Source: Winogradskyella ursingii (lineage in GTDB: Bacteria > Bacteroidota > Bacteroidia > Flavobacteriales > Flavobacteriaceae). From it: a DNA stretch of 64,000 nucleotides. This document shows, piece by piece, positions 1 to 64,000 of this stretch. The notes under the pieces were generated by a model, which was not told where the DNA came from, did no database searches, and saw only the letters and a list, made by a program, of their open reading frames with translations. The stretch is taken from NCBI RefSeq assembly GCF_013403975.1, contig NZ_JABFDH010000003.1, positions 434,001-498,000 of the forward strand. Direction: 5' to 3'. Position 1 is the stretch's first letter. Each line of letters opens with the position of its first letter. The position numbers and the translations under genes were made by a program.

Positions 1-338
1 CGTATTTTATTATAGATGAAACCCATGCTGTTGCTCTAATAAGTGCCTTTTTACTTAGTATAGGCATTATCTATTATTTATTTGAAAAAATAAACATACG
101 ATTAGCTAGTGTGTTTACCTTAACTCACACCTTCATTACTCTTGTCTGCATTCTTATTTATCCTATTGGCAAACTTTATTATCAATTGTCAAATGACTTT
201 CCTTTATTCGACAGCCAAAACAGTATGGATACTATGACAATTACCTTAATTGGGATTTTGGTCTTAGCACAATTCTTATTTATTTTGAATGTGATACTCA
301 GCACGACAAGACATTATTCAAAAAGAAAAAAAACATAA
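1..338 (+). CDS. C-terminal part of a small integral membrane protein
   Basis: The reading frame is open from the window edge (first full codon at 3) to a TAA at 336-338, so the start lies outside. About 111 residues are visible. There are three hydrophobic stretches (roughly residues 10-22, 33-55 and 80-103 of the visible part) that look like membrane segments, and a basic tail ending in SKRKKT. An internal GTG at 111 could be read as a start, but the frame continues hydrophobic upstream of it, so I treat the gene as partial. It ends one base before rsmE and is probably co-transcribed with it. I do not recognise the family. Confidence 0.6.
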   Translation, partial: YFIIDETHAVALISAFLLSIGIIYYLFEKINIRLASVFTLTHTFITLVCILIYPIGKLYYQLSNDFPLFDSQNSMDTMTITLIGILVLAQFLFILNVILSTTRHYSKRKKT

Positions 339-339
339 T

Positions 340-1044
340 ATGCAATTGTTCTACAACGCAAACATATCTGAAAAAGATGCATTTTTCAACTTTGATAAAG
401 ATGAAAGCAAACATATTGTCAAAGTTTTGAGAAAAAAAGTTGGTGATCAATTACAGATTACCAATGGAAAAGGGTCATTATTTACCGCTGAGCTAACATC
501 TGTTGAAATTAAGAATTGTACGGTTTCAATTATATCAAGCGAACTTCAACCACAACGAAACTACACGTTACATCTGGCAGTTGCACCAACAAAAATGAAT
601 GACCGCTACGAGTGGTTTTTAGAAAAAGCTACTGAAATAGGAATTACAGAAATCACACCAATTATTTGTGACCATAGCGAACGAAAAGTAGTAAAGACCG
701 AACGTTTTGAGCGAATCATTCAATCTGCAATGAAGCAATCCTTACAATGCTATAAGCCTAACTTGAATACACCTACGACATTTTCTGAATTTTTGTCGCA
801 AGAAACTACAGGGCAAAAATTTATTGCACATTGTGAGGAAACGGATAAGAAAACATTAAAGTCACAACTGCAATCAAACACAAATTGTATTATTTTAATA
901 GGACCTGAAGGTGATTTTAGTCCATATGAAATTGAGCTGGCTATAAATCAAAATTATATGCCTGTTACTTTGGGAGAAACACGATTGCGCACAGAAACGG
1001 CAGCCATTGCTGCTTGCCACTCCGTGGCTTTTTTTCATCATTAA
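340..1044 (+). CDS. rsmE: 16S rRNA (uracil-1498-N3)-methyltransferase RsmE
   Basis: Methylates N3 of U1498 in 16S rRNA using S-adenosylmethionine. At 234 residues it has the normal length for the family. The N-terminal PUA-like part (1-70) is followed by a SPOUT knot domain with the family signatures KMNDRYEWFLEKATEIG (85-101), LIGPEGDFSPYE (186-197) and LGETRLRTETAA (211-222), which form the deep trefoil knot that binds cofactor. The ATG lies one base after the stop of the upstream membrane-protein gene, indicating translational coupling. The stop codon directly abuts the stop codon of the convergent gene at 1045, leaving no space for a separate terminator. Confidence 0.95.
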   Translation: MQLFYNANISEKDAFFNFDKDESKHIVKVLRKKVGDQLQITNGKGSLFTAELTSVEIKNCTVSIISSELQPQRNYTLHLAVAPTKMNDRYEWFLEKATEIGITEITPIICDHSERKVVKTERFERIIQSAMKQSLQCYKPNLNTPTTFSEFLSQETTGQKFIAHCEETDKKTLKSQLQSNTNCIILIGPEGDFSPYEIELAINQNYMPVTLGETRLRTETAAIAACHSVAFFHH

Positions 1045-1779
1045 TTAAACAGCTTTTTGAGTTGCTGTAAGAATATCCAACTTATCATTTTCAACAATCA
1101 GAATTAGTGATAATTCGTCTTCAGGTCTTACCATTTCTGGGATTAAAATAGATCCATTCATTGAGTTACTTTTGAGATTAAAAAGTTGCTCATTGACTAC
1201 AATATTGCTATTCACCAATTCCCTGTTTCGGTTTTCACCTCGTTTTACGGACGTTGTTCTTTGATTGATAACCAAAACAATTCGCAGATTTTGGTCCTGC
1301 AAATTGCCTTCAGTACCATATTTAAAGTCAATCTTATTATTCGATTTTGAAACTTCAGAAATAGTAATGTAGTTTTTTGATGTTTTTTTAGAGTATTCGG
1401 AAATTTTATTTTTCAATATACTTTCATTTGAACCGACAAAATGTTCTTTACCATTCACTACAATTTGAGGTGTATAAATAGAACTACTATTAAATTTTGA
1501 AGCATATCTTCTTTGCTTATTGCTGTATTTTTCTTTACTAAATGGATCCTTCCATCCAATATAATTCCAATAGTCAACATGATAAGATAGAGCGATAACT
1601 TTATTACTTTTCACTTCGTTTAACAATTCATCAGCAGGCGGACAGCTTGAGCAGCCTTGTGATGTGAACAATTCTAAAACTACCGGACTTTCATTTTTTA
1701 TTTCATTATTTATTGTATCGGTTTTATCGCTACAAAGCAATAATGGAACCATAAATAGTGTTAATAATATCGATTTCAT
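1045..1779 (-). CDS. DUF1223-type thioredoxin-fold lipoprotein
   Basis: A 244-residue protein with an N-terminal lipoprotein-like signal (hydrophobic 3-15, candidate lipidated Cys16 followed by Ser). The segment VVLELFTSQGCSSCPPAD (33-50) holds a CxxC pair (Cys43, Cys46) in a thioredoxin-like context, typical of the DUF1223 family (secreted, function unproven, possibly thiol redox). A further typical stretch, VVNGKEHFVGS, follows near residue 110. It is convergent with rsmE with zero spacing. Its start is only 25 bases from the divergent DUF4159 gene, so each promoter must reach into the other gene or be very short. Confidence 0.8.
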   Translation of the reverse strand: MKSILLTLFMVPLLLCSDKTDTINNEIKNESPVVLELFTSQGCSSCPPADELLNEVKSNKVIALSYHVDYWNYIGWKDPFSKEKYSNKQRRYASKFNSSSIYTPQIVVNGKEHFVGSNESILKNKISEYSKKTSKNYITISEVSKSNNKIDFKYGTEGNLQDQNLRIVLVINQRTTSVKRGENRNRELVNSNIVVNEQLFNLKSNSMNGSILIPEMVRPEDELSLILIVENDKLDILTATQKAV

Positions 1780-1804
1780 AGTAATTCTTTTTTACATTTA
1801 CAGT

Positions 1805-2467
1805 ATGCTTTTTAGTTCGAAAAAATCGATTTTACTTACATTTTTAGCAGTCTTTGTGATTAGTTTAACAAGCTTTGCCCAAGACTTGGCAGTGCTCAAA
1901 TACAAGGGTGGTGGAGATTGGTATGGTAACCCTACAGCGCTACCGAATTTGGTAAAGTACTGCAACGACAATATCGATACAAATATTAATGAAAGTATTC
2001 AAACCGTTGAAGCTGGAAGCACGGACATTTATCAATTTCCACTTTTACACATGACTGGTCACGGGAATGTATTCTTTGGTGATGAAGATGCCGAAAACCT
2101 TAGAAAGTATCTCGTTTCGGGCGGATTTCTTCATATTGATGATAATTATGGCTTGGAACCTTACATTAAAAAAGAGTTAAAAAAAGTGTTCCCAAATAAT
2201 GACTTAACAGAAATTCCTAAAAACCACAAAATTTTTAATTCTGCATATAATTTTCCAAACGGTCTGCCAAAAATTCACGAGCATGATGGCAAGGCACCAA
2301 AAGCGTTGGGCATCTTTTTTGAAGATAGACTGGTACTACTTTTTACTTTTGAAAGCGATTTAGGCGACGGCTGGGAAGACCAAGAAGTGCATAACGATCC
2401 TGAAGATGTTCGTGAAAAAGCACTCAAGATGGGTGCGAATATTGTGAAATATGCTTTTGAGAATTGA
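1805..2467 (+). CDS. DUF4159 domain protein, exported
   Basis: A 220-residue protein starting at the ATG at 1805, which gives a classical signal peptide (basic SSKK, hydrophobic core, cleavage after SFAQ near residue 25). An upstream in-frame start would only run antisense through the divergent gene and was rejected. The mature part contains VLKYKGGGDWYGNPTALPNL and the LRKYLVSGGFLHIDDNYG segment, recognisable as the DUF4159 family, which often accompanies MoxR/VWA-type membrane gene sets. Its enzymatic role is unknown; the fold has been likened to glutamine-amidotransferase/trehalose-utilisation type domains. Periplasmic or cell-envelope location is inferred from the signal peptide. Confidence 0.8.
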   Translation: MLFSSKKSILLTFLAVFVISLTSFAQDLAVLKYKGGGDWYGNPTALPNLVKYCNDNIDTNINESIQTVEAGSTDIYQFPLLHMTGHGNVFFGDEDAENLRKYLVSGGFLHIDDNYGLEPYIKKELKKVFPNNDLTEIPKNHKIFNSAYNFPNGLPKIHEHDGKAPKALGIFFEDRLVLLFTFESDLGDGWEDQEVHNDPEDVREKALKMGANIVKYAFEN

Positions 2468-2510
2468 ATATCAGAAATAATAGATGGTAGATTAGAATTT
2501 AATACTAATC

Positions 2511-2552
2511 TACTGACTACTGACTACTGAATACTGACTATTGACTACTGAA
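2511..2552 (+). repeat. 7-bp tandem repeat, six units, upstream of the TrmH-family gene
   Basis: Six abutting heptamers read TACTGAC, TACTGAC, TACTGAA, TACTGAC, TATTGAC, TACTGAA, ending one base before the ATG at 2554. The array takes the place where a leader or ribosome-binding site would be. Heptanucleotide arrays of this sort are prone to slippage, and a change in unit number would alter the spacing of upstream control elements rather than the coding frame. Confidence 0.9.
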
Positions 2553-2553
2553 A

Positions 2554-3063
2554 ATGCAACTCAACCACTACACCTCTAAATTCAAGAAAAAGAAATTGCC
2601 GATCATATTGGTTTGTGACAATATCACCAATGCACCAAATATAGGAAGTCTATTTAGAGCGGCTGACGCTTTTGGAATTGAACGGATAATATTTTGCGGT
2701 AATAATATTTCAATGGGAAAGCGAATGACAAAAACCTCTCGTGCTACCGAAAAATATGTGGATTACACAATAGAAAAGGAAATCAAATTTATTATTGAGG
2801 ATTTCAAAAGAAATAATTATTATCTAATAGCTTTAGAAATTACAAAAAACAGCCAACCACTCAGCAGTTTTCAACTTAACTCTAATAAGCCTATTGTTTT
2901 AATTTTGGGCGATGAAAATTTTGGTGTTTCCAATTTTATTTTGAGTCAAGTTGATGCTATCTTACATATTGATATGTTTGGTCAAAATAGTAGTATGAAT
3001 GTCACGCATGCCACAAGTATTGCACTTTATGAGATGACTAAACAACTCAATCAAATCCTATAA
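2554..3063 (+). CDS. SpoU/TrmH-family RNA 2'-O-methyltransferase
   Basis: A compact 169-residue SPOUT methyltransferase without the N-terminal substrate-binding extension of RlmB. The three TrmH-family motifs are visible: NAPNIGSLFRAADAFG (27-41) with the conserved Asn and Arg, LILGDENFGVS (116-126), and SSMNVTHATSIALYEM (146-161). It should transfer a methyl group from S-adenosylmethionine to a ribose 2'-OH of tRNA or rRNA; the exact nucleotide cannot be told from sequence. The start is directly preceded by the heptamer repeat array. Confidence 0.88.
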   Translation: MQLNHYTSKFKKKKLPIILVCDNITNAPNIGSLFRAADAFGIERIIFCGNNISMGKRMTKTSRATEKYVDYTIEKEIKFIIEDFKRNNYYLIALEITKNSQPLSSFQLNSNKPIVLILGDENFGVSNFILSQVDAILHIDMFGQNSSMNVTHATSIALYEMTKQLNQIL

Positions 3064-3134
3064 AAATTAACTCATTTGATTCTCAATTAAAATCAATTCT
3101 TAACATTGCCTATATTGCGATATGATTTAGAGTT

Positions 3135-4226
3135 ATGATTAAAGCCAGTAAACTTACAAAAAGCAATTTACAGACCTTAGGAATTATCATCGGTATCTGT
3201 ATTGTGCTGTTTGTACTGTTCAAAATTAGGGTGCTTATTCTTTTTGCTTTTATAGCTGGAGTGCTTGCATTAGTCTGCAGACCTTTGGTAATTTTTCTTA
3301 AAACAAAACTTAAATTTTCAAAGACTTTAGCATCCGTTGTCACGCTAGTTGTGATGATCTCCGTTGTTTGCCTTATGCTTTGGATTTTTCTACCCATAAT
3401 TGTAGAACAGGGTAAGAATATTTCTCAGATTAATTTTGATGTTGTCAAACAAGATCTAAATGAATTAAGCCTACAAGCCAGTGATTATTTAGGTCTAGAA
3501 CAAATAAATCTTTTTGAGGCTATTAAAGAGGCAGAATTTGCTCAAAATCTAAATTCTGAATTTATTGATGGTGTTTTGGATGTTTTTTTCGATAACATAT
3601 TTAACACCCTTGTAGGTTTATTTTCTGTTCTGTTCATTAGCTTCTTTTTGCTCAAGGATGATAATCTGATACCTAATATGGTCATAGCTTTTGCAGATAT
3701 CGGTAAGGAGAAACGGTTTTTGCTTGTTCTTAATAAATCAAAATCACTACTCACTCGTTACTTTATAGGACTTCTCTGCCAAATGCTGGTAATCGCCATA
3801 TTATATTTTATTCTATTATATAGTCTCGGTATACAAAATGCTCTTGCCGTTGCCTTGGTTTGTGCCTTTCTAAATATTGTTCCATATTTAGGTCCATTAC
3901 TTGGTGCAATGGTGATTATGCTAATTGTGTTATCCGCTAATCTCGCATCGGATTTTTCGACCCAGTTACTACCTGACCTAATCACGGTTCTGGTAGGTGT
4001 ATCTATTATCCAGCTTATTGACAATTTTTTTTCTCAGCCGATTATTTTTGGTCAAAGTGTAAAATCACATCCATTGGAAATTTTTATTGTAATATTTATG
4101 GGAGGGCTTCTATTTGGTATACCTGGAATGATTTTAGCCGTACCGGTATACACCACACTAAAGGTAATATCTAAAGAATTTTTATCAGAATATAAAATCG
4201 TGAAACAACTTACCAAAGATATTTAA
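3135..4226 (+). CDS. AI-2E family transporter (first of a tandem pair)
   Basis: A 363-residue polytopic membrane protein of the AI-2E/PerM (formerly UPF0118) family. It has two N-terminal hydrophobic segments (about 15-50), a third near 65-85, a soluble region with the LFEAIKEAEF segment, and a C-terminal block of membrane segments ending in the family signature DNFFSQPIIFGQSVKSHP and GGLLFGIPGMILAVPVY. Members export AI-2, act as Na+/H+ exchangers or have unknown substrates; the sequence does not decide. The next gene encodes a close paralogue of almost the same length, so the pair probably arose by tandem duplication. Confidence 0.85.
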   Translation: MIKASKLTKSNLQTLGIIIGICIVLFVLFKIRVLILFAFIAGVLALVCRPLVIFLKTKLKFSKTLASVVTLVVMISVVCLMLWIFLPIIVEQGKNISQINFDVVKQDLNELSLQASDYLGLEQINLFEAIKEAEFAQNLNSEFIDGVLDVFFDNIFNTLVGLFSVLFISFFLLKDDNLIPNMVIAFADIGKEKRFLLVLNKSKSLLTRYFIGLLCQMLVIAILYFILLYSLGIQNALAVALVCAFLNIVPYLGPLLGAMVIMLIVLSANLASDFSTQLLPDLITVLVGVSIIQLIDNFFSQPIIFGQSVKSHPLEIFIVIFMGGLLFGIPGMILAVPVYTTLKVISKEFLSEYKIVKQLTKDI

Positions 4227-4282
4227 TTCTTAGTTTTACAAAGACAACAATCAATTTCTCAGTACAAACTTTATTATTTAAA

Positions 4283-5371
4283 GTGAATTCAAAAATTATA
4301 GCCAACGGTATTTTAAGAGCATTAGCTATTTTAGCTGGTATAACCTTTCTCTTATATTTTCTTTATCAAATACAATCTGTCATAGTTTATTTGGCTATTG
4401 CAGGATTTCTTTCTCTAGTTGGGCGACCAATAATGATTTTCTTAAAAAAGACATTAAAGTTCAATGAAACGTTAGCCGTGGTAACTACAATGATTTTCTT
4501 TTTGTGCATCGTGTTAGGTATTATTGGACTTTTTATTCCTTTAGTAATTGAACAAAGTCAAAATCTTGCATTGCTGGATGTAGAGTTGCTCCAAACCAAC
4601 ATAGATAGCATCTATCAAGAATTTATAGATAATTTTGGGCTGAGTAAACAAGAAGTCGAGACTTCATTTAAAGATTCGGAATATATGTCAGAATTTAATT
4701 TTGGATTCATTCCTGATTTTCTGAATTCAATCATCTCAGGATTTGGTAGCTTTGGAATTGGTTTGTTTTCCGTTCTTTTTATATTGTTTTTCTTTCTTAA
4801 AGATAGTAAGATGTTTACCAGATCAGTTGTTACATTTTTCCCAAAATCCGAAGATGTAAAACTCAAGAAAACTTTGACCACCATAAGAGACTTACTATCT
4901 AGATATTTTACAGGACTCATTCTTCAAATCCTAATCCTCTTTACAATATACTCTATAGTACTGTTTATATTTGGTATCGAGAATGCTCTAGTGATTGCTA
5001 CTCTCTGCGCGTTATTGAATATAATTCCTTACGTAGGGCCATTAATTAGTGCTGTTTTAATTTTACTTTTAACCATAAGCAGTAATCTCGGCCAAGATTT
5101 CAGTGCTGTGATTTTACCAAAAGCAATTTATGTGATGATAGGATTTATTGTTGCACAATTGGTAGATAACTTTTTTAGTCAGCCATTAATATTTTCTAAA
5201 AGCGTAAAATCACACCCGTTAGAAATATTCCTTATCATCATCATTTTTGGGTTACTTTTTGGCATGACGGGTTTAATCGTTGCAATTCCGTTGTATACAG
5301 CTATAAAAGTTATTGCTAAAGAATTCTTTAACGAATATAGGGTAGTTAAAAGCTTGACTAAAAACTTATAG
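4283..5371 (+). CDS. AI-2E family transporter (second of a tandem pair)
   Basis: A 362-residue paralogue of the preceding gene, with the same arrangement of membrane segments and the same C-terminal signatures (DNFFSQPLIFSKSVKSHP, LLFGMTGLIVAIPLYTAIKV). It starts with GTG; the next possible ATG would remove the first membrane helices, so GTG is preferred. There are 56 bases between the two permease genes and 7 bases to the following methyltransferase gene, which suggests one transcript. A hetero-oligomeric transporter is possible but only inferred. Confidence 0.84.
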   Translation: MNSKIIANGILRALAILAGITFLLYFLYQIQSVIVYLAIAGFLSLVGRPIMIFLKKTLKFNETLAVVTTMIFFLCIVLGIIGLFIPLVIEQSQNLALLDVELLQTNIDSIYQEFIDNFGLSKQEVETSFKDSEYMSEFNFGFIPDFLNSIISGFGSFGIGLFSVLFILFFFLKDSKMFTRSVVTFFPKSEDVKLKKTLTTIRDLLSRYFTGLILQILILFTIYSIVLFIFGIENALVIATLCALLNIIPYVGPLISAVLILLLTISSNLGQDFSAVILPKAIYVMIGFIVAQLVDNFFSQPLIFSKSVKSHPLEIFLIIIIFGLLFGMTGLIVAIPLYTAIKVIAKEFFNEYRVVKSLTKNL

Positions 5372-5378
5372 TTTCGGT

Positions 5379-6557
5379 TTGAAAACTTCCATTTTAAATA
5401 CTCAAATTCAAAAGTTCATTAATTCAAATCTGAATGCAGATATAGCAGATTTATTATTAAAGGGTATTGCGTTTGACAATGTTGATAATACAACTATCAT
5501 AGAGCAAATTGAATCAAAAAAACGTGCTAAAAAAAAGTTACCCACTTGGTTCAATACTGAATATGTGTACTACCCAAATAAATTAAATATTGAGCAAACG
5601 TCCTCTGAAATAACAGCTGAGCATAAAGCTAAATTGGTTTCTGGAAAAAATTTAATCGATCTCACGGGTGGCTTTGGTGTGGATACTTATTACTTTTCAA
5701 AGCAAATTGAAAATGTGATCCATTGTGAAATCAATACAGAACTATCTGATATAGTAGCTCATAACTATCACAATTTACAAGTTTCAAATGTTGAATGTAT
5801 AAATGAAAATGGAATTGAAACCTTAAAAAAATTGGATAAGCAGTTCGATTGGATTTACATCGATCCTTCCAGACGGGACGATTCCAAAAACAAGGTGTTT
5901 TTAATAACGGATTGTACGCCAAACGTTAAAACGTATCAGGGGTTACTTTTAAAATATGCAGAAAACGTGATGATAAAAACATCGCCTTTATTAGATATTT
6001 CTGCCACACTTTTAGATTTAAGTAACGTCAAGGAAATTCACGTAGTCGCAGTAAATAATGAAGTAAAGGAGTTATTGTGGATTTTAGAACGCAACTATTC
6101 TGGATCCATTTTAATCAAAACAGTCAATATTCAAAAAGAAAACAAACAAACTTTTGACTTCTATTATGATGAAGAATCTACTGCAAAAGTTGAATACACC
6201 CGACCTTCTAATTATTTGTACGAGCCAAATTCAGCCATTTTAAAAGCTGGAGCATTTAATTCGGTTAGTTCTAATTTGGGAGTAAAAAAACTTCATAAAC
6301 ATTCGCATTTATATACTTCTGAAACATTAATTGATTTTCCCGGAAGACGATTCAATATTGAAAATGTTATTCCTTTTAATAAAAAGGCTTTTTCTAAATT
6401 AAAAATTCAAAAAGCAAATATCACGACTCGGAATTTTCCGCTATCTGTTGCGGACATTCGTAAAAAATTTAAAGTGAAGGATGGTGGAACTATTTATTTG
6501 TTCTTTACTACTAATTTAAACAATGAAAAAATAATTCTAATCTGTTCTAAAATTTAA
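5379..6557 (+). CDS. THUMP-like class I SAM-dependent methyltransferase
   Basis: A 392-residue protein with a Rossmann methyltransferase core: LIDLTGGFGVDTYYF (92-106) is the cofactor-binding motif I and IDPSRRD (161-167) is the motif IV-type catalytic stretch. The C-terminal 100 residues, with the PGRRFNIEN and RNFPLSVADIRKKF segments, match the THUMP-like domain found with this family in Bacteroidota. An RNA substrate is likely by analogy but unproven. The start is TTG, the only start giving the full N-terminal helix region. It converges with pdeM, overlapping it by 11 bases at the 3' ends. Confidence 0.82.
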   Translation: MKTSILNTQIQKFINSNLNADIADLLLKGIAFDNVDNTTIIEQIESKKRAKKKLPTWFNTEYVYYPNKLNIEQTSSEITAEHKAKLVSGKNLIDLTGGFGVDTYYFSKQIENVIHCEINTELSDIVAHNYHNLQVSNVECINENGIETLKKLDKQFDWIYIDPSRRDDSKNKVFLITDCTPNVKTYQGLLLKYAENVMIKTSPLLDISATLLDLSNVKEIHVVAVNNEVKELLWILERNYSGSILIKTVNIQKENKQTFDFYYDEESTAKVEYTRPSNYLYEPNSAILKAGAFNSVSSNLGVKKLHKHSHLYTSETLIDFPGRRFNIENVIPFNKKAFSKLKIQKANITTRNFPLSVADIRKKFKVKDGGTIYLFFTTNLNNEKIILICSKI

Positions 6558-7212
6558 AAATCGAGGTATCTGTAAAAGCATAACAAACCGAATCTTTTGG
6601 CTGAGAGCGCGTGTTCAACCCGGTAAATAAGCTAAATGCAGGCAATATAATTTGATGTCCACTCACTTGAAAACAGGGTAATTTTAAAAATTGTTTGCCT
6701 TTACCTTTTATCCTTACACCAGGATGGGTATGACCTGAAATCGTAAATTGTTCTGAATGCTTTTTTAAATGCTCATGCACAAAGGTGAAAGGTGAAATTT
6801 CCAATTCTTTTTCAATCTCAAAATCAAACTTTGAAACTATGTTTTTTGAAAGTCTATCGTGGTTTCCTTTAATCAGAACGATTTGTAAATCTTCAAACTG
6901 ATTTAGCCATAATTGAAAAGTGTCCATATCTACGTTAGCCTCCGCATGGAATAAATCACCAACAATCAATATTTTTTGAGCCTTGAGATAAAGAATCAAT
7001 TGTTTCAAACGTTCTAAATCGTTCTGAAGCACACCATCAGGCATAGGTATACCATGTTTTCTGAAGTGTGCGGTTTTACCGATATGTATATCGGATAGAA
7101 TCAAAGCACTTTCACGTTTCCAATAGATGGCGCGTTGATTGGTGAGTGTCAACGTTTCGTTTTTTACGGAAATATTTTCGGTAATGATTTTTAGTTTCAC
7201 AATTTTAGTCAT
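6547..7212 (-). CDS. pdeM: Ligase-associated DNA-damage-response phosphoesterase PdeM
   Basis: A 221-residue calcineurin-type metallophosphoesterase. The metal ligands are visible: DIHIG (41-45), GDLFHAE (85-91), GNHDR (116-120) and SGHTHPG (159-165). This family is found almost only beside an ATP-dependent ligase, an Lhr-like helicase and a beta-CASP exonuclease, which lie upstream here on the same strand. I use the ATG at 7212, since an upstream extension would run through a repeat element. That ATG is formed by the outer end of the repeat (reverse complement ATGAC). The 489-base interruption between helicase and pdeM is unusual for an operon otherwise joined by 4-base overlaps. Confidence 0.9.
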   Translation of the reverse strand: MTKIVKLKIITENISVKNETLTLTNQRAIYWKRESALILSDIHIGKTAHFRKHGIPMPDGVLQNDLERLKQLILYLKAQKILIVGDLFHAEANVDMDTFQLWLNQFEDLQIVLIKGNHDRLSKNIVSKFDFEIEKELEISPFTFVHEHLKKHSEQFTISGHTHPGVRIKGKGKQFLKLPCFQVSGHQIILPAFSLFTGLNTRSQPKDSVCYAFTDTSIFKF

Positions 7213-7293
7213 ATCGAACTTTCGTGAGACATCCCACATATAGCTCCATTCAAATCTCAAAATTATGTGATTTCTCGCTTTGCTCGAAATGAC
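7208..7293. repeat. Palindromic REP-like element, left copy
   Basis: An 86-bp imperfect inverted repeat beginning GTCATATCGAACTTTC and ending TTTGCTCGAAATGAC. The reverse complement of the right arm (GTCATTTCGAGCAAAGCGAG) pairs with the left arm with a few mismatches, so the transcript can fold into a long hairpin. A second copy in the same orientation lies at 7618-7698, on the other side of the GIY-YIG gene. The GTCATTTCGAGC...GAGAAATC sequence is, from memory, a common dispersed intergenic repeat of flavobacterial genomes. Confidence 0.9.
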
Positions 7294-7318
7294 TTCAAGC
7301 TTTTATTTATATTTATGG

Positions 7319-7618
7319 ATGCTTTATAATCACTTTGTGTACATAACAACAAATCCTTATAGAACCACACTATACATCGGAATAACAAATAACATTCAAA
7401 GAAGATTAGATCAGCATTTCTTTGACAGTCAGAATTCTAGAAAATCGTTTGCTGGTAAATATAATTGTATCTATTTGGTATATTACGAAGGATTTGAATA
7501 CCCGAGAGAAGCTATTTCAAGAGAAAAAGAATTGAAAAAATGGCGTCGTGAAAAGAAAAATAAATTGATTACAACGTTTAATCCTAAATGGAAAACTCTT
7601 AATAACCAAGTAATTTAG
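7319..7618 (+). CDS. Small GIY-YIG endonuclease domain protein
   Basis: A 99-residue single-domain nuclease. The GIY-YIG signature is split as VYI (7-9) and YIG (19-21), followed by TNNIQRRLDQH with the conserved Arg, and SREKELKKWRR (67-77) with the metal-binding Glu. This is the URI-like family, small proteins found in many copies in Bacteroidota. I choose the ATG at 7319, since earlier starts (7280, 7289) lie in the repeat and add an unrelated peptide. The gene sits antisense inside the ligase-associated operon and its TAG stop overlaps the first base of the right-hand repeat. Its role is unknown; a link with mobility of the flanking repeats is my inference. Confidence 0.85.
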   Translation: MLYNHFVYITTNPYRTTLYIGITNNIQRRLDQHFFDSQNSRKSFAGKYNCIYLVYYEGFEYPREAISREKELKKWRREKKNKLITTFNPKWKTLNNQVI

Positions 7619-7698
7619 TCATGTCGAACGTATGTGAGACATTGCATCCTCACTGAGTAGAATAAAATTATGAGATTTCTCACTATGCTCGAAATGAC
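7618..7698. repeat. Palindromic REP-like element, right copy
   Basis: An 81-bp imperfect palindrome in direct orientation to the copy at 7208-7293: it begins GTCATGTCGAACGTATGTG and ends ATGCTCGAAATGAC. The two copies share both outer ends and the ATTATG(A/T)GATTTCTC inner segment, but differ in the loop. The base changes in the arm (TTTCG/AAAGCG in one copy, TATG/ATAG in the other) go together on both sides, which suggests selection for the hairpin. It ends three bases before the stop codon of the helicase gene. Confidence 0.9.
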
Positions 7699-7701
7699 AA
7701 C

Positions 7702-10155
7702 TCAATCAATCTTAAATGCTTGTGCCTTAATACGCTGAATACGTTTATCCAAACTCTCATTGCTCATAGTTCCTCGCAGACTATCAACTTTAAGCGGGAA
7801 GCTCAAAGGTGTAAAAGATTTGGCATGTTTCAAAATGATTTTGCTCTTTGAAATACGCTCAAAAGCAGCTTGTAAACGTACCTCTTCTAATTGTTGGTTG
7901 AACACTTCCGTATAGGCTTGTTTCAATAACAAATTTTCAGGTTCATAATCTTCCAAAACTCTAAATATTAATCCTGAAGATGATTGCAGACTTTTATTAT
8001 TTTTTCGAGCGCCTGGTTGTGATTGTACTACCAAACCAGCTATTACTGCTATATCCCTAAATTTTCGAGATGCCATTTCTGACGCGTTAATACTCGCAAT
8101 CACATCATCCATTAGATTTTCCTTGCTTAGTAATTTTGAAATATTGGCTTCGGTTACTGGAATCGGTTGGTCGCTTAATAATTCAAAACCATAATCATTC
8201 ATCGCAATTGTAAAGGTTAATGGCTTTAATTTACTGATCCTGTATGCCATTAATGCCGAAAACACCTCGTGTACCAATCTGCCTTCAAATGGATACATAA
8301 ACAAATGATGACCGTCTCTTGTTCCAATCATTTCAACTAGAAACTCATCATCTTTTGGTATATGGGAATGATTATCTTGACGTGATAAAAGCGGGTTCAA
8401 AAATCGAAGTTCTTTTTCTAATCGTCCAGGTTCAAGCGCATCCGATAATTTTAACCGCATAAAGTGACTCAGGTGAGACGTCAAAGGCAAGCGACCACCC
8501 AACCAACTTGGCGTCACGGCTTTTTTGGCTTTGCTTCGACGAACCAAAACGGTCATATCTTTGATTTGTGCTAATTCCAGAACTCGGCCTGCCAAAATAA
8601 AATTATCACCAGGCTTTAGTTTCGAAATAAAGAACTCTTCAATCATACCAATATAGCCACCAGAAAAGAATTTGACCATTAACATCACTTCACTAACAAT
8701 AGCACCAATATTCATACGATGCAGCATACTAATGCGTCGGCTTTTTACTCTGTAAAGACCATCTTCATCTTTAATTACTTTATGAAATTCCTCATAAGAA
8801 CTCAGTGTTTTTCCGCCTTTAGTGACAAACTGTAAGCACCATTGCCATTCATCTTTAGTGATGTAACTAAATGCATGCGTTTCTTTTATTTGAATAAATA
8901 GCTTTTCAGAATCAAATCCCATGCCCACAGCGTTGGTAACCATAAACTGAATCAACACGTCAAACGTCATTACCATTGGATCGCGGGTTTCGATTTTATT
9001 TTGTTTTACGGCTTCCTTTAATGCCGAAACTTCCACCAATTCCAAAGAATGTGTAGGAATAAAATAAACTTTGGAACGCTCATATGGCGAATGACCACTG
9101 CGACCAGCGCGTTGCATAAAACGTGCTATGCCTTTAGCAGAACCAATTTGAATCACACAATCCACAGGCTTAAAATCCACACCCAAATCGAGAGAAGACG
9201 TACAGACCACAGCTTTTAAATAGCCGTTAGAAATGCTATCCTCAATCCAATTCCTCAGTTTCTTATCGATTGATCCATGATGAATAGCTAACAATCCAGC
9301 CAATTCCGGGTTGGCATTAAGTAATAATTGATACCACAATTCTGATTGGCCGCGAGTATTTGTAAATATTAAGGTTGTAGTGTTGTTTTCAATAATTGGT
9401 AAAATCTTATCTACCATTTTGGCACCGAGATGCCCTGCCCAAGGCAACACTTCTATTTCATCTGGCAAGACCGAAACAATATCAATTTTCTTTTTTTGTT
9501 TTGCTTTTATTTGAGTGACTTTTAAATTGGGATATGGCAATAGAACATGCTTTGCTTCCTCAAGATTACCAATAGTCGCTGTTATTCCCCAAATTTGAAG
9601 TTTCGGTGAATAGCTTCGTAATTGAGAAATTGCCAATTCCGTTAGTACACCTCGTTTATTCCCTAAAAGTTCGTGCCACTCATCAATAGCAACACATCTT
9701 ACATTTTTAAACCATCTCGAATTCTTCTTTTGTGAGAACAGCAAATGCATGGTTTCGGGTGTGGTGAGCAATACGTCAGGCATTAAGCGCTCTTGTTTTC
9801 GACGCACATTGGTTGGTGTGTCGCCATTCCGCACCTGAACTGACCAATCCAAACCAATCTCATCAACGGCTTCCGTCATCGCTTTTGCCAAGTCTTTTGC
9901 CAACGAACGCAAAGGGCTTATCCATAGTAGTTTCAATCCTTTTGGATATTTATCTGGATGATTTAAGTAATCGATAACTACAGCTAAAAAAACTGAAAAT
10001 GTTTTCCCAAAACCCGTTGGTGCCACTACCATTCCGCTGTAGCCATTGGCATAACGCTGCCAAGTTTGCGTTTGAAATGGAAAAGGCGCTTGGGCTTTCT
10101 CCGCCATCCAATTGTGGATAATCTGTAATCCTATGCTCTCGTTGAATTTGCTCAA
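7702..10155 (-). CDS. Ligase-associated Lhr-like DEXH-box DNA helicase
   Basis: An 817-residue superfamily 2 helicase of the Lhr type. Walker A is APTGFGKT (45-52), the DEXH box is DEWH (158-161), and motif VI is MQRAGRSGH. The length and C-terminal half match the shorter ligase-associated Lhr subgroup rather than the 1,500-residue Lhr. It presumably unwinds or remodels damaged DNA for the ligase and nucleases encoded with it. The start is TTG, overlapping the ligase stop (TTGA); an ATG 16 codons further in is possible but would lose residues before the Q-motif-like PFPFQ. The upstream neighbour is the ligase, downstream is the repeat and GIY-YIG insertion. Confidence 0.92.
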   Translation of the reverse strand: MSKFNESIGLQIIHNWMAEKAQAPFPFQTQTWQRYANGYSGMVVAPTGFGKTFSVFLAVVIDYLNHPDKYPKGLKLLWISPLRSLAKDLAKAMTEAVDEIGLDWSVQVRNGDTPTNVRRKQERLMPDVLLTTPETMHLLFSQKKNSRWFKNVRCVAIDEWHELLGNKRGVLTELAISQLRSYSPKLQIWGITATIGNLEEAKHVLLPYPNLKVTQIKAKQKKKIDIVSVLPDEIEVLPWAGHLGAKMVDKILPIIENNTTTLIFTNTRGQSELWYQLLLNANPELAGLLAIHHGSIDKKLRNWIEDSISNGYLKAVVCTSSLDLGVDFKPVDCVIQIGSAKGIARFMQRAGRSGHSPYERSKVYFIPTHSLELVEVSALKEAVKQNKIETRDPMVMTFDVLIQFMVTNAVGMGFDSEKLFIQIKETHAFSYITKDEWQWCLQFVTKGGKTLSSYEEFHKVIKDEDGLYRVKSRRISMLHRMNIGAIVSEVMLMVKFFSGGYIGMIEEFFISKLKPGDNFILAGRVLELAQIKDMTVLVRRSKAKKAVTPSWLGGRLPLTSHLSHFMRLKLSDALEPGRLEKELRFLNPLLSRQDNHSHIPKDDEFLVEMIGTRDGHHLFMYPFEGRLVHEVFSALMAYRISKLKPLTFTIAMNDYGFELLSDQPIPVTEANISKLLSKENLMDDVIASINASEMASRKFRDIAVIAGLVVQSQPGARKNNKSLQSSSGLIFRVLEDYEPENLLLKQAYTEVFNQQLEEVRLQAAFERISKSKIILKHAKSFTPLSFPLKVDSLRGTMSNESLDKRIQRIKAQAFKID

Positions 10156-11741
10156 GGTGCTGTAATGAGTTGTTTCACGTTTTCGATAGTGTCGATTTCT
10201 TCCACGGGTTTATCTTTTCGCCAACGTGAAATTCTTGGAAATCTCAAAGCTACACCAGATTTATGACGATTGCTGAGCGCAATACCTTCAAATGCGATTT
10301 CAAACACCAATTCTGGTTTAACAGTACGCACTGGTCCAAATTTTTCAATGGCATTTTTATTGATCCAACGTGAAATTTCTGTAATTTCTTTATCCGTTAA
10401 TCCTGAATACGCTTTTGCGACGGTTACTAAAGCATCATCTTTTTTAACTGCAAATGTATAATCTGTATATTTTGAACTACGTCGACCACTGCCCTTCTGT
10501 GCATAAATCATTACGGCATCAATCGTCAATGGGTCAACCTTCCATTTCCACCAATCCCCTTTTTTACGTCCCGTGTGGTATGGCGAAGCTTTTTGTTTTA
10601 GCATTAAACCTTCACTGTTTATGGCTCTTGAATTATCTCTAATCGCGTGAAGTTGTTCCCATTTTTTGAAATCAACAATAAACGATAATTTAAGTTGTGC
10701 AGGCAATACTATCGAATTAAAAATTGTTTCCAATATTTTTCGTCTTTCAGCAAAAGGTGTTTCCCTAATATCATCGCCATTAAATTCCATAATATCGTAA
10801 GCATAAAAACCAATAGGAACTTCTTCCAAAAGTTTTTTGGTTACGTTTTTTCTATTTAATCGTTTTTGTAAATCGTTGAATAGCAGTACTGCATTATCTT
10901 TCATGGCCAGTATTTCACCATCGATTACAAAATCGTCACTAAAATTTGAAATCACTTCGACCAATTCAGGAAATTGCTGGGTCACCAATTCCTCACCACG
11001 AGACCAAATAAAAATTTCATTATTGCGCTTTACGATTTGTCCTCTAATTCCGTCCCATTTTTGTTCAACAATCCAATCCTTAGGTTCACCTAATTCTGGT
11101 AATTCCTTTTCTAAAGCATAAGCTAAACAGAATGGATAAGGTTTAGAATTATCGTAGTTGATGTGGGTACCTTTTATTAATTCTTCAAAGGAAATAGAAT
11201 CAATATCCCAATTTCCAATAATACTGTGCATCAGTTGATTGGCATCAATTCCAGTGAGTTTTGCCAAAGCATTTACCAATGTTTTTTTGGAAACACCAAT
11301 TCTGAAACTACCACCAATTAGCTTGTTGAAAATAAGACGTTCCTGTTGTTGTAATCCTGACCAAGCTTCTAATACGAAGCGCTTTTTTTCTTCGTCCGTT
11401 TTTGGTTTTAAGGCTTTGAGTTCTTTCATCCATTCGCTCAAAGTCAAATCGAGCTGATGCGTTGGTAGCGGCAATAAAAGAGCAATAGTTTCGCCCAAAT
11501 CACCAACTGTGCTATAGCTTTCCAGAAATAACCATTCGGGCAGTTCTGTAATTTCCATGCACCATTGTTTCATCAATGCTGTTTTTACAGGACGTGATGG
11601 ACGTTTTCCTGTGAATATTGCGATTAGCCACAGTTTATCTTTGTCTGGTGCGGTCTCAAAATAATTGACCAATGCATCAATTTTTGCATTGGTTTTGTTA
11701 GTGATTTCTATAGCACTTATGAGTTCAGAAAACTGTTTCAT
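10152..11741 (-). CDS. ATP-dependent DNA ligase (ligase-associated repair operon)
   Basis: A 529-residue ligase with an N-terminal alpha-helical DNA-binding domain, an adenylation domain and an OB-fold. The nucleotidyl-transfer lysine is Lys228 in EQKWDGIRG, and DGEILA and LMLKQKASPYHTGRKKGDWWKWK supply motifs III and IV-V. It seals nicks with ATP and is distinct from the NAD-dependent replicative LigA. Its start overlaps the stop of the exonuclease gene by 4 bases and its stop overlaps the helicase start, so the three are one translationally coupled unit. Confidence 0.94.
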   Translation of the reverse strand: MKQFSELISAIEITNKTNAKIDALVNYFETAPDKDKLWLIAIFTGKRPSRPVKTALMKQWCMEITELPEWLFLESYSTVGDLGETIALLLPLPTHQLDLTLSEWMKELKALKPKTDEEKKRFVLEAWSGLQQQERLIFNKLIGGSFRIGVSKKTLVNALAKLTGIDANQLMHSIIGNWDIDSISFEELIKGTHINYDNSKPYPFCLAYALEKELPELGEPKDWIVEQKWDGIRGQIVKRNNEIFIWSRGEELVTQQFPELVEVISNFSDDFVIDGEILAMKDNAVLLFNDLQKRLNRKNVTKKLLEEVPIGFYAYDIMEFNGDDIRETPFAERRKILETIFNSIVLPAQLKLSFIVDFKKWEQLHAIRDNSRAINSEGLMLKQKASPYHTGRKKGDWWKWKVDPLTIDAVMIYAQKGSGRRSSKYTDYTFAVKKDDALVTVAKAYSGLTDKEITEISRWINKNAIEKFGPVRTVKPELVFEIAFEGIALSNRHKSGVALRFPRISRWRKDKPVEEIDTIENVKQLITAP

Positions 11742-12775
11742 TCGGTTTCAGCTTTTTCAGTTTCCTTTTCAGCTTGAGCCATTTGCTCATCACCGTATTC
11801 GGTTTTTAGCTCATCGGCTTTTATTCCTATTTCATTTAGATATTTTGAAAATATCGCTTGAGAACCGTGAGTGACATAAACTTGTTCGGCTTCTGTGGCT
11901 TTAACTGCTGCAATTAAACCATTCCAATCTGCATGGTCGCTAACTGCAAATCCAGCATCAACAGCTTGCCAACGACGATTACCACGAATTTGCATCCAAC
12001 CTGAACATATTGCTGTTGCTGCATTTGGTACACGTTTTAACATCCGTGAACCCAATAATGCTGGTGGTGCGATGATTATTTTATTTTGAAGGGTTTTCTT
12101 GTCCAAATCTGCCGACCACAATTTTGTTTCTGGCAAGTCTATTCCTGAACCTTCAATGGCTTCATTTAAATTTTTAATGGCTCTATGTACATAAATTTCG
12201 TCGCAGCCATCGAGTAAGGACATTAAACGCTGTGCTTTTCCTAAGGAATACCCTAAAAACACTGAGGTTCTATTATTAGCTTGATTTGTTTTTACCCAGT
12301 TCTGCAAGTCATTTTGTAATTCTTTTTCTGATTTCCAATTGTATATCGGTAAACCGAAGGTGCTTTCGGTAATAAACGTGTGGCATTTGACAGGCTCATA
12401 AGGTGTTGAAATGAAATCTGGCTGAGTCTTATAATCACCTGTAAAAACAACTACATAACCTTTGTATTCTAAACGGATTTGTGCAGAACCGATAACATGA
12501 CCTGCAGGATGAAAACTCACTTTTACACCATTAATAGTTATTGGGTCTTCATAACCTAAACTTTCAATTTTTATATCTGCTCCAATACGGTGTTGAAGAA
12601 TAGCTTTAGAGTCATGTTGGCATAAATAGCGTTTCATTCCCCAACGTGCATGGTCTGCGTGACCATGGGAAATTATCGCATAATCCACAGGAAACCATGG
12701 ATCTAAATAAAATTTTCCTTGCGGACAATAGATGCCTTTTTTGGTAAATTTAATGAGTTCATTTTCTTTTCCCAT
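11738..12775 (-). CDS. Ligase-associated DNA exonuclease (MBL/beta-CASP fold)
   Basis: A 345-residue metallo-beta-lactamase fold nuclease related to SNM1/Artemis and CPSF73. The zinc-binding motif HGHADH is at 37-42, with further ligands in FHPAGHVIGSAQ and FTGDYK, and the beta-CASP part ends with VSDHADWNGL and VYVTHG. It is first in the operon, 63 bases downstream of the next gene on the same strand, so the promoter for the repair genes probably lies in 12776-12838. The low-complexity E/K-rich tail (last 15 residues) is not part of the fold. Confidence 0.92.
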   Translation of the reverse strand: MGKENELIKFTKKGIYCPQGKFYLDPWFPVDYAIISHGHADHARWGMKRYLCQHDSKAILQHRIGADIKIESLGYEDPITINGVKVSFHPAGHVIGSAQIRLEYKGYVVVFTGDYKTQPDFISTPYEPVKCHTFITESTFGLPIYNWKSEKELQNDLQNWVKTNQANNRTSVFLGYSLGKAQRLMSLLDGCDEIYVHRAIKNLNEAIEGSGIDLPETKLWSADLDKKTLQNKIIIAPPALLGSRMLKRVPNAATAICSGWMQIRGNRRWQAVDAGFAVSDHADWNGLIAAVKATEAEQVYVTHGSQAIFSKYLNEIGIKADELKTEYGDEQMAQAEKETEKAETE

Positions 12776-12838
12776 AGCTTTTGTAAGCTATTAAAAAAGT
12801 TAAACTTGGATTAACAAAATCACGTTAAATTTTAGCGT

Positions 12839-13432
12839 TTATAGAAATCCTTTTTGTGCAATCACCATATCGTTTCCCCAAAGTTTTACCAAATAAGAAA
12901 TATCAATTGGAAAAAATGATGACGAACCATCTGGGTTATATTTTACTGGACATTCAATTTTGGAGTTGTTAATTATTTCACATCGATTTTTATTATTATC
13001 CGAAATGAAGATATCTCCAGAATCTATTTTCTTATAGACTTTTTTTAAATCAATTATAGCGTATTTTATAAAATCTGAAGATTCAACAACATTTTTCTTT
13101 GAGCTGTTTATAATGCCATAGGTGAAATAGTGAGCTTTCATTTTATAGTATTCGGATTCATGACGGTCTTCAATTTTATTTTGGTCTCGTCGGTAACGGA
13201 TAGTGAAATCAGCAAAACTCTTATATTTTTCCTCTCTAAATCGTTCCTGAACACTCATAATAGAATCACCATTTCTGAATACGTAGTCTATACCATCCAT
13301 CATGTCTATATATTTTGCATAGTCCCTTTTAAGTTGAACCTCTGTCCATTGTAGAGAATTATAAATTAATGGCACTGCTAGGTTTTTGTGCACATAGTCT
13401 GTGAATGCTCTATCTTTATTGTATTTGGTCAT
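12839..13432 (-). CDS. Unknown protein, possible PD-(D/E)XK-like core
   Basis: A 197-residue soluble protein that I do not recognise with certainty. It is rich in Tyr, Asp and Lys and has no signal peptide. The middle part, GIDYVF (48-53) followed by VQERFRE and DFTIRYRRDQN, has an order of acidic and basic residues (Asp, then Glu/Arg after a beta-hairpin-sized gap) like that of some PD-(D/E)XK nucleases, but the match is weak. It starts at an ATG at 13430-13432, after the tRNA cluster, and lies on the same strand as the repair operon. Possible functional connection to that operon is a guess. Confidence 0.55.
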   Translation of the reverse strand: MTKYNKDRAFTDYVHKNLAVPLIYNSLQWTEVQLKRDYAKYIDMMDGIDYVFRNGDSIMSVQERFREEKYKSFADFTIRYRRDQNKIEDRHESEYYKMKAHYFTYGIINSSKKNVVESSDFIKYAIIDLKKVYKKIDSGDIFISDNNKNRCEIINNSKIECPVKYNPDGSSSFFPIDISYLVKLWGNDMVIAQKGFL

Positions 13433-13470
13433 TAATTACTGAAAAATAGTAATTAAACTTTATACAAAAC

Positions 13471-13503
13471 AAAAAAGCCCTACTAAAAATTAGTAAGGCT
13501 TTA
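13471..13503 (-). terminator. Rho-independent terminator of the tRNA cluster
   Basis: Read on the minus strand, AAAGCC, TTACTAA, a TTTT loop, then TAGTAGGGC and a run of T form a stem with a short mismatch, immediately downstream of the three minus-strand tRNA genes and before the gene at 12839-13432. Confidence 0.75.
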
Positions 13504-13505
13504 TG

Positions 13506-13579
<74 letters not shown>

Positions 13580-13605
13580 AAATTAGAGATTAAACTCCAA
13601 AAAAG

Positions 13606-13680
13606 TCGGGGTGGCAGGATTCGAACCTGCGACCTCCGCGTCCCAAACGCGGCGCGATAACCGGGCTACGCTACACCCCG
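13606..13680 (-). tRNA. tRNA-Pro (anticodon TGG)
   Basis: Acceptor CGGGGTG pairs with CACCCCG, discriminator A. The anticodon stem CCGCG/CGCGG encloses TTTGGGA, giving anticodon TGG. The D-arm begins TAGCGTAGCCCGG and the T-arm is GCAGGTTCGAATCCTGC, as usual for bacterial tRNA-Pro. Confidence 0.95.
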
Positions 13681-13698
13681 AAAAATGGTTATCAATTG

Positions 13699-13782
13699 CG
13701 GAGAGACCGGGATTCGAACCCGGGCAACACTTACGCGTTGACAGATTAGCAATCTGCTCCATTACCACTCTGGCACCTCTCC
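13699..13782 (-). tRNA. tRNA-Ser (anticodon GCT)
   Basis: A class II tRNA with a long variable arm (about CAACGCGTAAGTGTTG). Acceptor GGAGAGG pairs with TCTCTCC, discriminator G. The anticodon loop TTGCTAA gives anticodon GCT. It is the first gene of the three-tRNA minus-strand transcript. Confidence 0.94.
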
Positions 13783-13907
13783 TAAAATATTTAAAGAACA
13801 TCGCTTAAAATGCGGATGCAAATGTAAGAGTTCATATTTAAGAACGCAACAATTTTATTTAGTTTTTTAGAATAAAATTTAGAAACAAAAATAAAAGTCT
13901 TTAAGAC

Positions 13908-15959
13908 TTATTCTGGGTACTCAATTCTAAGGTGATAGATATTTGCCAGCTTTAATTTTAGAACTTTTTTAATGGATTGGATTTCCTTAAAAGTAATATT
14001 CGCATTCAAAAACTGTCCGCTTTCCATTTGTTTGTCTATTATATTTTCTACAAATTCGTTAATTTTTGAGCTTGTAGGCTCTTTTAAACTTTTAGAAGCT
14101 GCCTCGACACTATCGCACATCATTAAAATAGCAGTTTCTTTACTAAATGGTTTTGGACCAGGATACATAAAATCTTCAATCCCTACATTTTCATTTGCAG
14201 ACTTTTCTTTCATATAAAAATAATAAACCAGACTTGTTCCGTGGTGAGTTCTTATAAAATCTATTACACGATCCGGTAAATTATATTTTTTGGCTATTTC
14301 TATTCCATTTAAAACATGATCTATAATTACGCGAGCACTTTCAGTACTTGATAATTCTTCGTGTGGGTTAATACCTGTACTTTGATTTTCAGTAAAATAG
14401 GTTGGATTCTTCATTTTACCGATATCGTGATATAAAGCTCCTACTCTAACCAACATAGCATTGGCACCGATTTCGTTTGCTGAAGCTTCTGCTAAATTAG
14501 CCACATTGAGTGAATGGTGAAATGTACCAGGTGCTCTATTTGATAATTCTTTCAATAATTTGGTATTGGTATCTGAAAGTTCTAAAAGTGAAACATCAGA
14601 AACCAATCCAAAAATCTTTTCATAAATATAGATTAGTGGCTGTACAAATAATGTAGCTAAACCACAAAGAACAAATAAACCATAGGTATCCCACTTCATA
14701 CTTGTGATCTGTCCTTCTTGTATAACGAAAAAAGCAAAGTAAGCAATGATGTAAATAAATGTGATCTGACCTACCGAGATGAAAAGATTGGCTCGTTTAT
14801 ACAATTCTGAAACCGTAAGTATGGTTACAATACCAGCAATAATTTGCAAAAACATATACTCATAACTATTAGGTACTATAAAACCTAGAAGTAAAACCGT
14901 GAGCACATGTGCAAACAAACCCAATCTGGCATCGAAAAAAGCTTTTAACACCAAAGGCAACACACATAATGGCACCACATAAACATATTGTGAATCGTAA
15001 TTGATAACCAATGTGGTTAATACAATCATCAGTACGATATTAAAAAATATAAAAGTCACTTTAGTATTGTTTAGAAATACTTCCATTCGGTATTTCCTCA
15101 AAAATAATAACAACATCAAAAGTGCTAATGCCACAAGCATGGTGTAAGCAGCAAGTACCCAATTATAATTTGCGGTGTTCCAGACTTGGGACTCATATTC
15201 AGACTTTAATGAGTTGAGAATTTTGTATTGTTCCTCTTCAACAACTTGTCCTTTGGCAATTATTAATGTTTCTCGTTCAATACTACCTCGAGTCAATGAA
15301 ATTTCAGATAACTTTTCTTCTAAGGCTTTATCCGTTAAACTTTCATTCAATGATACATTAGGTTTTACAACATCAAAAAAGAGAGATACCATTCTGTTGC
15401 GTTTATCAGTAGCACCAATAGATTGAAAATGTTTTTCTGCCGTTTCTCGTATCTTATTCAATGGAAATAAATCGCCAAACCTAATTTCCTTGACAACCTC
15501 ATTATCAGAAGTTATAGTTACGGGCTTTTCTTTTGAATAACCGTAATCAGAATCGAGTATACCACTGGCATATAATCTATCGAGAAGCGTTTTTCCTTTA
15601 TTAAAAAGTTCAGAATTTTGATAACCTACATTCAATGAATCCTTGAACATTACATTAAAACGCTCTATATAATCGTCTAATACTTCATCTTCAATTGCTG
15701 TGTTAATTTCAAAATAGACTGGACTGTTTTTCTCTACTTGAGACTGCTCTTTTTCAATCTCTTCCTCAGATTTCTCAATAGCAAAATTGAAAGGAGCATA
15801 TAAGTTTTCAGATTGCCAAGGTTTCCCTTTTTCAAATGAATATTTAAATTTTCCAGTTTTTGGAAATAGATAAACAATAAAAAGTGTAGTAGCTAAGAAT
15901 AATAGTATCTTATATACCAATGCATGGTTCTTGTACCATTTATTAAGGAGTGTATTCAT
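13908..15959 (-). CDS. 7TM-HD domain phosphodiesterase (PgpH/YqfF type)
   Basis: A 683-residue inner-membrane protein. One N-terminal membrane helix (about 17-35) is followed by a roughly 220-residue extracytoplasmic 7TMR-HDED domain, a block of about seven membrane helices (270-450) and a cytoplasmic HD domain with HSLNVANLAEA and the His-Asp pair HDIGKM (near 511-512). Homologues such as Listeria PgpH hydrolyse cyclic di-AMP. The ATG at 15959 is chosen over a TTG two codons earlier. The 124-base gap to the tRNA genes holds nothing I can name. Confidence 0.9.
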   Translation of the reverse strand: MNTLLNKWYKNHALVYKILLFLATTLFIVYLFPKTGKFKYSFEKGKPWQSENLYAPFNFAIEKSEEEIEKEQSQVEKNSPVYFEINTAIEDEVLDDYIERFNVMFKDSLNVGYQNSELFNKGKTLLDRLYASGILDSDYGYSKEKPVTITSDNEVVKEIRFGDLFPLNKIRETAEKHFQSIGATDKRNRMVSLFFDVVKPNVSLNESLTDKALEEKLSEISLTRGSIERETLIIAKGQVVEEEQYKILNSLKSEYESQVWNTANYNWVLAAYTMLVALALLMLLLFLRKYRMEVFLNNTKVTFIFFNIVLMIVLTTLVINYDSQYVYVVPLCVLPLVLKAFFDARLGLFAHVLTVLLLGFIVPNSYEYMFLQIIAGIVTILTVSELYKRANLFISVGQITFIYIIAYFAFFVIQEGQITSMKWDTYGLFVLCGLATLFVQPLIYIYEKIFGLVSDVSLLELSDTNTKLLKELSNRAPGTFHHSLNVANLAEASANEIGANAMLVRVGALYHDIGKMKNPTYFTENQSTGINPHEELSSTESARVIIDHVLNGIEIAKKYNLPDRVIDFIRTHHGTSLVYYFYMKEKSANENVGIEDFMYPGPKPFSKETAILMMCDSVEAASKSLKEPTSSKINEFVENIIDKQMESGQFLNANITFKEIQSIKKVLKLKLANIYHLRIEYPE

Positions 15960-16073
15960 ATACAATCAAATGTAATAAATATTAGAATTTTAAGCAGCTA
16001 TAATCACTAATTCATTCCTAAATCTCTCAAAAAATCATTAATTTCGCAGCAAATCATATCTAAATTTATTGTA

Positions 16074-17252
16074 ATGAATAAGGAAGTTGTTATAGTTTCA
16101 GCCGTAAGGACGCCGATAGGAAGTTTTTTAGGCAGTTTATCTACAGTGTCTGCGCCAATGTTAGGTGCTACTGCGATTAAGGCCGCTTTGCAAAAGGCAA
16201 ATTTATCAGCCGATAAAGTGGATGAAGTGATTATGGGGAATGTGGTACAAGCAGGTACTGGACAAGCTCCAGCAAGACAAGCTGCAATTCACGCAGGTAT
16301 TCCTCACACAGTTCCTTGTACAACAATTAATAAAGTATGTGCATCCGGAATGAAAGCGGTAATGCAGGCTGCACAAGCCATACAATTAGGTGATGCGGAT
16401 ATAGTAGTGGCAGGTGGTATGGAAAATATGAGTGCCATTCCTCATTATTATCATGCAAGAAGTGCCACAAAATTTGGACCGGCCACATTAATTGATGGTA
16501 TGCAAAAAGATGGACTTGTAGATGCCTATGACGATAATGCTATGGGTGTGTGTGCAGATGCATGTGCGACTGAATATAAATTCAGCAGAGAAGATCAAGA
16601 CACTTTTGCAATACAGTCTTATGAACGCTCAAAGAATGCGTGGGATAATGGAAAATTTGATGATGAAGTAATTCCGGTGGAAGTACCTCAACGTCGCGGT
16701 GATGCCATAGTCGTTGATAGAGATGAAGAATATACCAACGTAAAGATGGATAAAATTCCAAGTTTACGACCAGCATTTACCAGAGACGGAACAGTTACTG
16801 CTGCTAATGCCTCAACCATAAATGATGGCGCTGCAGCACTTGTTTTGATGAGCAGAGAAAAAGCAGACGAGCTGGGATTAAAACCTCTGGCAACAATTAA
16901 AAGTTACGCTGATGCTGCACAAGAACCAAAATGGTTCACTACTGCTCCTTCAAAGGCGCTTCCAAAAGCGCTGGCAAAAGCTAATATTGATATAGATGAT
17001 GTTGATTATTTTGAATTTAACGAAGCCTTCTCTGTCGTAGGGTTAGCGAATATGAAGATTTTAGGTCTAACGGATGATAATGTAAATGTAAATGGTGGAG
17101 CTGTTTCTTTGGGACATCCGCTTGGGTGCTCTGGAGCTAGAATTCTGGTAACATTGATACATGTTTTAAAACAAAATAATGCTAAAACTGGAGCTGCTGC
17201 TATATGTAATGGTGGTGGCGGAGCGTCTGCCATGGTTTTAGAACGCGCTTAA
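16074..17252 (+). CDS. Acetyl-CoA C-acetyltransferase (thiolase)
   Basis: A 392-residue thiolase of standard length. The acylation cysteine is Cys89 in INKVCASGM, the C-terminal general-base cysteine is Cys378 in CNGGGGASA, and the catalytic motifs NEAFSVV and [16 protein letters not shown] are intact. It condenses two acetyl-CoA or cleaves acetoacetyl-CoA. The closest functional class is the biosynthetic/degradative type II thiolase; no fatty-oxidation partner gene is adjacent. The NlpC/P60 gene follows 9 bases downstream. Confidence 0.93.
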
Positions 17253-17261
17253 ATTAGGTTT

Positions 17262-18011
17262 ATGCAATACGGCATTTGCAATCTGGGGATTGTACCTATT
17301 AGATTAGAGCCAAGCGATACCAGTGAAATGGTAACGCAAGCACTATATGGAGACCATTTTAAGGTATTAGAACAACGCAAAAAATGGAGTCGGATACGAT
17401 TTGCTTATGATAAGTATGAAGGTTGGATTGACAATAAGCAGTATATTGAAATTATTGAATCCGATTATACTCAACTTTCTAATGAGAGTATCAAGCTATC
17501 CAAAGATTTAATTGAATTTGTTTCAGATGCATCAAACAACCTCTATCCTATACCTATTGGTTCTTGTCTAAACGGATTAAAACTTTTGGGCCATGTATTT
17601 GATGGTCATACTATCAACAACAAAGGTGTTAAGTCAGACATTCTGTCAACATCATTTTTATATTTAAATGCACCATACCTTTGGGGTGGCAAAACTCCTT
17701 TTGGTATTGACTGTTCTGGGTTTACTCAAATGGTCTATAAACTTAATGGTTTTCAACTATTTAGAGATGCATCTCAACAAGCAACTCAAGGTGAAGCCCT
17801 CAGTTTTATCGAGGAGTCCGAACCAGGTGATTTAGCCTTCTTTGACAATAATGAAGGTAACATTGTCCATGTAGGTATAATCATGGAAGACAATTACATT
17901 ATACATGCTCACGGAAAAGTTAGAATAGACCGTCTGGACCATAGTGGAATCTACAATGTCGAAAAAAATTTACACACCCATAAACTAAGGGTTATTAAAA
18001 AAATTGCATAA
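17262..18011 (+). CDS. NlpC/P60 family cysteine peptidase with SH3-like domain
   Basis: A 249-residue protein: an N-terminal bacterial SH3-like region (about 1-65, ending in YEGWIDNKQYIEI), a linker, and a C-terminal NlpC/P60 domain. The catalytic Cys151 lies in GIDCSGF, His203 in VHVGII, and IIHAHGKVRID gives the third polar residue. Such enzymes cut D-Glu/L-Ala type peptide bonds in peptidoglycan stem peptides or their fragments. No signal peptide is visible, so it may act on recycled muropeptides in the cytoplasm or leave by another route. It ends at a strong bidirectional terminator. Confidence 0.9.
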   Translation: MQYGICNLGIVPIRLEPSDTSEMVTQALYGDHFKVLEQRKKWSRIRFAYDKYEGWIDNKQYIEIIESDYTQLSNESIKLSKDLIEFVSDASNNLYPIPIGSCLNGLKLLGHVFDGHTINNKGVKSDILSTSFLYLNAPYLWGGKTPFGIDCSGFTQMVYKLNGFQLFRDASQQATQGEALSFIEESEPGDLAFFDNNEGNIVHVGIIMEDNYIIHAHGKVRIDRLDHSGIYNVEKNLHTHKLRVIKKIA

Positions 18012-18013
18012 AA

Positions 18014-18041
18014 AAAAAGCGACTTTTTTAAGTCGCTTTTT
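18014..18041. terminator. Bidirectional terminator between NlpC/P60 and TPR genes
   Basis: A perfect 12-bp stem AAAAAGCGACTT/AAGTCGCTTTTT with a TTTT loop, A-rich on the left and T-rich on the right, between two convergent genes. Confidence 0.93.
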
Positions 18042-18061
18042 TTATTAGGGTATTAAATTAT

Positions 18062-19351
18062 TTAATTTCCATTTGCCGAAGCTTCCATTTGCTCAACTTT
18101 AGTTCTCATTGCTTTAAACTTTTCAGTTTCACCAAGAGCACTGTAGATGTTCATCAACGTTTTTGCGGCATTCAAATTTGTTTCTTTTAATTCCAATGCT
18201 TTTTCTAGATAAGGAATAGCGTCTCTATAAAGTTGAGATCGCTGCTCTTTATACTCATCATACTTTTTATTATCTGCAGCGCTTGTGCCAAGTGCATTCA
18301 TTTTCTCTACTATTTCACTTTCACCCGCTAAAATTACTACAGCCAAATTATTATAAGCATCAACGTAAGAAGGATCTATTGCAATCGCTTTTTCGTAATA
18401 TTTTTTAGCATCTTCATTACTTCCAGCTTCAGCAGCCAAAACACCTAAATTATATAATAATTCAGCATTGTTCGGATCTTTCTGAGTAGCTTCCTCCATT
18501 AAGGATTTGAACTTCTCTTTATTACCCATTTTAAGATATACATTAGCCTCAGATAATAATAAACCTAAATCATCAGGGTTTTCACTTCTAGCATCTGACA
18601 TTGCGGCGAGCGCTTTTTCATCATTTCCTTGAGCGACATAAATCAAAGCAATATTTTTTACTATTTCTGCTTTTTTAGATTCACTTTTTACGTTTCTTGG
18701 ATTATTATGAGTTTTTGCTGTCTTTACCGATAAATCTCTAACAGAAGCACTATTGAAGGCTTCTTCCTCACCAGTTGCTACATTTGTAGCATAGTAATTC
18801 ATTGTTTCGCCAGAAAAATCCATATTCTTTAGCTTCTCATAATAATCTAACGCGTTATCATAGTCTAAAGCATTCACTGCCGAAGATGCTGCATAATATA
18901 GATATATTGTATCCTGTGGAGACATTCTATATACCTTTTCAAAACGCGTAGCGGCCGTTTTATAATCCTTATCCGTTATAGCTTGATTAGCCTTTGTTAA
19001 ATAAGAATTAAGCATTTCGGATTTCATTTCATTGGCATCCTCTGTATATCTCAATTTGCCCATAGAAGTTTCTAAATCCGTCAATTTACCAAGGGTTGTT
19101 ATGGCCTCATCAATATCAGAATCAGAACCAGATCCTCCTGCATATAATGCTTGTGCTTTAAGATAATAGAATTGAGCCTTCATTTTATCGTCCATACTGC
19201 CCATAAGAGCTTCTGCTGAAGCGACTGCCGATTTAGCATCTGCATAATTTGAATTTTTAAGTGCTTTCTCTATAGCTCTTACTTCACTCTTTTGAGCAAA
19301 GCCCATTGAACCAACGGCTAATAGTAACACTAATGCTATAATTTTTTTCAT
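18062..19351 (-). CDS. Exported tetratricopeptide-repeat protein
   Basis: A 429-residue protein with a signal peptide (MKKII, hydrophobic core, cleavage after GFAQ near residue 20). Several TPR units are visible: around 130-160 (DKDYKTAATRFEKVYRMSP), 245-275, 290-330 (AELLYNLGVLAAEAGSNEDA) and 375-410. This argues for a periplasmic or outer-membrane scaffold. It lies 27 bases downstream of gyrA on the same strand, a synteny that I recall from other Flavobacteriaceae. The binding partner is unknown. Confidence 0.85.
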   Translation of the reverse strand: MKKIIALVLLLAVGSMGFAQKSEVRAIEKALKNSNYADAKSAVASAEALMGSMDDKMKAQFYYLKAQALYAGGSGSDSDIDEAITTLGKLTDLETSMGKLRYTEDANEMKSEMLNSYLTKANQAITDKDYKTAATRFEKVYRMSPQDTIYLYYAASSAVNALDYDNALDYYEKLKNMDFSGETMNYYATNVATGEEEAFNSASVRDLSVKTAKTHNNPRNVKSESKKAEIVKNIALIYVAQGNDEKALAAMSDARSENPDDLGLLLSEANVYLKMGNKEKFKSLMEEATQKDPNNAELLYNLGVLAAEAGSNEDAKKYYEKAIAIDPSYVDAYNNLAVVILAGESEIVEKMNALGTSAADNKKYDEYKEQRSQLYRDAIPYLEKALELKETNLNAAKTLMNIYSALGETEKFKAMRTKVEQMEASANGN

Positions 19352-19378
19352 TTTTTTAAAATAGTTTTGTTGTTAATT

Positions 19379-21916
19379 TTAGTTTTCAGTTTCATTATTA
19401 TCAAGAGTTGTGCCATCTTGGCTATTCTCTTGGTCGTTAGTTATTTCAGAATCAATTTCTATAACTTCTTCTTCGTCATCTTTCATCACTTTTGCAACGG
19501 CGGCAATAGAATCGTTACCCTTTAAGTTAATTAACTTAACCCCTTGAGTAGCTCTTCCCATGACTCGAAGATCTGCAACTTCCATTCTAATAGCAATACC
19601 CGATTTATTGATAATCATTAAATCATCATCATCGGTTACATTCTTAATAGATACTAAGTTACCGGTTTTTTCTGTAATAGAAATGGTTTTCACTCCTTTT
19701 CCTCCTCTATTAGTAATTCTGTAATCATCTAAGCTAGAACGCTTTCCGTATCCGTTTTCTGAAACCACAAGAATATTGCTATCCATATCATCAACGGCAA
19801 TCATACCAATTACCTCGTCTGTTTTTTCATCTTGAAGTCTAATTCCTCTTACACCAGAAGCATTTCTTCCCATTGGTCTGGTCTTGGCTTCTTCAAAACG
19901 AATGGCTTTACCAGATTTTAGAGCTAACATCACCTGACTTTCTCCAGTAGTTAACTTTGCTTCTAGTAAAACGTCATCCTCTTTGATAGTGATTGCATTG
20001 ATACCATTGGTCCTTGGACGTGAGTATTGCTCCAAAGAGGTCTTTTTTACTTGACCTTTTTTAGTAGCCATAATGACATAATGACTGTTTATGTAATCTT
20101 CATCCTTCAAATCCTGTGTACATATAAACGCCATAACCTTATCATCCTGTTCTATATTTATAAGGTTTTGGATGGCTCTACCCTTTGAAGTTTTACTACC
20201 TTCTGGAATTTCGTAAACGCGCATCCAGAAACATTTTCCTTTTTGAGTAAAGAACAACATATATTGATGGTTTGTACCTACAAATAGATGCTCTAAGAAA
20301 TCTTCATTACGCGTAGTCGAAGCCTTTTGACCTACTCCACCCCTATTTTGTGTTTTGTATTCGTTTAAAGAAGTGCGTTTTATGTAACCTGCATGAGATA
20401 TGGTAATTACAACTTGCTCATCTGGTATCATATCTTCAATACTCAAATCTCCACCTGCATACTCAATTACCGAACGACGCTCATCTCCATACTTATCTCT
20501 TACTACCGCTAATTCTTCTTTAATAATATCCATTCGACGCTCTTTCTTGTCTAAGATATCTTTTAGATCTTCGATAGTTTTCATTATTTCGTCATACTCA
20601 GAACGCAATTTATCTTGTTCTAAGCCAGTAAGCTGACGTAATCGCATATCTACGATTGCTTTTGCCTGAATTTCCGAAAGTTTAAATCTTTCAATCAAAT
20701 TATTGCGAGCTTCATCTGCATTAGAAGATGCGCGAATGATTTTGATTACTTCATCAATATTATCAGATGCTATAATTAAACCTTCTAATATATGTGCCCT
20801 TTCTTCAGCCTTACGCAGTTCATAAGTGGTGCGTCTTACTACAACCTCATGTCTATGCTCAACAAAATAATGAATCAATTCTTTAAGATTCAATAGTTGA
20901 GGTCGACCATTAACCAATGCAATATTGTTAACGCTGAAAGACGACTGCAACGCTGTGTATTTGTATAATTTGTTTAAAACAATATTTGGAATTGCATCAC
21001 GCTTAAGAACGTAAACAATACGCATACCGTTTCTATCAGATTCATCTCTAATAGTCGAAATACCTTCTAATTTTTTATCATTAACCAAGTCTGCAGTCTT
21101 TTTAATCATGTCTGCTTTATTAACTTGGTATGGAATCTCTGTTACAATAATGGATTCTTTCCCTTGAACCTCTTCAATTCTGGCTTTACCACGCATCACA
21201 ATTCTTCCGCGACCTGTATGAAAAGCTTCCTTTACTCCATCGTATCCATAGATGGTTCCTCCAGTAGGAAAATCTGGTGCTTTAATGTGCTGAATAAGCT
21301 CATCAATTTCTATGTCATTATTTTCGATATATGCAATAGTACCATCTACAACTTCTGTTAAATTATGTGGAGGCATATTGGTTGCCATACCAACAGCAAT
21401 ACCAGAAGCACCATTGACCAAAAGTCCTGGGATACGGGTTGGCAAAACCGTTGGTTCCTCTAAGGTATCATCGAAGTTTAATTTATGATCAACTGTTTCC
21501 TTATCAATATCTGCCAACATATCTTCAGATATCTTGCGCATTCTTGCTTCAGTATATCGCATTGCTGCAGGGCTGTCACCATCGACTGACCCAAAGTTAC
21601 CTTGTCCATCTACTAACATGTAGCGCAAGCTCCATTCCTGAGCCATACGCACCATAGTATCATAAACGGATGTATCGCCATGTGGGTGATATTTACCCAA
21701 AACTTCACCGACAATTCTTGCTGACTTTTTATGCGCTGTATTAGACCTCACACCCAACTCATGCATACCATAAAGTACACGTCTGTGAACAGGTTTTAAT
21801 CCATCTCTTACATCTGGAAGTGCACGTGACACAATGACCGACATTGAATAATCAATGTAAGCCGATTTCATTTCATCTTCAATGTTAATTGGAATGAGTT
21901 TTTCTCCTTCTGCCAT
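19379..21916 (-). CDS. gyrA: DNA gyrase subunit A
   Basis: 845 residues. The catalytic tyrosine lies in [10 protein letters not shown], and the quinolone-determining stretch reads [15 protein letters not shown], with Thr at the position of E. coli Ser83 and Asp retained at the position of Asp87. The C-terminal beta-pinwheel has the GyrA-box-like [10 protein letters not shown]. With GyrB, not in this window, it introduces negative supercoils. The tail after about residue 815 is highly acidic, as is common. The downstream TPR gene is probably co-transcribed. Confidence 0.97.
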
Positions 21917-22179
21917 ATAAAATTTTAATTAGTTTTTCGTAGGTTTTCAAAACGTGCTAATATAACGATTTTAGCAGTGTTTATTGAGCAAATACAAGCC
22001 CTTTTTAAGAGTTTTTATTAACAATACTTAATATCTTTTTCTTAATAAGTAAATGTACTTTTACTTTGATTTAAAATGGTTTTTTACTCTATTCGTTTAC
22101 GAGTAATATATTAAGGTATGGTTTTTGAATATTACTTCATATGTTTTTATTATTTTTAATGCAGAAAGGAATTTAAAAT

Positions 22180-24735
22180 ATGGATGATAATTTTTCCCCT
22201 AGAGTAAAAGATGTAATTGCTTACAGTAAAGAAGAAGCACTCCGTTTAGGTCATGATTTTATTGGCACAGAACATCTTATGCTCGGTTTATTAAGAGATG
22301 GTAATGGTAGAGCGATTGATATATTAAGTTCGTTGGATGTAGATTTAAACCATTTGAGGCGTAAGGTTGAAATACTCAGTCCTGCCAACCCAAATATTGT
22401 TACTACTTCTAACGAAAAGAAGAACTTACACCTTACCAGACAAGCAGAACGTGCGCTGAAAACTACATTTTTGGAAGCAAAACTATTTCAGAGCACCTCT
22501 ATTAATACAGCACATTTATTACTGTGCATACTTAGAAACGAAAACGATCCTACTACGAAGTTGCTCAATAAACTCAAAGTAGATTACGATAACGCAAAAG
22601 AAGAATTTAAGAGTATGATTACTAGCGAAGACGATTATCTAGACACACCAAAAGCAGAATCATTTTCTGATGATGACGTAAATGATCAAGAGGATGATGC
22701 CAAGCAAAATCCATTTGGTGGAGGACAGTCCAGTAAATCAAATAAAAAATCTAAGACACCAGTTTTAGATAATTTCGGAAGAGATTTAACAATACTGGCA
22801 GAAGAAGGAAAACTCGACCCTGTTGTTGGTAGAGAAAAGGAAATACAACGTGTTTCACAAATTTTAAGTCGAAGAAAGAAAAACAATCCACTATTAATAG
22901 GTGAACCTGGTGTTGGTAAATCTGCCATTGCCGAAGGTTTAGCGTTGCGTATAGTTAAGCGTAAAGTCTCTCGTACATTATTCAATAAGCGAGTTGTTAC
23001 TTTAGATTTAGCGAGTTTGGTCGCAGGCACAAAATATAGAGGTCAGTTTGAAGAACGTATGAAAGCCGTAATGAACGAGCTTGAAAAAAATGATGATATT
23101 ATTCTCTTTATAGATGAAATTCACACTATTGTTGGTGCAGGTGGAGCGACCGGAAGTTTGGATGCTTCAAACATGTTTAAGCCAGCTTTGGCTCGAGGCG
23201 AAATACAATGTATTGGTGCGACAACATTAGATGAATACAGACAATATATTGAAAAAGATGGTGCTTTGGAACGTCGTTTCCAAAAGGTGATTGTCGAGCC
23301 GACTTCGGTTGAAGAAACAGTTGAAATCCTTAACAACATTAAAGAAAAGTACGAAGAACACCACAATGTTGATTATACAGATGAGGCCATTGAAGCCTGC
23401 GTAAAGCTCACAAATAGATACATGACAGAACGCTTTTTACCGGATAAAGCCATTGATGCCTTAGACGAAGCTGGTTCTCGAGTACACATCACTAATATTG
23501 ATGTGCCTGATCAAATTCTTGATCTCGAAAAGCAACTTGAAGAAGTAAAGGAAACTAAAAACAGTGTTGTTAAGAAACAGAAATACGAAGAAGCCGCAAA
23601 GCTTCGTGATGACGAAAAACGACTGGAAAAAGAGTTGGCTAGCGCTCAATCTAAATGGGAGGAAGAAACCAAACAACAGCGCGAACTTGTCACTGAAGAT
23701 AATGTTGCGGATGTCGTGTCTATGATGACAGGTATTCCTGTAAATAAAATTGCTCAGACAGAAATCAATAAATTATCTCAATTACCAGAATTAATAAAAG
23801 GAAAGGTTATTGGGCAAGATCAAGCTGTTGGCAAGGTCGTTAAAGCTATTCAGAGAAACAGAGCGGGACTTAAAGATCCAAATAAGCCGATTGGCTCGTT
23901 TATATTTTTAGGCCAAACTGGTGTTGGTAAAACACAGTTAGCCAAAGTCTTGGCACGTGAGTTATTTGACAGTGATGACGCATTGGTAAGAATTGACATG
24001 AGCGAATACATGGAAAAATTTGCCATTTCAAGATTAATTGGTGCACCTCCAGGATACGTTGGTTATGAGGAAGGCGGACAACTAACCGAAAAAATCAGAC
24101 GTAAGCCATATGCTGTTGTGCTTTTGGATGAAATTGAAAAAGCACACCCAGATGTATTTAATATGTTATTGCAAGTATTGGATGACGGTTACTTGACAGA
24201 TAGTTTAGGGCGTAAAATTGATTTTAGAAATACGATCATTATTATGACTTCGAACATTGGAGCCAGAAAATTAAAAGATTTTGGACAAGGAGTCGGCTTT
24301 GGTACTTCTGCTCAGGAAGCTCAAGCGTCAGATTATGCAAAAGGAGTGATTGAAAATGCACTTAAAAAAGCATTTGCACCAGAGTTTTTAAACAGGATAG
24401 ATGACGTTATTGTATTTAATGCTCTCGAAAAAGAAGATATCAATAAAATTATAGATATCGAATTGGTTAAACTTATTGACAGAATTAAAGATATAGGTTA
24501 CGAGCTTAAACTTACAGATAAAGCTAAGGACTATATTGCAGAAAAAGGTTTTGATAAGCAATATGGCGCTAGACCACTTAATAGAGCAATTCAAAAATAT
24601 GTCGAAGATGCGCTCGCTGAAGAGATCATTAATTCAAATATTCATGAAGGTGACATAATCACTATGGATTTAGACGCTAAAAATGATGTGTTAAAAATTA
24701 AGATTAAAACATCTAATAAGCCAACTGAATCGTAG
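22180..24735 (+). CDS. clpC: ATP-dependent Clp protease ATP-binding subunit ClpC
   Basis: An 851-residue double AAA+ unfoldase: N-domain with two Clp repeats (1-150), acidic/Gly linker (150-195), first ATPase with Walker A GEPGVGKS (241-248), a coiled-coil middle domain with the UVR-like [15 protein letters not shown] segment, and second ATPase with GQTGVGKT (578-585). The GVGF tetrapeptide in the second ATPase is the ClpP-docking loop. The UVR-like motif identifies ClpC rather than ClpB or ClpA. AGAAAGGA upstream of the ATG is Shine-Dalgarno-like, uncommon in this phylum. The 263-base gap before it, shared with divergent gyrA, must hold both promoters; I see no clear consensus there. Confidence 0.95.
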
Positions 24736-24753
24736 ATACATTGAATTTATTGA

Positions 24754-24787
24754 AAAAAGCTCCTCAATAATTGAGGAGTTTTTTTTA
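24754..24787 (+). terminator. Terminator of clpC
   Basis: Stem CTCCTCAA/TTGAGGAG with loop TAA, followed by eight or more T. Confidence 0.92.
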
Positions 24788-24818
24788 TCTTAAGTTTTTA
24801 ACCCTAAAATAATAAGTC

Positions 24819-25196
24819 ATGAAAGAATCCCTAACTTTCGACTTTTGCGAAATATCAATTTACGATAACTATCTCATTGTAGAAATGAGCGAGGGCGTAA
24901 CAGTGACACCAGAGAAAAATGAATTTCTAGTGGACTTAGTAAATAAATATTACGCAAATGAACCCTTTGTTTACATTACCCACCGAGTTAATTCATATGC
25001 TGTAGATCCTCAAGTTTATTTACAAACCTCTAAAATTGAAAATCTTAAAGGCTTTGCTGTCGTCTCTAAAGATTATAAAGCAAAAGTAAATGCTGAAATT
25101 GAAAAAATGTTCCTCAAAAAACCTTTTGAGATTTTCTCAAATTTAGATGAAGCCATCACATGGAGCAAAAAACTAACAACTTCTGTAAAAACATAA
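24819..25196 (+). CDS. Small STAS/SpoIIAA-like protein (paralogue of the gene at 43809)
   Basis: A 125-residue cytoplasmic protein of unknown function. Alternating beta and alpha character and length suggest a SpoIIAA/STAS-like fold. It shares an ordered set of motifs with the protein at 43809-44237: RVNSY in the middle, a (GF/YG)xVx segment, a KVNAEIE/RMNAIIE helix and a final FSNLDEA/FDNLYEG helix. The pair therefore represents one family. No catalytic residues stand out. It sits alone between the clpC terminator and the convergent hutH. Confidence 0.6.
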   Translation: MKESLTFDFCEISIYDNYLIVEMSEGVTVTPEKNEFLVDLVNKYYANEPFVYITHRVNSYAVDPQVYLQTSKIENLKGFAVVSKDYKAKVNAEIEKMFLKKPFEIFSNLDEAITWSKKLTTSVKT

Positions 25197-25199
25197 ATC

Positions 25200-26735
25200 T
25201 TAATGTTTTTCAACTCCATAGTTATTGATAAACAATTCTTCAATTTCAATTTCAAAATCTTTTAAAAATTGAATCGATGCTTCTATATCATCGTGCAATA
25301 CTTGGTCAACTTTTATAAATGGCACATAGGTTCTGTACTGCTCAAGAAAAGTTTCAAGTAGTGGTGAAGTTGTAAGCGGTCTTCTAAATTCTAGGGCCTG
25401 TGAAGCATTCATTAATTCAATAGCGATCACACGCTCTACATTTTTAATAAGGGTATAAGCTTGTGTGGCCGCGTTGGCACCCATACTTACATGGTCTTCC
25501 TGACCATTACTAGAAACTATACTATCCACACTTGCTGGTGTTGCTAGCTGTTTATTGGCACTAACGATACTGGCAGCAGTATATTGCGGTATCATAAAAC
25601 CAGAATTTAAGCCTGGATTATCAACCAAAAATGCTGGCAAACCTCTTAAGCCAGACACTAACTGAAATACGCGCCTCTCAGATATATTGCCGATTTCGGC
25701 CATGGCAATTTTTAGATAGTCCAATGCCAATGCCAATGGTTGTCCATGAAAATTTCCTCCAGAAATTATTAAATCTTCTTCATGAAATATATTTGGGTTG
25801 TCGGTAACCGCATTAATTTCAGTCATAATTACTTTTTCAACAAAATCCAACGTGTCTTTTGTAGCACCATGAACTTGTGGAATACAGCGAAATGAGTATG
25901 GATCCTGTACGTGTTCTTTTTCTTGTTCTATAATCTCACTTCCTTTCAACAACTCATTAAACCTTCTTGCCACTTTACGTTGACCAGGATGTGGTCTAAC
26001 GCTATGTACCAAATCGTGGAATGGATCCAAACGTCCATCAAAAGCATCTAAAGATATACAAGCAATTATGTCTGCTAGATATGATGCTTTATGGGAATGA
26101 ATTAATAGATAAATACCGTAAGCACTCATAAACTGGGTTCCGTTCAACAATGCTAAACCTTCTTTAGCTTCTAATTTTATAGGCTTCCAGTTGAATTTTT
26201 TTAATATATCGTTGGCTTCATAAATACTCTCATTATGAACCACTTTTCCCTTTCCTAATAGTGGCAAAGCCAAATGTGCCAATGGTGCCAAATCTCCAGA
26301 CGCACCCAAAGAACCTTGGGTAAAAACAAAAGGGAAAACATCGTTGTTAAAAAATTCAATGAGTCTATTTACAGTTTCTAATTGCACACCACTACGGCCA
26401 TAGCTTAACGACTGAATTTTCAGCAACAACATTATTTTTACAATAGATTCAGGCACACGATCTCCTGTTCCACAGGCATGAGACATGACTAAATTTTCCT
26501 GCAATATAGTCAGGTCTTTATCTGAAATTTTTACATTATAAAGTGAACCGAACCCTGTATTTATACCGTACATAGGGTTTTTATCCTTTACGAGTCTGTT
26601 ATCTAAATAAAACTTACAAGCTCGAATTTTAGATTCGGATTCCTCAGATAGTTTAAGTTTTTTCTGATTTTTAATAATATCATAGATTGTTATGATATCC
26701 AATTCTTCTGAAGAAATAATATGTTGTAATGACAT
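25200..26735 (-). CDS. hutH: Histidine ammonia-lyase
   Basis: A 511-residue aromatic amino acid lyase. The ASG triad that cyclises to the methylidene-imidazolone cofactor is at 145-147 (GSLGASGDLAPLAHLAL), and NTGFG (59-63) and SFRCIPQVHGA are family motifs. Ser85-His86 followed by ACGTG at the substrate site agrees with histidine specificity. It deaminates histidine to urocanate. No hutU, hutI or hutG is adjacent, so the pathway is not clustered here. A second lyase of the same length at 54586 is different in the substrate region. Confidence 0.85.
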   Translation of the reverse strand: MSLQHIISSEELDIITIYDIIKNQKKLKLSEESESKIRACKFYLDNRLVKDKNPMYGINTGFGSLYNVKISDKDLTILQENLVMSHACGTGDRVPESIVKIMLLLKIQSLSYGRSGVQLETVNRLIEFFNNDVFPFVFTQGSLGASGDLAPLAHLALPLLGKGKVVHNESIYEANDILKKFNWKPIKLEAKEGLALLNGTQFMSAYGIYLLIHSHKASYLADIIACISLDAFDGRLDPFHDLVHSVRPHPGQRKVARRFNELLKGSEIIEQEKEHVQDPYSFRCIPQVHGATKDTLDFVEKVIMTEINAVTDNPNIFHEEDLIISGGNFHGQPLALALDYLKIAMAEIGNISERRVFQLVSGLRGLPAFLVDNPGLNSGFMIPQYTAASIVSANKQLATPASVDSIVSSNGQEDHVSMGANAATQAYTLIKNVERVIAIELMNASQALEFRRPLTTSPLLETFLEQYRTYVPFIKVDQVLHDDIEASIQFLKDFEIEIEELFINNYGVEKH

Positions 26736-26857
26736 AGTCTATGAGTTAGTGTGTTTCAAAATTGGGAATAATTTTTCAGTTCACGACAGAATGTTGATAA
26801 TTAGACCTAATGAAACAATTGCCTCAAAATATCCCAATATAATCTATAAATTCTTTC

Positions 26858-28435
26858 CTATTGTGGTTTGCCCTCTTTTTGATTTTCCTCTTGTTGTCGC
26901 TGTGGTTGATTTTCTTCTGGCTGCTTAAATAAATCCAAATAAGCATTGCCCAAATAATCAATCACATGGCTTGCTATTAAGCTTTGATAACCATAATCTT
27001 CTAGTGCAATATCAGCCGATTTTCCATGAAGATATACGCCAAATATCGTTGCTGCAAGAGGTTCGTATTTCTGGGCAATCATTGCAGCAATCACGCCTGT
27101 GAGCACATCGCCTGTACCTCCAGTTGCCATACCTGGATTTCCAGTAGTGTTTACATACATTTTATCCTTAAAGACCGTAATTGTATTTGAGCCTTTAATG
27201 ACTACGATGGCATTATATTTCCTTGAAAATTCTTTAGTCTTTTTTAATTTTTGAAAATCATCAGACCATTTGCCAACGAGACGCTCTAATTCTTTGGGAT
27301 GTGGTGTTAAAACGGTTTGTTTTGGTAGAAGTTTCAGTAAACTTTTCTTTTTGGACAGTACGTTGAGACCATCTGCATCAACCACCAGAGGTGTTTTGTT
27401 AGATTTTAGAAACTCTTGAAATGCATTTGCTGTAGCATCGGAAGTGCCCATGCCCATACCTACTCCAATTACGGTTGGCTCAATATCATAATTAATATTT
27501 GTAATTTCTTTTTCATTTTCATCTGTTAACACCATAAGTTCTGGCGTGGACGTTTGCAGAATTTGATAACCACATTTTGGTACGAAAGCGGTTACCAGAC
27601 CAGAACCAGCACTCAATGCTGCTCTACTTGCCAAAGTTACGGCACCTATTTTGCCGTAGCTTCCACCTGCAATCATGGTATGACCGTACATACCTTTATG
27701 TGAGAATTTTTCTCTCGACTTGTAAAATGGCAAGACTTCCATTTTTCCAATTAGTTCAACTTCAGTTTCTGTTTCAATCAAATAGTCACGGTCAATTCCT
27801 ATATCCAAAACTTCCCATTGAGTCGTGAATTTTGCCGTAGTCGGTAAAAAGAAAACCAATTTTGGCGACTGGAAACTCAATGTATAGTTGGCATGCACCA
27901 CATGATTATCATTTTCAACCGGTTGGTCCGTGTACAATCCTGACGGAATGTCAATGGCCAAAGTAAATGCTTTGGATTTTCTAAACCATTGAAACAATTT
28001 CTGAACCCACTCGTTTGGTGGTCGGTTAAGACCTATACCAAAAACAGCATCGACGATTATATCCTTTTCGTCAATTACAATTTCAGAAAAATCCTCTTTG
28101 CAGCTCAACATAATGGGCCACTCTTTAGATGCATTTTTTATGCGGTCATAATTCACCAAAAAGTCCTTTGTTCGCTTGTCACTGCAATTCACAATATAAG
28201 TTACCACGTTATAACCATGATTAATTAAATGTCTGGCCAGCACCAATCCATCGCCACCATTGTTACCAATACCACAAAATACATGAATAGGTACTTGGGC
28301 ACCTTGCATGCGCAAATGCATCCAGTTAAAAATCTGAGTCGCTGCACGCTCCATCAATTCTGTTGAGGATATATTTTGTCTTTCGACCGTTAATTTGTCA
28401 CCTTCGTAAATCTGTTCTTTGGAAAATACTTTCAT
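26858..28435 (-). CDS. nnr: Bifunctional NAD(P)H-hydrate epimerase/dehydratase
   Basis: A 525-residue fusion that repairs hydrated NAD(P)H. The N-terminal epimerase domain (about 1-215) has CGIGNNGGDGLVLARHL and DAVFGIG. The C-terminal ADP-dependent dehydratase domain (about 230-500) has AGSYGKIGAV, the VDADGLNVL segment and TGGTGDVLTG. The last 25 residues are a Gln/Glu/Pro-rich tail (EENQPQRQQEENQKEG) that looks like a later addition and is not part of the fold. Confidence 0.93.
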   Translation of the reverse strand: MKVFSKEQIYEGDKLTVERQNISSTELMERAATQIFNWMHLRMQGAQVPIHVFCGIGNNGGDGLVLARHLINHGYNVVTYIVNCSDKRTKDFLVNYDRIKNASKEWPIMLSCKEDFSEIVIDEKDIIVDAVFGIGLNRPPNEWVQKLFQWFRKSKAFTLAIDIPSGLYTDQPVENDNHVVHANYTLSFQSPKLVFFLPTTAKFTTQWEVLDIGIDRDYLIETETEVELIGKMEVLPFYKSREKFSHKGMYGHTMIAGGSYGKIGAVTLASRAALSAGSGLVTAFVPKCGYQILQTSTPELMVLTDENEKEITNINYDIEPTVIGVGMGMGTSDATANAFQEFLKSNKTPLVVDADGLNVLSKKKSLLKLLPKQTVLTPHPKELERLVGKWSDDFQKLKKTKEFSRKYNAIVVIKGSNTITVFKDKMYVNTTGNPGMATGGTGDVLTGVIAAMIAQKYEPLAATIFGVYLHGKSADIALEDYGYQSLIASHVIDYLGNAYLDLFKQPEENQPQRQQEENQKEGKPQ

Positions 28436-28538
28436 GTATTGTAGTTGTAGTTTCTAGTTGAATTTAAATTAAGTAAAAATAATATATTTAAAATATTACG
28501 ATTAGAATACATAACTTTAAGGTAATAATTAATTTGAG

Positions 28539-29627
28539 ATGAAAACAAAATACACAATTCTTATATTCTTGATGATGTTTGGTACATTGTCAGCTCAACA
28601 ATATACCCTGCATACAGATCTCGACGCAACTGTGAGCGAAACTTCTGGGTTATTAATAATAGACAACACCATTATTACCCATAACGACTCAGGAAATAGT
28701 GCACAACTTTTTGAAATTGATACTTCAACGGGAAACATCACACGAACTGTAACGGTAAGTAATGCCACCAACATAGACTGGGAAGACATTACCAAAGACG
28801 ATACTTATATTTACATCGGTGATTTTGGAAATAACAGTGGCAACAGAACAGACCTGAAAATTTATCGCATTTTGATTTCAGATTATCTCAATAATACAAG
28901 CGTCAACGCAGATATTATTGAATTTAGCTACGAAGATCAAACGGATTTTACATCAAATCCGATGAATACAAATTTTGATGCCGAAGCCCTTATTCATTAC
29001 AATAACCAACTGTATATTTTCACTAAGAATTGGGAAAATTTTGAAACTCACGTTTATCAATTGCCAAAGAGCATCGGTACACAAAATGCTCTAAGAATTG
29101 ATGAATTTAATAGTGATGGTCTAGTCACAGGTGCTACTACTAATTCTGCCGACAATAGTATTGTGCTTTGTGGATACGGTGAAAATGGACCTTTTTTAAT
29201 TAAGCTAGAGGGTTTTAACGGTGGTCTTTTTTCCAATGGAACCATAAATATAATTTCTATGACTGCTCCATCCGGCTATTCGTCTCAAACAGAGGGAATC
29301 GTAGCCCTTACTGTTTCAGAATACTACGTGTCTACTGAGGCGCTTTTTTCTAATTTACAGGGTTTATATCAATTTGATTTTAACACCTTGAATATTGAAG
29401 ATGAAACCAATCAAGGATTAACCTTTTATCCAAATCCAGCAAAGACTGAAATCACTGTGGAGTGTGATAATTGCACAACGACAATCTATTCAAATTCTGG
29501 CCAACTGATACTAAGTTCTAATAAAAAGAAAATTGACATTTCTAATTTGGCTAGTGGGATTTATCAAGTTGAAATGAAAAACAAATCGACTAAAAAATCA
29601 TCGGTTAAAAAGTTGATTATAAAGTGA
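28539..29627 (+). CDS. Secreted protein with type IX sorting domain
   Basis: A 362-residue protein with a signal peptide (cleavage after LSAQ near residue 19). The body has repeated Trp/Asp-Gly segments (YIGDFGNNSGNRTDLKIYRI) resembling beta-propeller blades of unknown function. The last 75 residues form a type IX secretion (Por) sorting domain: LTFYPNPAKTEITVE, IYSNSGQLI, IDISNLASGIYQVEM and a basic C-terminus KKLIIK. It should be exported across the outer membrane by the gliding/T9SS machine and attached or released. No catalytic motif was found. Confidence 0.85.
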   Translation: MKTKYTILIFLMMFGTLSAQQYTLHTDLDATVSETSGLLIIDNTIITHNDSGNSAQLFEIDTSTGNITRTVTVSNATNIDWEDITKDDTYIYIGDFGNNSGNRTDLKIYRILISDYLNNTSVNADIIEFSYEDQTDFTSNPMNTNFDAEALIHYNNQLYIFTKNWENFETHVYQLPKSIGTQNALRIDEFNSDGLVTGATTNSADNSIVLCGYGENGPFLIKLEGFNGGLFSNGTINIISMTAPSGYSSQTEGIVALTVSEYYVSTEALFSNLQGLYQFDFNTLNIEDETNQGLTFYPNPAKTEITVECDNCTTTIYSNSGQLILSSNKKKIDISNLASGIYQVEMKNKSTKKSSVKKLIIK

Positions 29628-29656
29628 TGATCGACCAATAGCTTTTAGCCTGTAAA

Positions 29657-29703
29657 AGTTCTCGATACATTACTTCAAAAACGTCGGTACACTCAAACTG
29701 ACG
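29657..29703. repeat. Possible short dispersed repeat of AGTTCTCGATACA type
   Basis: AGTTCTCGATACA...TCGGTACACTCAAACTGACG between two convergent genes resembles, from memory, a dispersed flavobacterial intergenic element whose two ends are related as inverted sequences. The pairing here is poor (several mismatches and an indel). Confidence 0.35.
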
Positions 29704-29714
29704 CTCCTCAAGAA

Positions 29715-30728
29715 TCAATTCAAAATTCTAACCATTAATTCTTTAAGTAAATCGCCTTGAGGTACTGCATTTGAGCCAACACCTTTTCCTTTTACATCAA
29801 ATTCTCTTAAAAGACTAATTACAGCACTAACTTTTTTCATTGGGTAATTCCGAGCCGCAGTTAAATATTCGTTCACAAAATAGGGATTTACTCTAAGTGC
29901 AGATGCTACACTGCGTGGTGTTTTGTCGGACATACCATGAAGGTGCAACAACTGCGAAAAGAAACTAAACAATAACGAAATGGTTACCACCATTGGGTTG
30001 TCCTTTGGATTATCGGCAAAATATTTCACGATACGCTGTGCTTTTAATATATCTCGATCACCAATGGCTTTCCGTAATTCAAAATTATTAAAATCCTTAC
30101 TTATTCCAATGTTTTCCTCAATATGCTCTGGTGTGATTTGTGTACCCTTTGGTAGTACAATCTGAAGTTTATTGAGTTCGTTATTTACCTTGCCCAAATC
30201 CGTTCCTAAAAATTCAACCAGCATTTGCGCAGCTTTTGGAGAAATATCGTAACCTTGATTTTTCAGTTCTCGTCTAATCCAATCTGGCACTTGGTTATCA
30301 TATAGTTTTTTGCTTTCAAAAACAACTCCTGATTTTTTGATGGCTTTATAAACAGCTTTTCTTTTATCCAGTTTTTTGTATTTATAATTTAGTACTAAAA
30401 CTGTGGAAGGTTGAGGACTTTCAGCATAGGAAAGTAGTTTGTCGATGTGTCTGCTCAAATCTTGTGCCTCTTTGACAATTACCACTTGCCGTTCTGCCAT
30501 CATAGGATAGCGTTTGGCTTGGCTTACAATATCATCGATGGAAACATCACGACCGTAAAACGTCATTTGATTGAAACCTTTTTCAGATTCATCCAAAACA
30601 TTGTCTTCAATAAAATCGGAGATTTTATCTATGTAATATGCCTCTTCACCCATTAGTAAATAAATGGGTTTCAGTTGGCCTTTTTTAATGTCTGTGGCTA
30701 TTTGTTTTGCTTCGTCTAAAACTTTCAA
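29715..30728 (-). CDS. holA: DNA polymerase III subunit delta
   Basis: A 337-residue clamp-loader subunit. PIYLLMGEEAYYIDKI (22-37) and VIVKEAQDLS match the HolA domain I, and FLGTDLGKVNNELNKL and the C-terminal collar domain follow in order. It opens the beta clamp during loading. The start is TTG at 30728. The gene is divergent from the HsdR-N protein at 30861, a neighbourhood I recall as conserved in flavobacteria. Confidence 0.9.
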   Translation of the reverse strand: MKVLDEAKQIATDIKKGQLKPIYLLMGEEAYYIDKISDFIEDNVLDESEKGFNQMTFYGRDVSIDDIVSQAKRYPMMAERQVVIVKEAQDLSRHIDKLLSYAESPQPSTVLVLNYKYKKLDKRKAVYKAIKKSGVVFESKKLYDNQVPDWIRRELKNQGYDISPKAAQMLVEFLGTDLGKVNNELNKLQIVLPKGTQITPEHIEENIGISKDFNNFELRKAIGDRDILKAQRIVKYFADNPKDNPMVVTISLLFSFFSQLLHLHGMSDKTPRSVASALRVNPYFVNEYLTAARNYPMKKVSAVISLLREFDVKGKGVGSNAVPQGDLLKELMVRILN

Positions 30729-30807
30729 AATTCAAAATACAAGGTTTGCAATTACCAATTGGATGAAACATTTTTCAGAAATGGTATCTGAAGTTTCTAT
30801 TTAAAAA

Positions 30808-30838
30808 TTGTGATTTGCGGTATTCTGCTTTAACTTTG
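30808..30838 (+). promoter_or_regulatory. Bacteroidota-type promoter for the HsdR-N gene
   Basis: TTG at 30808-30810 and TAACTTTG at 30831-30838 (exact match to TAnnTTTG), 20 bases apart, and about 20 bases upstream of the GTG start at 30861. Confidence 0.5.
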
Positions 30839-30860
30839 GCGAAATTACAGTTTAACATTA

Positions 30861-31310
30861 GTGCAAGAGCTCAACTTTCCTCAGTTTGAATACCGATTCA
30901 AAAGTACAGAAAATAAAGTTTCTATTTTTGATGTGATTCGGAAAAAATTCGTCATTCTTCAACCCGAAGAATGGGTGCGACAGCATTGTATCCATTACCT
31001 TCTACATGAAAAAAAATTCCCTATTTCGTTAATAAATATTGAAAAAGAGCTCACTATTAACGGACTTAAAAAACGTTATGACATTGTAATTTTTAACCCA
31101 GACGGAAGCATTCACTTAATGGTAGAATGTAAGTCTCACCACATACCAATTAACCAAACTACTTTTGACCAAATTGCGCGTTATAATTTAGTGCTAAATG
31201 CTACATATTTAATGGTTACCAACGGTTTAAATCATTATTATTGCCAAATGGATACGGAAGCGCAGCGCTATACTTTCTTAAGGGATATTCCAAATTACAA
31301 ATCAAAATAA
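30861..31310 (+). CDS. HsdR N-terminal-like PD-(D/E)XK nuclease domain protein
   Basis: A 149-residue single-domain protein with the fold of the N-terminus of type I restriction HsdR subunits. The nuclease core is complete: KRYDIVIF (with Asp), then LMVECKS (Glu-Cys-Lys), and a downstream QIARYN motif as in HsdR. There is no helicase and no HsdM or HsdS nearby, so it is not a restriction system. The GTG start is supported by a promoter match just upstream. The glycosyltransferase ATG follows its stop without a gap (TAAATG). Its cellular role is unknown. Confidence 0.8.
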   Translation: MQELNFPQFEYRFKSTENKVSIFDVIRKKFVILQPEEWVRQHCIHYLLHEKKFPISLINIEKELTINGLKKRYDIVIFNPDGSIHLMVECKSHHIPINQTTFDQIARYNLVLNATYLMVTNGLNHYYCQMDTEAQRYTFLRDIPNYKSK

Positions 31311-32303
31311 ATGTTGGAAACCAAAGACATAGCAATTGTAATTTTAAATTGGAATGGAAAAAACTTGCTCAAACAGTTTTTGCCATCGGTGATTTCGTAT
31401 TCCCAAAATGCAATGATATATGTGGCAGATAATGCTTCTACTGATGATTCCGTTGCTTTTGTATCAGCTACTTATCCTTCTATTAAAATCATTAAAAATT
31501 CTGAAAATGGTGGTTATGCGAAAGGATATAATGATGCTTTAAAATATGTTGCAGAGCCTATTTTTTGTTTATTGAATAGCGATGTGGAAGTCACTGAAAA
31601 TTGGCTTCAACCAATTGTAAATCAATTTAATGAAGATTCCGGAACAGCTATAATTCAGCCGAAGATATTAGATTATAACAACAAAGATTATTTTGAATAT
31701 GCTGGTGCTGCTGGTGGTTTCGTTGATCATTACGGCTATCCATATTGTCGTGGTCGTATTTTTAACACCATTGAAAAGGATGAAGGACAATACAATGATA
31801 TTTCACCAATTTTTTGGGCTTCCGGTGCTTGCTTATTTACTCGCAAATCTATTTTTGAGGAGTTAAAAGGGTTTGATGAATCCTTTTTTGCCCATATGGA
31901 AGAAATAGATTTATGTTGGCGTGCCTATAATAAAAATTACAAAACGGTATATGTTGGTACCACATCCATTTATCATGTTGGCGGAGCTACGTTAAAAAAC
32001 ACCAACCCAAGAAAGACGTTTCTCAATTTTAGGAACAGCCTCAGCACATTGGTAAAAAATGCTCACGGCTCTATCTATTGGAAAGCCTTGGCAAGAATGA
32101 TTCTGGATGCTGTGGCATTCTTTATGTTTCTATTTCAATTAAAACCTATGCACGCTTTTTCGATTTTAAAAGCACACATTTCATTTTACGCACAACTACC
32201 TATAATTTTAAAAAAGCGTAATAATTCGTCTCAACGCGCTCATTACTCCGATTCTAAATCTATTGTTTGGTCATATTTTATTAGTAAAAGACGTAGATTC
32301 TAA
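31311..32303 (+). CDS. Glycosyltransferase family 2
   Basis: A 330-residue GT-A enzyme. VILNWNGKNLL (near 12-22), ADNASTDDS, and LLNSDVEVTENWL (the DxD-type metal/nucleotide site) are in the usual order, followed by ASGACLFTRKSIFEELKGFDESFF and HMEEIDLCWR, typical of rhamnosyl/O-antigen type transferases. A short amphipathic/hydrophobic segment near the C-terminus may dock it on the membrane. It probably adds a sugar to a surface glycan or glycolipid; donor and acceptor are unknown. It is coupled directly to the HsdR-N gene. Confidence 0.88.
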   Translation: MLETKDIAIVILNWNGKNLLKQFLPSVISYSQNAMIYVADNASTDDSVAFVSATYPSIKIIKNSENGGYAKGYNDALKYVAEPIFCLLNSDVEVTENWLQPIVNQFNEDSGTAIIQPKILDYNNKDYFEYAGAAGGFVDHYGYPYCRGRIFNTIEKDEGQYNDISPIFWASGACLFTRKSIFEELKGFDESFFAHMEEIDLCWRAYNKNYKTVYVGTTSIYHVGGATLKNTNPRKTFLNFRNSLSTLVKNAHGSIYWKALARMILDAVAFFMFLFQLKPMHAFSILKAHISFYAQLPIILKKRNNSSQRAHYSDSKSIVWSYFISKRRRF

Positions 32304-32362
32304 TTGTTTATAAAACTGTTAAAATTTATGTTAATCCATGTGTTAAGCGCTATTCTTTTCTA

Positions 32363-32370
32363 TAATTTTG
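32363..32370 (+). promoter_or_regulatory. -7 promoter box for the OmpA lipoprotein gene
   Basis: TAATTTTG matches TAnnTTTG exactly, 38 bases before the ATG at 32408. The -33 region is not a clear TTG. Confidence 0.45.
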
Positions 32371-32407
32371 GTACGTTATAATTAACTATTAAAACTAAAA
32401 TTCGATT

Positions 32408-33265
32408 ATGAAAAAAATAATGTTGTTGAGTATTTGCTCAATGTTTGTTTTATCTTCTTGTGTATCTAAAAAAGAATATGCCGCACTTGAAGCCAAACAT
32501 CAAGAAACCCAAGATTTATTGAACAGCGCAACTGTAAAGCTTAACAAATGTCTTTCTGATGCTTCTGCTGCCAATGCTAGAGTGGAAACCATGAAAGAAC
32601 AGTTGGCTGATATGCGAAAGAGTAACGAAGCACTTATTAAGAGTTCACAAGATTTAACAGAACTTACAAGTAAAGGAGCTTCTAATTTAGAAAAGTCGTT
32701 AGAAAGTTTACAAGAGCGCGATTTAAAAATCACAAGATTACAAGATGCTTTGTCTAGAAAAGATAGTGTAACCTTAGCAATCGTAACAAGCCTTAAAAAG
32801 GAAGTAGGTATCAACGATCCAGATATTGAAATTAATGTTGAAAAAGGTGTGGTTTTTATCTCTATTGCTGATAAATTATTATTCCAGAGTGGTAGTTATA
32901 CCGTTACAAATCGTGCAAAGGAAATTTTAGGAAAAGTTGCTAAAGTTATCAATAGCAAGCCTAATTTTGAAGCGATGGTAGAAGCGCATACTGATAATGT
33001 ACCTTACAACAAACCACCATTACAAGATAACTGGGATTTGAGTGTGAAGCGTGCAACTTCGGTTGTAAGAGTTTTGGAGGATCTTAAAGTTAATCCACAA
33101 CAACTTATTGCTGCTGGACGTAGTTATCACGTACCTTTAGTAGAAAATGACACTGCTGAAAATAGAGCTAAAAACAGACGTACAAGAATTGTTGTACTTC
33201 CAAAAATTGATCAGTTCTATGAAATGGTAGAAGAAGAAATGAAAAACCTTTCTGAGGGTAATTAA
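32408..33265 (+). CDS. OmpA-family lipoprotein
   Basis: A 285-residue protein with a lipoprotein signal (lipobox LSSC, Cys18), a long coiled coil (about 22-125) with heptads such as LNSATVKLNKCL, and a C-terminal OmpA/Pal domain. The peptidoglycan-binding motif is seen in MVEAHTDNVPYNKP and NWDLSVKRATSVVRVL, ending in NRRTRIVVLP. It should anchor the outer membrane to peptidoglycan. It ends at a strong terminator. Confidence 0.92.
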   Translation: MKKIMLLSICSMFVLSSCVSKKEYAALEAKHQETQDLLNSATVKLNKCLSDASAANARVETMKEQLADMRKSNEALIKSSQDLTELTSKGASNLEKSLESLQERDLKITRLQDALSRKDSVTLAIVTSLKKEVGINDPDIEINVEKGVVFISIADKLLFQSGSYTVTNRAKEILGKVAKVINSKPNFEAMVEAHTDNVPYNKPPLQDNWDLSVKRATSVVRVLEDLKVNPQQLIAAGRSYHVPLVENDTAENRAKNRRTRIVVLPKIDQFYEMVEEEMKNLSEGN

Positions 33266-33290
33266 TTCTTAGTTATTTTATATAAAATTT

Positions 33291-33320
33291 AAAAACCCAA
33301 TGTTTTTGCATTGGGTTTTT
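33291..33320. terminator. Bidirectional terminator after the OmpA gene
   Basis: A 12-bp stem AAAAACCCAATG/CATTGGGTTTTT with a six-base loop, between two convergent genes. Confidence 0.92.
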
Positions 33321-33340
33321 TGTTTTACAATTAATAGATC

Positions 33341-35395
33341 TTAATTCAAATTTCCATAAGATTTTACCAGTCTTACAAATTCTGCTCTATATCCATCATT
33401 GTCCTCACCTCTTCCATTTTCGGCAAGTTCAATCACTTTTGATACTTCGGCTTGGTTAAAATATTTTGAATTACGTAATTGCATCCCGAATAAAGCTACT
33501 GCCGATGCAAAATTCATATCCTCAGAAACCTTAACTGTTTCTGTGTTTTGGACTTTCACCATTTCAATACTTTTAGAACCGTCTGGTAGTTTATATCTTA
33601 ATTTAACTGTAAAAAATTCATCTTCAAAATTCTTTTTGTCTGGATACTGCGTATATTTTAATTCTGGAACTTCTTTAATGTAGTCACTTGTTATTCCAAC
33701 CGGAATAATTTCATATAAGGCCGTCACAGTATGTCCGCTACCCAATTCGCCTGCGTCCTTCGTATCATCCACAAAATCCTCATCTGCAAGCAATCTATTT
33801 TCATAACCAATTAAACGATAAGCTCGAACTTTCTCTGGATTAAATTCCACTTGAATCTTAACATCCTTTGCAATAGTAAACAATGTACCACCAAACTCTT
33901 TACCGAATACTTTTTGTGCTTCCTGCATGTTATCGATATAAGCATGATTTCCATTGCCTTTATCTGCCAAAGTTTCTAATTTTGAATCTTTGTAATTACC
34001 ATAGCCAAATCCTAAAACAGATAAAAAGACTCCTGTTTTACGCTTTTCTTCAATCAGTTTTTTCATTGCGTTATCGCTGGACGACCCAACGTTAAAATCG
34101 CCATCAGTAGCCAAAATGACTCTATTATTTCCTTTTATCTTGAAATTCTCTTCTGCCAATTTATAAGCCAATTCAATTCCTGCACCACCTGCAGTTGAAC
34201 CACCAGAATTCAGGTTATCCAAAGCTGCCAATATTTTTTCTTTGTTGTTTCCTGAAGTCGGTTTCAATACTACACCTGCTGCACCAGCATAAACTACGAT
34301 GGATACTTTGTCTTTAGCACGCAATTGATTCACTAATAACCTGAAAGCAGATTTTAACAATGGTAATTTATTCTGACTGCCCATAGAACCAGAGACATCT
34401 ATCAAAAAGGTTAAGTTAGATGCTGGCAGTTCATCATTTTCATAAGTTTTTCCCTGAAGACCAATTCTAACTAATTGCGTATCATTATGCCATGGTGTTT
34501 GTACTACTTCTGTATTAATAGAAAACGGATGCTCATCGGTTGGTTGCGGATAGTTATAATTAAAATAATTAACCATTTCTTCAATTTTAACCGCATCAAA
34601 AGGGATGTTTTCGCCGTTGTTAATCATGCGTCTTATGTTGCTGTAACCTGCTTTATCGACATCTATTGAGAATGTTGAGAGTGGTGATAATGTGGTACGT
34701 TCAAAATTGTTCTCATTGATATTGGCATAGTTTTCATCGTTTTGAATGCGATAGTTTCCAGATTTGGTTGTAATTACTATACAACCGTGTTTTGCTGAAA
34801 TACCGAAAAGCTGAACAGCTTTTACACCTTTATGAACATTGACATGCTCAATCTCCTCAGGTTTGATATTTTTAATTAAAGTGTTATGGCCCTTTTGAAC
34901 AGGAATACCGTCAACAATATAAAGAACCTGATTGGCTTGGGTTTCTCTAGTACCTTTTATCATAACATCCGAAACTTGTCTTTGAAGCTGTTTTGAAATG
35001 CTATTATGATAGTTTTTTTGTTTTTGCCATTTTAATTGAGCTTTTGATGGACTTCTAAAATCTGAACTTGCACCATAACCGACAATAATTACTTCTTCTA
35101 ATGCTTCCGATTCTTTTAAAGCAACATTGTAAATGTTTGAACTTTCAACTTTTATCACCTTTGTATCAAATCCAATATAGCTAAAGACTAATTTTTTTCC
35201 CTCTTTAACTTTGATTACGTAATTACCGTTAAAATCAGTTTGTACACCATTTGATGTGTCTTCGATTTGGATATTAACACCTGGTAACGGTAATCCATCT
35301 GATGCAGAAGTCACCATTCCCGTAACTGTCTTTTCCTGTGCGCCGATTTGTATTGATATTAACATCACAAAAATTAGTTGTAATAAATTCTTCAT
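33341..35395 (-). CDS. SusC-plug/von Willebrand factor A fusion protein
   Basis: A 684-residue protein starting at the ATG at 35395 (a TTG 14 codons earlier lies before the signal). Domains in order: signal peptide (1-19); carboxypeptidase-regulatory-like beta-sandwich (22-95); a plug-like region with VLYIVDGIPV and ITTKSG (130-213), as in SusC/TonB receptors but without a barrel; then a YfbK-type module with TFSIDVDKAGYSN (241-253), a VWA domain whose metal site DVSGS is at 333-337, and a C-terminal DUF3520-like part. Its likely location is periplasmic or outer-membrane. The function is unknown. The gene downstream on the minus strand is none; upstream is a degenerate VWA paralogue. Confidence 0.85.
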   Translation of the reverse strand: MKNLLQLIFVMLISIQIGAQEKTVTGMVTSASDGLPLPGVNIQIEDTSNGVQTDFNGNYVIKVKEGKKLVFSYIGFDTKVIKVESSNIYNVALKESEALEEVIIVGYGASSDFRSPSKAQLKWQKQKNYHNSISKQLQRQVSDVMIKGTRETQANQVLYIVDGIPVQKGHNTLIKNIKPEEIEHVNVHKGVKAVQLFGISAKHGCIVITTKSGNYRIQNDENYANINENNFERTTLSPLSTFSIDVDKAGYSNIRRMINNGENIPFDAVKIEEMVNYFNYNYPQPTDEHPFSINTEVVQTPWHNDTQLVRIGLQGKTYENDELPASNLTFLIDVSGSMGSQNKLPLLKSAFRLLVNQLRAKDKVSIVVYAGAAGVVLKPTSGNNKEKILAALDNLNSGGSTAGGAGIELAYKLAEENFKIKGNNRVILATDGDFNVGSSSDNAMKKLIEEKRKTGVFLSVLGFGYGNYKDSKLETLADKGNGNHAYIDNMQEAQKVFGKEFGGTLFTIAKDVKIQVEFNPEKVRAYRLIGYENRLLADEDFVDDTKDAGELGSGHTVTALYEIIPVGITSDYIKEVPELKYTQYPDKKNFEDEFFTVKLRYKLPDGSKSIEMVKVQNTETVKVSEDMNFASAVALFGMQLRNSKYFNQAEVSKVIELAENGRGEDNDGYRAEFVRLVKSYGNLN

Positions 35396-35417
35396 AATAC
35401 TTAATTTTAGATAATTA

Positions 35418-36014
35418 TTAATTTTTAATAACTGCAATGATTTCTGGGAGCAAAGCGATGGCAGTCAATACAACACTATTGCTCTTCTTTTTTGTTTTGG
35501 TGTTTTGTACATTGGTTGTAGTGACAGGTTCTGAACTGCGATTGGGAATGCGTACCATAACAACAGAATTTTCGGCCTCTTCCACAAAATTCTCTTTGGT
35601 AAATTCATAGGCCAACTCAATACCATCTTTTTCAATGGTTTTTATGCTTTGTTTTGGATGCTCAATTACATAAAGCATTTTTTTAATATCAATTCCTTCA
35701 GCTTGTTTTAGGGCAATACCATTCATGTTAGAATAACTCACAATACTCACTCGGTCATTTTCTGAAACCCGCTTTGAGAATAGCTTAAAAGCTTGCTTTA
35801 AAATTACTTTGTCTTCTGTGTTAAATTGCTCACCGTAAGTTTCTATTAAAAACGTGATATTTTTTGTGGCTGTGGTATCGTCATCAACAGAATAATTTTC
35901 GACGATAAACGTGATGAGATTGTCTAAAGTAACCGATTCGGTTTCAATGTTTTTTTCTTGGCTCTGGCCTTTTACTGACAACAGTAAAAAGCTGAATATT
36001 AATAACGTCTTCAT
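35418..36014 (-). CDS. Degenerate von Willebrand A-like protein lacking the metal site
   Basis: A 198-residue exported protein (signal peptide about 1-18). Residues 52-155 align with the VWA domain of the adjacent protein: NITFLIETYGE versus NLTFLIDVSGS, DRVSIVSYS versus DKVSIVVYA, and GIELAYEFTKENF versus GIELAYKLAEENF. The metal-binding DxSxS motif has become ETYGE (58-62), and the second half of the domain with the ATDGDFN motif is missing. A C-terminal hydrophobic segment (about 180-195) could insert into the membrane. It is likely derived by duplication and acts as a non-metal-binding partner, which is inference. Confidence 0.72.
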   Translation of the reverse strand: MKTLLIFSFLLLSVKGQSQEKNIETESVTLDNLITFIVENYSVDDDTTATKNITFLIETYGEQFNTEDKVILKQAFKLFSKRVSENDRVSIVSYSNMNGIALKQAEGIDIKKMLYVIEHPKQSIKTIEKDGIELAYEFTKENFVEEAENSVVMVRIPNRSSEPVTTTNVQNTKTKKKSNSVVLTAIALLPEIIAVIKN

Positions 36015-36104
36015 TGGTTTGGCTTTTAAAGTTTACATAAAACTATAAGCTAAACAACTGAAATAAAACCAGGAATGAGTAAAGTATATGTTTGGGTGAG
36101 TTAA

Positions 36105-37187
36105 CTACCTTTTGGCAGTTTTAATAGATTTTGTGCGCTGAATTTTACCACTAGCAGTTTCTTCAAATTTATTAATAGAGTAAATGGCTTTAGGGATTTC
36201 AAACTTATCCAATTCCTCTAGATTATCGATTTGACTTTTGATTTCTGCTATAGATTTTGAAGGATTTTCAACAATAAGGATGAGTCGTTCGCCAAGTTCT
36301 GAATCTTCTTCACCAGCAACAATAAAACGTTGGTTGAGGATGGATTGTAGCTTTTTTTCAATCTGCTCAGGATACAATTTGACTCCACCAGAATTTACCA
36401 CATTGTCATGACGACCCAATAATTCAAATTTCTGATCTGAAAATAGCTCTACTACATCGTTAGTTACCAAATTTTCAACCTTCAATTTCGGAGCGTCTAT
36501 GATGAGGCAATTTCTATTGTCTATTTGAAATTTTACATTAGGTAATGCACTAAAATATGGTTCGCCATTTGAAGCTTTTGATTCTAACTGTTTAACAGCT
36601 ACATGCGTTATTGTTTCGGTCATACCATAGGTTTCGTAGTATTTGGACTTACCGGATTCTAACCGTTCCAACACCTTCATAGGAATTCGAGAACCTCCTA
36701 TGATTATGGTTTTTATGTTTTCAGTCTTGTCTAAAATATTTCCGACTTGAAGAGGCACCATAGCACAAAAATCGTATGGCTTATCTTCATCAAATACAGG
36801 TTGAGATGTTGGTTTAACCATATCGATTTCAAGACCTAAAACAATGGCTCTAACCAACATCATTTTTCCAGCAATGTATTTAATTGGCAAACAGCCTAGC
36901 GCAGTATCTCCAGATACTAGATTAAAATAATCACCTGTAGCTATGGCAGAATTTACCATGCTCTGTTTTTGAAGTTTGATGGTTTTAGGAAAACCTGTAG
37001 AACCCGAAGTTTTTACAGAAATATGACTTTTTTTATTGAGCCAATCTGTCAGGAAATTGCCAATCTCTTTCTCATAAGACTCTCCTTCTTTGATTAAACT
37101 ATAAGCAAGATCCTTGAGTTCGTTGTATTTATAATGAATTCCGTTATATTTAAACTTATTATGAACCTTATTGAATTTTGGCGCCAT
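36105..37187 (-). CDS. menE: o-Succinylbenzoate-CoA ligase-like AMP-binding enzyme MenE
   Basis: A 360-residue, short-form acyl-adenylate enzyme. The P-loop is KTSGSTGFPKT (59-69), the A5 motif YGMTETITHVAV is present, LGRHDNVVNSGGVKLYPEQIE is the A8 hinge, and the catalytic lysine lies in SGKIQRTK near the C-terminus. It activates o-succinylbenzoate to its CoA ester in menaquinone synthesis. The short length is usual in Bacteroidota. It is last in a unit with the CPBP protease and menC, starting 2 bases after the CPBP stop. Confidence 0.88.
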   Translation of the reverse strand: MAPKFNKVHNKFKYNGIHYKYNELKDLAYSLIKEGESYEKEIGNFLTDWLNKKSHISVKTSGSTGFPKTIKLQKQSMVNSAIATGDYFNLVSGDTALGCLPIKYIAGKMMLVRAIVLGLEIDMVKPTSQPVFDEDKPYDFCAMVPLQVGNILDKTENIKTIIIGGSRIPMKVLERLESGKSKYYETYGMTETITHVAVKQLESKASNGEPYFSALPNVKFQIDNRNCLIIDAPKLKVENLVTNDVVELFSDQKFELLGRHDNVVNSGGVKLYPEQIEKKLQSILNQRFIVAGEEDSELGERLILIVENPSKSIAEIKSQIDNLEELDKFEIPKAIYSINKFEETASGKIQRTKSIKTAKR

Positions 37188-37189
37188 GG

Positions 37190-38155
37190 TTATTCAATAA
37201 TCTTGTAGTCTTCTTTTGGCGGTTCTTCTACCCTACCGAATAAACGCTCTTTCCAGTTATTCCAGCCATAAACTTTCGAAAGAATTAAAAGTATAATTGG
37301 AAACATTACAAAAACAGGAATAATAATATCCATCATCGTTGCACTAGTTGGGTCTGAGGTGTCCTTCAAAATAGAATGTGTCTGAAATGCTGTCCAGTCG
37401 GCAGTAACCAATAATGCTGTAAATAGATTGTTGGCTGCGTGAAAGCCTAAAGCTAGCTCTAAACCATCGTCCATTAGGGTCATAATGCCTAAGAATAACC
37501 CAGTTCCTATATAATATATCATGATGATATTGCCCAATTTATCAACTTCAGGATTTGCAATGTGCAACATCCCAAATACAACAGATGTTAACAATAATGG
37601 CACCCATCTGTTTTTGACAACCACACCAATGCCCTGCATTAAATAACCTCTAAATAAATATTCTTCACAACTCGTTTGTAATGGCACAAGGGCAATAGCA
37701 ATTATAGCCAAAATCAGAAATTTTTCCAGATTAAAATTCAAAACATAATTTTCTGGTGTCATAAAATAATCTACTAATACAAGTCCAGAAGATAGAATTC
37801 CCCAACTAATAAATATGACCCAAAAACGTTTCCAGTCAATTTTTTTTCGTGCTGTAGTCAATTGCGTAATGGTCATATTATGCAACCATTTGTTCACTAG
37901 AAAAATTCCCAATAGACCTACAGCAAAGGATAAGAGCATTAAAAACAAATTTAAATTTGGCTCAAGAACGGTCATAATGGCTGTCTCATCTAAAGCGAAT
38001 AAACTCATGCCTTGCTGCTGCGCTTCAAAAATTGCGGCGATTGTGAATGGTACTTGACCAATTACCACAAAAATGACTATTATAACAAATCCCACTATAT
38101 ATCTCCAACCATCGTGAAGTCCTTTATATGCCTGTTGTATGTAATCTAATTTCAT
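37190..38155 (-). CDS. CPBP-family intramembrane glutamic endopeptidase
   Basis: A 321-residue polytopic membrane protein (seven or eight hydrophobic segments). The CPBP/Abi catalytic motifs are EEYLFRGYLMQG (Glu164-Glu165 and Arg169), FGMLHIANPE and LGFHAANNLF, matching the Rce1/CPBP family. It overlaps menC by 4 bases (ATGA) and is followed by menE after 2 bases, so it is encoded in the menaquinone operon. No role of a protease in that pathway is established. Other members process or sequester peptides and modulate sigma factors. Confidence 0.87.
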   Translation of the reverse strand: MKLDYIQQAYKGLHDGWRYIVGFVIIVIFVVIGQVPFTIAAIFEAQQQGMSLFALDETAIMTVLEPNLNLFLMLLSFAVGLLGIFLVNKWLHNMTITQLTTARKKIDWKRFWVIFISWGILSSGLVLVDYFMTPENYVLNFNLEKFLILAIIAIALVPLQTSCEEYLFRGYLMQGIGVVVKNRWVPLLLTSVVFGMLHIANPEVDKLGNIIMIYYIGTGLFLGIMTLMDDGLELALGFHAANNLFTALLVTADWTAFQTHSILKDTSDPTSATMMDIIIPVFVMFPIILLILSKVYGWNNWKERLFGRVEEPPKEDYKIIE

Positions 38156-39186
38156 AAGTTAAATTTCCAATCTTTATTAATATCGTATTGCAAAGTACCA
38201 TTTTTTACAGTTAATGGCGAAGAAAAATTATTGGTAAACAAACTACCAGTGCCAAGGCCTTGTGGCATCGAATTATTGAGTGTATAAGTCCATTGTGCAA
38301 TGGCATTTAAACCAACATTACTCTCCAGCGCACTTGTAATCCACCATTTTATATTTAGTTTTTCCGCTAAATCAATCCATTGTTCGCTGCCTCGAAAACC
38401 ACCTACCAAGCTTGGTTTTAAAATGATGTAATGAGGTTGAATTAATTCTAAAACCTTCATTTTATCTTGAACTGAAAACACACCAATCAACTCTTCGTCT
38501 AATGCAATCGGTATTGGTGTAGTTTCGCACAACTTACCCATTGCCTCATATTGACCTGCCTTAATGGGCTGTTCTATGGAGTGTATATCGTATTCCGATA
38601 ATCGTTTTAATTTTTCCAGCGCATCTTCTGGGCTAAATGCCCCATTGGCATCCACTCTTAATTCTATATCGGATTTTGAAAATTGGTTTCTAATGGATTT
38701 AAGAATGTCCAGTTCCGTCTGAAAATCAATGGCACCTATTTTTAATTTTATACAATCAAATCCAGCTTCAATTTTTTCATTGATTTGCTCTCTCATATAG
38801 TTGGCGTCGCCCATCCATACCAAACCATTAATCGGTATATTATCAAACCCTTTTGTAAAAGCTGAAGGAAATAACAAAAATCTATCGTCACTATCTAATG
38901 ATTTATGTGCAGTTTCCAATCCAATTTGGATGCTTGGGAATTTAATAAGCTCAATTAATAACTCGTCTAATTTAAGATGGATATTGTCGCAAGCCCATTT
39001 GAGCTTTTCTTCAAAATCAGGTCGATCATCTACTGATAAACCTCTCAGAATTCCACATTCACCGATTCCCTTTTTACCATTTTTTTCAATAATAATGAAC
39101 CAAGTTTCCTTTGTGTTCATAACGCCACGGGATGTGCCGCTTGGACGTTTAAAATTCAGGATATATTTGTGATAAGAGGCTTTCAT
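38152..39186 (-). CDS. menC: o-Succinylbenzoate synthase MenC
   Basis: A 344-residue enolase-superfamily enzyme. The KxK motif is KLK (147-149), the metal ligands are Asp179 (RVDANGAF), Glu205 (SIEQP) and Asp230 (IALDEE), and a further catalytic Lys lies in ILKPSLVGG. These fit the muconate-lactonising/OSBS class. It dehydrates SHCHC to o-succinylbenzoate. The ATG at 39186 is used in place of a TTG four codons upstream. Confidence 0.9.
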   Translation of the reverse strand: MKASYHKYILNFKRPSGTSRGVMNTKETWFIIIEKNGKKGIGECGILRGLSVDDRPDFEEKLKWACDNIHLKLDELLIELIKFPSIQIGLETAHKSLDSDDRFLLFPSAFTKGFDNIPINGLVWMGDANYMREQINEKIEAGFDCIKLKIGAIDFQTELDILKSIRNQFSKSDIELRVDANGAFSPEDALEKLKRLSEYDIHSIEQPIKAGQYEAMGKLCETTPIPIALDEELIGVFSVQDKMKVLELIQPHYIILKPSLVGGFRGSEQWIDLAEKLNIKWWITSALESNVGLNAIAQWTYTLNNSMPQGLGTGSLFTNNFSSPLTVKNGTLQYDINKDWKFNL

Positions 39187-39244
39187 AAGTGGGATCAAAA
39201 ATACTTAAATAATTTCGTAATTTAGAAGCTGAAATTTTATCAAA

Positions 39245-40153
39245 ATGCCTGATTTCCCAAATATCATCCTTTATGCAATTCCCTTTTTTATATTGGCAAT
39301 GCTCTTAGAGTTATATGTAACAACAAAACATCAAATTAAAAGCTACGAGGGCAAGGATGCATTTTCATCTATTGCTATGGGATTAGGCAATGTAGTTTTG
39401 GGTTTTGCCAGTAAAGCCTTGGTGCTGTTGCTATTTTTTTTGGTTTACGATAATTTTAGGTTGTTTACGCTGCCAATAACTTGGTGGTCTTTTGCCTTAC
39501 TCTTTTTTGCTGATGATTTCTCATACTATTGGTTTCACAGAATTTCTCACGAGTGTAGAATATTCTGGGCCTCTCACGTTGTACATCATTCTTCACAACA
39601 TTACAATTTAAGTACGGCATTGAGACAAACATGGTCTGGTGGGTTTTACACATTTATATTTTGGTTGTGGTTGCCGTTGCTAGGCTTTCATCCTGCGATG
39701 ATTTTATTGCAAATGTCAATTAGTTTATTGTATCAATTCTGGATTCATACGGAAGCGATTGATAAAATGCCCAAATGGTTTGAAGCCATTTTCAACACAC
39801 CTTCTCACCATCGTGTTCACCATGGAAGTAACCCTATTTATTTAGATCGTAACCACGCAGGAATTCTGATTATTTGGGATAAGCTCTTTGGCACTTTTCA
39901 GCCTGAATTAAAAGAGGAAAAAGTGAAATATGGTTTGGTAAAAAATATTGAAACTTACAATCCAGTAAAAATTGCTTTTTTGGAATGGTGGAATATGGGA
40001 AAAGATGCTTTAGGTGGAAAAAAATCCTTTAAACATAGAATAAATTATTTCTTTAAACCTCCTGGTTGGAAACATGATGGCAGTGGTAAAATCAGTGATG
40101 ATTTACGTAAGGAATGGATGAATTCAGTTAGCGATGAACGATCGCAGTCTTAG
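39245..40153 (+). CDS. Sterol-desaturase-family (fatty acid hydroxylase) membrane oxygenase
   Basis: A 302-residue membrane protein with four or five hydrophobic helices and the full eight-histidine di-iron set: WFHRISHE, HVVHHSSQHYN, and HRVHHGSN followed by DRNHAG. It is a non-haem di-iron hydroxylase or desaturase acting on lipids. Substrate is unknown; many bacterial members hydroxylate fatty acids or carotenoids. It is divergent from menC with 58 bases between them and is followed 27 bases later by the SDR gene, which may be in the same transcript. Confidence 0.85.
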   Translation: MPDFPNIILYAIPFFILAMLLELYVTTKHQIKSYEGKDAFSSIAMGLGNVVLGFASKALVLLLFFLVYDNFRLFTLPITWWSFALLFFADDFSYYWFHRISHECRIFWASHVVHHSSQHYNLSTALRQTWSGGFYTFIFWLWLPLLGFHPAMILLQMSISLLYQFWIHTEAIDKMPKWFEAIFNTPSHHRVHHGSNPIYLDRNHAGILIIWDKLFGTFQPELKEEKVKYGLVKNIETYNPVKIAFLEWWNMGKDALGGKKSFKHRINYFFKPPGWKHDGSGKISDDLRKEWMNSVSDERSQS

Positions 40154-40180
40154 CAAAAAGTTTAAAGAATAGAACTAAAT

Positions 40181-40972
40181 ATGGTTTTCAAAAATAAAGT
40201 TATTTGGATTACAGGAGCTTCTAGTGGGATCGGCAAATCTCTTGCACTGCATCTATCCAATCTAGATTGCAAACTCATTTTATCATCAAGACGGGAAGCC
40301 GCTCTAAATGAGGTAAGGGATTTATGCGCTAGGCCAGAACATATAGCAGTTTTGCCTCTTGATTTAGCGGAATACCACAGTATGAAGCCTATAGCGGAAC
40401 GAGCGATTTCGTTATTTGGCACAATTGATATGTTGATTAATAACGGTGGTATCAGTCAACGGTCTTTAATAATCGATACTGATATTTCGGTAGATAAAAA
40501 ATTAATGGAAGTGGATTATCTCGGTACAGTGGCTTTAACTAAAGCCTTATTACCTCATTTTATTTCCAATCAATCTGGACATTTTGTAACCGTTACCAGT
40601 TTAATGGGAAAATTTGGTTCACCCTATCGCTCTGGTTATTGTGGCGCCAAACATGCTTTGCACGGGTTTTTTGATGTGCTGCGTATGGAACATGAAAAAG
40701 ACCAAATTAAAGTGACCATGATTTGCCCTGGATTTGTAAACACAAACATTGCTCGGAATGCTTTAACAGGTGAAGGGAATGCTCAAAATCAACAAGATGA
40801 AGCAACTGAAAAAGGCTTAGACGTAAATGTTTTTACAAAACACATGATTACGGCCATTAAAAAGGAAAAGTTAGAAGCATATATTGGTCAAGGGGAAACA
40901 AAAGGTGTTTATTTAAAAAGGTTCTTTCCTCGTTTATTGCATAAGGTGGTGATGCGAAGTCGAGTTCGCTGA
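40181..40972 (+). CDS. Short-chain dehydrogenase/reductase
   Basis: A 263-residue SDR. The dinucleotide motif TGASSGIGK (11-19), NNGG, the catalytic Ser in TSLMGK, and YCGAK with the Tyr-Lys pair (about 157-161) are present. The N-terminal HLSNLDCKLILSSRR segment favours NADPH binding through Arg-Arg. It resembles the DhrS7B type of membrane-associated reductases, whose substrates are lipids or steroids, but substrate prediction from sequence alone is unsafe. Linkage with the upstream desaturase is suggestive of lipid modification. Confidence 0.82.
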   Translation: MVFKNKVIWITGASSGIGKSLALHLSNLDCKLILSSRREAALNEVRDLCARPEHIAVLPLDLAEYHSMKPIAERAISLFGTIDMLINNGGISQRSLIIDTDISVDKKLMEVDYLGTVALTKALLPHFISNQSGHFVTVTSLMGKFGSPYRSGYCGAKHALHGFFDVLRMEHEKDQIKVTMICPGFVNTNIARNALTGEGNAQNQQDEATEKGLDVNVFTKHMITAIKKEKLEAYIGQGETKGVYLKRFFPRLLHKVVMRSRVR

Positions 40973-41083
40973 TCCTTTACAAGGATTGAACTTGGCGTAT
41001 CTTGGTTGGACTATATAATATCCAATTTTCAATTTTCAATTTAAATTGGTACTATTATTTTTAATGTTGAAGATAAAACACAA

Positions 41084-41761
41084 TCAAATCTCTACACTCT
41101 CTCCAATTTCTAACAACATTAAGTCTTTATCTTTTTCAAAGAATTTGCGTTTGGCAACTTCGTGATCTATCTCTATATAACCAAAAGTATCGTAGTGACA
41201 ACCTAACACTTTATCGCATTGTATAAAATCACTGGCTATAATGGCATCATCGATTCCCATTGTAAAATTATCTCCAATTGGTAGTATGGCTAAATCCAAT
41301 TTTGTTTGCATCGGGATTAATTTCATATCCATAGTCAACGCTGTATCACCTGCTATGTAAATATTCTTATGTTCACCCTCAATAATAAATCCTCCTGGTT
41401 GGCCACCATATTTACCATCTGGAAATGAGGATGTATGTATGGCATTGACATATTTAACCATCCCAAACTCAAAATCCCACGAACCACCATGATTCATTGG
41501 GTGTGTTTCCAAATCCATTTCTTGATAATGATTGGAGATTTCGTAATTTGTAATTATGACGGCTCCAGTTCGTTTTGCAATAGCTTCTACATCTAAAATA
41601 TGGTCCTCATGAGCATGCGTAACTAAAATATAATCTGCCTTAAGACTGTTTATATCAATGTCTTTGGCGTTGTCATTCCCAGTAATAAAAGGATCGACCA
41701 AAATATGGGCATTGTTTACTTCAATACCAAAAGCGGCATGGCCATAAAATGTAATTTTCAT
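41084..41761 (-). CDS. UPF0173-type metal-dependent hydrolase (metallo-beta-lactamase fold)
   Basis: A 225-residue protein with the zinc-binding motif THAHEDH (49-55), further His in GGSWDFEF and NAIHTSS, Asp in YIAGDTALT, and a final GCHYDTFG. The pattern fits the UlaG-like/UPF0173 hydrolases of unknown substrate. It lies 33 bases upstream of menA on the same strand and so is likely co-transcribed with menB and menA as the third cistron. Confidence 0.85.
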   Translation of the reverse strand: MKITFYGHAAFGIEVNNAHILVDPFITGNDNAKDIDINSLKADYILVTHAHEDHILDVEAIAKRTGAVIITNYEISNHYQEMDLETHPMNHGGSWDFEFGMVKYVNAIHTSSFPDGKYGGQPGGFIIEGEHKNIYIAGDTALTMDMKLIPMQTKLDLAILPIGDNFTMGIDDAIIASDFIQCDKVLGCHYDTFGYIEIDHEVAKRKFFEKDKDLMLLEIGESVEI

Positions 41762-41794
41762 ATTAAAAAATTTAAAAGTTTAACACTTATAAAA

Positions 41795-42700
41795 TTAATA
41801 TAAAATATAACCAATACCTAAAAGGAGAGAAAACAGAAATGTACTCAAAGCTAAAACCTTTAGTTGACTGTCAAAATCAGAGGCAGTCTTGGCATTTCTT
41901 ATTTTTTTTATATGAATGATTAACGGAATAAAAGATATTATGTATAGGAAATTATATGGCTCCACGTAATATAAGATTGAAAACACCACGGTAATAATCA
42001 TGGCTCCTACAATTAGAAATAGATGATATTGTTTTGCTTTTGTTAATCCTAATTTTACCGCAAGTGTTATTTTACCTACGTTGGCATCAGATTGTATATC
42101 ACGCATGTTATTGAGATTAAGGACACCGACACTTAATAAACCTAATGCAATGGCTGGTAGAACCACTACGTGGTCTAGCGTATGCACATACAATAGATAA
42201 CTACCCAAAGAACTAACTAAACCGAAAAATATAAAAACAAAAACATCTCCTAAAGCCCTATAACCGTATGGAGAATCACCCATCGTATAATTTAAGGCGG
42301 CATATATTGAAATGCCTCCAAGAAACAGAAAAAGCAACAAAAACAAAAAATTAGTTGGGCCAAAAGCTACCCAAATTAAACCCAGCGTGAGAAATATAAC
42401 AATAAGAATATTAATTTTAATTGCCTCAAACATCTCATCAGGAGTAATGATCCCACTTTGTACTGCTCGTTGTGGACCTACTCTTTCATCGTTGTCCGCA
42501 CCACTAACACTATCACCGTAATCATTGGCCAAATTTGAAAGCACTTGTAAACTGATGGTAGTTAAAATGGCAAAAATCAATACCAAAATATCAAATTTAC
42601 CATTATAAAAGGCAAAGCAAGTACCGAGTACAATTCCTGAAACAGAAAGAGGTAACGTTCTTAAGCGCATGGCAGATAGCCACGGTTTAATTTTGTTCAT
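41795..42700 (-). CDS. menA: 1,4-Dihydroxy-2-naphthoate polyprenyltransferase MenA
   Basis: A 301-residue UbiA-superfamily prenyltransferase with about nine membrane helices. The first Asp-rich motif is NDYGDSVSGAD and the second lies in NNMRDIQSD. It prenylates and decarboxylates DHNA to demethylmenaquinone in the inner membrane. Twelve bases separate it from menB upstream. Confidence 0.92.
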   Translation of the reverse strand: MNKIKPWLSAMRLRTLPLSVSGIVLGTCFAFYNGKFDILVLIFAILTTISLQVLSNLANDYGDSVSGADNDERVGPQRAVQSGIITPDEMFEAIKINILIVIFLTLGLIWVAFGPTNFLFLLLFLFLGGISIYAALNYTMGDSPYGYRALGDVFVFIFFGLVSSLGSYLLYVHTLDHVVVLPAIALGLLSVGVLNLNNMRDIQSDANVGKITLAVKLGLTKAKQYHLFLIVGAMIITVVFSILYYVEPYNFLYIISFIPLIIHIKKIRNAKTASDFDSQLKVLALSTFLFSLLLGIGYILY

Positions 42701-42712
42701 GTGTAGGTTAAA

Positions 42713-43552
42713 TTATGGAATCCATTTTTTAGGGAAGTCAGGTTTTCTCTTTTCTAAAAATGCATCCCTTCCCTCTTTTGCTTCGTCTGTCATATATGCC
42801 AATCTAGTTGCTTCACCTGCAAACACTTGTTGCCCTACCATACCGTCGTCAGTTAAATTCATGGCAAATTTTAGCATTTTAATGGATGTAGGTGATTTAG
42901 CCAATATTTCCTGAGCCCATTCAAAGGCCGTGACTTCTAGGTCTGCATGAGGAATTACGGCATTTACCATACCCATTTCATAAGCTTCCTGAGCAGAATA
43001 ATTTCGTCCTAAAAAGAAAATTTCGCGCGCTCTTTTTTGTCCTACCATTTTCGCTAAATAAGCAGAACCATAACCTCCATCAAAACTGGTGACGTCGGCA
43101 TCTGTTTGTTTAAAAATCGCATGTTCTTTACTAGCTAGTGTCAAATCACAAACCACGTGCAAACTGTGACCGCCACCAACAGCCCAACCAGGAACTACAG
43201 CAATTACAGCTTTTGGCATAAACCTAATTAAACGTTGTACCTCCAATATGTTAAGACGATGGTAGCCATCTTCTCCGACATAGCCTTGATGTCCTCTAGC
43301 TTTTTGATCACCGCCAGAACAAAAGCTCCAAATACCATCTTTGCTCGATGGACCTTCCGCACTTAATAATACAACACCAATATCTACATCTTCATTGGCA
43401 TCGTAAAATGCATCGTAAAGTTCTGAGGTAGTTTTTGGTCTAAATGCATTTCTCACATCCGGTCTGTTAAAGGCAATCCTTGCAACACCTTTACTTTTAT
43501 GATAAGTGATATCTTCATAATCCTTCACCTTGACCCATTCGGCTTTAATCAT
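42713..43552 (-). CDS. menB: 1,4-Dihydroxy-2-naphthoyl-CoA synthase MenB
   Basis: A 279-residue crotonase-superfamily enzyme. CSGGDQKARG, VVPGWAVGGGHSLHVVCD and FKQTDADVTSFDGGYGSAYLAK follow the MenB signature, with the oxyanion-hole Gly and the Asp of the TSFDGGYG motif in place. It ring-closes o-succinylbenzoyl-CoA to DHNA-CoA. It is first in a unit with menA and the MBL hydrolase. Confidence 0.94.
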   Translation of the reverse strand: MIKAEWVKVKDYEDITYHKSKGVARIAFNRPDVRNAFRPKTTSELYDAFYDANEDVDIGVVLLSAEGPSSKDGIWSFCSGGDQKARGHQGYVGEDGYHRLNILEVQRLIRFMPKAVIAVVPGWAVGGGHSLHVVCDLTLASKEHAIFKQTDADVTSFDGGYGSAYLAKMVGQKRAREIFFLGRNYSAQEAYEMGMVNAVIPHADLEVTAFEWAQEILAKSPTSIKMLKFAMNLTDDGMVGQQVFAGEATRLAYMTDEAKEGRDAFLEKRKPDFPKKWIP

Positions 43553-43571
43553 ATCTGTTTTTGTTTGAGAA

Positions 43572-43579
43572 CAAAAGTA
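43572..43579 (-). promoter_or_regulatory. -7 promoter box upstream of menB
   Basis: On the minus strand TACTTTTG (exact TAnnTTTG) ends 19 bases before the menB ATG. No clear -33 element is seen. Confidence 0.4.
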
Positions 43580-43808
43580 AAGATTTCAGTCCTTTTAAGG
43601 GTGTCTATACAATGTATTTTTTTTATGAGAATTATCATGAACAAAATTTTAAAATATGTGACTTATTCAAAAATCAAATCACAGTTTTTATACTAAATGT
43701 TCATTTTCAATATTTTGTGACCTATATTAAATATTTGTGTCTCAAAAATAGTATCTAAATAGAATACCCATCAAAATAATCATCAGCTTAACAAATTTCA
43801 CAATAAAA

Positions 43809-44237
43809 ATGAGTATTACAGAGTCTAATGTTGCACCAATAGTTATTAAACAAACTTCAACTAAAGTTGGTAACCTTTATTTTCTCAATCACCTTGTTGT
43901 AGCAGAATTTAACGAGGGTGCCCATTTGGATCTTGAATCTTTTAGAGCACCTCTAAAAGATATAATTAGACATTTTGGAAGTTTACAACCTTTTGGACTT
44001 ATAGCCAATAGGGTGAATTCGTATTCAATTTCTCTTTTGGATATGCCAGAAGTTACAGCTAGTCTACCTAATTTAGCCGCTTATGGAATTGTTACTCATA
44101 ATGAAGCTGGAAGAATGAATGCTATTATTGAAACCAAATTCTGTGAATCTACAGACTTCTGTTTTGATAATTTATATGAGGGCCTAGATACTGTATATAG
44201 AAGAGTTAAAAACAAAATCCAGATAGCCCTAAACTAA
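43809..44237 (+). CDS. Small STAS/SpoIIAA-like protein (paralogue of the gene at 24819)
   Basis: A 142-residue cytoplasmic protein with the same core motifs as the protein at 24819-25196: RVNSYS, AAYGIVTHN, RMNAIIE and FDNLYEG. An N-terminal 15-residue extension is extra. The core is alpha/beta with no catalytic residues. Its 3' end overlaps the convergent CvfB-like gene by 9 bases. Both copies are single genes between unrelated neighbours. The family is unnamed to me; a regulatory or membrane-associated role is a guess. Confidence 0.6.
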   Translation: MSITESNVAPIVIKQTSTKVGNLYFLNHLVVAEFNEGAHLDLESFRAPLKDIIRHFGSLQPFGLIANRVNSYSISLLDMPEVTASLPNLAAYGIVTHNEAGRMNAIIETKFCESTDFCFDNLYEGLDTVYRRVKNKIQIALN

Positions 44238-45059
44238 TCTGATGCCCTCATCTTCAATGGTTATTTGACGCTCTTTATAGAGTGAACCAATGGCTTTTTT
44301 AAAGCTTTTTTTGCTCATTTGAAGTATTTCCTTTATATCTTCTGGACTCGATTTATCGTGAAGTGGTAAAAATCCACCATTGTCGTGAAGTTCATTGAGA
44401 ATATGCTCGGCATTAGGTTCTATATTTCTATAACCTATTTGATTAAGTGAAATGTCTAACTTATTATCCTGACGAACTTTTTTTACAATTCCTTTTAATC
44501 GATCACCAACACTTATGTCTTTATAAATATCGTCCTGAAATACTAATCCTAAATGAGTTTTATTTACGATAACATTCATACCCAATTCCGAAGGATGAGA
44601 AACAATTATATCTACCTCTTCAAACTGTTCTACTGTTAATTCTTTATTATCTAAAAAACTATTAGTCTTGCTCGATGCGACAAGTCTTTCGGTTTCATCG
44701 TCCAAATAACAATGGACTAAATACCAACCTCCAGCTTTCATTTTAAAGGCTTGCTCTTTAAACGGGCAAAATAATTCCTTTACTAATCCCCAATCCAAAA
44801 AAGCACCAAAACTGGTCACTTGGTTACAGCGCAACATAGCAAAATCACCTTTTTTAATATAAGGTTCATCTGTGGTGGCAACTGGTCGTTCCTCATTATC
44901 TAAATAGACAAATACTTTTATTTTATCACCAATCTCAAATTCCTTTGGAACGTAACGGTTGGGTAGCAGTACTTCATTTTCGTCTCCATCTCCCAAAAAA
45001 AGACCTGGTTCAGTATCTCTTAGTATTTCGAGTGTATTATATTCACCTAAATGTATCAT
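44229..45059 (-). CDS. CvfB-type S1 RNA-binding protein
   Basis: A 276-residue protein made of several S1-like OB-fold domains (about 5-65, 65-130, 145-210 with GMNVIVNKTHLGLVF and IKKVRQDNKLDISL) and a C-terminal winged helix (about 215-275). This matches the CvfB/YitL regulators of RNA or translation. A -7 box TACCTTTG ends 4 bases before the ATG, which indicates a leaderless or nearly leaderless mRNA. Its stop region overlaps the gene at 43809. Confidence 0.88.
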   Translation of the reverse strand: MIHLGEYNTLEILRDTEPGLFLGDGDENEVLLPNRYVPKEFEIGDKIKVFVYLDNEERPVATTDEPYIKKGDFAMLRCNQVTSFGAFLDWGLVKELFCPFKEQAFKMKAGGWYLVHCYLDDETERLVASSKTNSFLDNKELTVEQFEEVDIIVSHPSELGMNVIVNKTHLGLVFQDDIYKDISVGDRLKGIVKKVRQDNKLDISLNQIGYRNIEPNAEHILNELHDNGGFLPLHDKSSPEDIKEILQMSKKSFKKAIGSLYKERQITIEDEGIRLV

Positions 45060-45063
45060 GTGG

Positions 45064-45071
45064 CAAAGGTA
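45064..45071 (-). promoter_or_regulatory. -7 promoter box immediately before the CvfB-like gene
   Basis: TACCTTTG (exact TAnnTTTG on the minus strand) is separated from the ATG at 45059 by four bases, so transcription would begin at or next to the start codon. Confidence 0.45.
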
Positions 45072-45127
45072 TTGATATTTTAATGAGAAGTTAAATAAAT
45101 TACTAGTCAGGTTTTATAGTATATCGC

Positions 45128-45168
45128 AAAAAAAAAGCGCTATCATTCCAACGGAATTATAACGCTTT
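45128..45168 (-). terminator. Terminator of the DUF2853 gene
   Basis: Read on the minus strand, AAAGCG, TTAT, AATTCC pairs with GGAATG, ATAG, CGCTTT and runs into nine T. The helix has two single-base bulges or mismatches. Confidence 0.82.
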
Positions 45169-45186
45169 AACATAATCGATCAAATT

Positions 45187-45528
45187 TTATTTATAAACTG
45201 ATTCTTTTTTAAAATGCTTCGTAAGCAAATAATACACTACCACTCTGTATTTATTTCGGTTAGACCTACCGTATTTCTCCATAACTGCATCAATTGCCTT
45301 GTCTAATTCTGCACCTTCTTTTAATCCCAATTTTTTAATTAAAAAATTATTCTTTACTGTCGCCAATTCCTTTTCGTCTGAACCAGAAACCGTAGATGAA
45401 TCTGCATTATATATGGATGGTCCAAGACCAACAGTTACTTTTGTCAATAAATCCATTTCTGGATTTACACCACATTTATCTTTTAAATCTGCCGCATACT
45501 TTGCGATTAGGTCGTCTCTTTTACTCAT
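45187..45528 (-). CDS. DUF2853 family protein
   Basis: A 113-residue helical cytoplasmic protein of the DUF2853 family. The recognisable features are MSKRDDLIAKYAADLKDK at the N-terminus and GRSNRNKYRVVVYYLL near the C-terminus. Function is unknown; structures in this family are helical bundles. It is a single gene with its own terminator. Confidence 0.8.
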   Translation of the reverse strand: MSKRDDLIAKYAADLKDKCGVNPEMDLLTKVTVGLGPSIYNADSSTVSGSDEKELATVKNNFLIKKLGLKEGAELDKAIDAVMEKYGRSNRNKYRVVVYYLLTKHFKKESVYK

Positions 45529-45620
45529 TTTTAATTTAGTTTTAGTTTTAATAATTTGCTTCCTTAAATATAAGAATTTTTCAACATATCGAAAATGAAG
45601 CGCAATTCTTAACGTTAGCT

Positions 45621-47321
45621 TTACTTTAGAAATTTAAAATAATTGAGAAGTACCTCATCATTTAATGTTGACGGTGTAAAAACTTCCAGTAATTTAGGCT
45701 GTTCTGAAGTGTTGTAAAAGGATTGAAACTCGACATCTAAGTCTGATGCATTCTCAGCTTTTGAATAGTCAAAACTGTACATTTTGCATAGTTCTCTTGC
45801 AGTTAAATGATGTTTAGTTTCAAAATATGTATCAAAATTATCGGTGTTTTTATGTCCAGGCAAAATCCTGAATATGCCACCACCACCATTATTCACTACA
45901 ATTATCCTAAAGTCATTTGGTATATAGTTATTCCACATTGCATTACTGTCATAAAAGAAACTTAAATCCCCTGTAATAAAAGTAATTCTCATACGTGATG
46001 CAACTGCTGCACCAATAGCAGTACTAGTAGAGCCGTCAATACCACTTGTGCCTCTATTGCAAAAAACACTAATGCTTCTAGGAAACTGAAAAAGTTGGGT
46101 GTATCTAATAGCAGAACTGTTCCCTACTTGTAATTGACTGTTTTTTGGTAAATGCTTCAAAATAATATCAAAAGCCTTAAAATCTGAAAAGGGAATTGTT
46201 TCTAAATATTCTGAATGCTTTTTTCTTCTGTTAGAGCGTAGCTTTAGCCATGATGACTTATAATTACTTTCGGAAAAGTTTGAATTTTCGGGCAAAAAAG
46301 CACTTAAAAATGTATTTGGCAATAGTTTTATATGCTTTTCCAAACAGAAAAAAGTATCATTAGCTTTTTGCAAACCTACATGCCAATGGTGTTTGGGTTG
46401 GTATTTGCGTAAAAATGCTTTTATCTTTTTTGACACTATCAGGCCACCAAATGTTAAAAGAATAGTTGGTTGCAAGTCCTGAAATTCTTCATCGTTTAAC
46501 GGTGCGATAATTTTATCTATTCCTGAGAGAAAATCTGGATGGTGTAAATTTGATGTCGTTTCTGTAAAAACTAAAACACTATTATCATCTGCAATTTTTT
46601 GAAGCCATTCTACTTCGATTGAATTTGGTTGTAGTACACCAACAAGAATCATTTTTCTTTTGGCTTCCTGCCATTTGTCGGATAAGGCTTTTATTTCTGT
46701 CTGATTAACTTCTTCAATTATTGTTTTATATTGAAATGGTTTCGGATTAATAGATAATTCGTCTACCGTTTCATATAATGGCTCATCAAATGGAACGTTG
46801 ATATGAACAGGTCCTGATTTTAAAACAGCAGTTGTCAAAGCTTCATTAATTTCAGTTTCATTAAAGGATTGGACATCGTTATTAAAAGAAAATTTTGCTT
46901 CTTTTTTTTCATCCAATTTAAGGTTAGCGCTATAATACACGTGTTCTCCATAAATATTTTTTTGTTTTATGGTTTGTCCATCACCAATACCTATTAAATG
47001 TGGAGGTCGATCTGCAGAAAGAACTACTAATGGAATTTGGCTGTAAAATGCTTCAGCTATGGCAGGATAATAATTAAGTAAAGCACTACCAGAAGTGCAT
47101 ACTATGGCAACACACTCTTGAGTTTGTTGTGCGATACCTAATGCAAAAAATGCTGCACAGCGCTCATCTACAATACTATAACATTCAAAAAACTCATCAT
47201 TGGTAAAACTAATAGTCAAGGGTGCGTTGCGACTTCCTGGTGAGATGACAATATGCTTGATATTATGTGCCTTACATAATGTCACTGTGGTTTGGGCTAA
47301 AGGAATTTTAGAGTAAATCAT
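45621..47321 (-). CDS. menD: SEPHCHC synthase MenD
   Basis: A 566-residue thiamine-diphosphate enzyme. The Pyr domain has SPGSRNAPLTISF and the catalytic Glu in IVDERCAAFFALG; the PP domain has the ThDP/Mg motif GDLSFFYDSNAMWNN and RGTSGIDGSTSTAIGAA. It joins 2-oxoglutarate to isochorismate. The ATG at 47321 is used rather than a TTG one codon earlier. It lies 30 bases downstream of menF. Confidence 0.95.
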   Translation of the reverse strand: MIYSKIPLAQTTVTLCKAHNIKHIVISPGSRNAPLTISFTNDEFFECYSIVDERCAAFFALGIAQQTQECVAIVCTSGSALLNYYPAIAEAFYSQIPLVVLSADRPPHLIGIGDGQTIKQKNIYGEHVYYSANLKLDEKKEAKFSFNNDVQSFNETEINEALTTAVLKSGPVHINVPFDEPLYETVDELSINPKPFQYKTIIEEVNQTEIKALSDKWQEAKRKMILVGVLQPNSIEVEWLQKIADDNSVLVFTETTSNLHHPDFLSGIDKIIAPLNDEEFQDLQPTILLTFGGLIVSKKIKAFLRKYQPKHHWHVGLQKANDTFFCLEKHIKLLPNTFLSAFLPENSNFSESNYKSSWLKLRSNRRKKHSEYLETIPFSDFKAFDIILKHLPKNSQLQVGNSSAIRYTQLFQFPRSISVFCNRGTSGIDGSTSTAIGAAVASRMRITFITGDLSFFYDSNAMWNNYIPNDFRIIVVNNGGGGIFRILPGHKNTDNFDTYFETKHHLTARELCKMYSFDYSKAENASDLDVEFQSFYNTSEQPKLLEVFTPSTLNDEVLLNYFKFLK

Positions 47322-47351
47322 CAAATAACAAAAATAAGAAAATCCCTTAGC

Positions 47352-48467
47352 TCAATACAGTACTTTTAATATTGTTTTGGTCTTATTTACGGTTTCTTCC
47401 CATTCGTTTTCAGGATTGGAATCTTTGGTAATGCCGCCACCAACATAAATGAAAGCTTTATTGTCTTTTATCTCAGCACATCGCAGATTAACGTAGAAAT
47501 TAGATTGGATTTTTACGGACGAGTAGGCATTATTCTCAACATTACGCCTGTTTGTATTTCGGGATTTTGACTCCTTAAGATTTAACTCTCCCAAAAAACC
47601 CGTGTAATAATTTCTATCGTAATTTTCATTTTCAATAATAAACTGTTTTGCTTTTTCCTTGGGAAATCCACAAACAGCTGGTGTTGGGTGCAGTACATCA
47701 ATTATTGATTTCAAATCCGTATCATCCTTAATAGTACTAATGACACGTGTCTTAAGGTGAATTAAATTGCCTGCCCTGACTGTTTCAAGTTCAGAAATTG
47801 AAACTGAGTGGGTATAAGGTTCAATTTGTTTTGTTATATAATCCGTAACAATCTGCTGTTCTACGGTTTCCTTTGATGCCCAATTTGGAGCTTTATTTTC
47901 AATAAATGGTTTTGTTCCTGCCAATGATATTGTAGTCAATCTTTTGCCCTCTACTTTGAATAATAATTCTGGTGTTGCACCAATCCAAAGTCCTACCTTA
48001 GGATGGTACCAACAATACACCATAGCATTCTTATATGTATTGAATAATCTTTTGAATAATTTAACAGGATTAGCATTTTCTAAATCTTTTGTTTCAAATC
48101 TTGACAAAACGACTTTATCGAGATTACCAGACTCAATAATATCAATACCTTTAGAAACCAGATGAATGTGCTCAGATTTTTTTCCGTTAGAAGTTTGAAC
48201 AGCTTGATTTTTGTTTTCAGTTTTAAGATTAGATACTTCCAATGTATGATGCTCACATTTCTCCTGTGGCAATAAAATGGTGTCATTGTTTAAATCGAAA
48301 GGCGCGAATACGAATCCACTTTCTGAGAAATTCTCTGTAGTGTACAAAGCATCATCTTTTTGCAACCAGCACTTTATGATAGAGTTGATAGGTCTGCTGT
48401 ACACTACCAACGGCAACTTCTTTGCGTATTGAATTTCAAGTTGATTAAAAAATGAATTGCTATCCAT
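47352..48467 (-). CDS. menF: Isochorismate synthase MenF
   Basis: A 371-residue chorismate-utilising enzyme. DKVVLSRFE (with the general-base Lys region), WIGATPELLFKVEGKRLTTISLAGTKP, HPTPAVCGFPKEKA and YVGGGITKDSNPENEWEET are the isochorismate-synthase signature segments. It feeds isochorismate to MenD. It starts 3 bases after the stop of the menI-like gene. Confidence 0.92.
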   Translation of the reverse strand: MDSNSFFNQLEIQYAKKLPLVVYSRPINSIIKCWLQKDDALYTTENFSESGFVFAPFDLNNDTILLPQEKCEHHTLEVSNLKTENKNQAVQTSNGKKSEHIHLVSKGIDIIESGNLDKVVLSRFETKDLENANPVKLFKRLFNTYKNAMVYCWYHPKVGLWIGATPELLFKVEGKRLTTISLAGTKPFIENKAPNWASKETVEQQIVTDYITKQIEPYTHSVSISELETVRAGNLIHLKTRVISTIKDDTDLKSIIDVLHPTPAVCGFPKEKAKQFIIENENYDRNYYTGFLGELNLKESKSRNTNRRNVENNAYSSVKIQSNFYVNLRCAEIKDNKAFIYVGGGITKDSNPENEWEETVNKTKTILKVLY

Positions 48468-48470
48468 TCT

Positions 48471-48896
48471 TTATTTGGCTTTTGGGAGTGATATGGTAGA
48501 CAATCTACATATAGAAATCAAATTTTCTGATTCATCTGTAACCCTAATATCCAGCAACTGCGTAGTTCTACCTTTGTGCAAAAATGTAGCTTTCGCATAC
48601 ACATAACCTTCTTTTACGCTTTTGAGATGGTTAGCGGTAATTTCTATGCCACGTACAAAAAACTTATCGGTATCTATAAAAATATGCGAAGCAAAACTGC
48701 CAACACTTTCAGCCAAAGCTGCTGTCGCTCCACCATGCAGTACTCCATCGGGTTGATGTACTTTTGAGGTCACAGGCATTCTTGCTATCAAAAAATCATC
48801 GCCAAAATCCACAATCTCAATGCTTAGCGTTTCCATCAATGTATTTTTGCTGGCAGCATTGGCTTTGGCCAATAATTCTTCTTTAAATTGTTGCAT
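48471..48896 (-). CDS. menI: Hotdog thioesterase, likely DHNA-CoA thioesterase
   Basis: A 141-residue PaaI/YdiI-type hotdog protein. The active-site segment VHQPDGVLHGGATAALAESVGS (near 46-67) has the acidic catalytic residue and the HGG motif, matching E. coli MenI (YdiI) closely. Placed directly before menF and menD, it most likely hydrolyses DHNA-CoA to DHNA for MenA. Other acyl-CoA thioesterase functions cannot be excluded. Confidence 0.82.
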   Translation of the reverse strand: MQQFKEELLAKANAASKNTLMETLSIEIVDFGDDFLIARMPVTSKVHQPDGVLHGGATAALAESVGSFASHIFIDTDKFFVRGIEITANHLKSVKEGYVYAKATFLHKGRTTQLLDIRVTDESENLISICRLSTISLPKAK

Positions 48897-48932
48897 AGAA
48901 AAGTGTATTTTTAAGTTTTATTGCATCCGAAA

Positions 48933-48940
48933 CAAAAATA
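48933..48940 (-). promoter_or_regulatory. -7 promoter box for menI-menF-menD
   Basis: TATTTTTG on the minus strand (exact TAnnTTTG) 36 bases before the menI ATG, in the 62-base space to the divergent hydrolase gene. Confidence 0.4.
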
Positions 48941-48958
48941 CTGAAACTACCTATAATA

Positions 48959-49597
48959 ATGAATTCACAAGAGAAAGAAATAAGCTATAAAACTACCACC
49001 ACCTACTCGACTTTAAATAATCTATCATCCAAAACCAAAAATGTTTGGTTTGTGTGCCATGGTATGGGTTATTTAAGTCGCTATTTTCTAAAATATTTTA
49101 AAAGTTTAAATGTTGAAGAAAACTACATTATTGCACCACAGGCTCCGAGCAAGTATTATATTCAGCCAAAAATGCATGTCGGTGCTAATTGGCTCACCCG
49201 TGATAACACAATGGCTGATACAGAAAATATCATGAATTATTTTGATGCAATTCTTGAAGCTGAAAAAATACCAGGTGATATTAACTTTATAGTTCTAGGC
49301 TATTCACAAGGTGTCAGTGTCGCTATGCGCTACTTGGCAAAACGTCAATTGTCTTGCGAACAGTTGGTCCTACATTCTGGTGGCATACCAAAAGAATTAA
49401 TGAGTGAGGATTTTAAATATTTACCACATAGTACTCAAGTGAAATTGATTTATGGGACTGAGGATGAATATTTGGACAAACATAGGATTGAAGCAGAAAC
49501 AAAACGTGCTAAAGAATTGTTTGGGGATAGGGCTAAAATTATAGCGTTTGATGGGAAGCATGTTGTGAATGTGGATTTGATAAACGATTTGGTTTAG
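48959..49597 (+). CDS. Alpha/beta-hydrolase (carboxylesterase type)
   Basis: A 212-residue serine hydrolase. The nucleophile elbow is GYSQG (Ser near 120), the acid is probably in GTEDEYLDKH and the base in DGKHVVN. It has the phospholipase/carboxylesterase pattern (WLTRDN, VLHSGGIP) and no membrane segment. It is divergent from the menI-menF-menD operon. The MenH function, absent from this window, could be considered for it, but the motifs are those of a general esterase. Confidence 0.75.
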   Translation: MNSQEKEISYKTTTTYSTLNNLSSKTKNVWFVCHGMGYLSRYFLKYFKSLNVEENYIIAPQAPSKYYIQPKMHVGANWLTRDNTMADTENIMNYFDAILEAEKIPGDINFIVLGYSQGVSVAMRYLAKRQLSCEQLVLHSGGIPKELMSEDFKYLPHSTQVKLIYGTEDEYLDKHRIEAETKRAKELFGDRAKIIAFDGKHVVNVDLINDLV

Positions 49598-49707
49598 AAT
49601 TATAATACCAATATCAGCAGCAATTCACAATAAAAAATTCAAGGATAAATAATAGATTCCTAATGAAAACAAAATTGAACTAATTTGAAAGGTAAGAATG
49701 AAAAAAT

Positions 49708-50292
49708 ATGGAAATACCAACACTAGAAAACATACGAGCGAAACTCATTCCTTTAAGCCTTGATAACTATCAGCAGTTGGAAAAAATTGCTTTAGAAAAA
49801 GACCTTATATACTATTCACCTTCAGATATTTCCACTTCAGAGAAACTAAAGGATTATATACAAACTGCTATTGACGGTCTTGAGAATAAAACCACCATTC
49901 CATTTATAATTTATGATAAAGAAAAACAAGCGTATGCTGGCTCAACACGTTTTGGACTTATAAATTGGAAAAATAAAGTACTGCACATCGGTTGGACATG
50001 GCTTGGTCATAAATTTCAAAGTACAGGATTAAATATCAATATTAAATTCTTAATGCTGCAGTATGTTTTTGAATCTATTGAATTTGACAAAGTGGAATTC
50101 CGCATAGATGAACGCAATAAAAAATCTCGCAAAGCTGTTGAAAAACTTGGTGCAACCTTAGAAGGTATTCTACGAAAAGATACGCTCATGCAAGATGGTT
50201 TTAGGCGAAACACCTGTTGTTACGGCATTTTGAAAACCGAATGGCCACAAATTAAAAAAAGACTTTTAGCTGTTTTGGATGCAACTAAATAA
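49708..50292 (+). CDS. GNAT N-acetyltransferase (RimJ/RimL type)
   Basis: A 194-residue GCN5-related acetyltransferase. GWTWLGHKFQSTGLN (with the acetyl-CoA-binding turn), EFRIDERNKKSRKAVEKLGATLEGILRKD and the tail follow the RimJ/RimL/YdaF pattern. It may acetylate a protein N-terminus or a small amine; the substrate is unknown. Confidence 0.82.
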   Translation: MEIPTLENIRAKLIPLSLDNYQQLEKIALEKDLIYYSPSDISTSEKLKDYIQTAIDGLENKTTIPFIIYDKEKQAYAGSTRFGLINWKNKVLHIGWTWLGHKFQSTGLNINIKFLMLQYVFESIEFDKVEFRIDERNKKSRKAVEKLGATLEGILRKDTLMQDGFRRNTCCYGILKTEWPQIKKRLLAVLDATK

Positions 50293-50392
50293 TATGTTAT
50301 TGAACTGAAACATGGCATCTATTAAATTCATAATTACATTATGAAAGTAATTCGTTCACAATCCTCACAGTGACATGATTTAATCAGCTCGA

Positions 50393-50704
50393 TTATTGAA
50401 AAGATTTATTCTTTTCTTTTAAAGAGGCTAATTGCTTTTCTAAAAATGTAATAGTGTCCTCTGTCTTATAACTAGCTTTAGATGTAAAATCATTAAATTC
50501 CTCTGTAAATTTTTCTCTACCAGATGTTGCTGCTTTAGACAAGTCTTCTTTGACCTCAGCAAAGTCCTTCGTTATTTGGTCTTTAATATTTTGACCTTCT
50601 CTTTTAAGTTTTTCTCTAGTCACACTACCTTTTTCTGGTGCCAACAGAACGCCTGCTGCCGCTCCCAATAATAAGCCTAATGCTATTGCTCCTTTGTGTA
50701 TCAT
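50393..50704 (-). CDS. YtxH domain-containing protein
   Basis: A 103-residue protein with a Gly/Ala-rich N-terminal hydrophobic segment (GAIALGLLLGAAAGVLLAPE) that continues into an amphipathic helical region rich in Lys/Glu, with KGSVTREKLK. This is the YtxH/Gas-vesicle-GvpP-like signature of stress-associated envelope proteins. It is a single cistron. Confidence 0.8.
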   Translation of the reverse strand: MIHKGAIALGLLLGAAAGVLLAPEKGSVTREKLKREGQNIKDQITKDFAEVKEDLSKAATSGREKFTEEFNDFTSKASYKTEDTITFLEKQLASLKEKNKSFQ

Positions 50705-50801
50705 GATTTCTATCTTTTAACGTTAAACTTGTTTACTTATTAGTATTACAATTTGAGAATTTGTTACGGTTAATCGTCTTAATTCTAATTATTTAAAATG
50801 A

Positions 50802-52076
50802 TTACTCACACTCAAAACAATTCAGAAGTTCATTTTTTAAAGTCAAATCCTCTGAGCCTTTTAAGGGCTCATCAACTTTTCCGCGACTTTTAATAATGTT
50901 ATTGAATTTTATTGCATAATCCCTTAAATCTTTGCGGCGTTGTTTCATTGTATTGATAATCATTTCGCCATCTAGTTGCGTTATGTTATTAGGCCATACC
51001 TTAACAGCATTTTCTAAAACTTCATCGGTGATACTTCTTTGCAAAAACTCAGCTTCTTCAACAAAAATTTGTTCAGATGTATGTAATAAAAAATAACGGT
51101 CAAACGGATACACCAAGCCTTCCATATAATTAATCTCTTTAGTAAACGGTCTTAACTCTGGTACAACATGTTTATTGGAAAGTATGGATGGAATTATTCC
51201 TTCTAAATTAAAAAAAGCATTGTCTCTGTCTGCAGCAATAGGTGTAGCCTTGTATCCGGTATCTAATTTTTGAACTGCCCAACCCCATTGTTTAGTATGC
51301 CTATCCCAATCGCCAATTAACAAATCGAATAGACGACTGCGTACCAAAGCACGTTCGTCTATATGTAAACTATCTTTGAGTTCTTGTTTCCATTCCTGCA
51401 AGTCTTCTGTATCAAGTATTTCTTGTACACTATCTAATTTGGTCCAATTGACCTCGCCTTCAGATTCATATTCAAACATATACAATCTGTTTCCAAATTT
51501 TTGATTGTACGATCCAAGCAGATCTTGTTCTGGAAGAAAGTAGATTTTTGGCTCAGTGCTAATTACATTTGCACTATTCGCTAATTCTGCCACTAAAACC
51601 GCACCGTATGGGTGTTGAGCCGAGATGCCATCGACCACAATATTCTCTAAACCAAGTGTTCTTAGAAATTCCGGAATCAATGGTTTGGCATCTTTATTTA
51701 TACTTCTTAGCGTGTAAACAATACCATCAACGCTTTTTAATTTTAAAGAATGTGTCTGATTGCCTCCTCCTTCCTTAATAATCGTCATGCCTCCGTACAA
51801 TGTATCTAAAAACAGAATCGGCACTTTTACTTTTGCTGACCACGCCTTTCTGTATTGTTCTCCCTGAAAAAGTTTTTTTATAGCATCTGCCTTATATAAA
51901 TCACTTGCTGCTATAATCACAGAATCGTAGTCCCTGAAATTAACCGTTTCAGTATTTTCTATGCTAATTAATTTTGATTTGCTAAAAGTTTTACTAGTGC
52001 TATTTACAGACCAATATAAAAAGCCTAGAAACAGCAATAATAATATTACAATGGTAATTAAAACCTTTTTGAGCAT
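50802..52076 (-). CDS. Membrane-anchored protein with a kinase-like (HipA/FAM20C-type) core
   Basis: A 424-residue protein with one N-terminal membrane anchor (4-23) and an extracytoplasmic body. EGGGNQTHSLKLKS (102-115) and IVYTLRSINKD (119-129) resemble a glycine loop and the beta-3 strand of atypical kinases, RSRLFDLLIGDWDRH (246-260) supplies a DRH-type catalytic loop, and AADRDNAFF (281-289) a DxD-type metal motif. From memory, the same segments occur as one domain in longer BamA-like proteins of Bacteroidota; here the domain stands alone. The canonical Lys of the beta-3 strand is replaced by Arg (LRS). Substrate is unknown; kinase activity is inferred. Confidence 0.6.
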   Translation of the reverse strand: MLKKVLITIVILLLLFLGFLYWSVNSTSKTFSKSKLISIENTETVNFRDYDSVIIAASDLYKADAIKKLFQGEQYRKAWSAKVKVPILFLDTLYGGMTIIKEGGGNQTHSLKLKSVDGIVYTLRSINKDAKPLIPEFLRTLGLENIVVDGISAQHPYGAVLVAELANSANVISTEPKIYFLPEQDLLGSYNQKFGNRLYMFEYESEGEVNWTKLDSVQEILDTEDLQEWKQELKDSLHIDERALVRSRLFDLLIGDWDRHTKQWGWAVQKLDTGYKATPIAADRDNAFFNLEGIIPSILSNKHVVPELRPFTKEINYMEGLVYPFDRYFLLHTSEQIFVEEAEFLQRSITDEVLENAVKVWPNNITQLDGEMIINTMKQRRKDLRDYAIKFNNIIKSRGKVDEPLKGSEDLTLKNELLNCFECE

Positions 52077-52232
52077 TGATGTTGTCGTTGTAAATTTACA
52101 GCAGAATAACGCCAGATTATAAAGCTACGTGATAATTATCGAATAGCTAAATGAATTCTCTGATTTTACAACAAATTTAATCTTAAAGTAAAAATAATTA
52201 AGGTGGAAGTGCTTAGCAAAATTTTACCAATA

Positions 52233-53180
52233 TTAATTAACCAATTTGGCTACAATTTCTTTTACAGGCAAAATAGCCTTAGTATGCTCAATACTTGGAC
52301 CAGCAACCCAAACGGTTTTATACGTTGCTTTTTTAGCAGCTTTTTCGGTGGCTTTCATTCCAATGGAAAACCGAATCATCTTCACCCATTTCTTGAGTGT
52401 TCTGTTTTTATTCAAAAGGTTTTCTATCCATGTAGCTTTTGTACCAATTTTTTGAACGTAAGGTGTGTTAATAACTGTACAAGGTGTACCAGAAATACGT
52501 TCGGTCATAATAATATCCTCAGCACCATAATCTACACAAGCCTGCTTATATTCATCAGTGACACCAGCTTCAACCGAAGCAATAAACGGACTTCCAACCG
52601 AAACTCCAGCTGCTCCATAGCTTAACATTTTATCAATATCTTCTTTGCAACCTACTCCACCTGCGGAAATCACAGGAATTGATAATTCTTTGTCTAATAA
52701 ACTAGTGAGTTCTTCTGGCGAGAGATTGCCACGGTGACCACCCGCTTCACTATTTACGGCAATGGCAGCATCGGCTCCCAACTGTTCCACTTTTTTAGCA
52801 AACCGTAAATCCGTTACATCGCAAAACACTTTAATACCTACTGCATGTGCCTGACGGATAGTTTCTTCCGGACTACCTAATGACGTGATGATAAAGTCGC
52901 AGCCTTCTTCGCATAACACTTCAAGCTGACCTTTATATTTTATATTGGATTTATTGACAATAAGATTAAAACCGAAAGAACCTCCTTCAACTTTATTTGC
53001 TTTTAATTCTTTTATTGCAACTCTTAATTCGTCTAGCGTTCTGTAATTTAGTGCAGGAATACAACCTGCAATTCCAGCTTTCATGGCCTCAGTAACCATG
53101 GCTACGTTAGACACCAAAAACATTGGTGCTTGAATTATTGGATATTTAATGTTGAGTAGTTCGGTTAGTTTGGTTTGCAT
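52233..53180 (-). CDS. Nitronate monooxygenase (2-nitropropane dioxygenase family)
   Basis: A 315-residue FMN-dependent TIM-barrel enzyme. The FMN-binding IIQAPM (15-20), SEAGGHRG with the putative catalytic His, and ISAGGVG and AAGVSVGSPF phosphate-binding segments are all in order. It oxidises nitroalkanes, or acts as an enoyl-ACP reductase of FabK type; the VNSEAGGHRG motif does not settle which. It is on the same strand as the FAD enzyme of the pigment cluster, which lies 66 bases upstream of it. Confidence 0.85.
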   Translation of the reverse strand: MQTKLTELLNIKYPIIQAPMFLVSNVAMVTEAMKAGIAGCIPALNYRTLDELRVAIKELKANKVEGGSFGFNLIVNKSNIKYKGQLEVLCEEGCDFIITSLGSPEETIRQAHAVGIKVFCDVTDLRFAKKVEQLGADAAIAVNSEAGGHRGNLSPEELTSLLDKELSIPVISAGGVGCKEDIDKMLSYGAAGVSVGSPFIASVEAGVTDEYKQACVDYGAEDIIMTERISGTPCTVINTPYVQKIGTKATWIENLLNKNRTLKKWVKMIRFSIGMKATEKAAKKATYKTVWVAGPSIEHTKAILPVKEIVAKLVN

Positions 53181-53246
53181 AAGATTTGCATTATTTTGAA
53201 GACAAATATAACAAATTATTATGCACGCATAGTAGTTTGTTCAAAT

Positions 53247-54479
53247 CTAAGCTTCCAACTTAATCACATGGGCTAAAGTAGAAATTATCCTATCGTGTTT
53301 TTTTACAAAAGGATTGGTCTTATCCCAAACGTAGCCTGCCAAAACCGCACAAATTTGCTTTTTGATTTCAGGATTTGTATCTCCTTCAAAAAAAACGGTT
53401 TGTAAATTTCCAGTGTACCATTCTTTAACATACGAACCGAAAACTGCTACACCTTCTTTCATGTAATCTGAGAAATCTTTCTCCCAGTCTACAGATTTTC
53501 CTTTTAGCTCTTGCGTCACCAATTTGGCTGCCCGTAAAGCAGATTCCGTAGCAAACGTAACACCAGATGAAAAAATAGGGTCCAAAAATTCGGCACTATT
53601 TCCAGTAAGTGCGTAACCCTTTCCGTATAATTTAGTAACCGACTTCGAAAAGTTTTTTATTGAGATAGGTTCAAATAGAAAATCTACATCTTGGAAACGT
53701 TCACGATAATGTTCTGAAAGCTGAAACATGTCCCGCAATCTCTCTGAAGCATCGCCTTTAAAGGTCTCCATATATTCTGAATTGCCAACAAAACCAATGC
53801 TAGTATTTCCATCTGAAAAAGGAATGACCCAAAGCCAACAATTATGATCAAAAACATCAAATGTTATAATGGTACCTTCTCTACCTTCTGGCCTGTTTAC
53901 ATCTTTTACGTGTGTGAATATAGATGAGTTTTTAGGTATTTCAGAAGGCTTTTCCAAATTCAATAAACGTGGTAGCACACGACCGTAACCACTGGAATCA
54001 ATTATAAATTTTGCTTCAATTGTGTATTCAATGCCATTTAATGCTTTGACTACCGTTTTTGAAGAACCATCAGCATTGAATTTCACATCCACAACTTCTT
54101 CCTCAAATGAAATGTCCACACCTCTTTTCTCGATTTCATCAGTGAGAATTTTATCGAATTCCGCTCTTGGCAATTGCCAAGTCCAATCGTAACCTTCAGT
54201 ATGCTTTTTACTGAAATCAAATTCGCAAACTATCTCATTTCTTAAAAAACGTGCCCCTTTTTTAATTTCGAATCCAGCGTAAGAAATACAGTCTATAAAA
54301 CCTACTTCTTCAAAATGATGCATGCATCTTGGTAAAAGACTTTCACCTATGACAAAGCGAGGAAATTTATTTTTTTCAACCACCTTAACATCGATACCTT
54401 GCTTATGCAGATAAGCGGCAGCAACAGCGCCTGAAGGACCTGCACCTATTATTAAAACATCTGTTTTTACATTAACCAT
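53247..54479 (-). CDS. FAD-dependent halogenase/monooxygenase-like protein (pigment cluster)
   Basis: A 410-residue flavoprotein. The GxGxxG site is IIGAGPSGAVAA (9-20), GESLLP is the second flavin motif, and the WxWxIP motif of flavin halogenases is present as WLWVIP. DPIFSSGVTFA is the C-terminal FAD segment. Flexirubins are often ring-hydroxylated or chlorinated, and homologues occupy this position in flexirubin clusters. The sequence does not decide between halogenase and hydroxylase. It is divergent from the pigment operon. Confidence 0.82.
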   Translation of the reverse strand: MVNVKTDVLIIGAGPSGAVAAAYLHKQGIDVKVVEKNKFPRFVIGESLLPRCMHHFEEVGFIDCISYAGFEIKKGARFLRNEIVCEFDFSKKHTEGYDWTWQLPRAEFDKILTDEIEKRGVDISFEEEVVDVKFNADGSSKTVVKALNGIEYTIEAKFIIDSSGYGRVLPRLLNLEKPSEIPKNSSIFTHVKDVNRPEGREGTIITFDVFDHNCWLWVIPFSDGNTSIGFVGNSEYMETFKGDASERLRDMFQLSEHYRERFQDVDFLFEPISIKNFSKSVTKLYGKGYALTGNSAEFLDPIFSSGVTFATESALRAAKLVTQELKGKSVDWEKDFSDYMKEGVAVFGSYVKEWYTGNLQTVFFEGDTNPEIKKQICAVLAGYVWDKTNPFVKKHDRIISTLAHVIKLEA

Positions 54480-54510
54480 AGTGCAAATCGCTTAAAATGA
54501 TTTATTATTA

Positions 54511-54518
54511 TAAATTTG
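54511..54518 (+). promoter_or_regulatory. -7 promoter box for the pigment operon
   Basis: TAAATTTG matches TAnnTTTG exactly, 67 bases before the ATG of the ammonia-lyase gene. No good -33 element is visible. Confidence 0.35.
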
Positions 54519-54585
54519 CTTACCAAAGAAACTACTTTACTTTTATTTACTAAAGAATTTAATTGAATATTGCAATCTTCCATCA

Positions 54586-56121
54586 ATGCTAAAACTTAAA
54601 GAACCGCTTAATCTTCAAGCTTTTTACCGAATTATTTTTGATAATGAATCTTTGGAAATAGATGGTTCTACATTGGAGAGAGTTGAAAAGAGCTTCGAAT
54701 TTTTAAAAGCCTTTTCTGAAAAGAAAATTATATATGGTGTCAACACAGGTTTTGGACCTATGGCGCAATATAAAATTGAGGACTCGCAACGTATTCAACT
54801 TCAGTATAATCTAATTCGAAGTCATGCTTCGGGTACGGGAAATGAAATTCCGCCAAAGTACGTTAAAGCTGCTATGTTAGCTCGATTGAACACATTATCA
54901 CTTGGGAATTCTGGTGTTCATAAGTCGGTTATAGAAGTGATGACGACGCTCATTAATAAGAATATCACTCCAATTATTTACGAACACGGAGGTGTTGGTG
55001 CCAGTGGAGACTTGGTCCAATTGGCACATTTGGCACTCGTGTTAATCGGTGAAGGTGAAGTAAATTATAATGGTGAAAGACAGCTAACCCAAAACATATT
55101 TAAAAGAGAAAACATAAAGCCTATAAATGTTGAATTAAGAGAAGGTTTAGCATTAATGAATGGCACGTCTGTAATGACAGGCATTGGCATTGTCAACACG
55201 ATTTATACAAGACGATTGTTGAATTGGATGATTTCCGCATCTTCAGCTATAAATGAAATAGTAAAGGCTTATGACGACCATTTGTCTTATGAACTCAATC
55301 ATTCAAAAAAGCACAAAGGTCAACAAGAAATTGCAAAGTTGATGCGTGAACAACTGAAAGATAGTGAGTTGGTTAGAAAGCGTGAGCATCATCTATATAC
55401 AGATACAAAGGATATCTCGGTTTTTGAAGATAAAGTACAAGAATACTATTCGCTACGTTGTGTTCCACAGATTTTAGGACCAGTTCTGGATACGCTGAAT
55501 ACGGTTGAAACAATTCTTTTTGAAGAGGTAAATTCTGCAAATGATAATCCAATCGTAGATGTTGAAAGTGAACATGTGTATCACGGTGGAAATTTTCACG
55601 GAGATTATGTGTCCTTAGAAATGGACAAATTAAAATTAGTGGTCACCAAAATGAGCATGCTTGCAGAACGACAATTAAATTATTTGTTAAACCCAAGGCT
55701 TAACGATATTTTACCACCATTTGTAAATCTCGGAACTTTAGGATTAAACTTTGGTATGCAAGGCACTCAATTTACTGCAACGTCCACAACTGCTGAAAAC
55801 CAGATGTTATCCAACCCAATGTACGTACATAGCATACCCAACAATAATGATAATCAGGATATTGTGAGTATGGGAACCAATGCAGCTTTGATTACAAAAA
55901 AGGTTGTTGAAAATGCTTTTGAAGTGCTTGCAATTGAACTTATCACCATTGTTCAAGCCATTGAATATCTCGAGGTTAAAGATGAAGTATCCACTACTAC
56001 TAGAAAAATGTTCAATGAAATTCGAGAAATAGTCCCTGTTTTTAAACAAGACGTTGCTATGTATCCTTATGTAAAAAAGGTAAAGGATTTTATTTTCAAT
56101 AACGAAATTTCAAGTAAATAA
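54586..56121 (+). CDS. Tyrosine ammonia-lyase of the flexirubin/aryl-polyene pathway
   Basis: A 511-residue aromatic amino acid lyase. The ASG triad (139-141, in GGVGASGDLVQLAHLAL) forms the cofactor. It resembles, from memory, the characterised tyrosine ammonia-lyase of Flavobacterium johnsoniae strongly throughout (YGVNTGFGPMAQY 50-62, LIRSHASGTG 76-85, YHGGNFHGDYVSLEMDKLK). It turns tyrosine into 4-coumarate, the starter for the polyene. It differs from the hutH product at 25200, which has VMSHACGTG and IPQVHGA. The stop overlaps the FabG-type gene start by one base (TAATG). Confidence 0.85.
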   Translation: MLKLKEPLNLQAFYRIIFDNESLEIDGSTLERVEKSFEFLKAFSEKKIIYGVNTGFGPMAQYKIEDSQRIQLQYNLIRSHASGTGNEIPPKYVKAAMLARLNTLSLGNSGVHKSVIEVMTTLINKNITPIIYEHGGVGASGDLVQLAHLALVLIGEGEVNYNGERQLTQNIFKRENIKPINVELREGLALMNGTSVMTGIGIVNTIYTRRLLNWMISASSAINEIVKAYDDHLSYELNHSKKHKGQQEIAKLMREQLKDSELVRKREHHLYTDTKDISVFEDKVQEYYSLRCVPQILGPVLDTLNTVETILFEEVNSANDNPIVDVESEHVYHGGNFHGDYVSLEMDKLKLVVTKMSMLAERQLNYLLNPRLNDILPPFVNLGTLGLNFGMQGTQFTATSTTAENQMLSNPMYVHSIPNNNDNQDIVSMGTNAALITKKVVENAFEVLAIELITIVQAIEYLEVKDEVSTTTRKMFNEIREIVPVFKQDVAMYPYVKKVKDFIFNNEISSK

Positions 56122-56858
56122 TGCAACAAAAATATGCTTTAGTAACAGGTGGTTCGCGAGGAATAGGCAAAGCTATCGCCATTCAACTTGCCAAGGACTT
56201 AGATTATATAATTCTTATTAATTATAACAAAAATGAAACTGCTGCGCTCGAGACGCTTTCAGAAATCGAATCGTTTGGTGGCTCAGGTGAGATTATTCAA
56301 TTTGATGTTTCGGATTTAAATGATGTAAAGTCGAATCTAGATGCTTGGCAAGAAAAGAACGAAAATTCTATTATCGAAGTCCTCGTAAACAATGCAGGCA
56401 TTACCAAAGACGGTCTCTTTTTATGGATGAAACCAAAAGAATGGCATAATGTAATTAACACATCTTTAAATGGTTTTTATAACGTAACCAACCATCTATT
56501 AAAGGATATGCTGCTCAATAAATATGGACGCATTATTAACATGGTTTCTGTGTCTGGACTTAAAGGCACATCTGGCCAGACCAATTATGCCGCAGCAAAA
56601 GGTGCTGTAATCGCTGCTACAAAATCACTTTCACAAGAAATTGCCAAAAAGAATGTAACCGTAAATGCCGTTGCTCCTGGGTTTATAAAATCTGACATGA
56701 CTAAAGATTTGGACGAAAAAGAACTAAAAAAATTGATACCAGTTAATCGTTTTGGAGAAGCAGAAGAAGTTGCGCATTTGGTATCATTTTTGGCTTCTAA
56801 AAAATCATCTTATATTACTGGGGAAGTTATTAATATCAATGGCGGAATTTACTCATAA
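56121..56858 (+). CDS. FabG-type 3-oxoacyl-ACP reductase
   Basis: A 245-residue SDR. TGGSRGIGK (8-16), NNAGITKDG and the catalytic Ser-Tyr-Lys in VSVSGLKGTSGQTNYAAAKGAV (near 141-162) are all present. This is the FabG class that reduces the beta-keto group in each polyene extension cycle (the ApeQ-like step). It is translated with overlap from the ammonia-lyase gene and is followed by the acyltransferase after 18 bases. Confidence 0.88.
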   Translation: MQQKYALVTGGSRGIGKAIAIQLAKDLDYIILINYNKNETAALETLSEIESFGGSGEIIQFDVSDLNDVKSNLDAWQEKNENSIIEVLVNNAGITKDGLFLWMKPKEWHNVINTSLNGFYNVTNHLLKDMLLNKYGRIINMVSVSGLKGTSGQTNYAAAKGAVIAATKSLSQEIAKKNVTVNAVAPGFIKSDMTKDLDEKELKKLIPVNRFGEAEEVAHLVSFLASKKSSYITGEVININGGIYS

Positions 56859-56876
56859 TAAAGATTAGACATAAGA

Positions 56877-57758
56877 ATGGCAGCAGAATGGGATGGAAAA
56901 TCTAGAGGTACCGTTTTTGGATTTAAGGTTTTTATATTTTTTATAAAGAATTTTGGCATTAACGCGGCCTATACCTTAATGCACTTGCCTGTTCCGTATT
57001 TCTGTTTATTTGCACGTAAAAATGTACGTGGATTGAGTTATTATTTCAGAAAACGTCTTAATTATTCTTGGTTAAAAAGTTCCATTAGCATCTATAAGAC
57101 CTATTATCTTTTTGGACAAACCTTAATCGACAAGGTTGCTATATCCGCTGGCCTCAGGAAAGATTACACATTCGAATTTGATGGTGAACAATTACTTCAA
57201 GAAGCACTAAAATTAAAAAAAGGCGGTATATTAATTAGCGCACACGTTGGCAACTTTGAACTGGCGCAATATTTCTTTAAAGAACGACTTTTGGGTGCAT
57301 CAATAAGCATAGTGATTACAGATCAAGACCATCAAGATATCAAAGAATATTTGGACCAATTTTTGAAAAGAGACCAAATGCATTTTATTATCGTGAAAGA
57401 CGATTTTTCGCATATTTTTGAAATCTACAAAGCGTTATCCGAAAACAGAATTATCTGTATTGCAGGCGACCGATATTTGCCAAACACAAAATGCATGGAG
57501 GAAGAATTGCTGGGAAAAACGGCTAAATTTCCACTTGGACCATTTTATCTAGGAAGCCGACTCGATGTGCCAGTACTATTTGTTTACGTGATGCGCGAAC
57601 CTAAAAAACATTACCATCTCTATGCTCGTCGTGTAGTTTTCAAGAAAAGGGACGCACAGGATTTACTTAAAAAATATACAGAAAATGTAGAGCGTGTTTT
57701 ATCAAAATACCCGTTACAATGGTTTAATTTTTACGACTTTTGGGAAGACAGAAAATGA
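56877..57758 (+). CDS. LpxL/HtrB-family acyltransferase
   Basis: A 293-residue lysophospholipid-type acyltransferase. ISAHVGNFELAQY (near 121-133) holds the HxxxxE catalytic motif, and GDRYLP, GPFYLGSRLDVPVLF and LQWFNFYDFW follow in the usual order. An N-terminal hydrophobic region (about 15-40) would anchor it on the membrane. It probably attaches the polyene acyl chain to a lipid or other acceptor. Its stop overlaps the dehydratase start (ATGA). Confidence 0.83.
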   Translation: MAAEWDGKSRGTVFGFKVFIFFIKNFGINAAYTLMHLPVPYFCLFARKNVRGLSYYFRKRLNYSWLKSSISIYKTYYLFGQTLIDKVAISAGLRKDYTFEFDGEQLLQEALKLKKGGILISAHVGNFELAQYFFKERLLGASISIVITDQDHQDIKEYLDQFLKRDQMHFIIVKDDFSHIFEIYKALSENRIICIAGDRYLPNTKCMEEELLGKTAKFPLGPFYLGSRLDVPVLFVYVMREPKKHYHLYARRVVFKKRDAQDLLKKYTENVERVLSKYPLQWFNFYDFWEDRK

Positions 57759-58207
57759 TAAATAACGACAATAAATTAGATCAACCTATTACCGACTTAG
57801 CAGTAATCAAACAATTTCTGCCACATCGCGAACCAATGATTATGGTTGATGGATTACTTTTTTATAATGAAAAAAAAGCAATTTCAACATTTACAATTCT
57901 GAAAGAAAATTTATTTATAGAAAATGGTTATTTTGCTGAAACTGGGCTGATAGAGCACATGGCTCAAACAGCCGCGTTGCATGTGGGTTATAAAAACTAT
58001 TCTGAAAAAAAACCAGTAAAAGAAGGGTTTATAGGAGCCATTAAATCTTGTGAAATTGTCGAATTACCACAACTAAATATAACCATTAAAACAGAAGTTG
58101 AAATCACATATGAGATTGCAGCAATGACCATGGTCAAATTAAAATCTATGATAGATGAAAAAATAATTGCTACGGCAGAAATGAGTACGGTTTTAAAAGA
58201 AGAATAA
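57755..58207 (+). CDS. FabZ/FabA-like 3-hydroxyacyl-ACP dehydratase (ApeP/ApeI type)
   Basis: A 150-residue hotdog protein. The ATG at 57755 overlaps the upstream stop (ATGA); a GTG or TTG a few codons earlier is less likely. LPHREPMIMVDGLLFY (with the His of the FabZ-type LPHR motif) and FAETGLIEHMAQTAALHVGY (with the Glu/His pair of the helix) are seen. It dehydrates the 3-hydroxyacyl intermediate to the polyene double bond. Confidence 0.84.
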   Translation: MINNDNKLDQPITDLAVIKQFLPHREPMIMVDGLLFYNEKKAISTFTILKENLFIENGYFAETGLIEHMAQTAALHVGYKNYSEKKPVKEGFIGAIKSCEIVELPQLNITIKTEVEITYEIAAMTMVKLKSMIDEKIIATAEMSTVLKEE

Positions 58208-58265
58208 TGGATAGTTGGCATAGTCTTAATATTGATATACTGAAAAACTTAAAATTAATTCATAC

Positions 58266-58339
58266 TGTCAGGTTGAGCGCAGTCGAAACCTATCTAAAAT
58301 CTATGTCGCAAAGACCTTTCGACTGCGCTCAAGGTGACA
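58266..58339. repeat. Palindromic element in the pigment operon
   Basis: A 74-bp inverted repeat: left arm TGTCAGGTTGAGCGCAGTCG (58266-58285) and right arm whose reverse complement is TGTCACCTTGAGCGCAGTCG. The arms match at 17 of the first 20 positions with further pairing. The core GAGCGCAGTCGAAA is, from memory, a common dispersed element in Bacteroidota. It sits in the 170-base gap between the dehydratase and thioesterase genes of one operon. Confidence 0.92.
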
Positions 58340-58377
58340 ATAATTACTGTCTTTAATAAAAGTATATAAAACCTGAA

Positions 58378-58815
58378 ATGACTCAAAAAAACGAAAGCTT
58401 GACCATAGAACATACCATTAGAGTACGGTTTAATGAAACCGATGCTTTGGGTATTGTCTGGCACGGAAATTACCTCAAATATTTTGAAGATGGTAGAGAA
58501 GCTTTTGGAAGACACTTTGGGATTTCATATTTAGAAGCTAAGAAAAACGGTTATGCCACACCAATTGTAAAAACCACAACAGACCACAAATTACCACTAA
58601 AGTATGGAGACGTAGCTACGGTTGAAACAACTTTCGTTAATTCTAGAGCCGCGAAAATGACATTTCAATATAAAATCAAAAATGAAGCTGGTGATGTGGT
58701 TTGCACTGGAGAGACCATTCAAGTTTTTACAGATTTAAAAACAGAAACGATGCTATTTGTCATTCCAGAATTTTTTGAAAATTGGAAAAAACAACACGGT
58801 ATATTGAATGAGTAA
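58378..58815 (+). CDS. Acyl-CoA/ACP thioesterase (YbgC/4HBT hotdog)
   Basis: A 145-residue hotdog protein. VRFNETDALGIVWHGNYLKYFEDGREA (near 16-42) has the catalytic Asp of the 4-hydroxybenzoyl-CoA thioesterase family. It could release the finished polyene acid or clear stalled chains from the ACP, as ApeK-like thioesterases are thought to do. Its stop overlaps the ketosynthase start (58808) by 8 bases. Confidence 0.85.
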   Translation: MTQKNESLTIEHTIRVRFNETDALGIVWHGNYLKYFEDGREAFGRHFGISYLEAKKNGYATPIVKTTTDHKLPLKYGDVATVETTFVNSRAAKMTFQYKIKNEAGDVVCTGETIQVFTDLKTETMLFVIPEFFENWKKQHGILNE

Positions 58816-59956
58816 AGTGTTTGTTACATATAATTCAATAATATCGCCATTGGGTTTCGACAGTGAAATGGTAGCAAGAAACATTAAAAATAAAGTTTCC
58901 GGAATCTCATTGGTTGAAGATAAAAATCGCTTTCATAAACCATTTTATGGCTCAGTTATCAATCAAGACTTACTTAATTCACATTTTAGAAAACTCAACA
59001 ATTCTGAAGATTACACCACTTTAGAGAAGATGATGCTCTTATGTTTGAATGATGTAATTACAAATTCAGGAATAAAAATCGACGAATCTGTTGGTCTAAT
59101 CATTTCAACCACAAAAGGAAATATTGATGCACTTGACGATGAAAATCCATTCCCAAAATCCCACGCTTACCTTTCGAGATTAGGGCAAGTTTTAAAAGAC
59201 TATTTTTCATTTCAATCGCAACCTACAATCTTATCAAACGCATGTGTATCTGGACTTTTGGCAGTCGCAACAGCAAAAAAATTCATTGAGGAAGGTCTTT
59301 ACAAAAGCGTATTGATTGTTAGCGGAGATTTAGTTTCAAAATTTGTACTATCGGGTTTCAATGCCTTTCAAGCCATGAGCAATGCACCATGCAAGCCGTA
59401 CAGCAAAGACCGAAATGGGATTAATTTGGGTGAAGCCATCGCATCGGTTTTGGTCACTTCAAATGAAAAATTTTTGAATGAAACTACTGTTGAAATTCTC
59501 GGAGAAGCCACTTGCAACGATGCCAATCATATTTCTGGACCATCAAGAACTGGTGAAGGTTTGTATCGAAGTGTAAAAACAGCTATACAGGAAGCAGAAA
59601 TTGAAGCAAACAATATCAATTATATTTCAGCACATGGTACAGCAACGATTTTTAATGACGAAATGGAAGCCATTGCCTTTCACAGATTAGGCTTAACACA
59701 TACACCGCTCAATAGTTTAAAAGGTTATTTTGGTCATACATTGGGCTCATCTGCACTGGTTGAAACTATTGTAGGAATGCATTCCTTAAACCAAAATATA
59801 TTATTTACATCCAAGGGTTTTACTACTTTAGGTGTATCCAAACCGTTACAGATTATAGAACAAATCGAAAAAAAGGATTTAAACATTTTTCTGAAAACCG
59901 CATCAGGATTTGGTGGCTGCAATACCGCAATGTTGTTTAAAAAAGTGGCTAATTAA
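58808..59956 (+). CDS. Beta-ketoacyl-ACP synthase (first ketosynthase)
   Basis: A 382-residue condensing enzyme. The catalytic Cys is in LSNACVSGLLAVATA, the first His in ISAHGTATIFNDE and the second in GYFGHTLGSSALVE, so the Cys-His-His triad is intact. It extends the aryl starter or the growing polyene. The other complete ketosynthase is at 61878. The methyltransferase gene starts 10 bases downstream of its stop. Confidence 0.88.
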   Translation: MSKVFVTYNSIISPLGFDSEMVARNIKNKVSGISLVEDKNRFHKPFYGSVINQDLLNSHFRKLNNSEDYTTLEKMMLLCLNDVITNSGIKIDESVGLIISTTKGNIDALDDENPFPKSHAYLSRLGQVLKDYFSFQSQPTILSNACVSGLLAVATAKKFIEEGLYKSVLIVSGDLVSKFVLSGFNAFQAMSNAPCKPYSKDRNGINLGEAIASVLVTSNEKFLNETTVEILGEATCNDANHISGPSRTGEGLYRSVKTAIQEAEIEANNINYISAHGTATIFNDEMEAIAFHRLGLTHTPLNSLKGYFGHTLGSSALVETIVGMHSLNQNILFTSKGFTTLGVSKPLQIIEQIEKKDLNIFLKTASGFGGCNTAMLFKKVAN

Positions 59957-59966
59957 TAGAAAATAT

Positions 59967-61031
59967 ATGTCGAAAAAAGAAATGAGAGCAATCGATGCTT
60001 TAGAGGAAGCCCAGAAAATAGCTTTTGCGCCATTTGTGTTTCAGGCTACGGTTTGTTTGAGGCAAATGGGAATATTGGATTTTATATTTGAAAGTCGAGA
60101 TAATGGCGAAACCACAATCGATAACATAGCCAAAGCACTGAAAATAGATGCTTACGGCATTGGCGTTTTATTGGAGATTGCCGAAAGTTCAAATATTGTT
60201 AGGAAATATTCAAACAATAATTATGAATTGACAAAAACAGGCTATTTTCTTAATTATAATCAAACCGTTGATGTAAACATAAATTTTACCAACGATGTCT
60301 GTTACGAAGGCTTATTTTATCTCAATGAAGCGATTAAAAACAAAAAGCCATCAGGTTTAAAAGTATTTGGCGAATGGGAAACCATTTACGAAGGGCTATC
60401 TCAATTAGCGCCAAACGTACAAAAATCGTGGTTTGAGTTTGACCACCATTATTCAGATGGCATATTTGAAGATGCTCTAAAACGCGTTTTCAAAAATAAC
60501 CCGAAAACCATTTTTGATATTGGAGGCAATACCGGAAAGTTCGCATTACAATGTTTAAATTATGATGAAAATGTAAAAATTGAAATCTTTGATTTGCCTG
60601 GTCAACTTAAAAAAGCTTTAGAAAACATTGAAGTAAAAAGATTTAAAGAAAGAGTTTCTGGACACGAAATTAATTGGCTCAAACCCAATCCTTCCCTTCC
60701 AACTGGTGCCGACCTAATTTGGATGTCTCAATTTTTGGATTGTTTTTCAGAGGATGAAATAGCAACTATTTTAAAAACTTGTGTTTCAGCAATGGATAAT
60801 GAAACCGAAATGATTATCATCGAAACATTTACGGATAGACAAAAACACGATAATGCGCGCTTTTCCTTAGAAGCAACATCATTATATTTTACAGCGCTAG
60901 CAAATGGAAATAGCAAGATGTACTCAGCTTCGGTTTTTGAAAAATTGATTTTGGAAGCTGGACTTTCAATTACTGAAGACAACAAACTTGGTGATTACCA
61001 TACGATGTTGGTTTGCAAGAAAAACAGTTAA
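59967..61031 (+). CDS. COMT-like SAM-dependent methyltransferase
   Basis: A 354-residue class I methyltransferase starting at the ATG at 59967; earlier starts lie in the ketosynthase gene. It has an N-terminal winged-helix dimerisation part (about 1-100, LDFIFESRDN and LTKTGYFL) and the cofactor motif TIFDIGGNTGKFALQ, with FDLPGQLKKALE for adenine recognition. This is the architecture of plant-type O-methyltransferases and of aryl-polyene methyltransferases. It may methylate the aromatic ring (C or O). Confidence 0.8.
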   Translation: MSKKEMRAIDALEEAQKIAFAPFVFQATVCLRQMGILDFIFESRDNGETTIDNIAKALKIDAYGIGVLLEIAESSNIVRKYSNNNYELTKTGYFLNYNQTVDVNINFTNDVCYEGLFYLNEAIKNKKPSGLKVFGEWETIYEGLSQLAPNVQKSWFEFDHHYSDGIFEDALKRVFKNNPKTIFDIGGNTGKFALQCLNYDENVKIEIFDLPGQLKKALENIEVKRFKERVSGHEINWLKPNPSLPTGADLIWMSQFLDCFSEDEIATILKTCVSAMDNETEMIIIETFTDRQKHDNARFSLEATSLYFTALANGNSKMYSASVFEKLILEAGLSITEDNKLGDYHTMLVCKKNS

Positions 61032-61034
61032 TAT

Positions 61035-61646
61035 TTGACTTCAAAATTTCACATATCATCCTATTGCCATTTTAAAAACGGAATGATTTCACTAAATGGA
61101 AATACTCTTTTTGAAAATAAATCTGAAGAGTTTTCAACTTTAATTAAATCGGCTTACAAAGATCTGGACATCAACTATCCGAAGTTTTTTAAAATGGATA
61201 ATCTAAGCAAATTGGCTTTTATTTGTGCAGATATTTTGATCAATAATTCAGCTAAAAATGAATCGAATATCGCCATTGTTTTGTCTAATAGAGCATCGAG
61301 TTTAGATACAGACAGAACGTTTCAAAAATCCATTTCAGATATTGAAAATCACTACCCAAGTCCGTCCATTTTTGTGTACACACTTCCCAACATTTGTATT
61401 GGCGAAATAAGTATCAAACATCAACTTTATTCTGAGAATAGTTTTTTTATCTTTGACGCGTTTAGTCCTAAGGAATTATGGGTTTATGCAGAAAACCTAC
61501 TGAAAACAAATAAGGCTGAAAAAGTATTATGCGGATGGGTAGATTTTGATGAAAACGATTACGAAGCTTTTTTGTACATCGTTGAAAATGAAGGACAAAT
61601 CCACCACACCATTAATGAAATTGATAGATTATACCACACCCAATGA
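61035..61646 (+). CDS. Short ketosynthase-like (chain-length-factor type) protein
   Basis: A 203-residue protein with the N-terminal half of a beta-ketoacyl synthase fold (ketoacyl-synt_2-like) and no recognisable catalytic Cys or His motif. IAIVLSNRASSLDTDR and PSIFVYTLPNICIGEISIKH are the core segments, matching the chain-length-factor-like subunits of aryl-polyene clusters. It is expected to pair with a full ketosynthase. The TTG start is needed for the N-terminal strand; ATG at 61083 would truncate it. Its stop overlaps the ACP start by 4 bases. Confidence 0.7.
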   Translation: MTSKFHISSYCHFKNGMISLNGNTLFENKSEEFSTLIKSAYKDLDINYPKFFKMDNLSKLAFICADILINNSAKNESNIAIVLSNRASSLDTDRTFQKSISDIENHYPSPSIFVYTLPNICIGEISIKHQLYSENSFFIFDAFSPKELWVYAENLLKTNKAEKVLCGWVDFDENDYEAFLYIVENEGQIHHTINEIDRLYHTQ

Positions 61647-61900
61647 ACGAACTAAAACTAGAACTCAAAGAAAAAATAATAGAACAGCTTAACCTCGAAG
61701 AATTTACTGTAACTGATATCGATGATGACGATGCGCTTTTTGGAGATGGTTTGGGCTTGGATTCTATTGATGCGCTTGAGCTTATCGTTATGCTGGATAA
61801 AGATTACGGCATTCAACTTACTGATCCTAAAGAAGGTAAAGAGGTTTTTCAATCCATTACGGTTTTAGCAAATTACATTGCAGAACACAGAACAAAATAA
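61643..61900 (+). CDS. Acyl carrier protein
   Basis: An 85-residue acidic ACP. GLGLDSIDALEL (near 37-48) holds the serine that carries 4'-phosphopantetheine, within a four-helix pattern. It holds the growing aryl polyene. It overlaps the upstream gene (4 bases) and the following ketosynthase gene (23 bases). Confidence 0.93.
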   Translation: MNELKLELKEKIIEQLNLEEFTVTDIDDDDALFGDGLGLDSIDALELIVMLDKDYGIQLTDPKEGKEVFQSITVLANYIAEHRTK

Positions 61901-63101
61901 CAGTACATCTTGTCGCGTTGCCATTACAGGAATGGGAATCATTTCGGCAATTGGCAATTCTGTTGAAGAAAATTTAGCATCACTTTTAAAAGCTGAAACT
62001 GGAATTGGTTCCATTTCTCAAATTGAAACCATCCATTCTGAAAATATTAAAGTTGGAGAGGTCAAATTATTGAATGTCGAATTGCAATCCCATTTAAATC
62101 TTCCCAAAGACAACAATTTTACCAGAACATCACTATTGGGATTATACGCTGCAAAAGAAGCTGTAAAGAATGCTGAAATTGAAGATATAAAATCTCATAA
62201 AACAGGCTTAATTTCCGCAACAACTATTGGTGGAATGGATAAAACCGAGCAGCACCTCAAACAGTTTGAAACTGATGCAGCCGTCCAGAAATATATTAAC
62301 AGTCATCACGCAGGAGACAGCACCCAAAAAATAGCAGATGCGTTAGGCATTACCGATTTTGTAACTACGATAAGTACGGCTTGCTCCTCGGCAACCAACG
62401 CTATTATGCTTGGTACAAGATTGATAAAAGCTGGTCAGTTAGAACGTGTAATTGTTGGTGGTACAGATTCGCTTTCAAAATTTACCATCAACGGATTTAA
62501 AACTTTGATGTTACAGTCCGAAGAACTTTGCAAACCCTTTGATGCCAATAGAAACGGATTGAATTTAGGAGAGGCTGCAGCATATCTCGTTTTGGAAGCT
62601 GAGCCTATCGCTAAAAAAGAAAATAAAAGCATTCTAGGCTACGTATCAGGTTATGGCAATGCTAACGATGCCTTTCATCAAACCGCATCTTCGGATGATG
62701 GCGAAGGCGCTTATTTAGCGATGCAAAAAGCTTTAAAAATTTCAAATTTGGAAACTTCTAAAATTGATTATATCAACGCACACGGAACAGCAACACCAAA
62801 CAATGATTTATCCGAAAGTGTTGCCATTAAAAGAGTTTTCGACAACAACATTCCTGATTTTAGTTCCACAAAAGCGTTTACAGGTCATACGTTGGCTGCA
62901 GCAGGAGCGGTTGAAGCGGTCTTTTCGGTTTTGGCGCTTCAAGAGCAAAAGGTATTTCCAAACTTGAATTTTAAAACTGAAATTTCTGAGACCGGATTGA
63001 TTCCTACAACTAAGTTGAAACCTAAAAACATCAATCACGTTTTATCAAATTCCTTTGGTTTTGGAGGTAATTGTTCCACCATAATTCTTTCAAAAGAATG
63101 A
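61878..63101 (+). CDS. Beta-ketoacyl-ACP synthase (second ketosynthase)
   Basis: A 407-residue FabF-type enzyme with an intact triad: Cys in ISTACSSATNAIML, His in NAHGTATPNNDLSE and His in AFTGHTLAAAGAVEA. The start is TTG within the ACP gene, needed because VAITGMGIISAIGN follows closely. It overlaps the next gene by 4 bases (ATGA). It probably works with the ketosynthase-like proteins in the same operon. Confidence 0.88.
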   Translation: MQNTEQNNSTSCRVAITGMGIISAIGNSVEENLASLLKAETGIGSISQIETIHSENIKVGEVKLLNVELQSHLNLPKDNNFTRTSLLGLYAAKEAVKNAEIEDIKSHKTGLISATTIGGMDKTEQHLKQFETDAAVQKYINSHHAGDSTQKIADALGITDFVTTISTACSSATNAIMLGTRLIKAGQLERVIVGGTDSLSKFTINGFKTLMLQSEELCKPFDANRNGLNLGEAAAYLVLEAEPIAKKENKSILGYVSGYGNANDAFHQTASSDDGEGAYLAMQKALKISNLETSKIDYINAHGTATPNNDLSESVAIKRVFDNNIPDFSSTKAFTGHTLAAAGAVEAVFSVLALQEQKVFPNLNFKTEISETGLIPTTKLKPKNINHVLSNSFGFGGNCSTIILSKE

Positions 63102-64000
63102 AAGGTTGTTACATCCATAGTGCAGTTTCAATTTCGGCACAAGATTCGTTTGATGCTAAAAGTTTTGATTTTAAAATTTTAGAGAATACTGTTGAAAAAG
63201 CTACTGCCATTCATCCAAATTACCGTGATTTTATTCCACCAGCAGCGTCTAGGCGAATGGCTACAGGCGTTAAAATGGGAGTTACTGCAGCGAAAAGAGC
63301 TTTGCAACTCGCTAATTTAGAACAGCCAGATGCAATTATTACTGGCTCAGGAATGGGCTGTATCGAGGACACTGAAAAATTTCTAAACAGCATTATTGCG
63401 AACAACGAAGAGTTTTTGACACCAACACCATTCATACAATCTACTCACAACACCGTTGGTGCACAAATCGCATTGGGCTTAAAATGCAAAGCTTATAATA
63501 ATACCTTTGTTCACGGAAGTTTGTCGTTTGAGTCCGCATTGATAGATGCAAAACAATTGTTTCAAGAAAATGAAGCACAAAACATTTTAGTTGGAGGTGT
63601 TGAGGAATTGGGAAAAGAATTTGTGGATTATGTCCTAATGATGGAAACCAGCAGTAACCAAGGTATAAAAGTGCCTTTTGGCGAAGGAGCGTCATTTTTC
63701 GTATTGTCTTCAGAACCAAAACTTGGTGCTGTAAACATTCATGATATTGAGACCATCAGCTTGGCATCAGAAAATGATATCATTGAAAGAATGAAAGTCT
63801 TTTTGAGTAACAACAATTTGACATCAGAAAAAGTCGATGCAATCATATTCGGCAATAATGGTGATTCCTTTGATTCTTATTATAACAACCTTGCCTCTAC
63901 ACTATTTGAAGAAAATACTCAATTGCAATACAAGAATATAAGTGGCGAATTCTATACCGTTTCGGCATTTGGGCTTTTTATGGCGACCAAAATCCTTGAG
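63098..64000 (+). CDS. Ketosynthase-like protein without catalytic Cys/His, partial
   Basis: The frame opens at the ATG at 63098 (overlapping the upstream stop) and remains open for 301 codons to the window end. It is homologous to ketosynthases (GSGMGCIEDTEKF, ASRRMATGVKMG, NILVGGVEEL). But the position of the active-site Cys is occupied by VHGSLSF (TFVHGSLSFESAL), and the last GHT motif by GEFYTVSAFG. Both losses fit a chain-length-factor or KSbeta role. The end of the gene lies outside the window. Confidence 0.78.
   Translation, partial: MKGCYIHSAVSISAQDSFDAKSFDFKILENTVEKATAIHPNYRDFIPPAASRRMATGVKMGVTAAKRALQLANLEQPDAIITGSGMGCIEDTEKFLNSIIANNEEFLTPTPFIQSTHNTVGAQIALGLKCKAYNNTFVHGSLSFESALIDAKQLFQENEAQNILVGGVEELGKEFVDYVLMMETSSNQGIKVPFGEGASFFVLSSEPKLGAVNIHDIETISLASENDIIERMKVFLSNNNLTSEKVDAIIFGNNGDSFDSYYNNLASTLFEENTQLQYKNISGEFYTVSAFGLFMATKILE

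Follow-up and report, generated by a model that had tools for sequence, protein, structure and literature searches.

The question raised by this locus is why a small nuclease gene lies antisense, framed by two copies of a repeat, within a ligase-associated DNA repair operon of Winogradskyella ursingii. The stretch of DNA analysed, 64,000 nucleotides in length, is referred to as the window, and coordinates without a further label are positions in it. A preliminary description had suggested that in this lineage a GIY-YIG protein may mobilise, copy or process hairpin repeats, i.e. that it may form a RAYT-like system with an unrelated nuclease. We consider it probable that this unit is a REP element of the autonomous kind, in which the GIY-YIG nuclease recognises the element's own hairpins and is responsible for their spread.

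Architecture of the unit

The features of the region, in serial order, are the following:

6547-7212, minus strand: pdeM, ligase-associated endonuclease (TIGR04123)
7208-7293, no strand assigned: left REPIN-like unit with GTC...GAC ends, same architecture as Azospirillum locus L081
7208-7232, plus strand: left unit, hairpin a, GTC + 9-nt stem ATATCGAAC + loop + GTGAGACAT, GA at stem positions 6-7 (read directly)
7270-7293, minus strand: left unit, hairpin b, GTC + ATTTCGAGC + AAA + GCGAGAAAT, GA at stem positions 6-7 (read directly)
7319-7618, plus strand: GIY-YIG nuclease gene, 99 codons plus TAG
7618-7698, no strand assigned: right REPIN-like unit, direct copy of the left unit (sequence alignment)
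7618-7642, plus strand: right unit, hairpin a, GTC + ATGTCGAAC + loop + GTGAGACAT (read directly)
7675-7698, minus strand: right unit, hairpin b, GTC + ATTTCGAGC + ATA + GTGAGAAAT (read directly)
7702-10155, minus strand: ligase-associated DEXH helicase (TIGR04121)

The two units of about 85 bp, as read from the window sequence, are in direct orientation and enclose the gene exactly as first described: the ATG is at 7319, and the G of the TAG stop (7616-7618) is also the first base of the right unit. The aligned blocks of the two units are 91% identical over 35 nt and 86% identical over 29 nt, with a spacing of 405 and 410, respectively. Each copy had been taken for an imperfect palindrome. 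A repeat is indeed present at both positions, but each copy is really two inverted GTC-tagged hairpins, i.e. a REPIN-like REP pair in head-to-head arrangement, bounded on the outside by GTC/GAC. Every hairpin consists of GTC, an AT-stem, GA, a loop and a stem, and all four follow the plan GTC + AT + NTC + GA + [AG]C, GTC being followed by AT in 4/4 cases. Note that the stems contain a tandem G-A mismatch, and that the units folded as single-stranded DNA are not clearly more stable than shuffled sequences (z -0.97 and -1.42).

The encoded protein is a single domain that matches Pfam GIY-YIG (PF01541, E 5.4e-17), and its predicted fold is confident (AlphaFold pLDDT 93.4). Y9, Y20, G22, R30, E70 and N89 are invariant among 40 relatives; these correspond to the Tyr, Tyr-x-Gly, Arg, Glu and Asn of GIY-YIG proteins, which we take to be the catalytic residues. 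The nearest solved folds, both weak matches, are UPF0213 protein BH0048 (E 1.1e-3) and Slx1 (E 2.8e-2). The small UPF0213/COG2827 proteins BH0048 and EF2693 are likewise single GIY-YIG domains of about 95-107 aa and give the top sequence and fold matches, but differ in that they were deposited as hypothetical proteins. The current annotation of such genes reads only 'GIY-YIG nuclease family protein'.

Host operon and empty sites

Within the ligase-associated repair operon the nuclease gene lies in antisense orientation, with pdeM and the helicase gene on its two sides, and the remaining two operon junctions are 4-base overlaps, as had been noted from the sequence. The empty sites expected between the two genes in relatives were found; most relatives lack the gene at this junction. 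Eighteen pdeM loci with an adjacent helicase gene were compared (the own genome and 17 relatives; three further pdeM loci, with no helicase gene in their stretch, were left out). The nuclease gene occurs in only two of them, the own genome and G017 (locus L101); in the other 16 there is no gene, and pdeM and the helicase gene overlap or abut in 11 (calculated gap below 0) and are 49-230 bp apart in 5. L101 carries a different nuclease, the same gene as at L045, and a different repeat family, which suggests two independent insertions at this junction. As a separate observation, the ATG of pdeM (minus strand, 7210-7212) comes from the GTCAT of the left repeat (7208-7212), so the insertion may have reset the N terminus of PdeM.

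A similar situation is seen at the sufB-sufC junction. Azospirillum lipoferum 4B has a REPIN-nuclease-REPIN unit between these genes (L081), and the same site contains neither the gene nor a GTC-tagged REP in A. ramasamyi, A. oryzae, B510 and A. argentinense; the B510 site has another, different inverted repeat. No target-site duplication was discernible when the occupied and empty Azospirillum sites were compared. The sufB-sufC junction of Shinella PSBB067 (upstream side inspected) is occupied by a different nuclease, accompanied by a different REP. A site filled in S. meliloti Ak57 is without the gene in Sinorhizobium K101, where REP remnants are kept, and Ak57 itself has an internally deleted copy beside a full one, with both REP ends retained.

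Copies in the genome and element ends

A 24-base consensus of the right half of the unit gave three matches (up to 3 mismatches) in the 3.48-Mb genome, two of them in the window, while the reversed control gave none; the pairing in the window is thus not due to chance. The third copy (L008:1445-1524, G000:C14:443584-443663) is a head-to-head REP pair without a gene. By the consensus pattern the repeat family is therefore of low copy number, three units in its own genome, and does not reach the high copy number of CGTC REPs, which was found in some alphaproteobacteria. No Y1 transposase (Y1_Tnp) was found in the own genome, and a RAYT was accordingly rejected as the mover there.

A second small GIY-YIG match in the same genome (L002, G000:C11:40905-41129) has an in-frame stop and is flanked by inverted CTGAACTCGTTTCAG palindromes; it is probably a degenerate representative of this class that carries another repeat. 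PF01541 matches in long open frames, among them UvrC-like ones, were not considered further.

Copies were compared in 20 stretches from 7 genomes, the clearest cases being those of G844 and G530. G844 has three copies on different contigs, pairwise 88-96% identical. All three agree fully across the right-hand REP as far as TGAC, beyond which they diverge. On the left side two of the copies have the REP and the sequence next to it in common, apart from an indel of about 60 nt behind the REP, while the match of the third copy is confined to the REP and the 30 bp that immediately precede the gene. The G530 pair is 99% identical, its members lie 6.4 kb apart, and the match stops three bases beyond the right tag. 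In other pairs the match extends well beyond the unit (L401/L400 and L411/L410) or ends at a position other than a tag (L414/L413). In other words, the left edge of the dispersed copies is less sharp than the right, GAC-tagged edge. No same-species insertion polymorphism was found in the genomes compared. Taken together, the patchy presence, the empty sites and the copy ends indicate that the whole unit is mobile.

Pairing of genes and repeats across bacteria

Flanking repeat pairs had been expected to be more frequent at small GIY-YIG genes than elsewhere, and a strong enrichment over control genes was seen in both sets that were analysed. In 40 stretches of the flavobacterial order the upstream and downstream flanks match at 19/45 GIY genes, compared with 10/462 control genes. 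In a GTDB genome scan we took the best 80 of at least 564 loci from named organisms, 6 of which were dropped from the flank analysis for incomplete flanks; here matching flanks were found at 52/74 GIY genes and at 17/634 control ORFs. According to the record titles, these best 80 of at least 564 loci come from alpha-, beta-, gamma- and deltaproteobacteria, Patescibacteria, Nitrospirae, Ignavibacteria, Planctomycetes, Anaerolineae and Omnitrophota.

The tags were investigated by counting the 3-mers just outside hairpins, no tag being presupposed. At the 74 GIY loci (from the best 80 of at least 564) GTC was found 122 times and TGG, i.e. the CCA tail, 108 times out of 499, the next 3-mer reaching 26. 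GTC was again the top tag in the control flanks, but with 122 of 2487. In the same 74 loci a CCA tail is present on 102 of the 122 GTC hairpins, and tags point outward more often than inward (upstream GTC> 44 versus 20, downstream <GAC 37 versus 21), which is as expected of element termini. GTC hairpins on both sides were seen at 31/74 of these GIY genes and at 2/96 control ORFs of 80-130 aa. A mismatch-tolerant REP caller found a REP at 68 of the 80 genes of the GTDB set (best 80 of at least 564) and at 90/626 controls.

In the flavobacterial set the same caller was also positive (11/44 genes versus 25/451 controls). A strict hairpin-tag scan of this set was borderline (8/44 versus 39/455, p 0.053), and in a first scan with perfect 6-bp stems GTC was enriched 2.3-fold at the flavobacterial genes and was not special among the tags. 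The perfect 6-bp definition is ill-suited to this set, since many of the stems have G-A mismatches.

Among 190 alphaproteobacterial genomes the gene is present in 56. The density of the pattern CGTCATN(14-20)ATCCA has a median of 7.0 per Mb in the 56 genomes with the gene and 4.4 per Mb in the rest (p 3e-7). The gene was undetected in 13 of the 29 alphaproteobacteria with a density of at least 10 per Mb; the pattern also gives chance matches.

Three further observations concern the settings of such genes. On a plasmid of Planktothrix agardhii (L084) a DISARM defence operon contains a REP-flanked GIY-YIG gene, with an MmeI-like gene on one side and drmA on the other. A Neisseria gonorrhoeae record (L080) contains a GIY-YIG gene, unannotated in the genome collection used, that is flanked by CGTCATTCCCGC repeats. 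At L035 (G038:C1:409180-412395) and L029 (G002:C8:101643-104855) a gene of a different GIY-YIG clade, of about 83 aa, stands immediately downstream of a putative tRNA 3' end, a second copy of which lies on its other side; this clade may be a tRNA-targeting relative with a duplicated attachment sequence.

Cognate pairs and covariation

Genome G197 has ten GIY genes, the repeats of which are mostly different from each other. Such genomes allow the flanks of one gene to be compared with those of other genes in the same genome, and this was done for G197, G165 and G077, the other multi-gene genomes being left out. Among their 20 genes the two flanks of one gene match in 12 cases, as opposed to 9 of 130 comparisons between different genes within a genome; none of 5000 permutations reached the observed mean. 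Matching flanks are absent at 8 of the 20 loci. The separation of genes and repeats is incomplete, since two of the nine cross-matches between genes are strong (32 and 21).

Residues just past the catalytic Glu covary with stem positions 6-7 of the repeat. The covariation set was reduced by the 79 of 263 genes that had no confident REP and by 26 more that were at least 75% identical to another gene. Residue-base rules fixed beforehand were correct in 23 of 29 held-out cases (shuffled mean 9.5), the held-out and training genes coming from the same searches and the same clades. The held-out set comprised 60 genes, 21 of them without a confident REP; 10 of the remaining 39 fell under no rule. The K/H70-C6 rule was true in only 10 of 16 held-out genes. 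For the motif AGSR, the first form, defined on an earlier group of genes, the counts were 18/20 versus 9/34; for K[AG]G[SN]R, which was refined on the same 54 genes in which it was counted by eye (the non-duplicate genes of 60 loci), they were 26/28 versus 1/26. In gammaproteobacteria the latter motif gave 6/7 versus 2/22, both exceptions being KSGSR. We conclude that nuclease and repeat are very likely coupled, and the covariation of residues with stem positions strongly indicates that the protein recognises its own repeat.

Comparison with known systems

The GTC/CCA hairpin found near GIY genes is the CGTC REP as characterised in the consulted parts of PMC3733652. According to these parts, CGTC REPs occur in five phyla and many genera, mostly as head-to-head dimers, the Neisseria CGTC-1 elements are equated with dRS3, and RPE-4 and RPE-6 of Rickettsia are also CGTC-tagged (PMC3733652). 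The window repeats share with CGTC REPs the GTC tag, the 8-9-bp stem beginning with AT and the head-to-head dimers. A [CT]GTC tag with an AT stem is seen in related loci, whereas 3/4 window hairpins have an A before GTC and 0/4 have a CCA tail.

The RAYT (TnpA-REP)/REP/REPIN systems are alike in that the gene is flanked by its own palindromic repeats, with inverted pairs and gene-free copies elsewhere, in that repeat families are tied to particular genes, and in that a sequence tag stands beside the hairpin. The RAYT enzyme, however, is a Y1 HuH transposase and its tag is GTAG, while here the enzyme is GIY-YIG and the tag is GTC (4/4 window hairpins; dominant in related loci). The Y1 HuH and GIY-YIG folds are unrelated. 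With the wrong enzyme and the wrong tag this is not a RAYT system, although it appears RAYT-like in its working. Homing endonucleases of the I-TevI type have the same catalytic fold and are likewise tied to their own mobility; the window unit differs from them in that it has no intron, no separate DNA-binding domain within its 99 aa, and hairpin repeats as boundaries. Pairs of IS and MITE are comparable in that an autonomous unit occurs with an internally deleted derivative that shares its ends, but the window unit has no DDE or other known transposase, its ends are REP hairpins, and no target duplication was seen. No paper connecting GIY-YIG genes with REPs was found in the open-access PMC literature, in agreement with the preliminary description, the author of which knew of no account of such a system. 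The passage of PMC12306157 that was consulted does not contain the terms RAYT, transposase or endonuclease.

Proposed mechanism and alternative explanations

The flank enrichment, the empty sites and the protein-repeat covariation make the RAYT-like reading with an unrelated nuclease the best account of the locus. This part of the preliminary proposal stands; its restriction to one lineage does not, since the pairing extends to many phyla and to the known CGTC REP superfamily. That the GIY-YIG protein itself cuts or moves the repeats is what we infer from its fold and from the analogy with RAYTs. The unit would be an autonomous mobile element that consists of a single gene with a repeat unit at either end; its single-domain nuclease would be dedicated to its own GTC-tagged hairpins. 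The nuclease would bind the hairpin via the stretch after the catalytic glutamate and may cut at or beside the GTC tag, the part that is constant across repeat families; the released or copied segment would then be inserted elsewhere, perhaps with the help of host repair. Gene-free REP pairs, i.e. REPINs and solo copies, would not be autonomous; they would be derivatives that are mobilised in trans, in the way that a transposase mobilises a MITE.

Homing enzymes are found among GIY-YIG nucleases, and the repeats could instead be spread by another agent, the gene having invaded REPs as a homing site. Recognition of the REP by the protein fits this equally well, direct copies of a whole REPIN on both sides (window and L081) could arise by insertion into a REPIN, and the gene-less Sinorhizobium K101 site has kept its REP remnants. 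On the other hand, insertion normally destroys the target, yet the REPs flanking the gene are intact, and single outward-tagged REPs are commoner, so the gene tends to sit in the frame of a REPIN and not within a REP. An interrupted target site or an intron or intein location, as is typical of homing endonucleases, is not seen either: the unit is intergenic, and the Azospirillum empty sites that were read, including B510 with its different inverted repeat, show no GTC-tagged REP. Moreover, the own genome lacks a Y1 transposase, and the consulted parts of PMC3733652 report no other mobilising enzyme for these repeats. We therefore regard homing into REPs as unlikely.

A resident, immobile host nuclease that processes REP hairpins (e.g. 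at forks or in mRNA decay) and is held near REPs by selection would likewise predict protein-repeat covariation, and the structure-selective nuclease Slx1 is among the nearest, if weak, fold matches. The patchy presence in alphaproteobacteria, the several genes per genome with mostly different repeats, the near-identical dispersed copies, the in-frame stop in the second own-genome match and the internally deleted S. meliloti copy all speak against such a role, which appears somewhat less probable still than homing. Finally, small genes might merely gather in repeat-rich intergenic regions; REPs are frequent in intergenic DNA, and GTC leads the control flanks too. GTC hairpins on both sides are nevertheless rare at control ORFs of similar size in comparison to GIY genes (best 80 of at least 564), and the residue-base links predicted held-out genes, which counts against a passenger unless the covariation is an artefact of REP calling. 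Chance or passenger status is rejected by the flank controls, permutations and held-out predictions, and we give it hardly any credence.

Significance

The describers of CGTC REPs stated in 2013 that these 'apparently lack a dedicated transposase' (PMC3733652, consulted in part), and a cognate nuclease for CGTC REP families would fill this gap. GIY-YIG nucleases that match the sequence of their own repeats are, on the sequence evidence, strong candidates for the missing movers. We also lean, with somewhat less assurance than for the element itself, to the broader view that stand-alone GIY-YIG nucleases are the dedicated mobilisers of the whole GTC/CGTC REP superfamily across many phyla, a second independent REP-moving invention with a nearly one-residue-to-one-base-pair code by which the cognate repeat could be read from the protein. 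The covariation offers a compact code of hairpin recognition that can be tested by one residue swap. If the proposal is true, REP mobilisation would have evolved at least twice, from unrelated enzymes, and a gene annotated only by its nuclease family would become that of a mobile-element enzyme.
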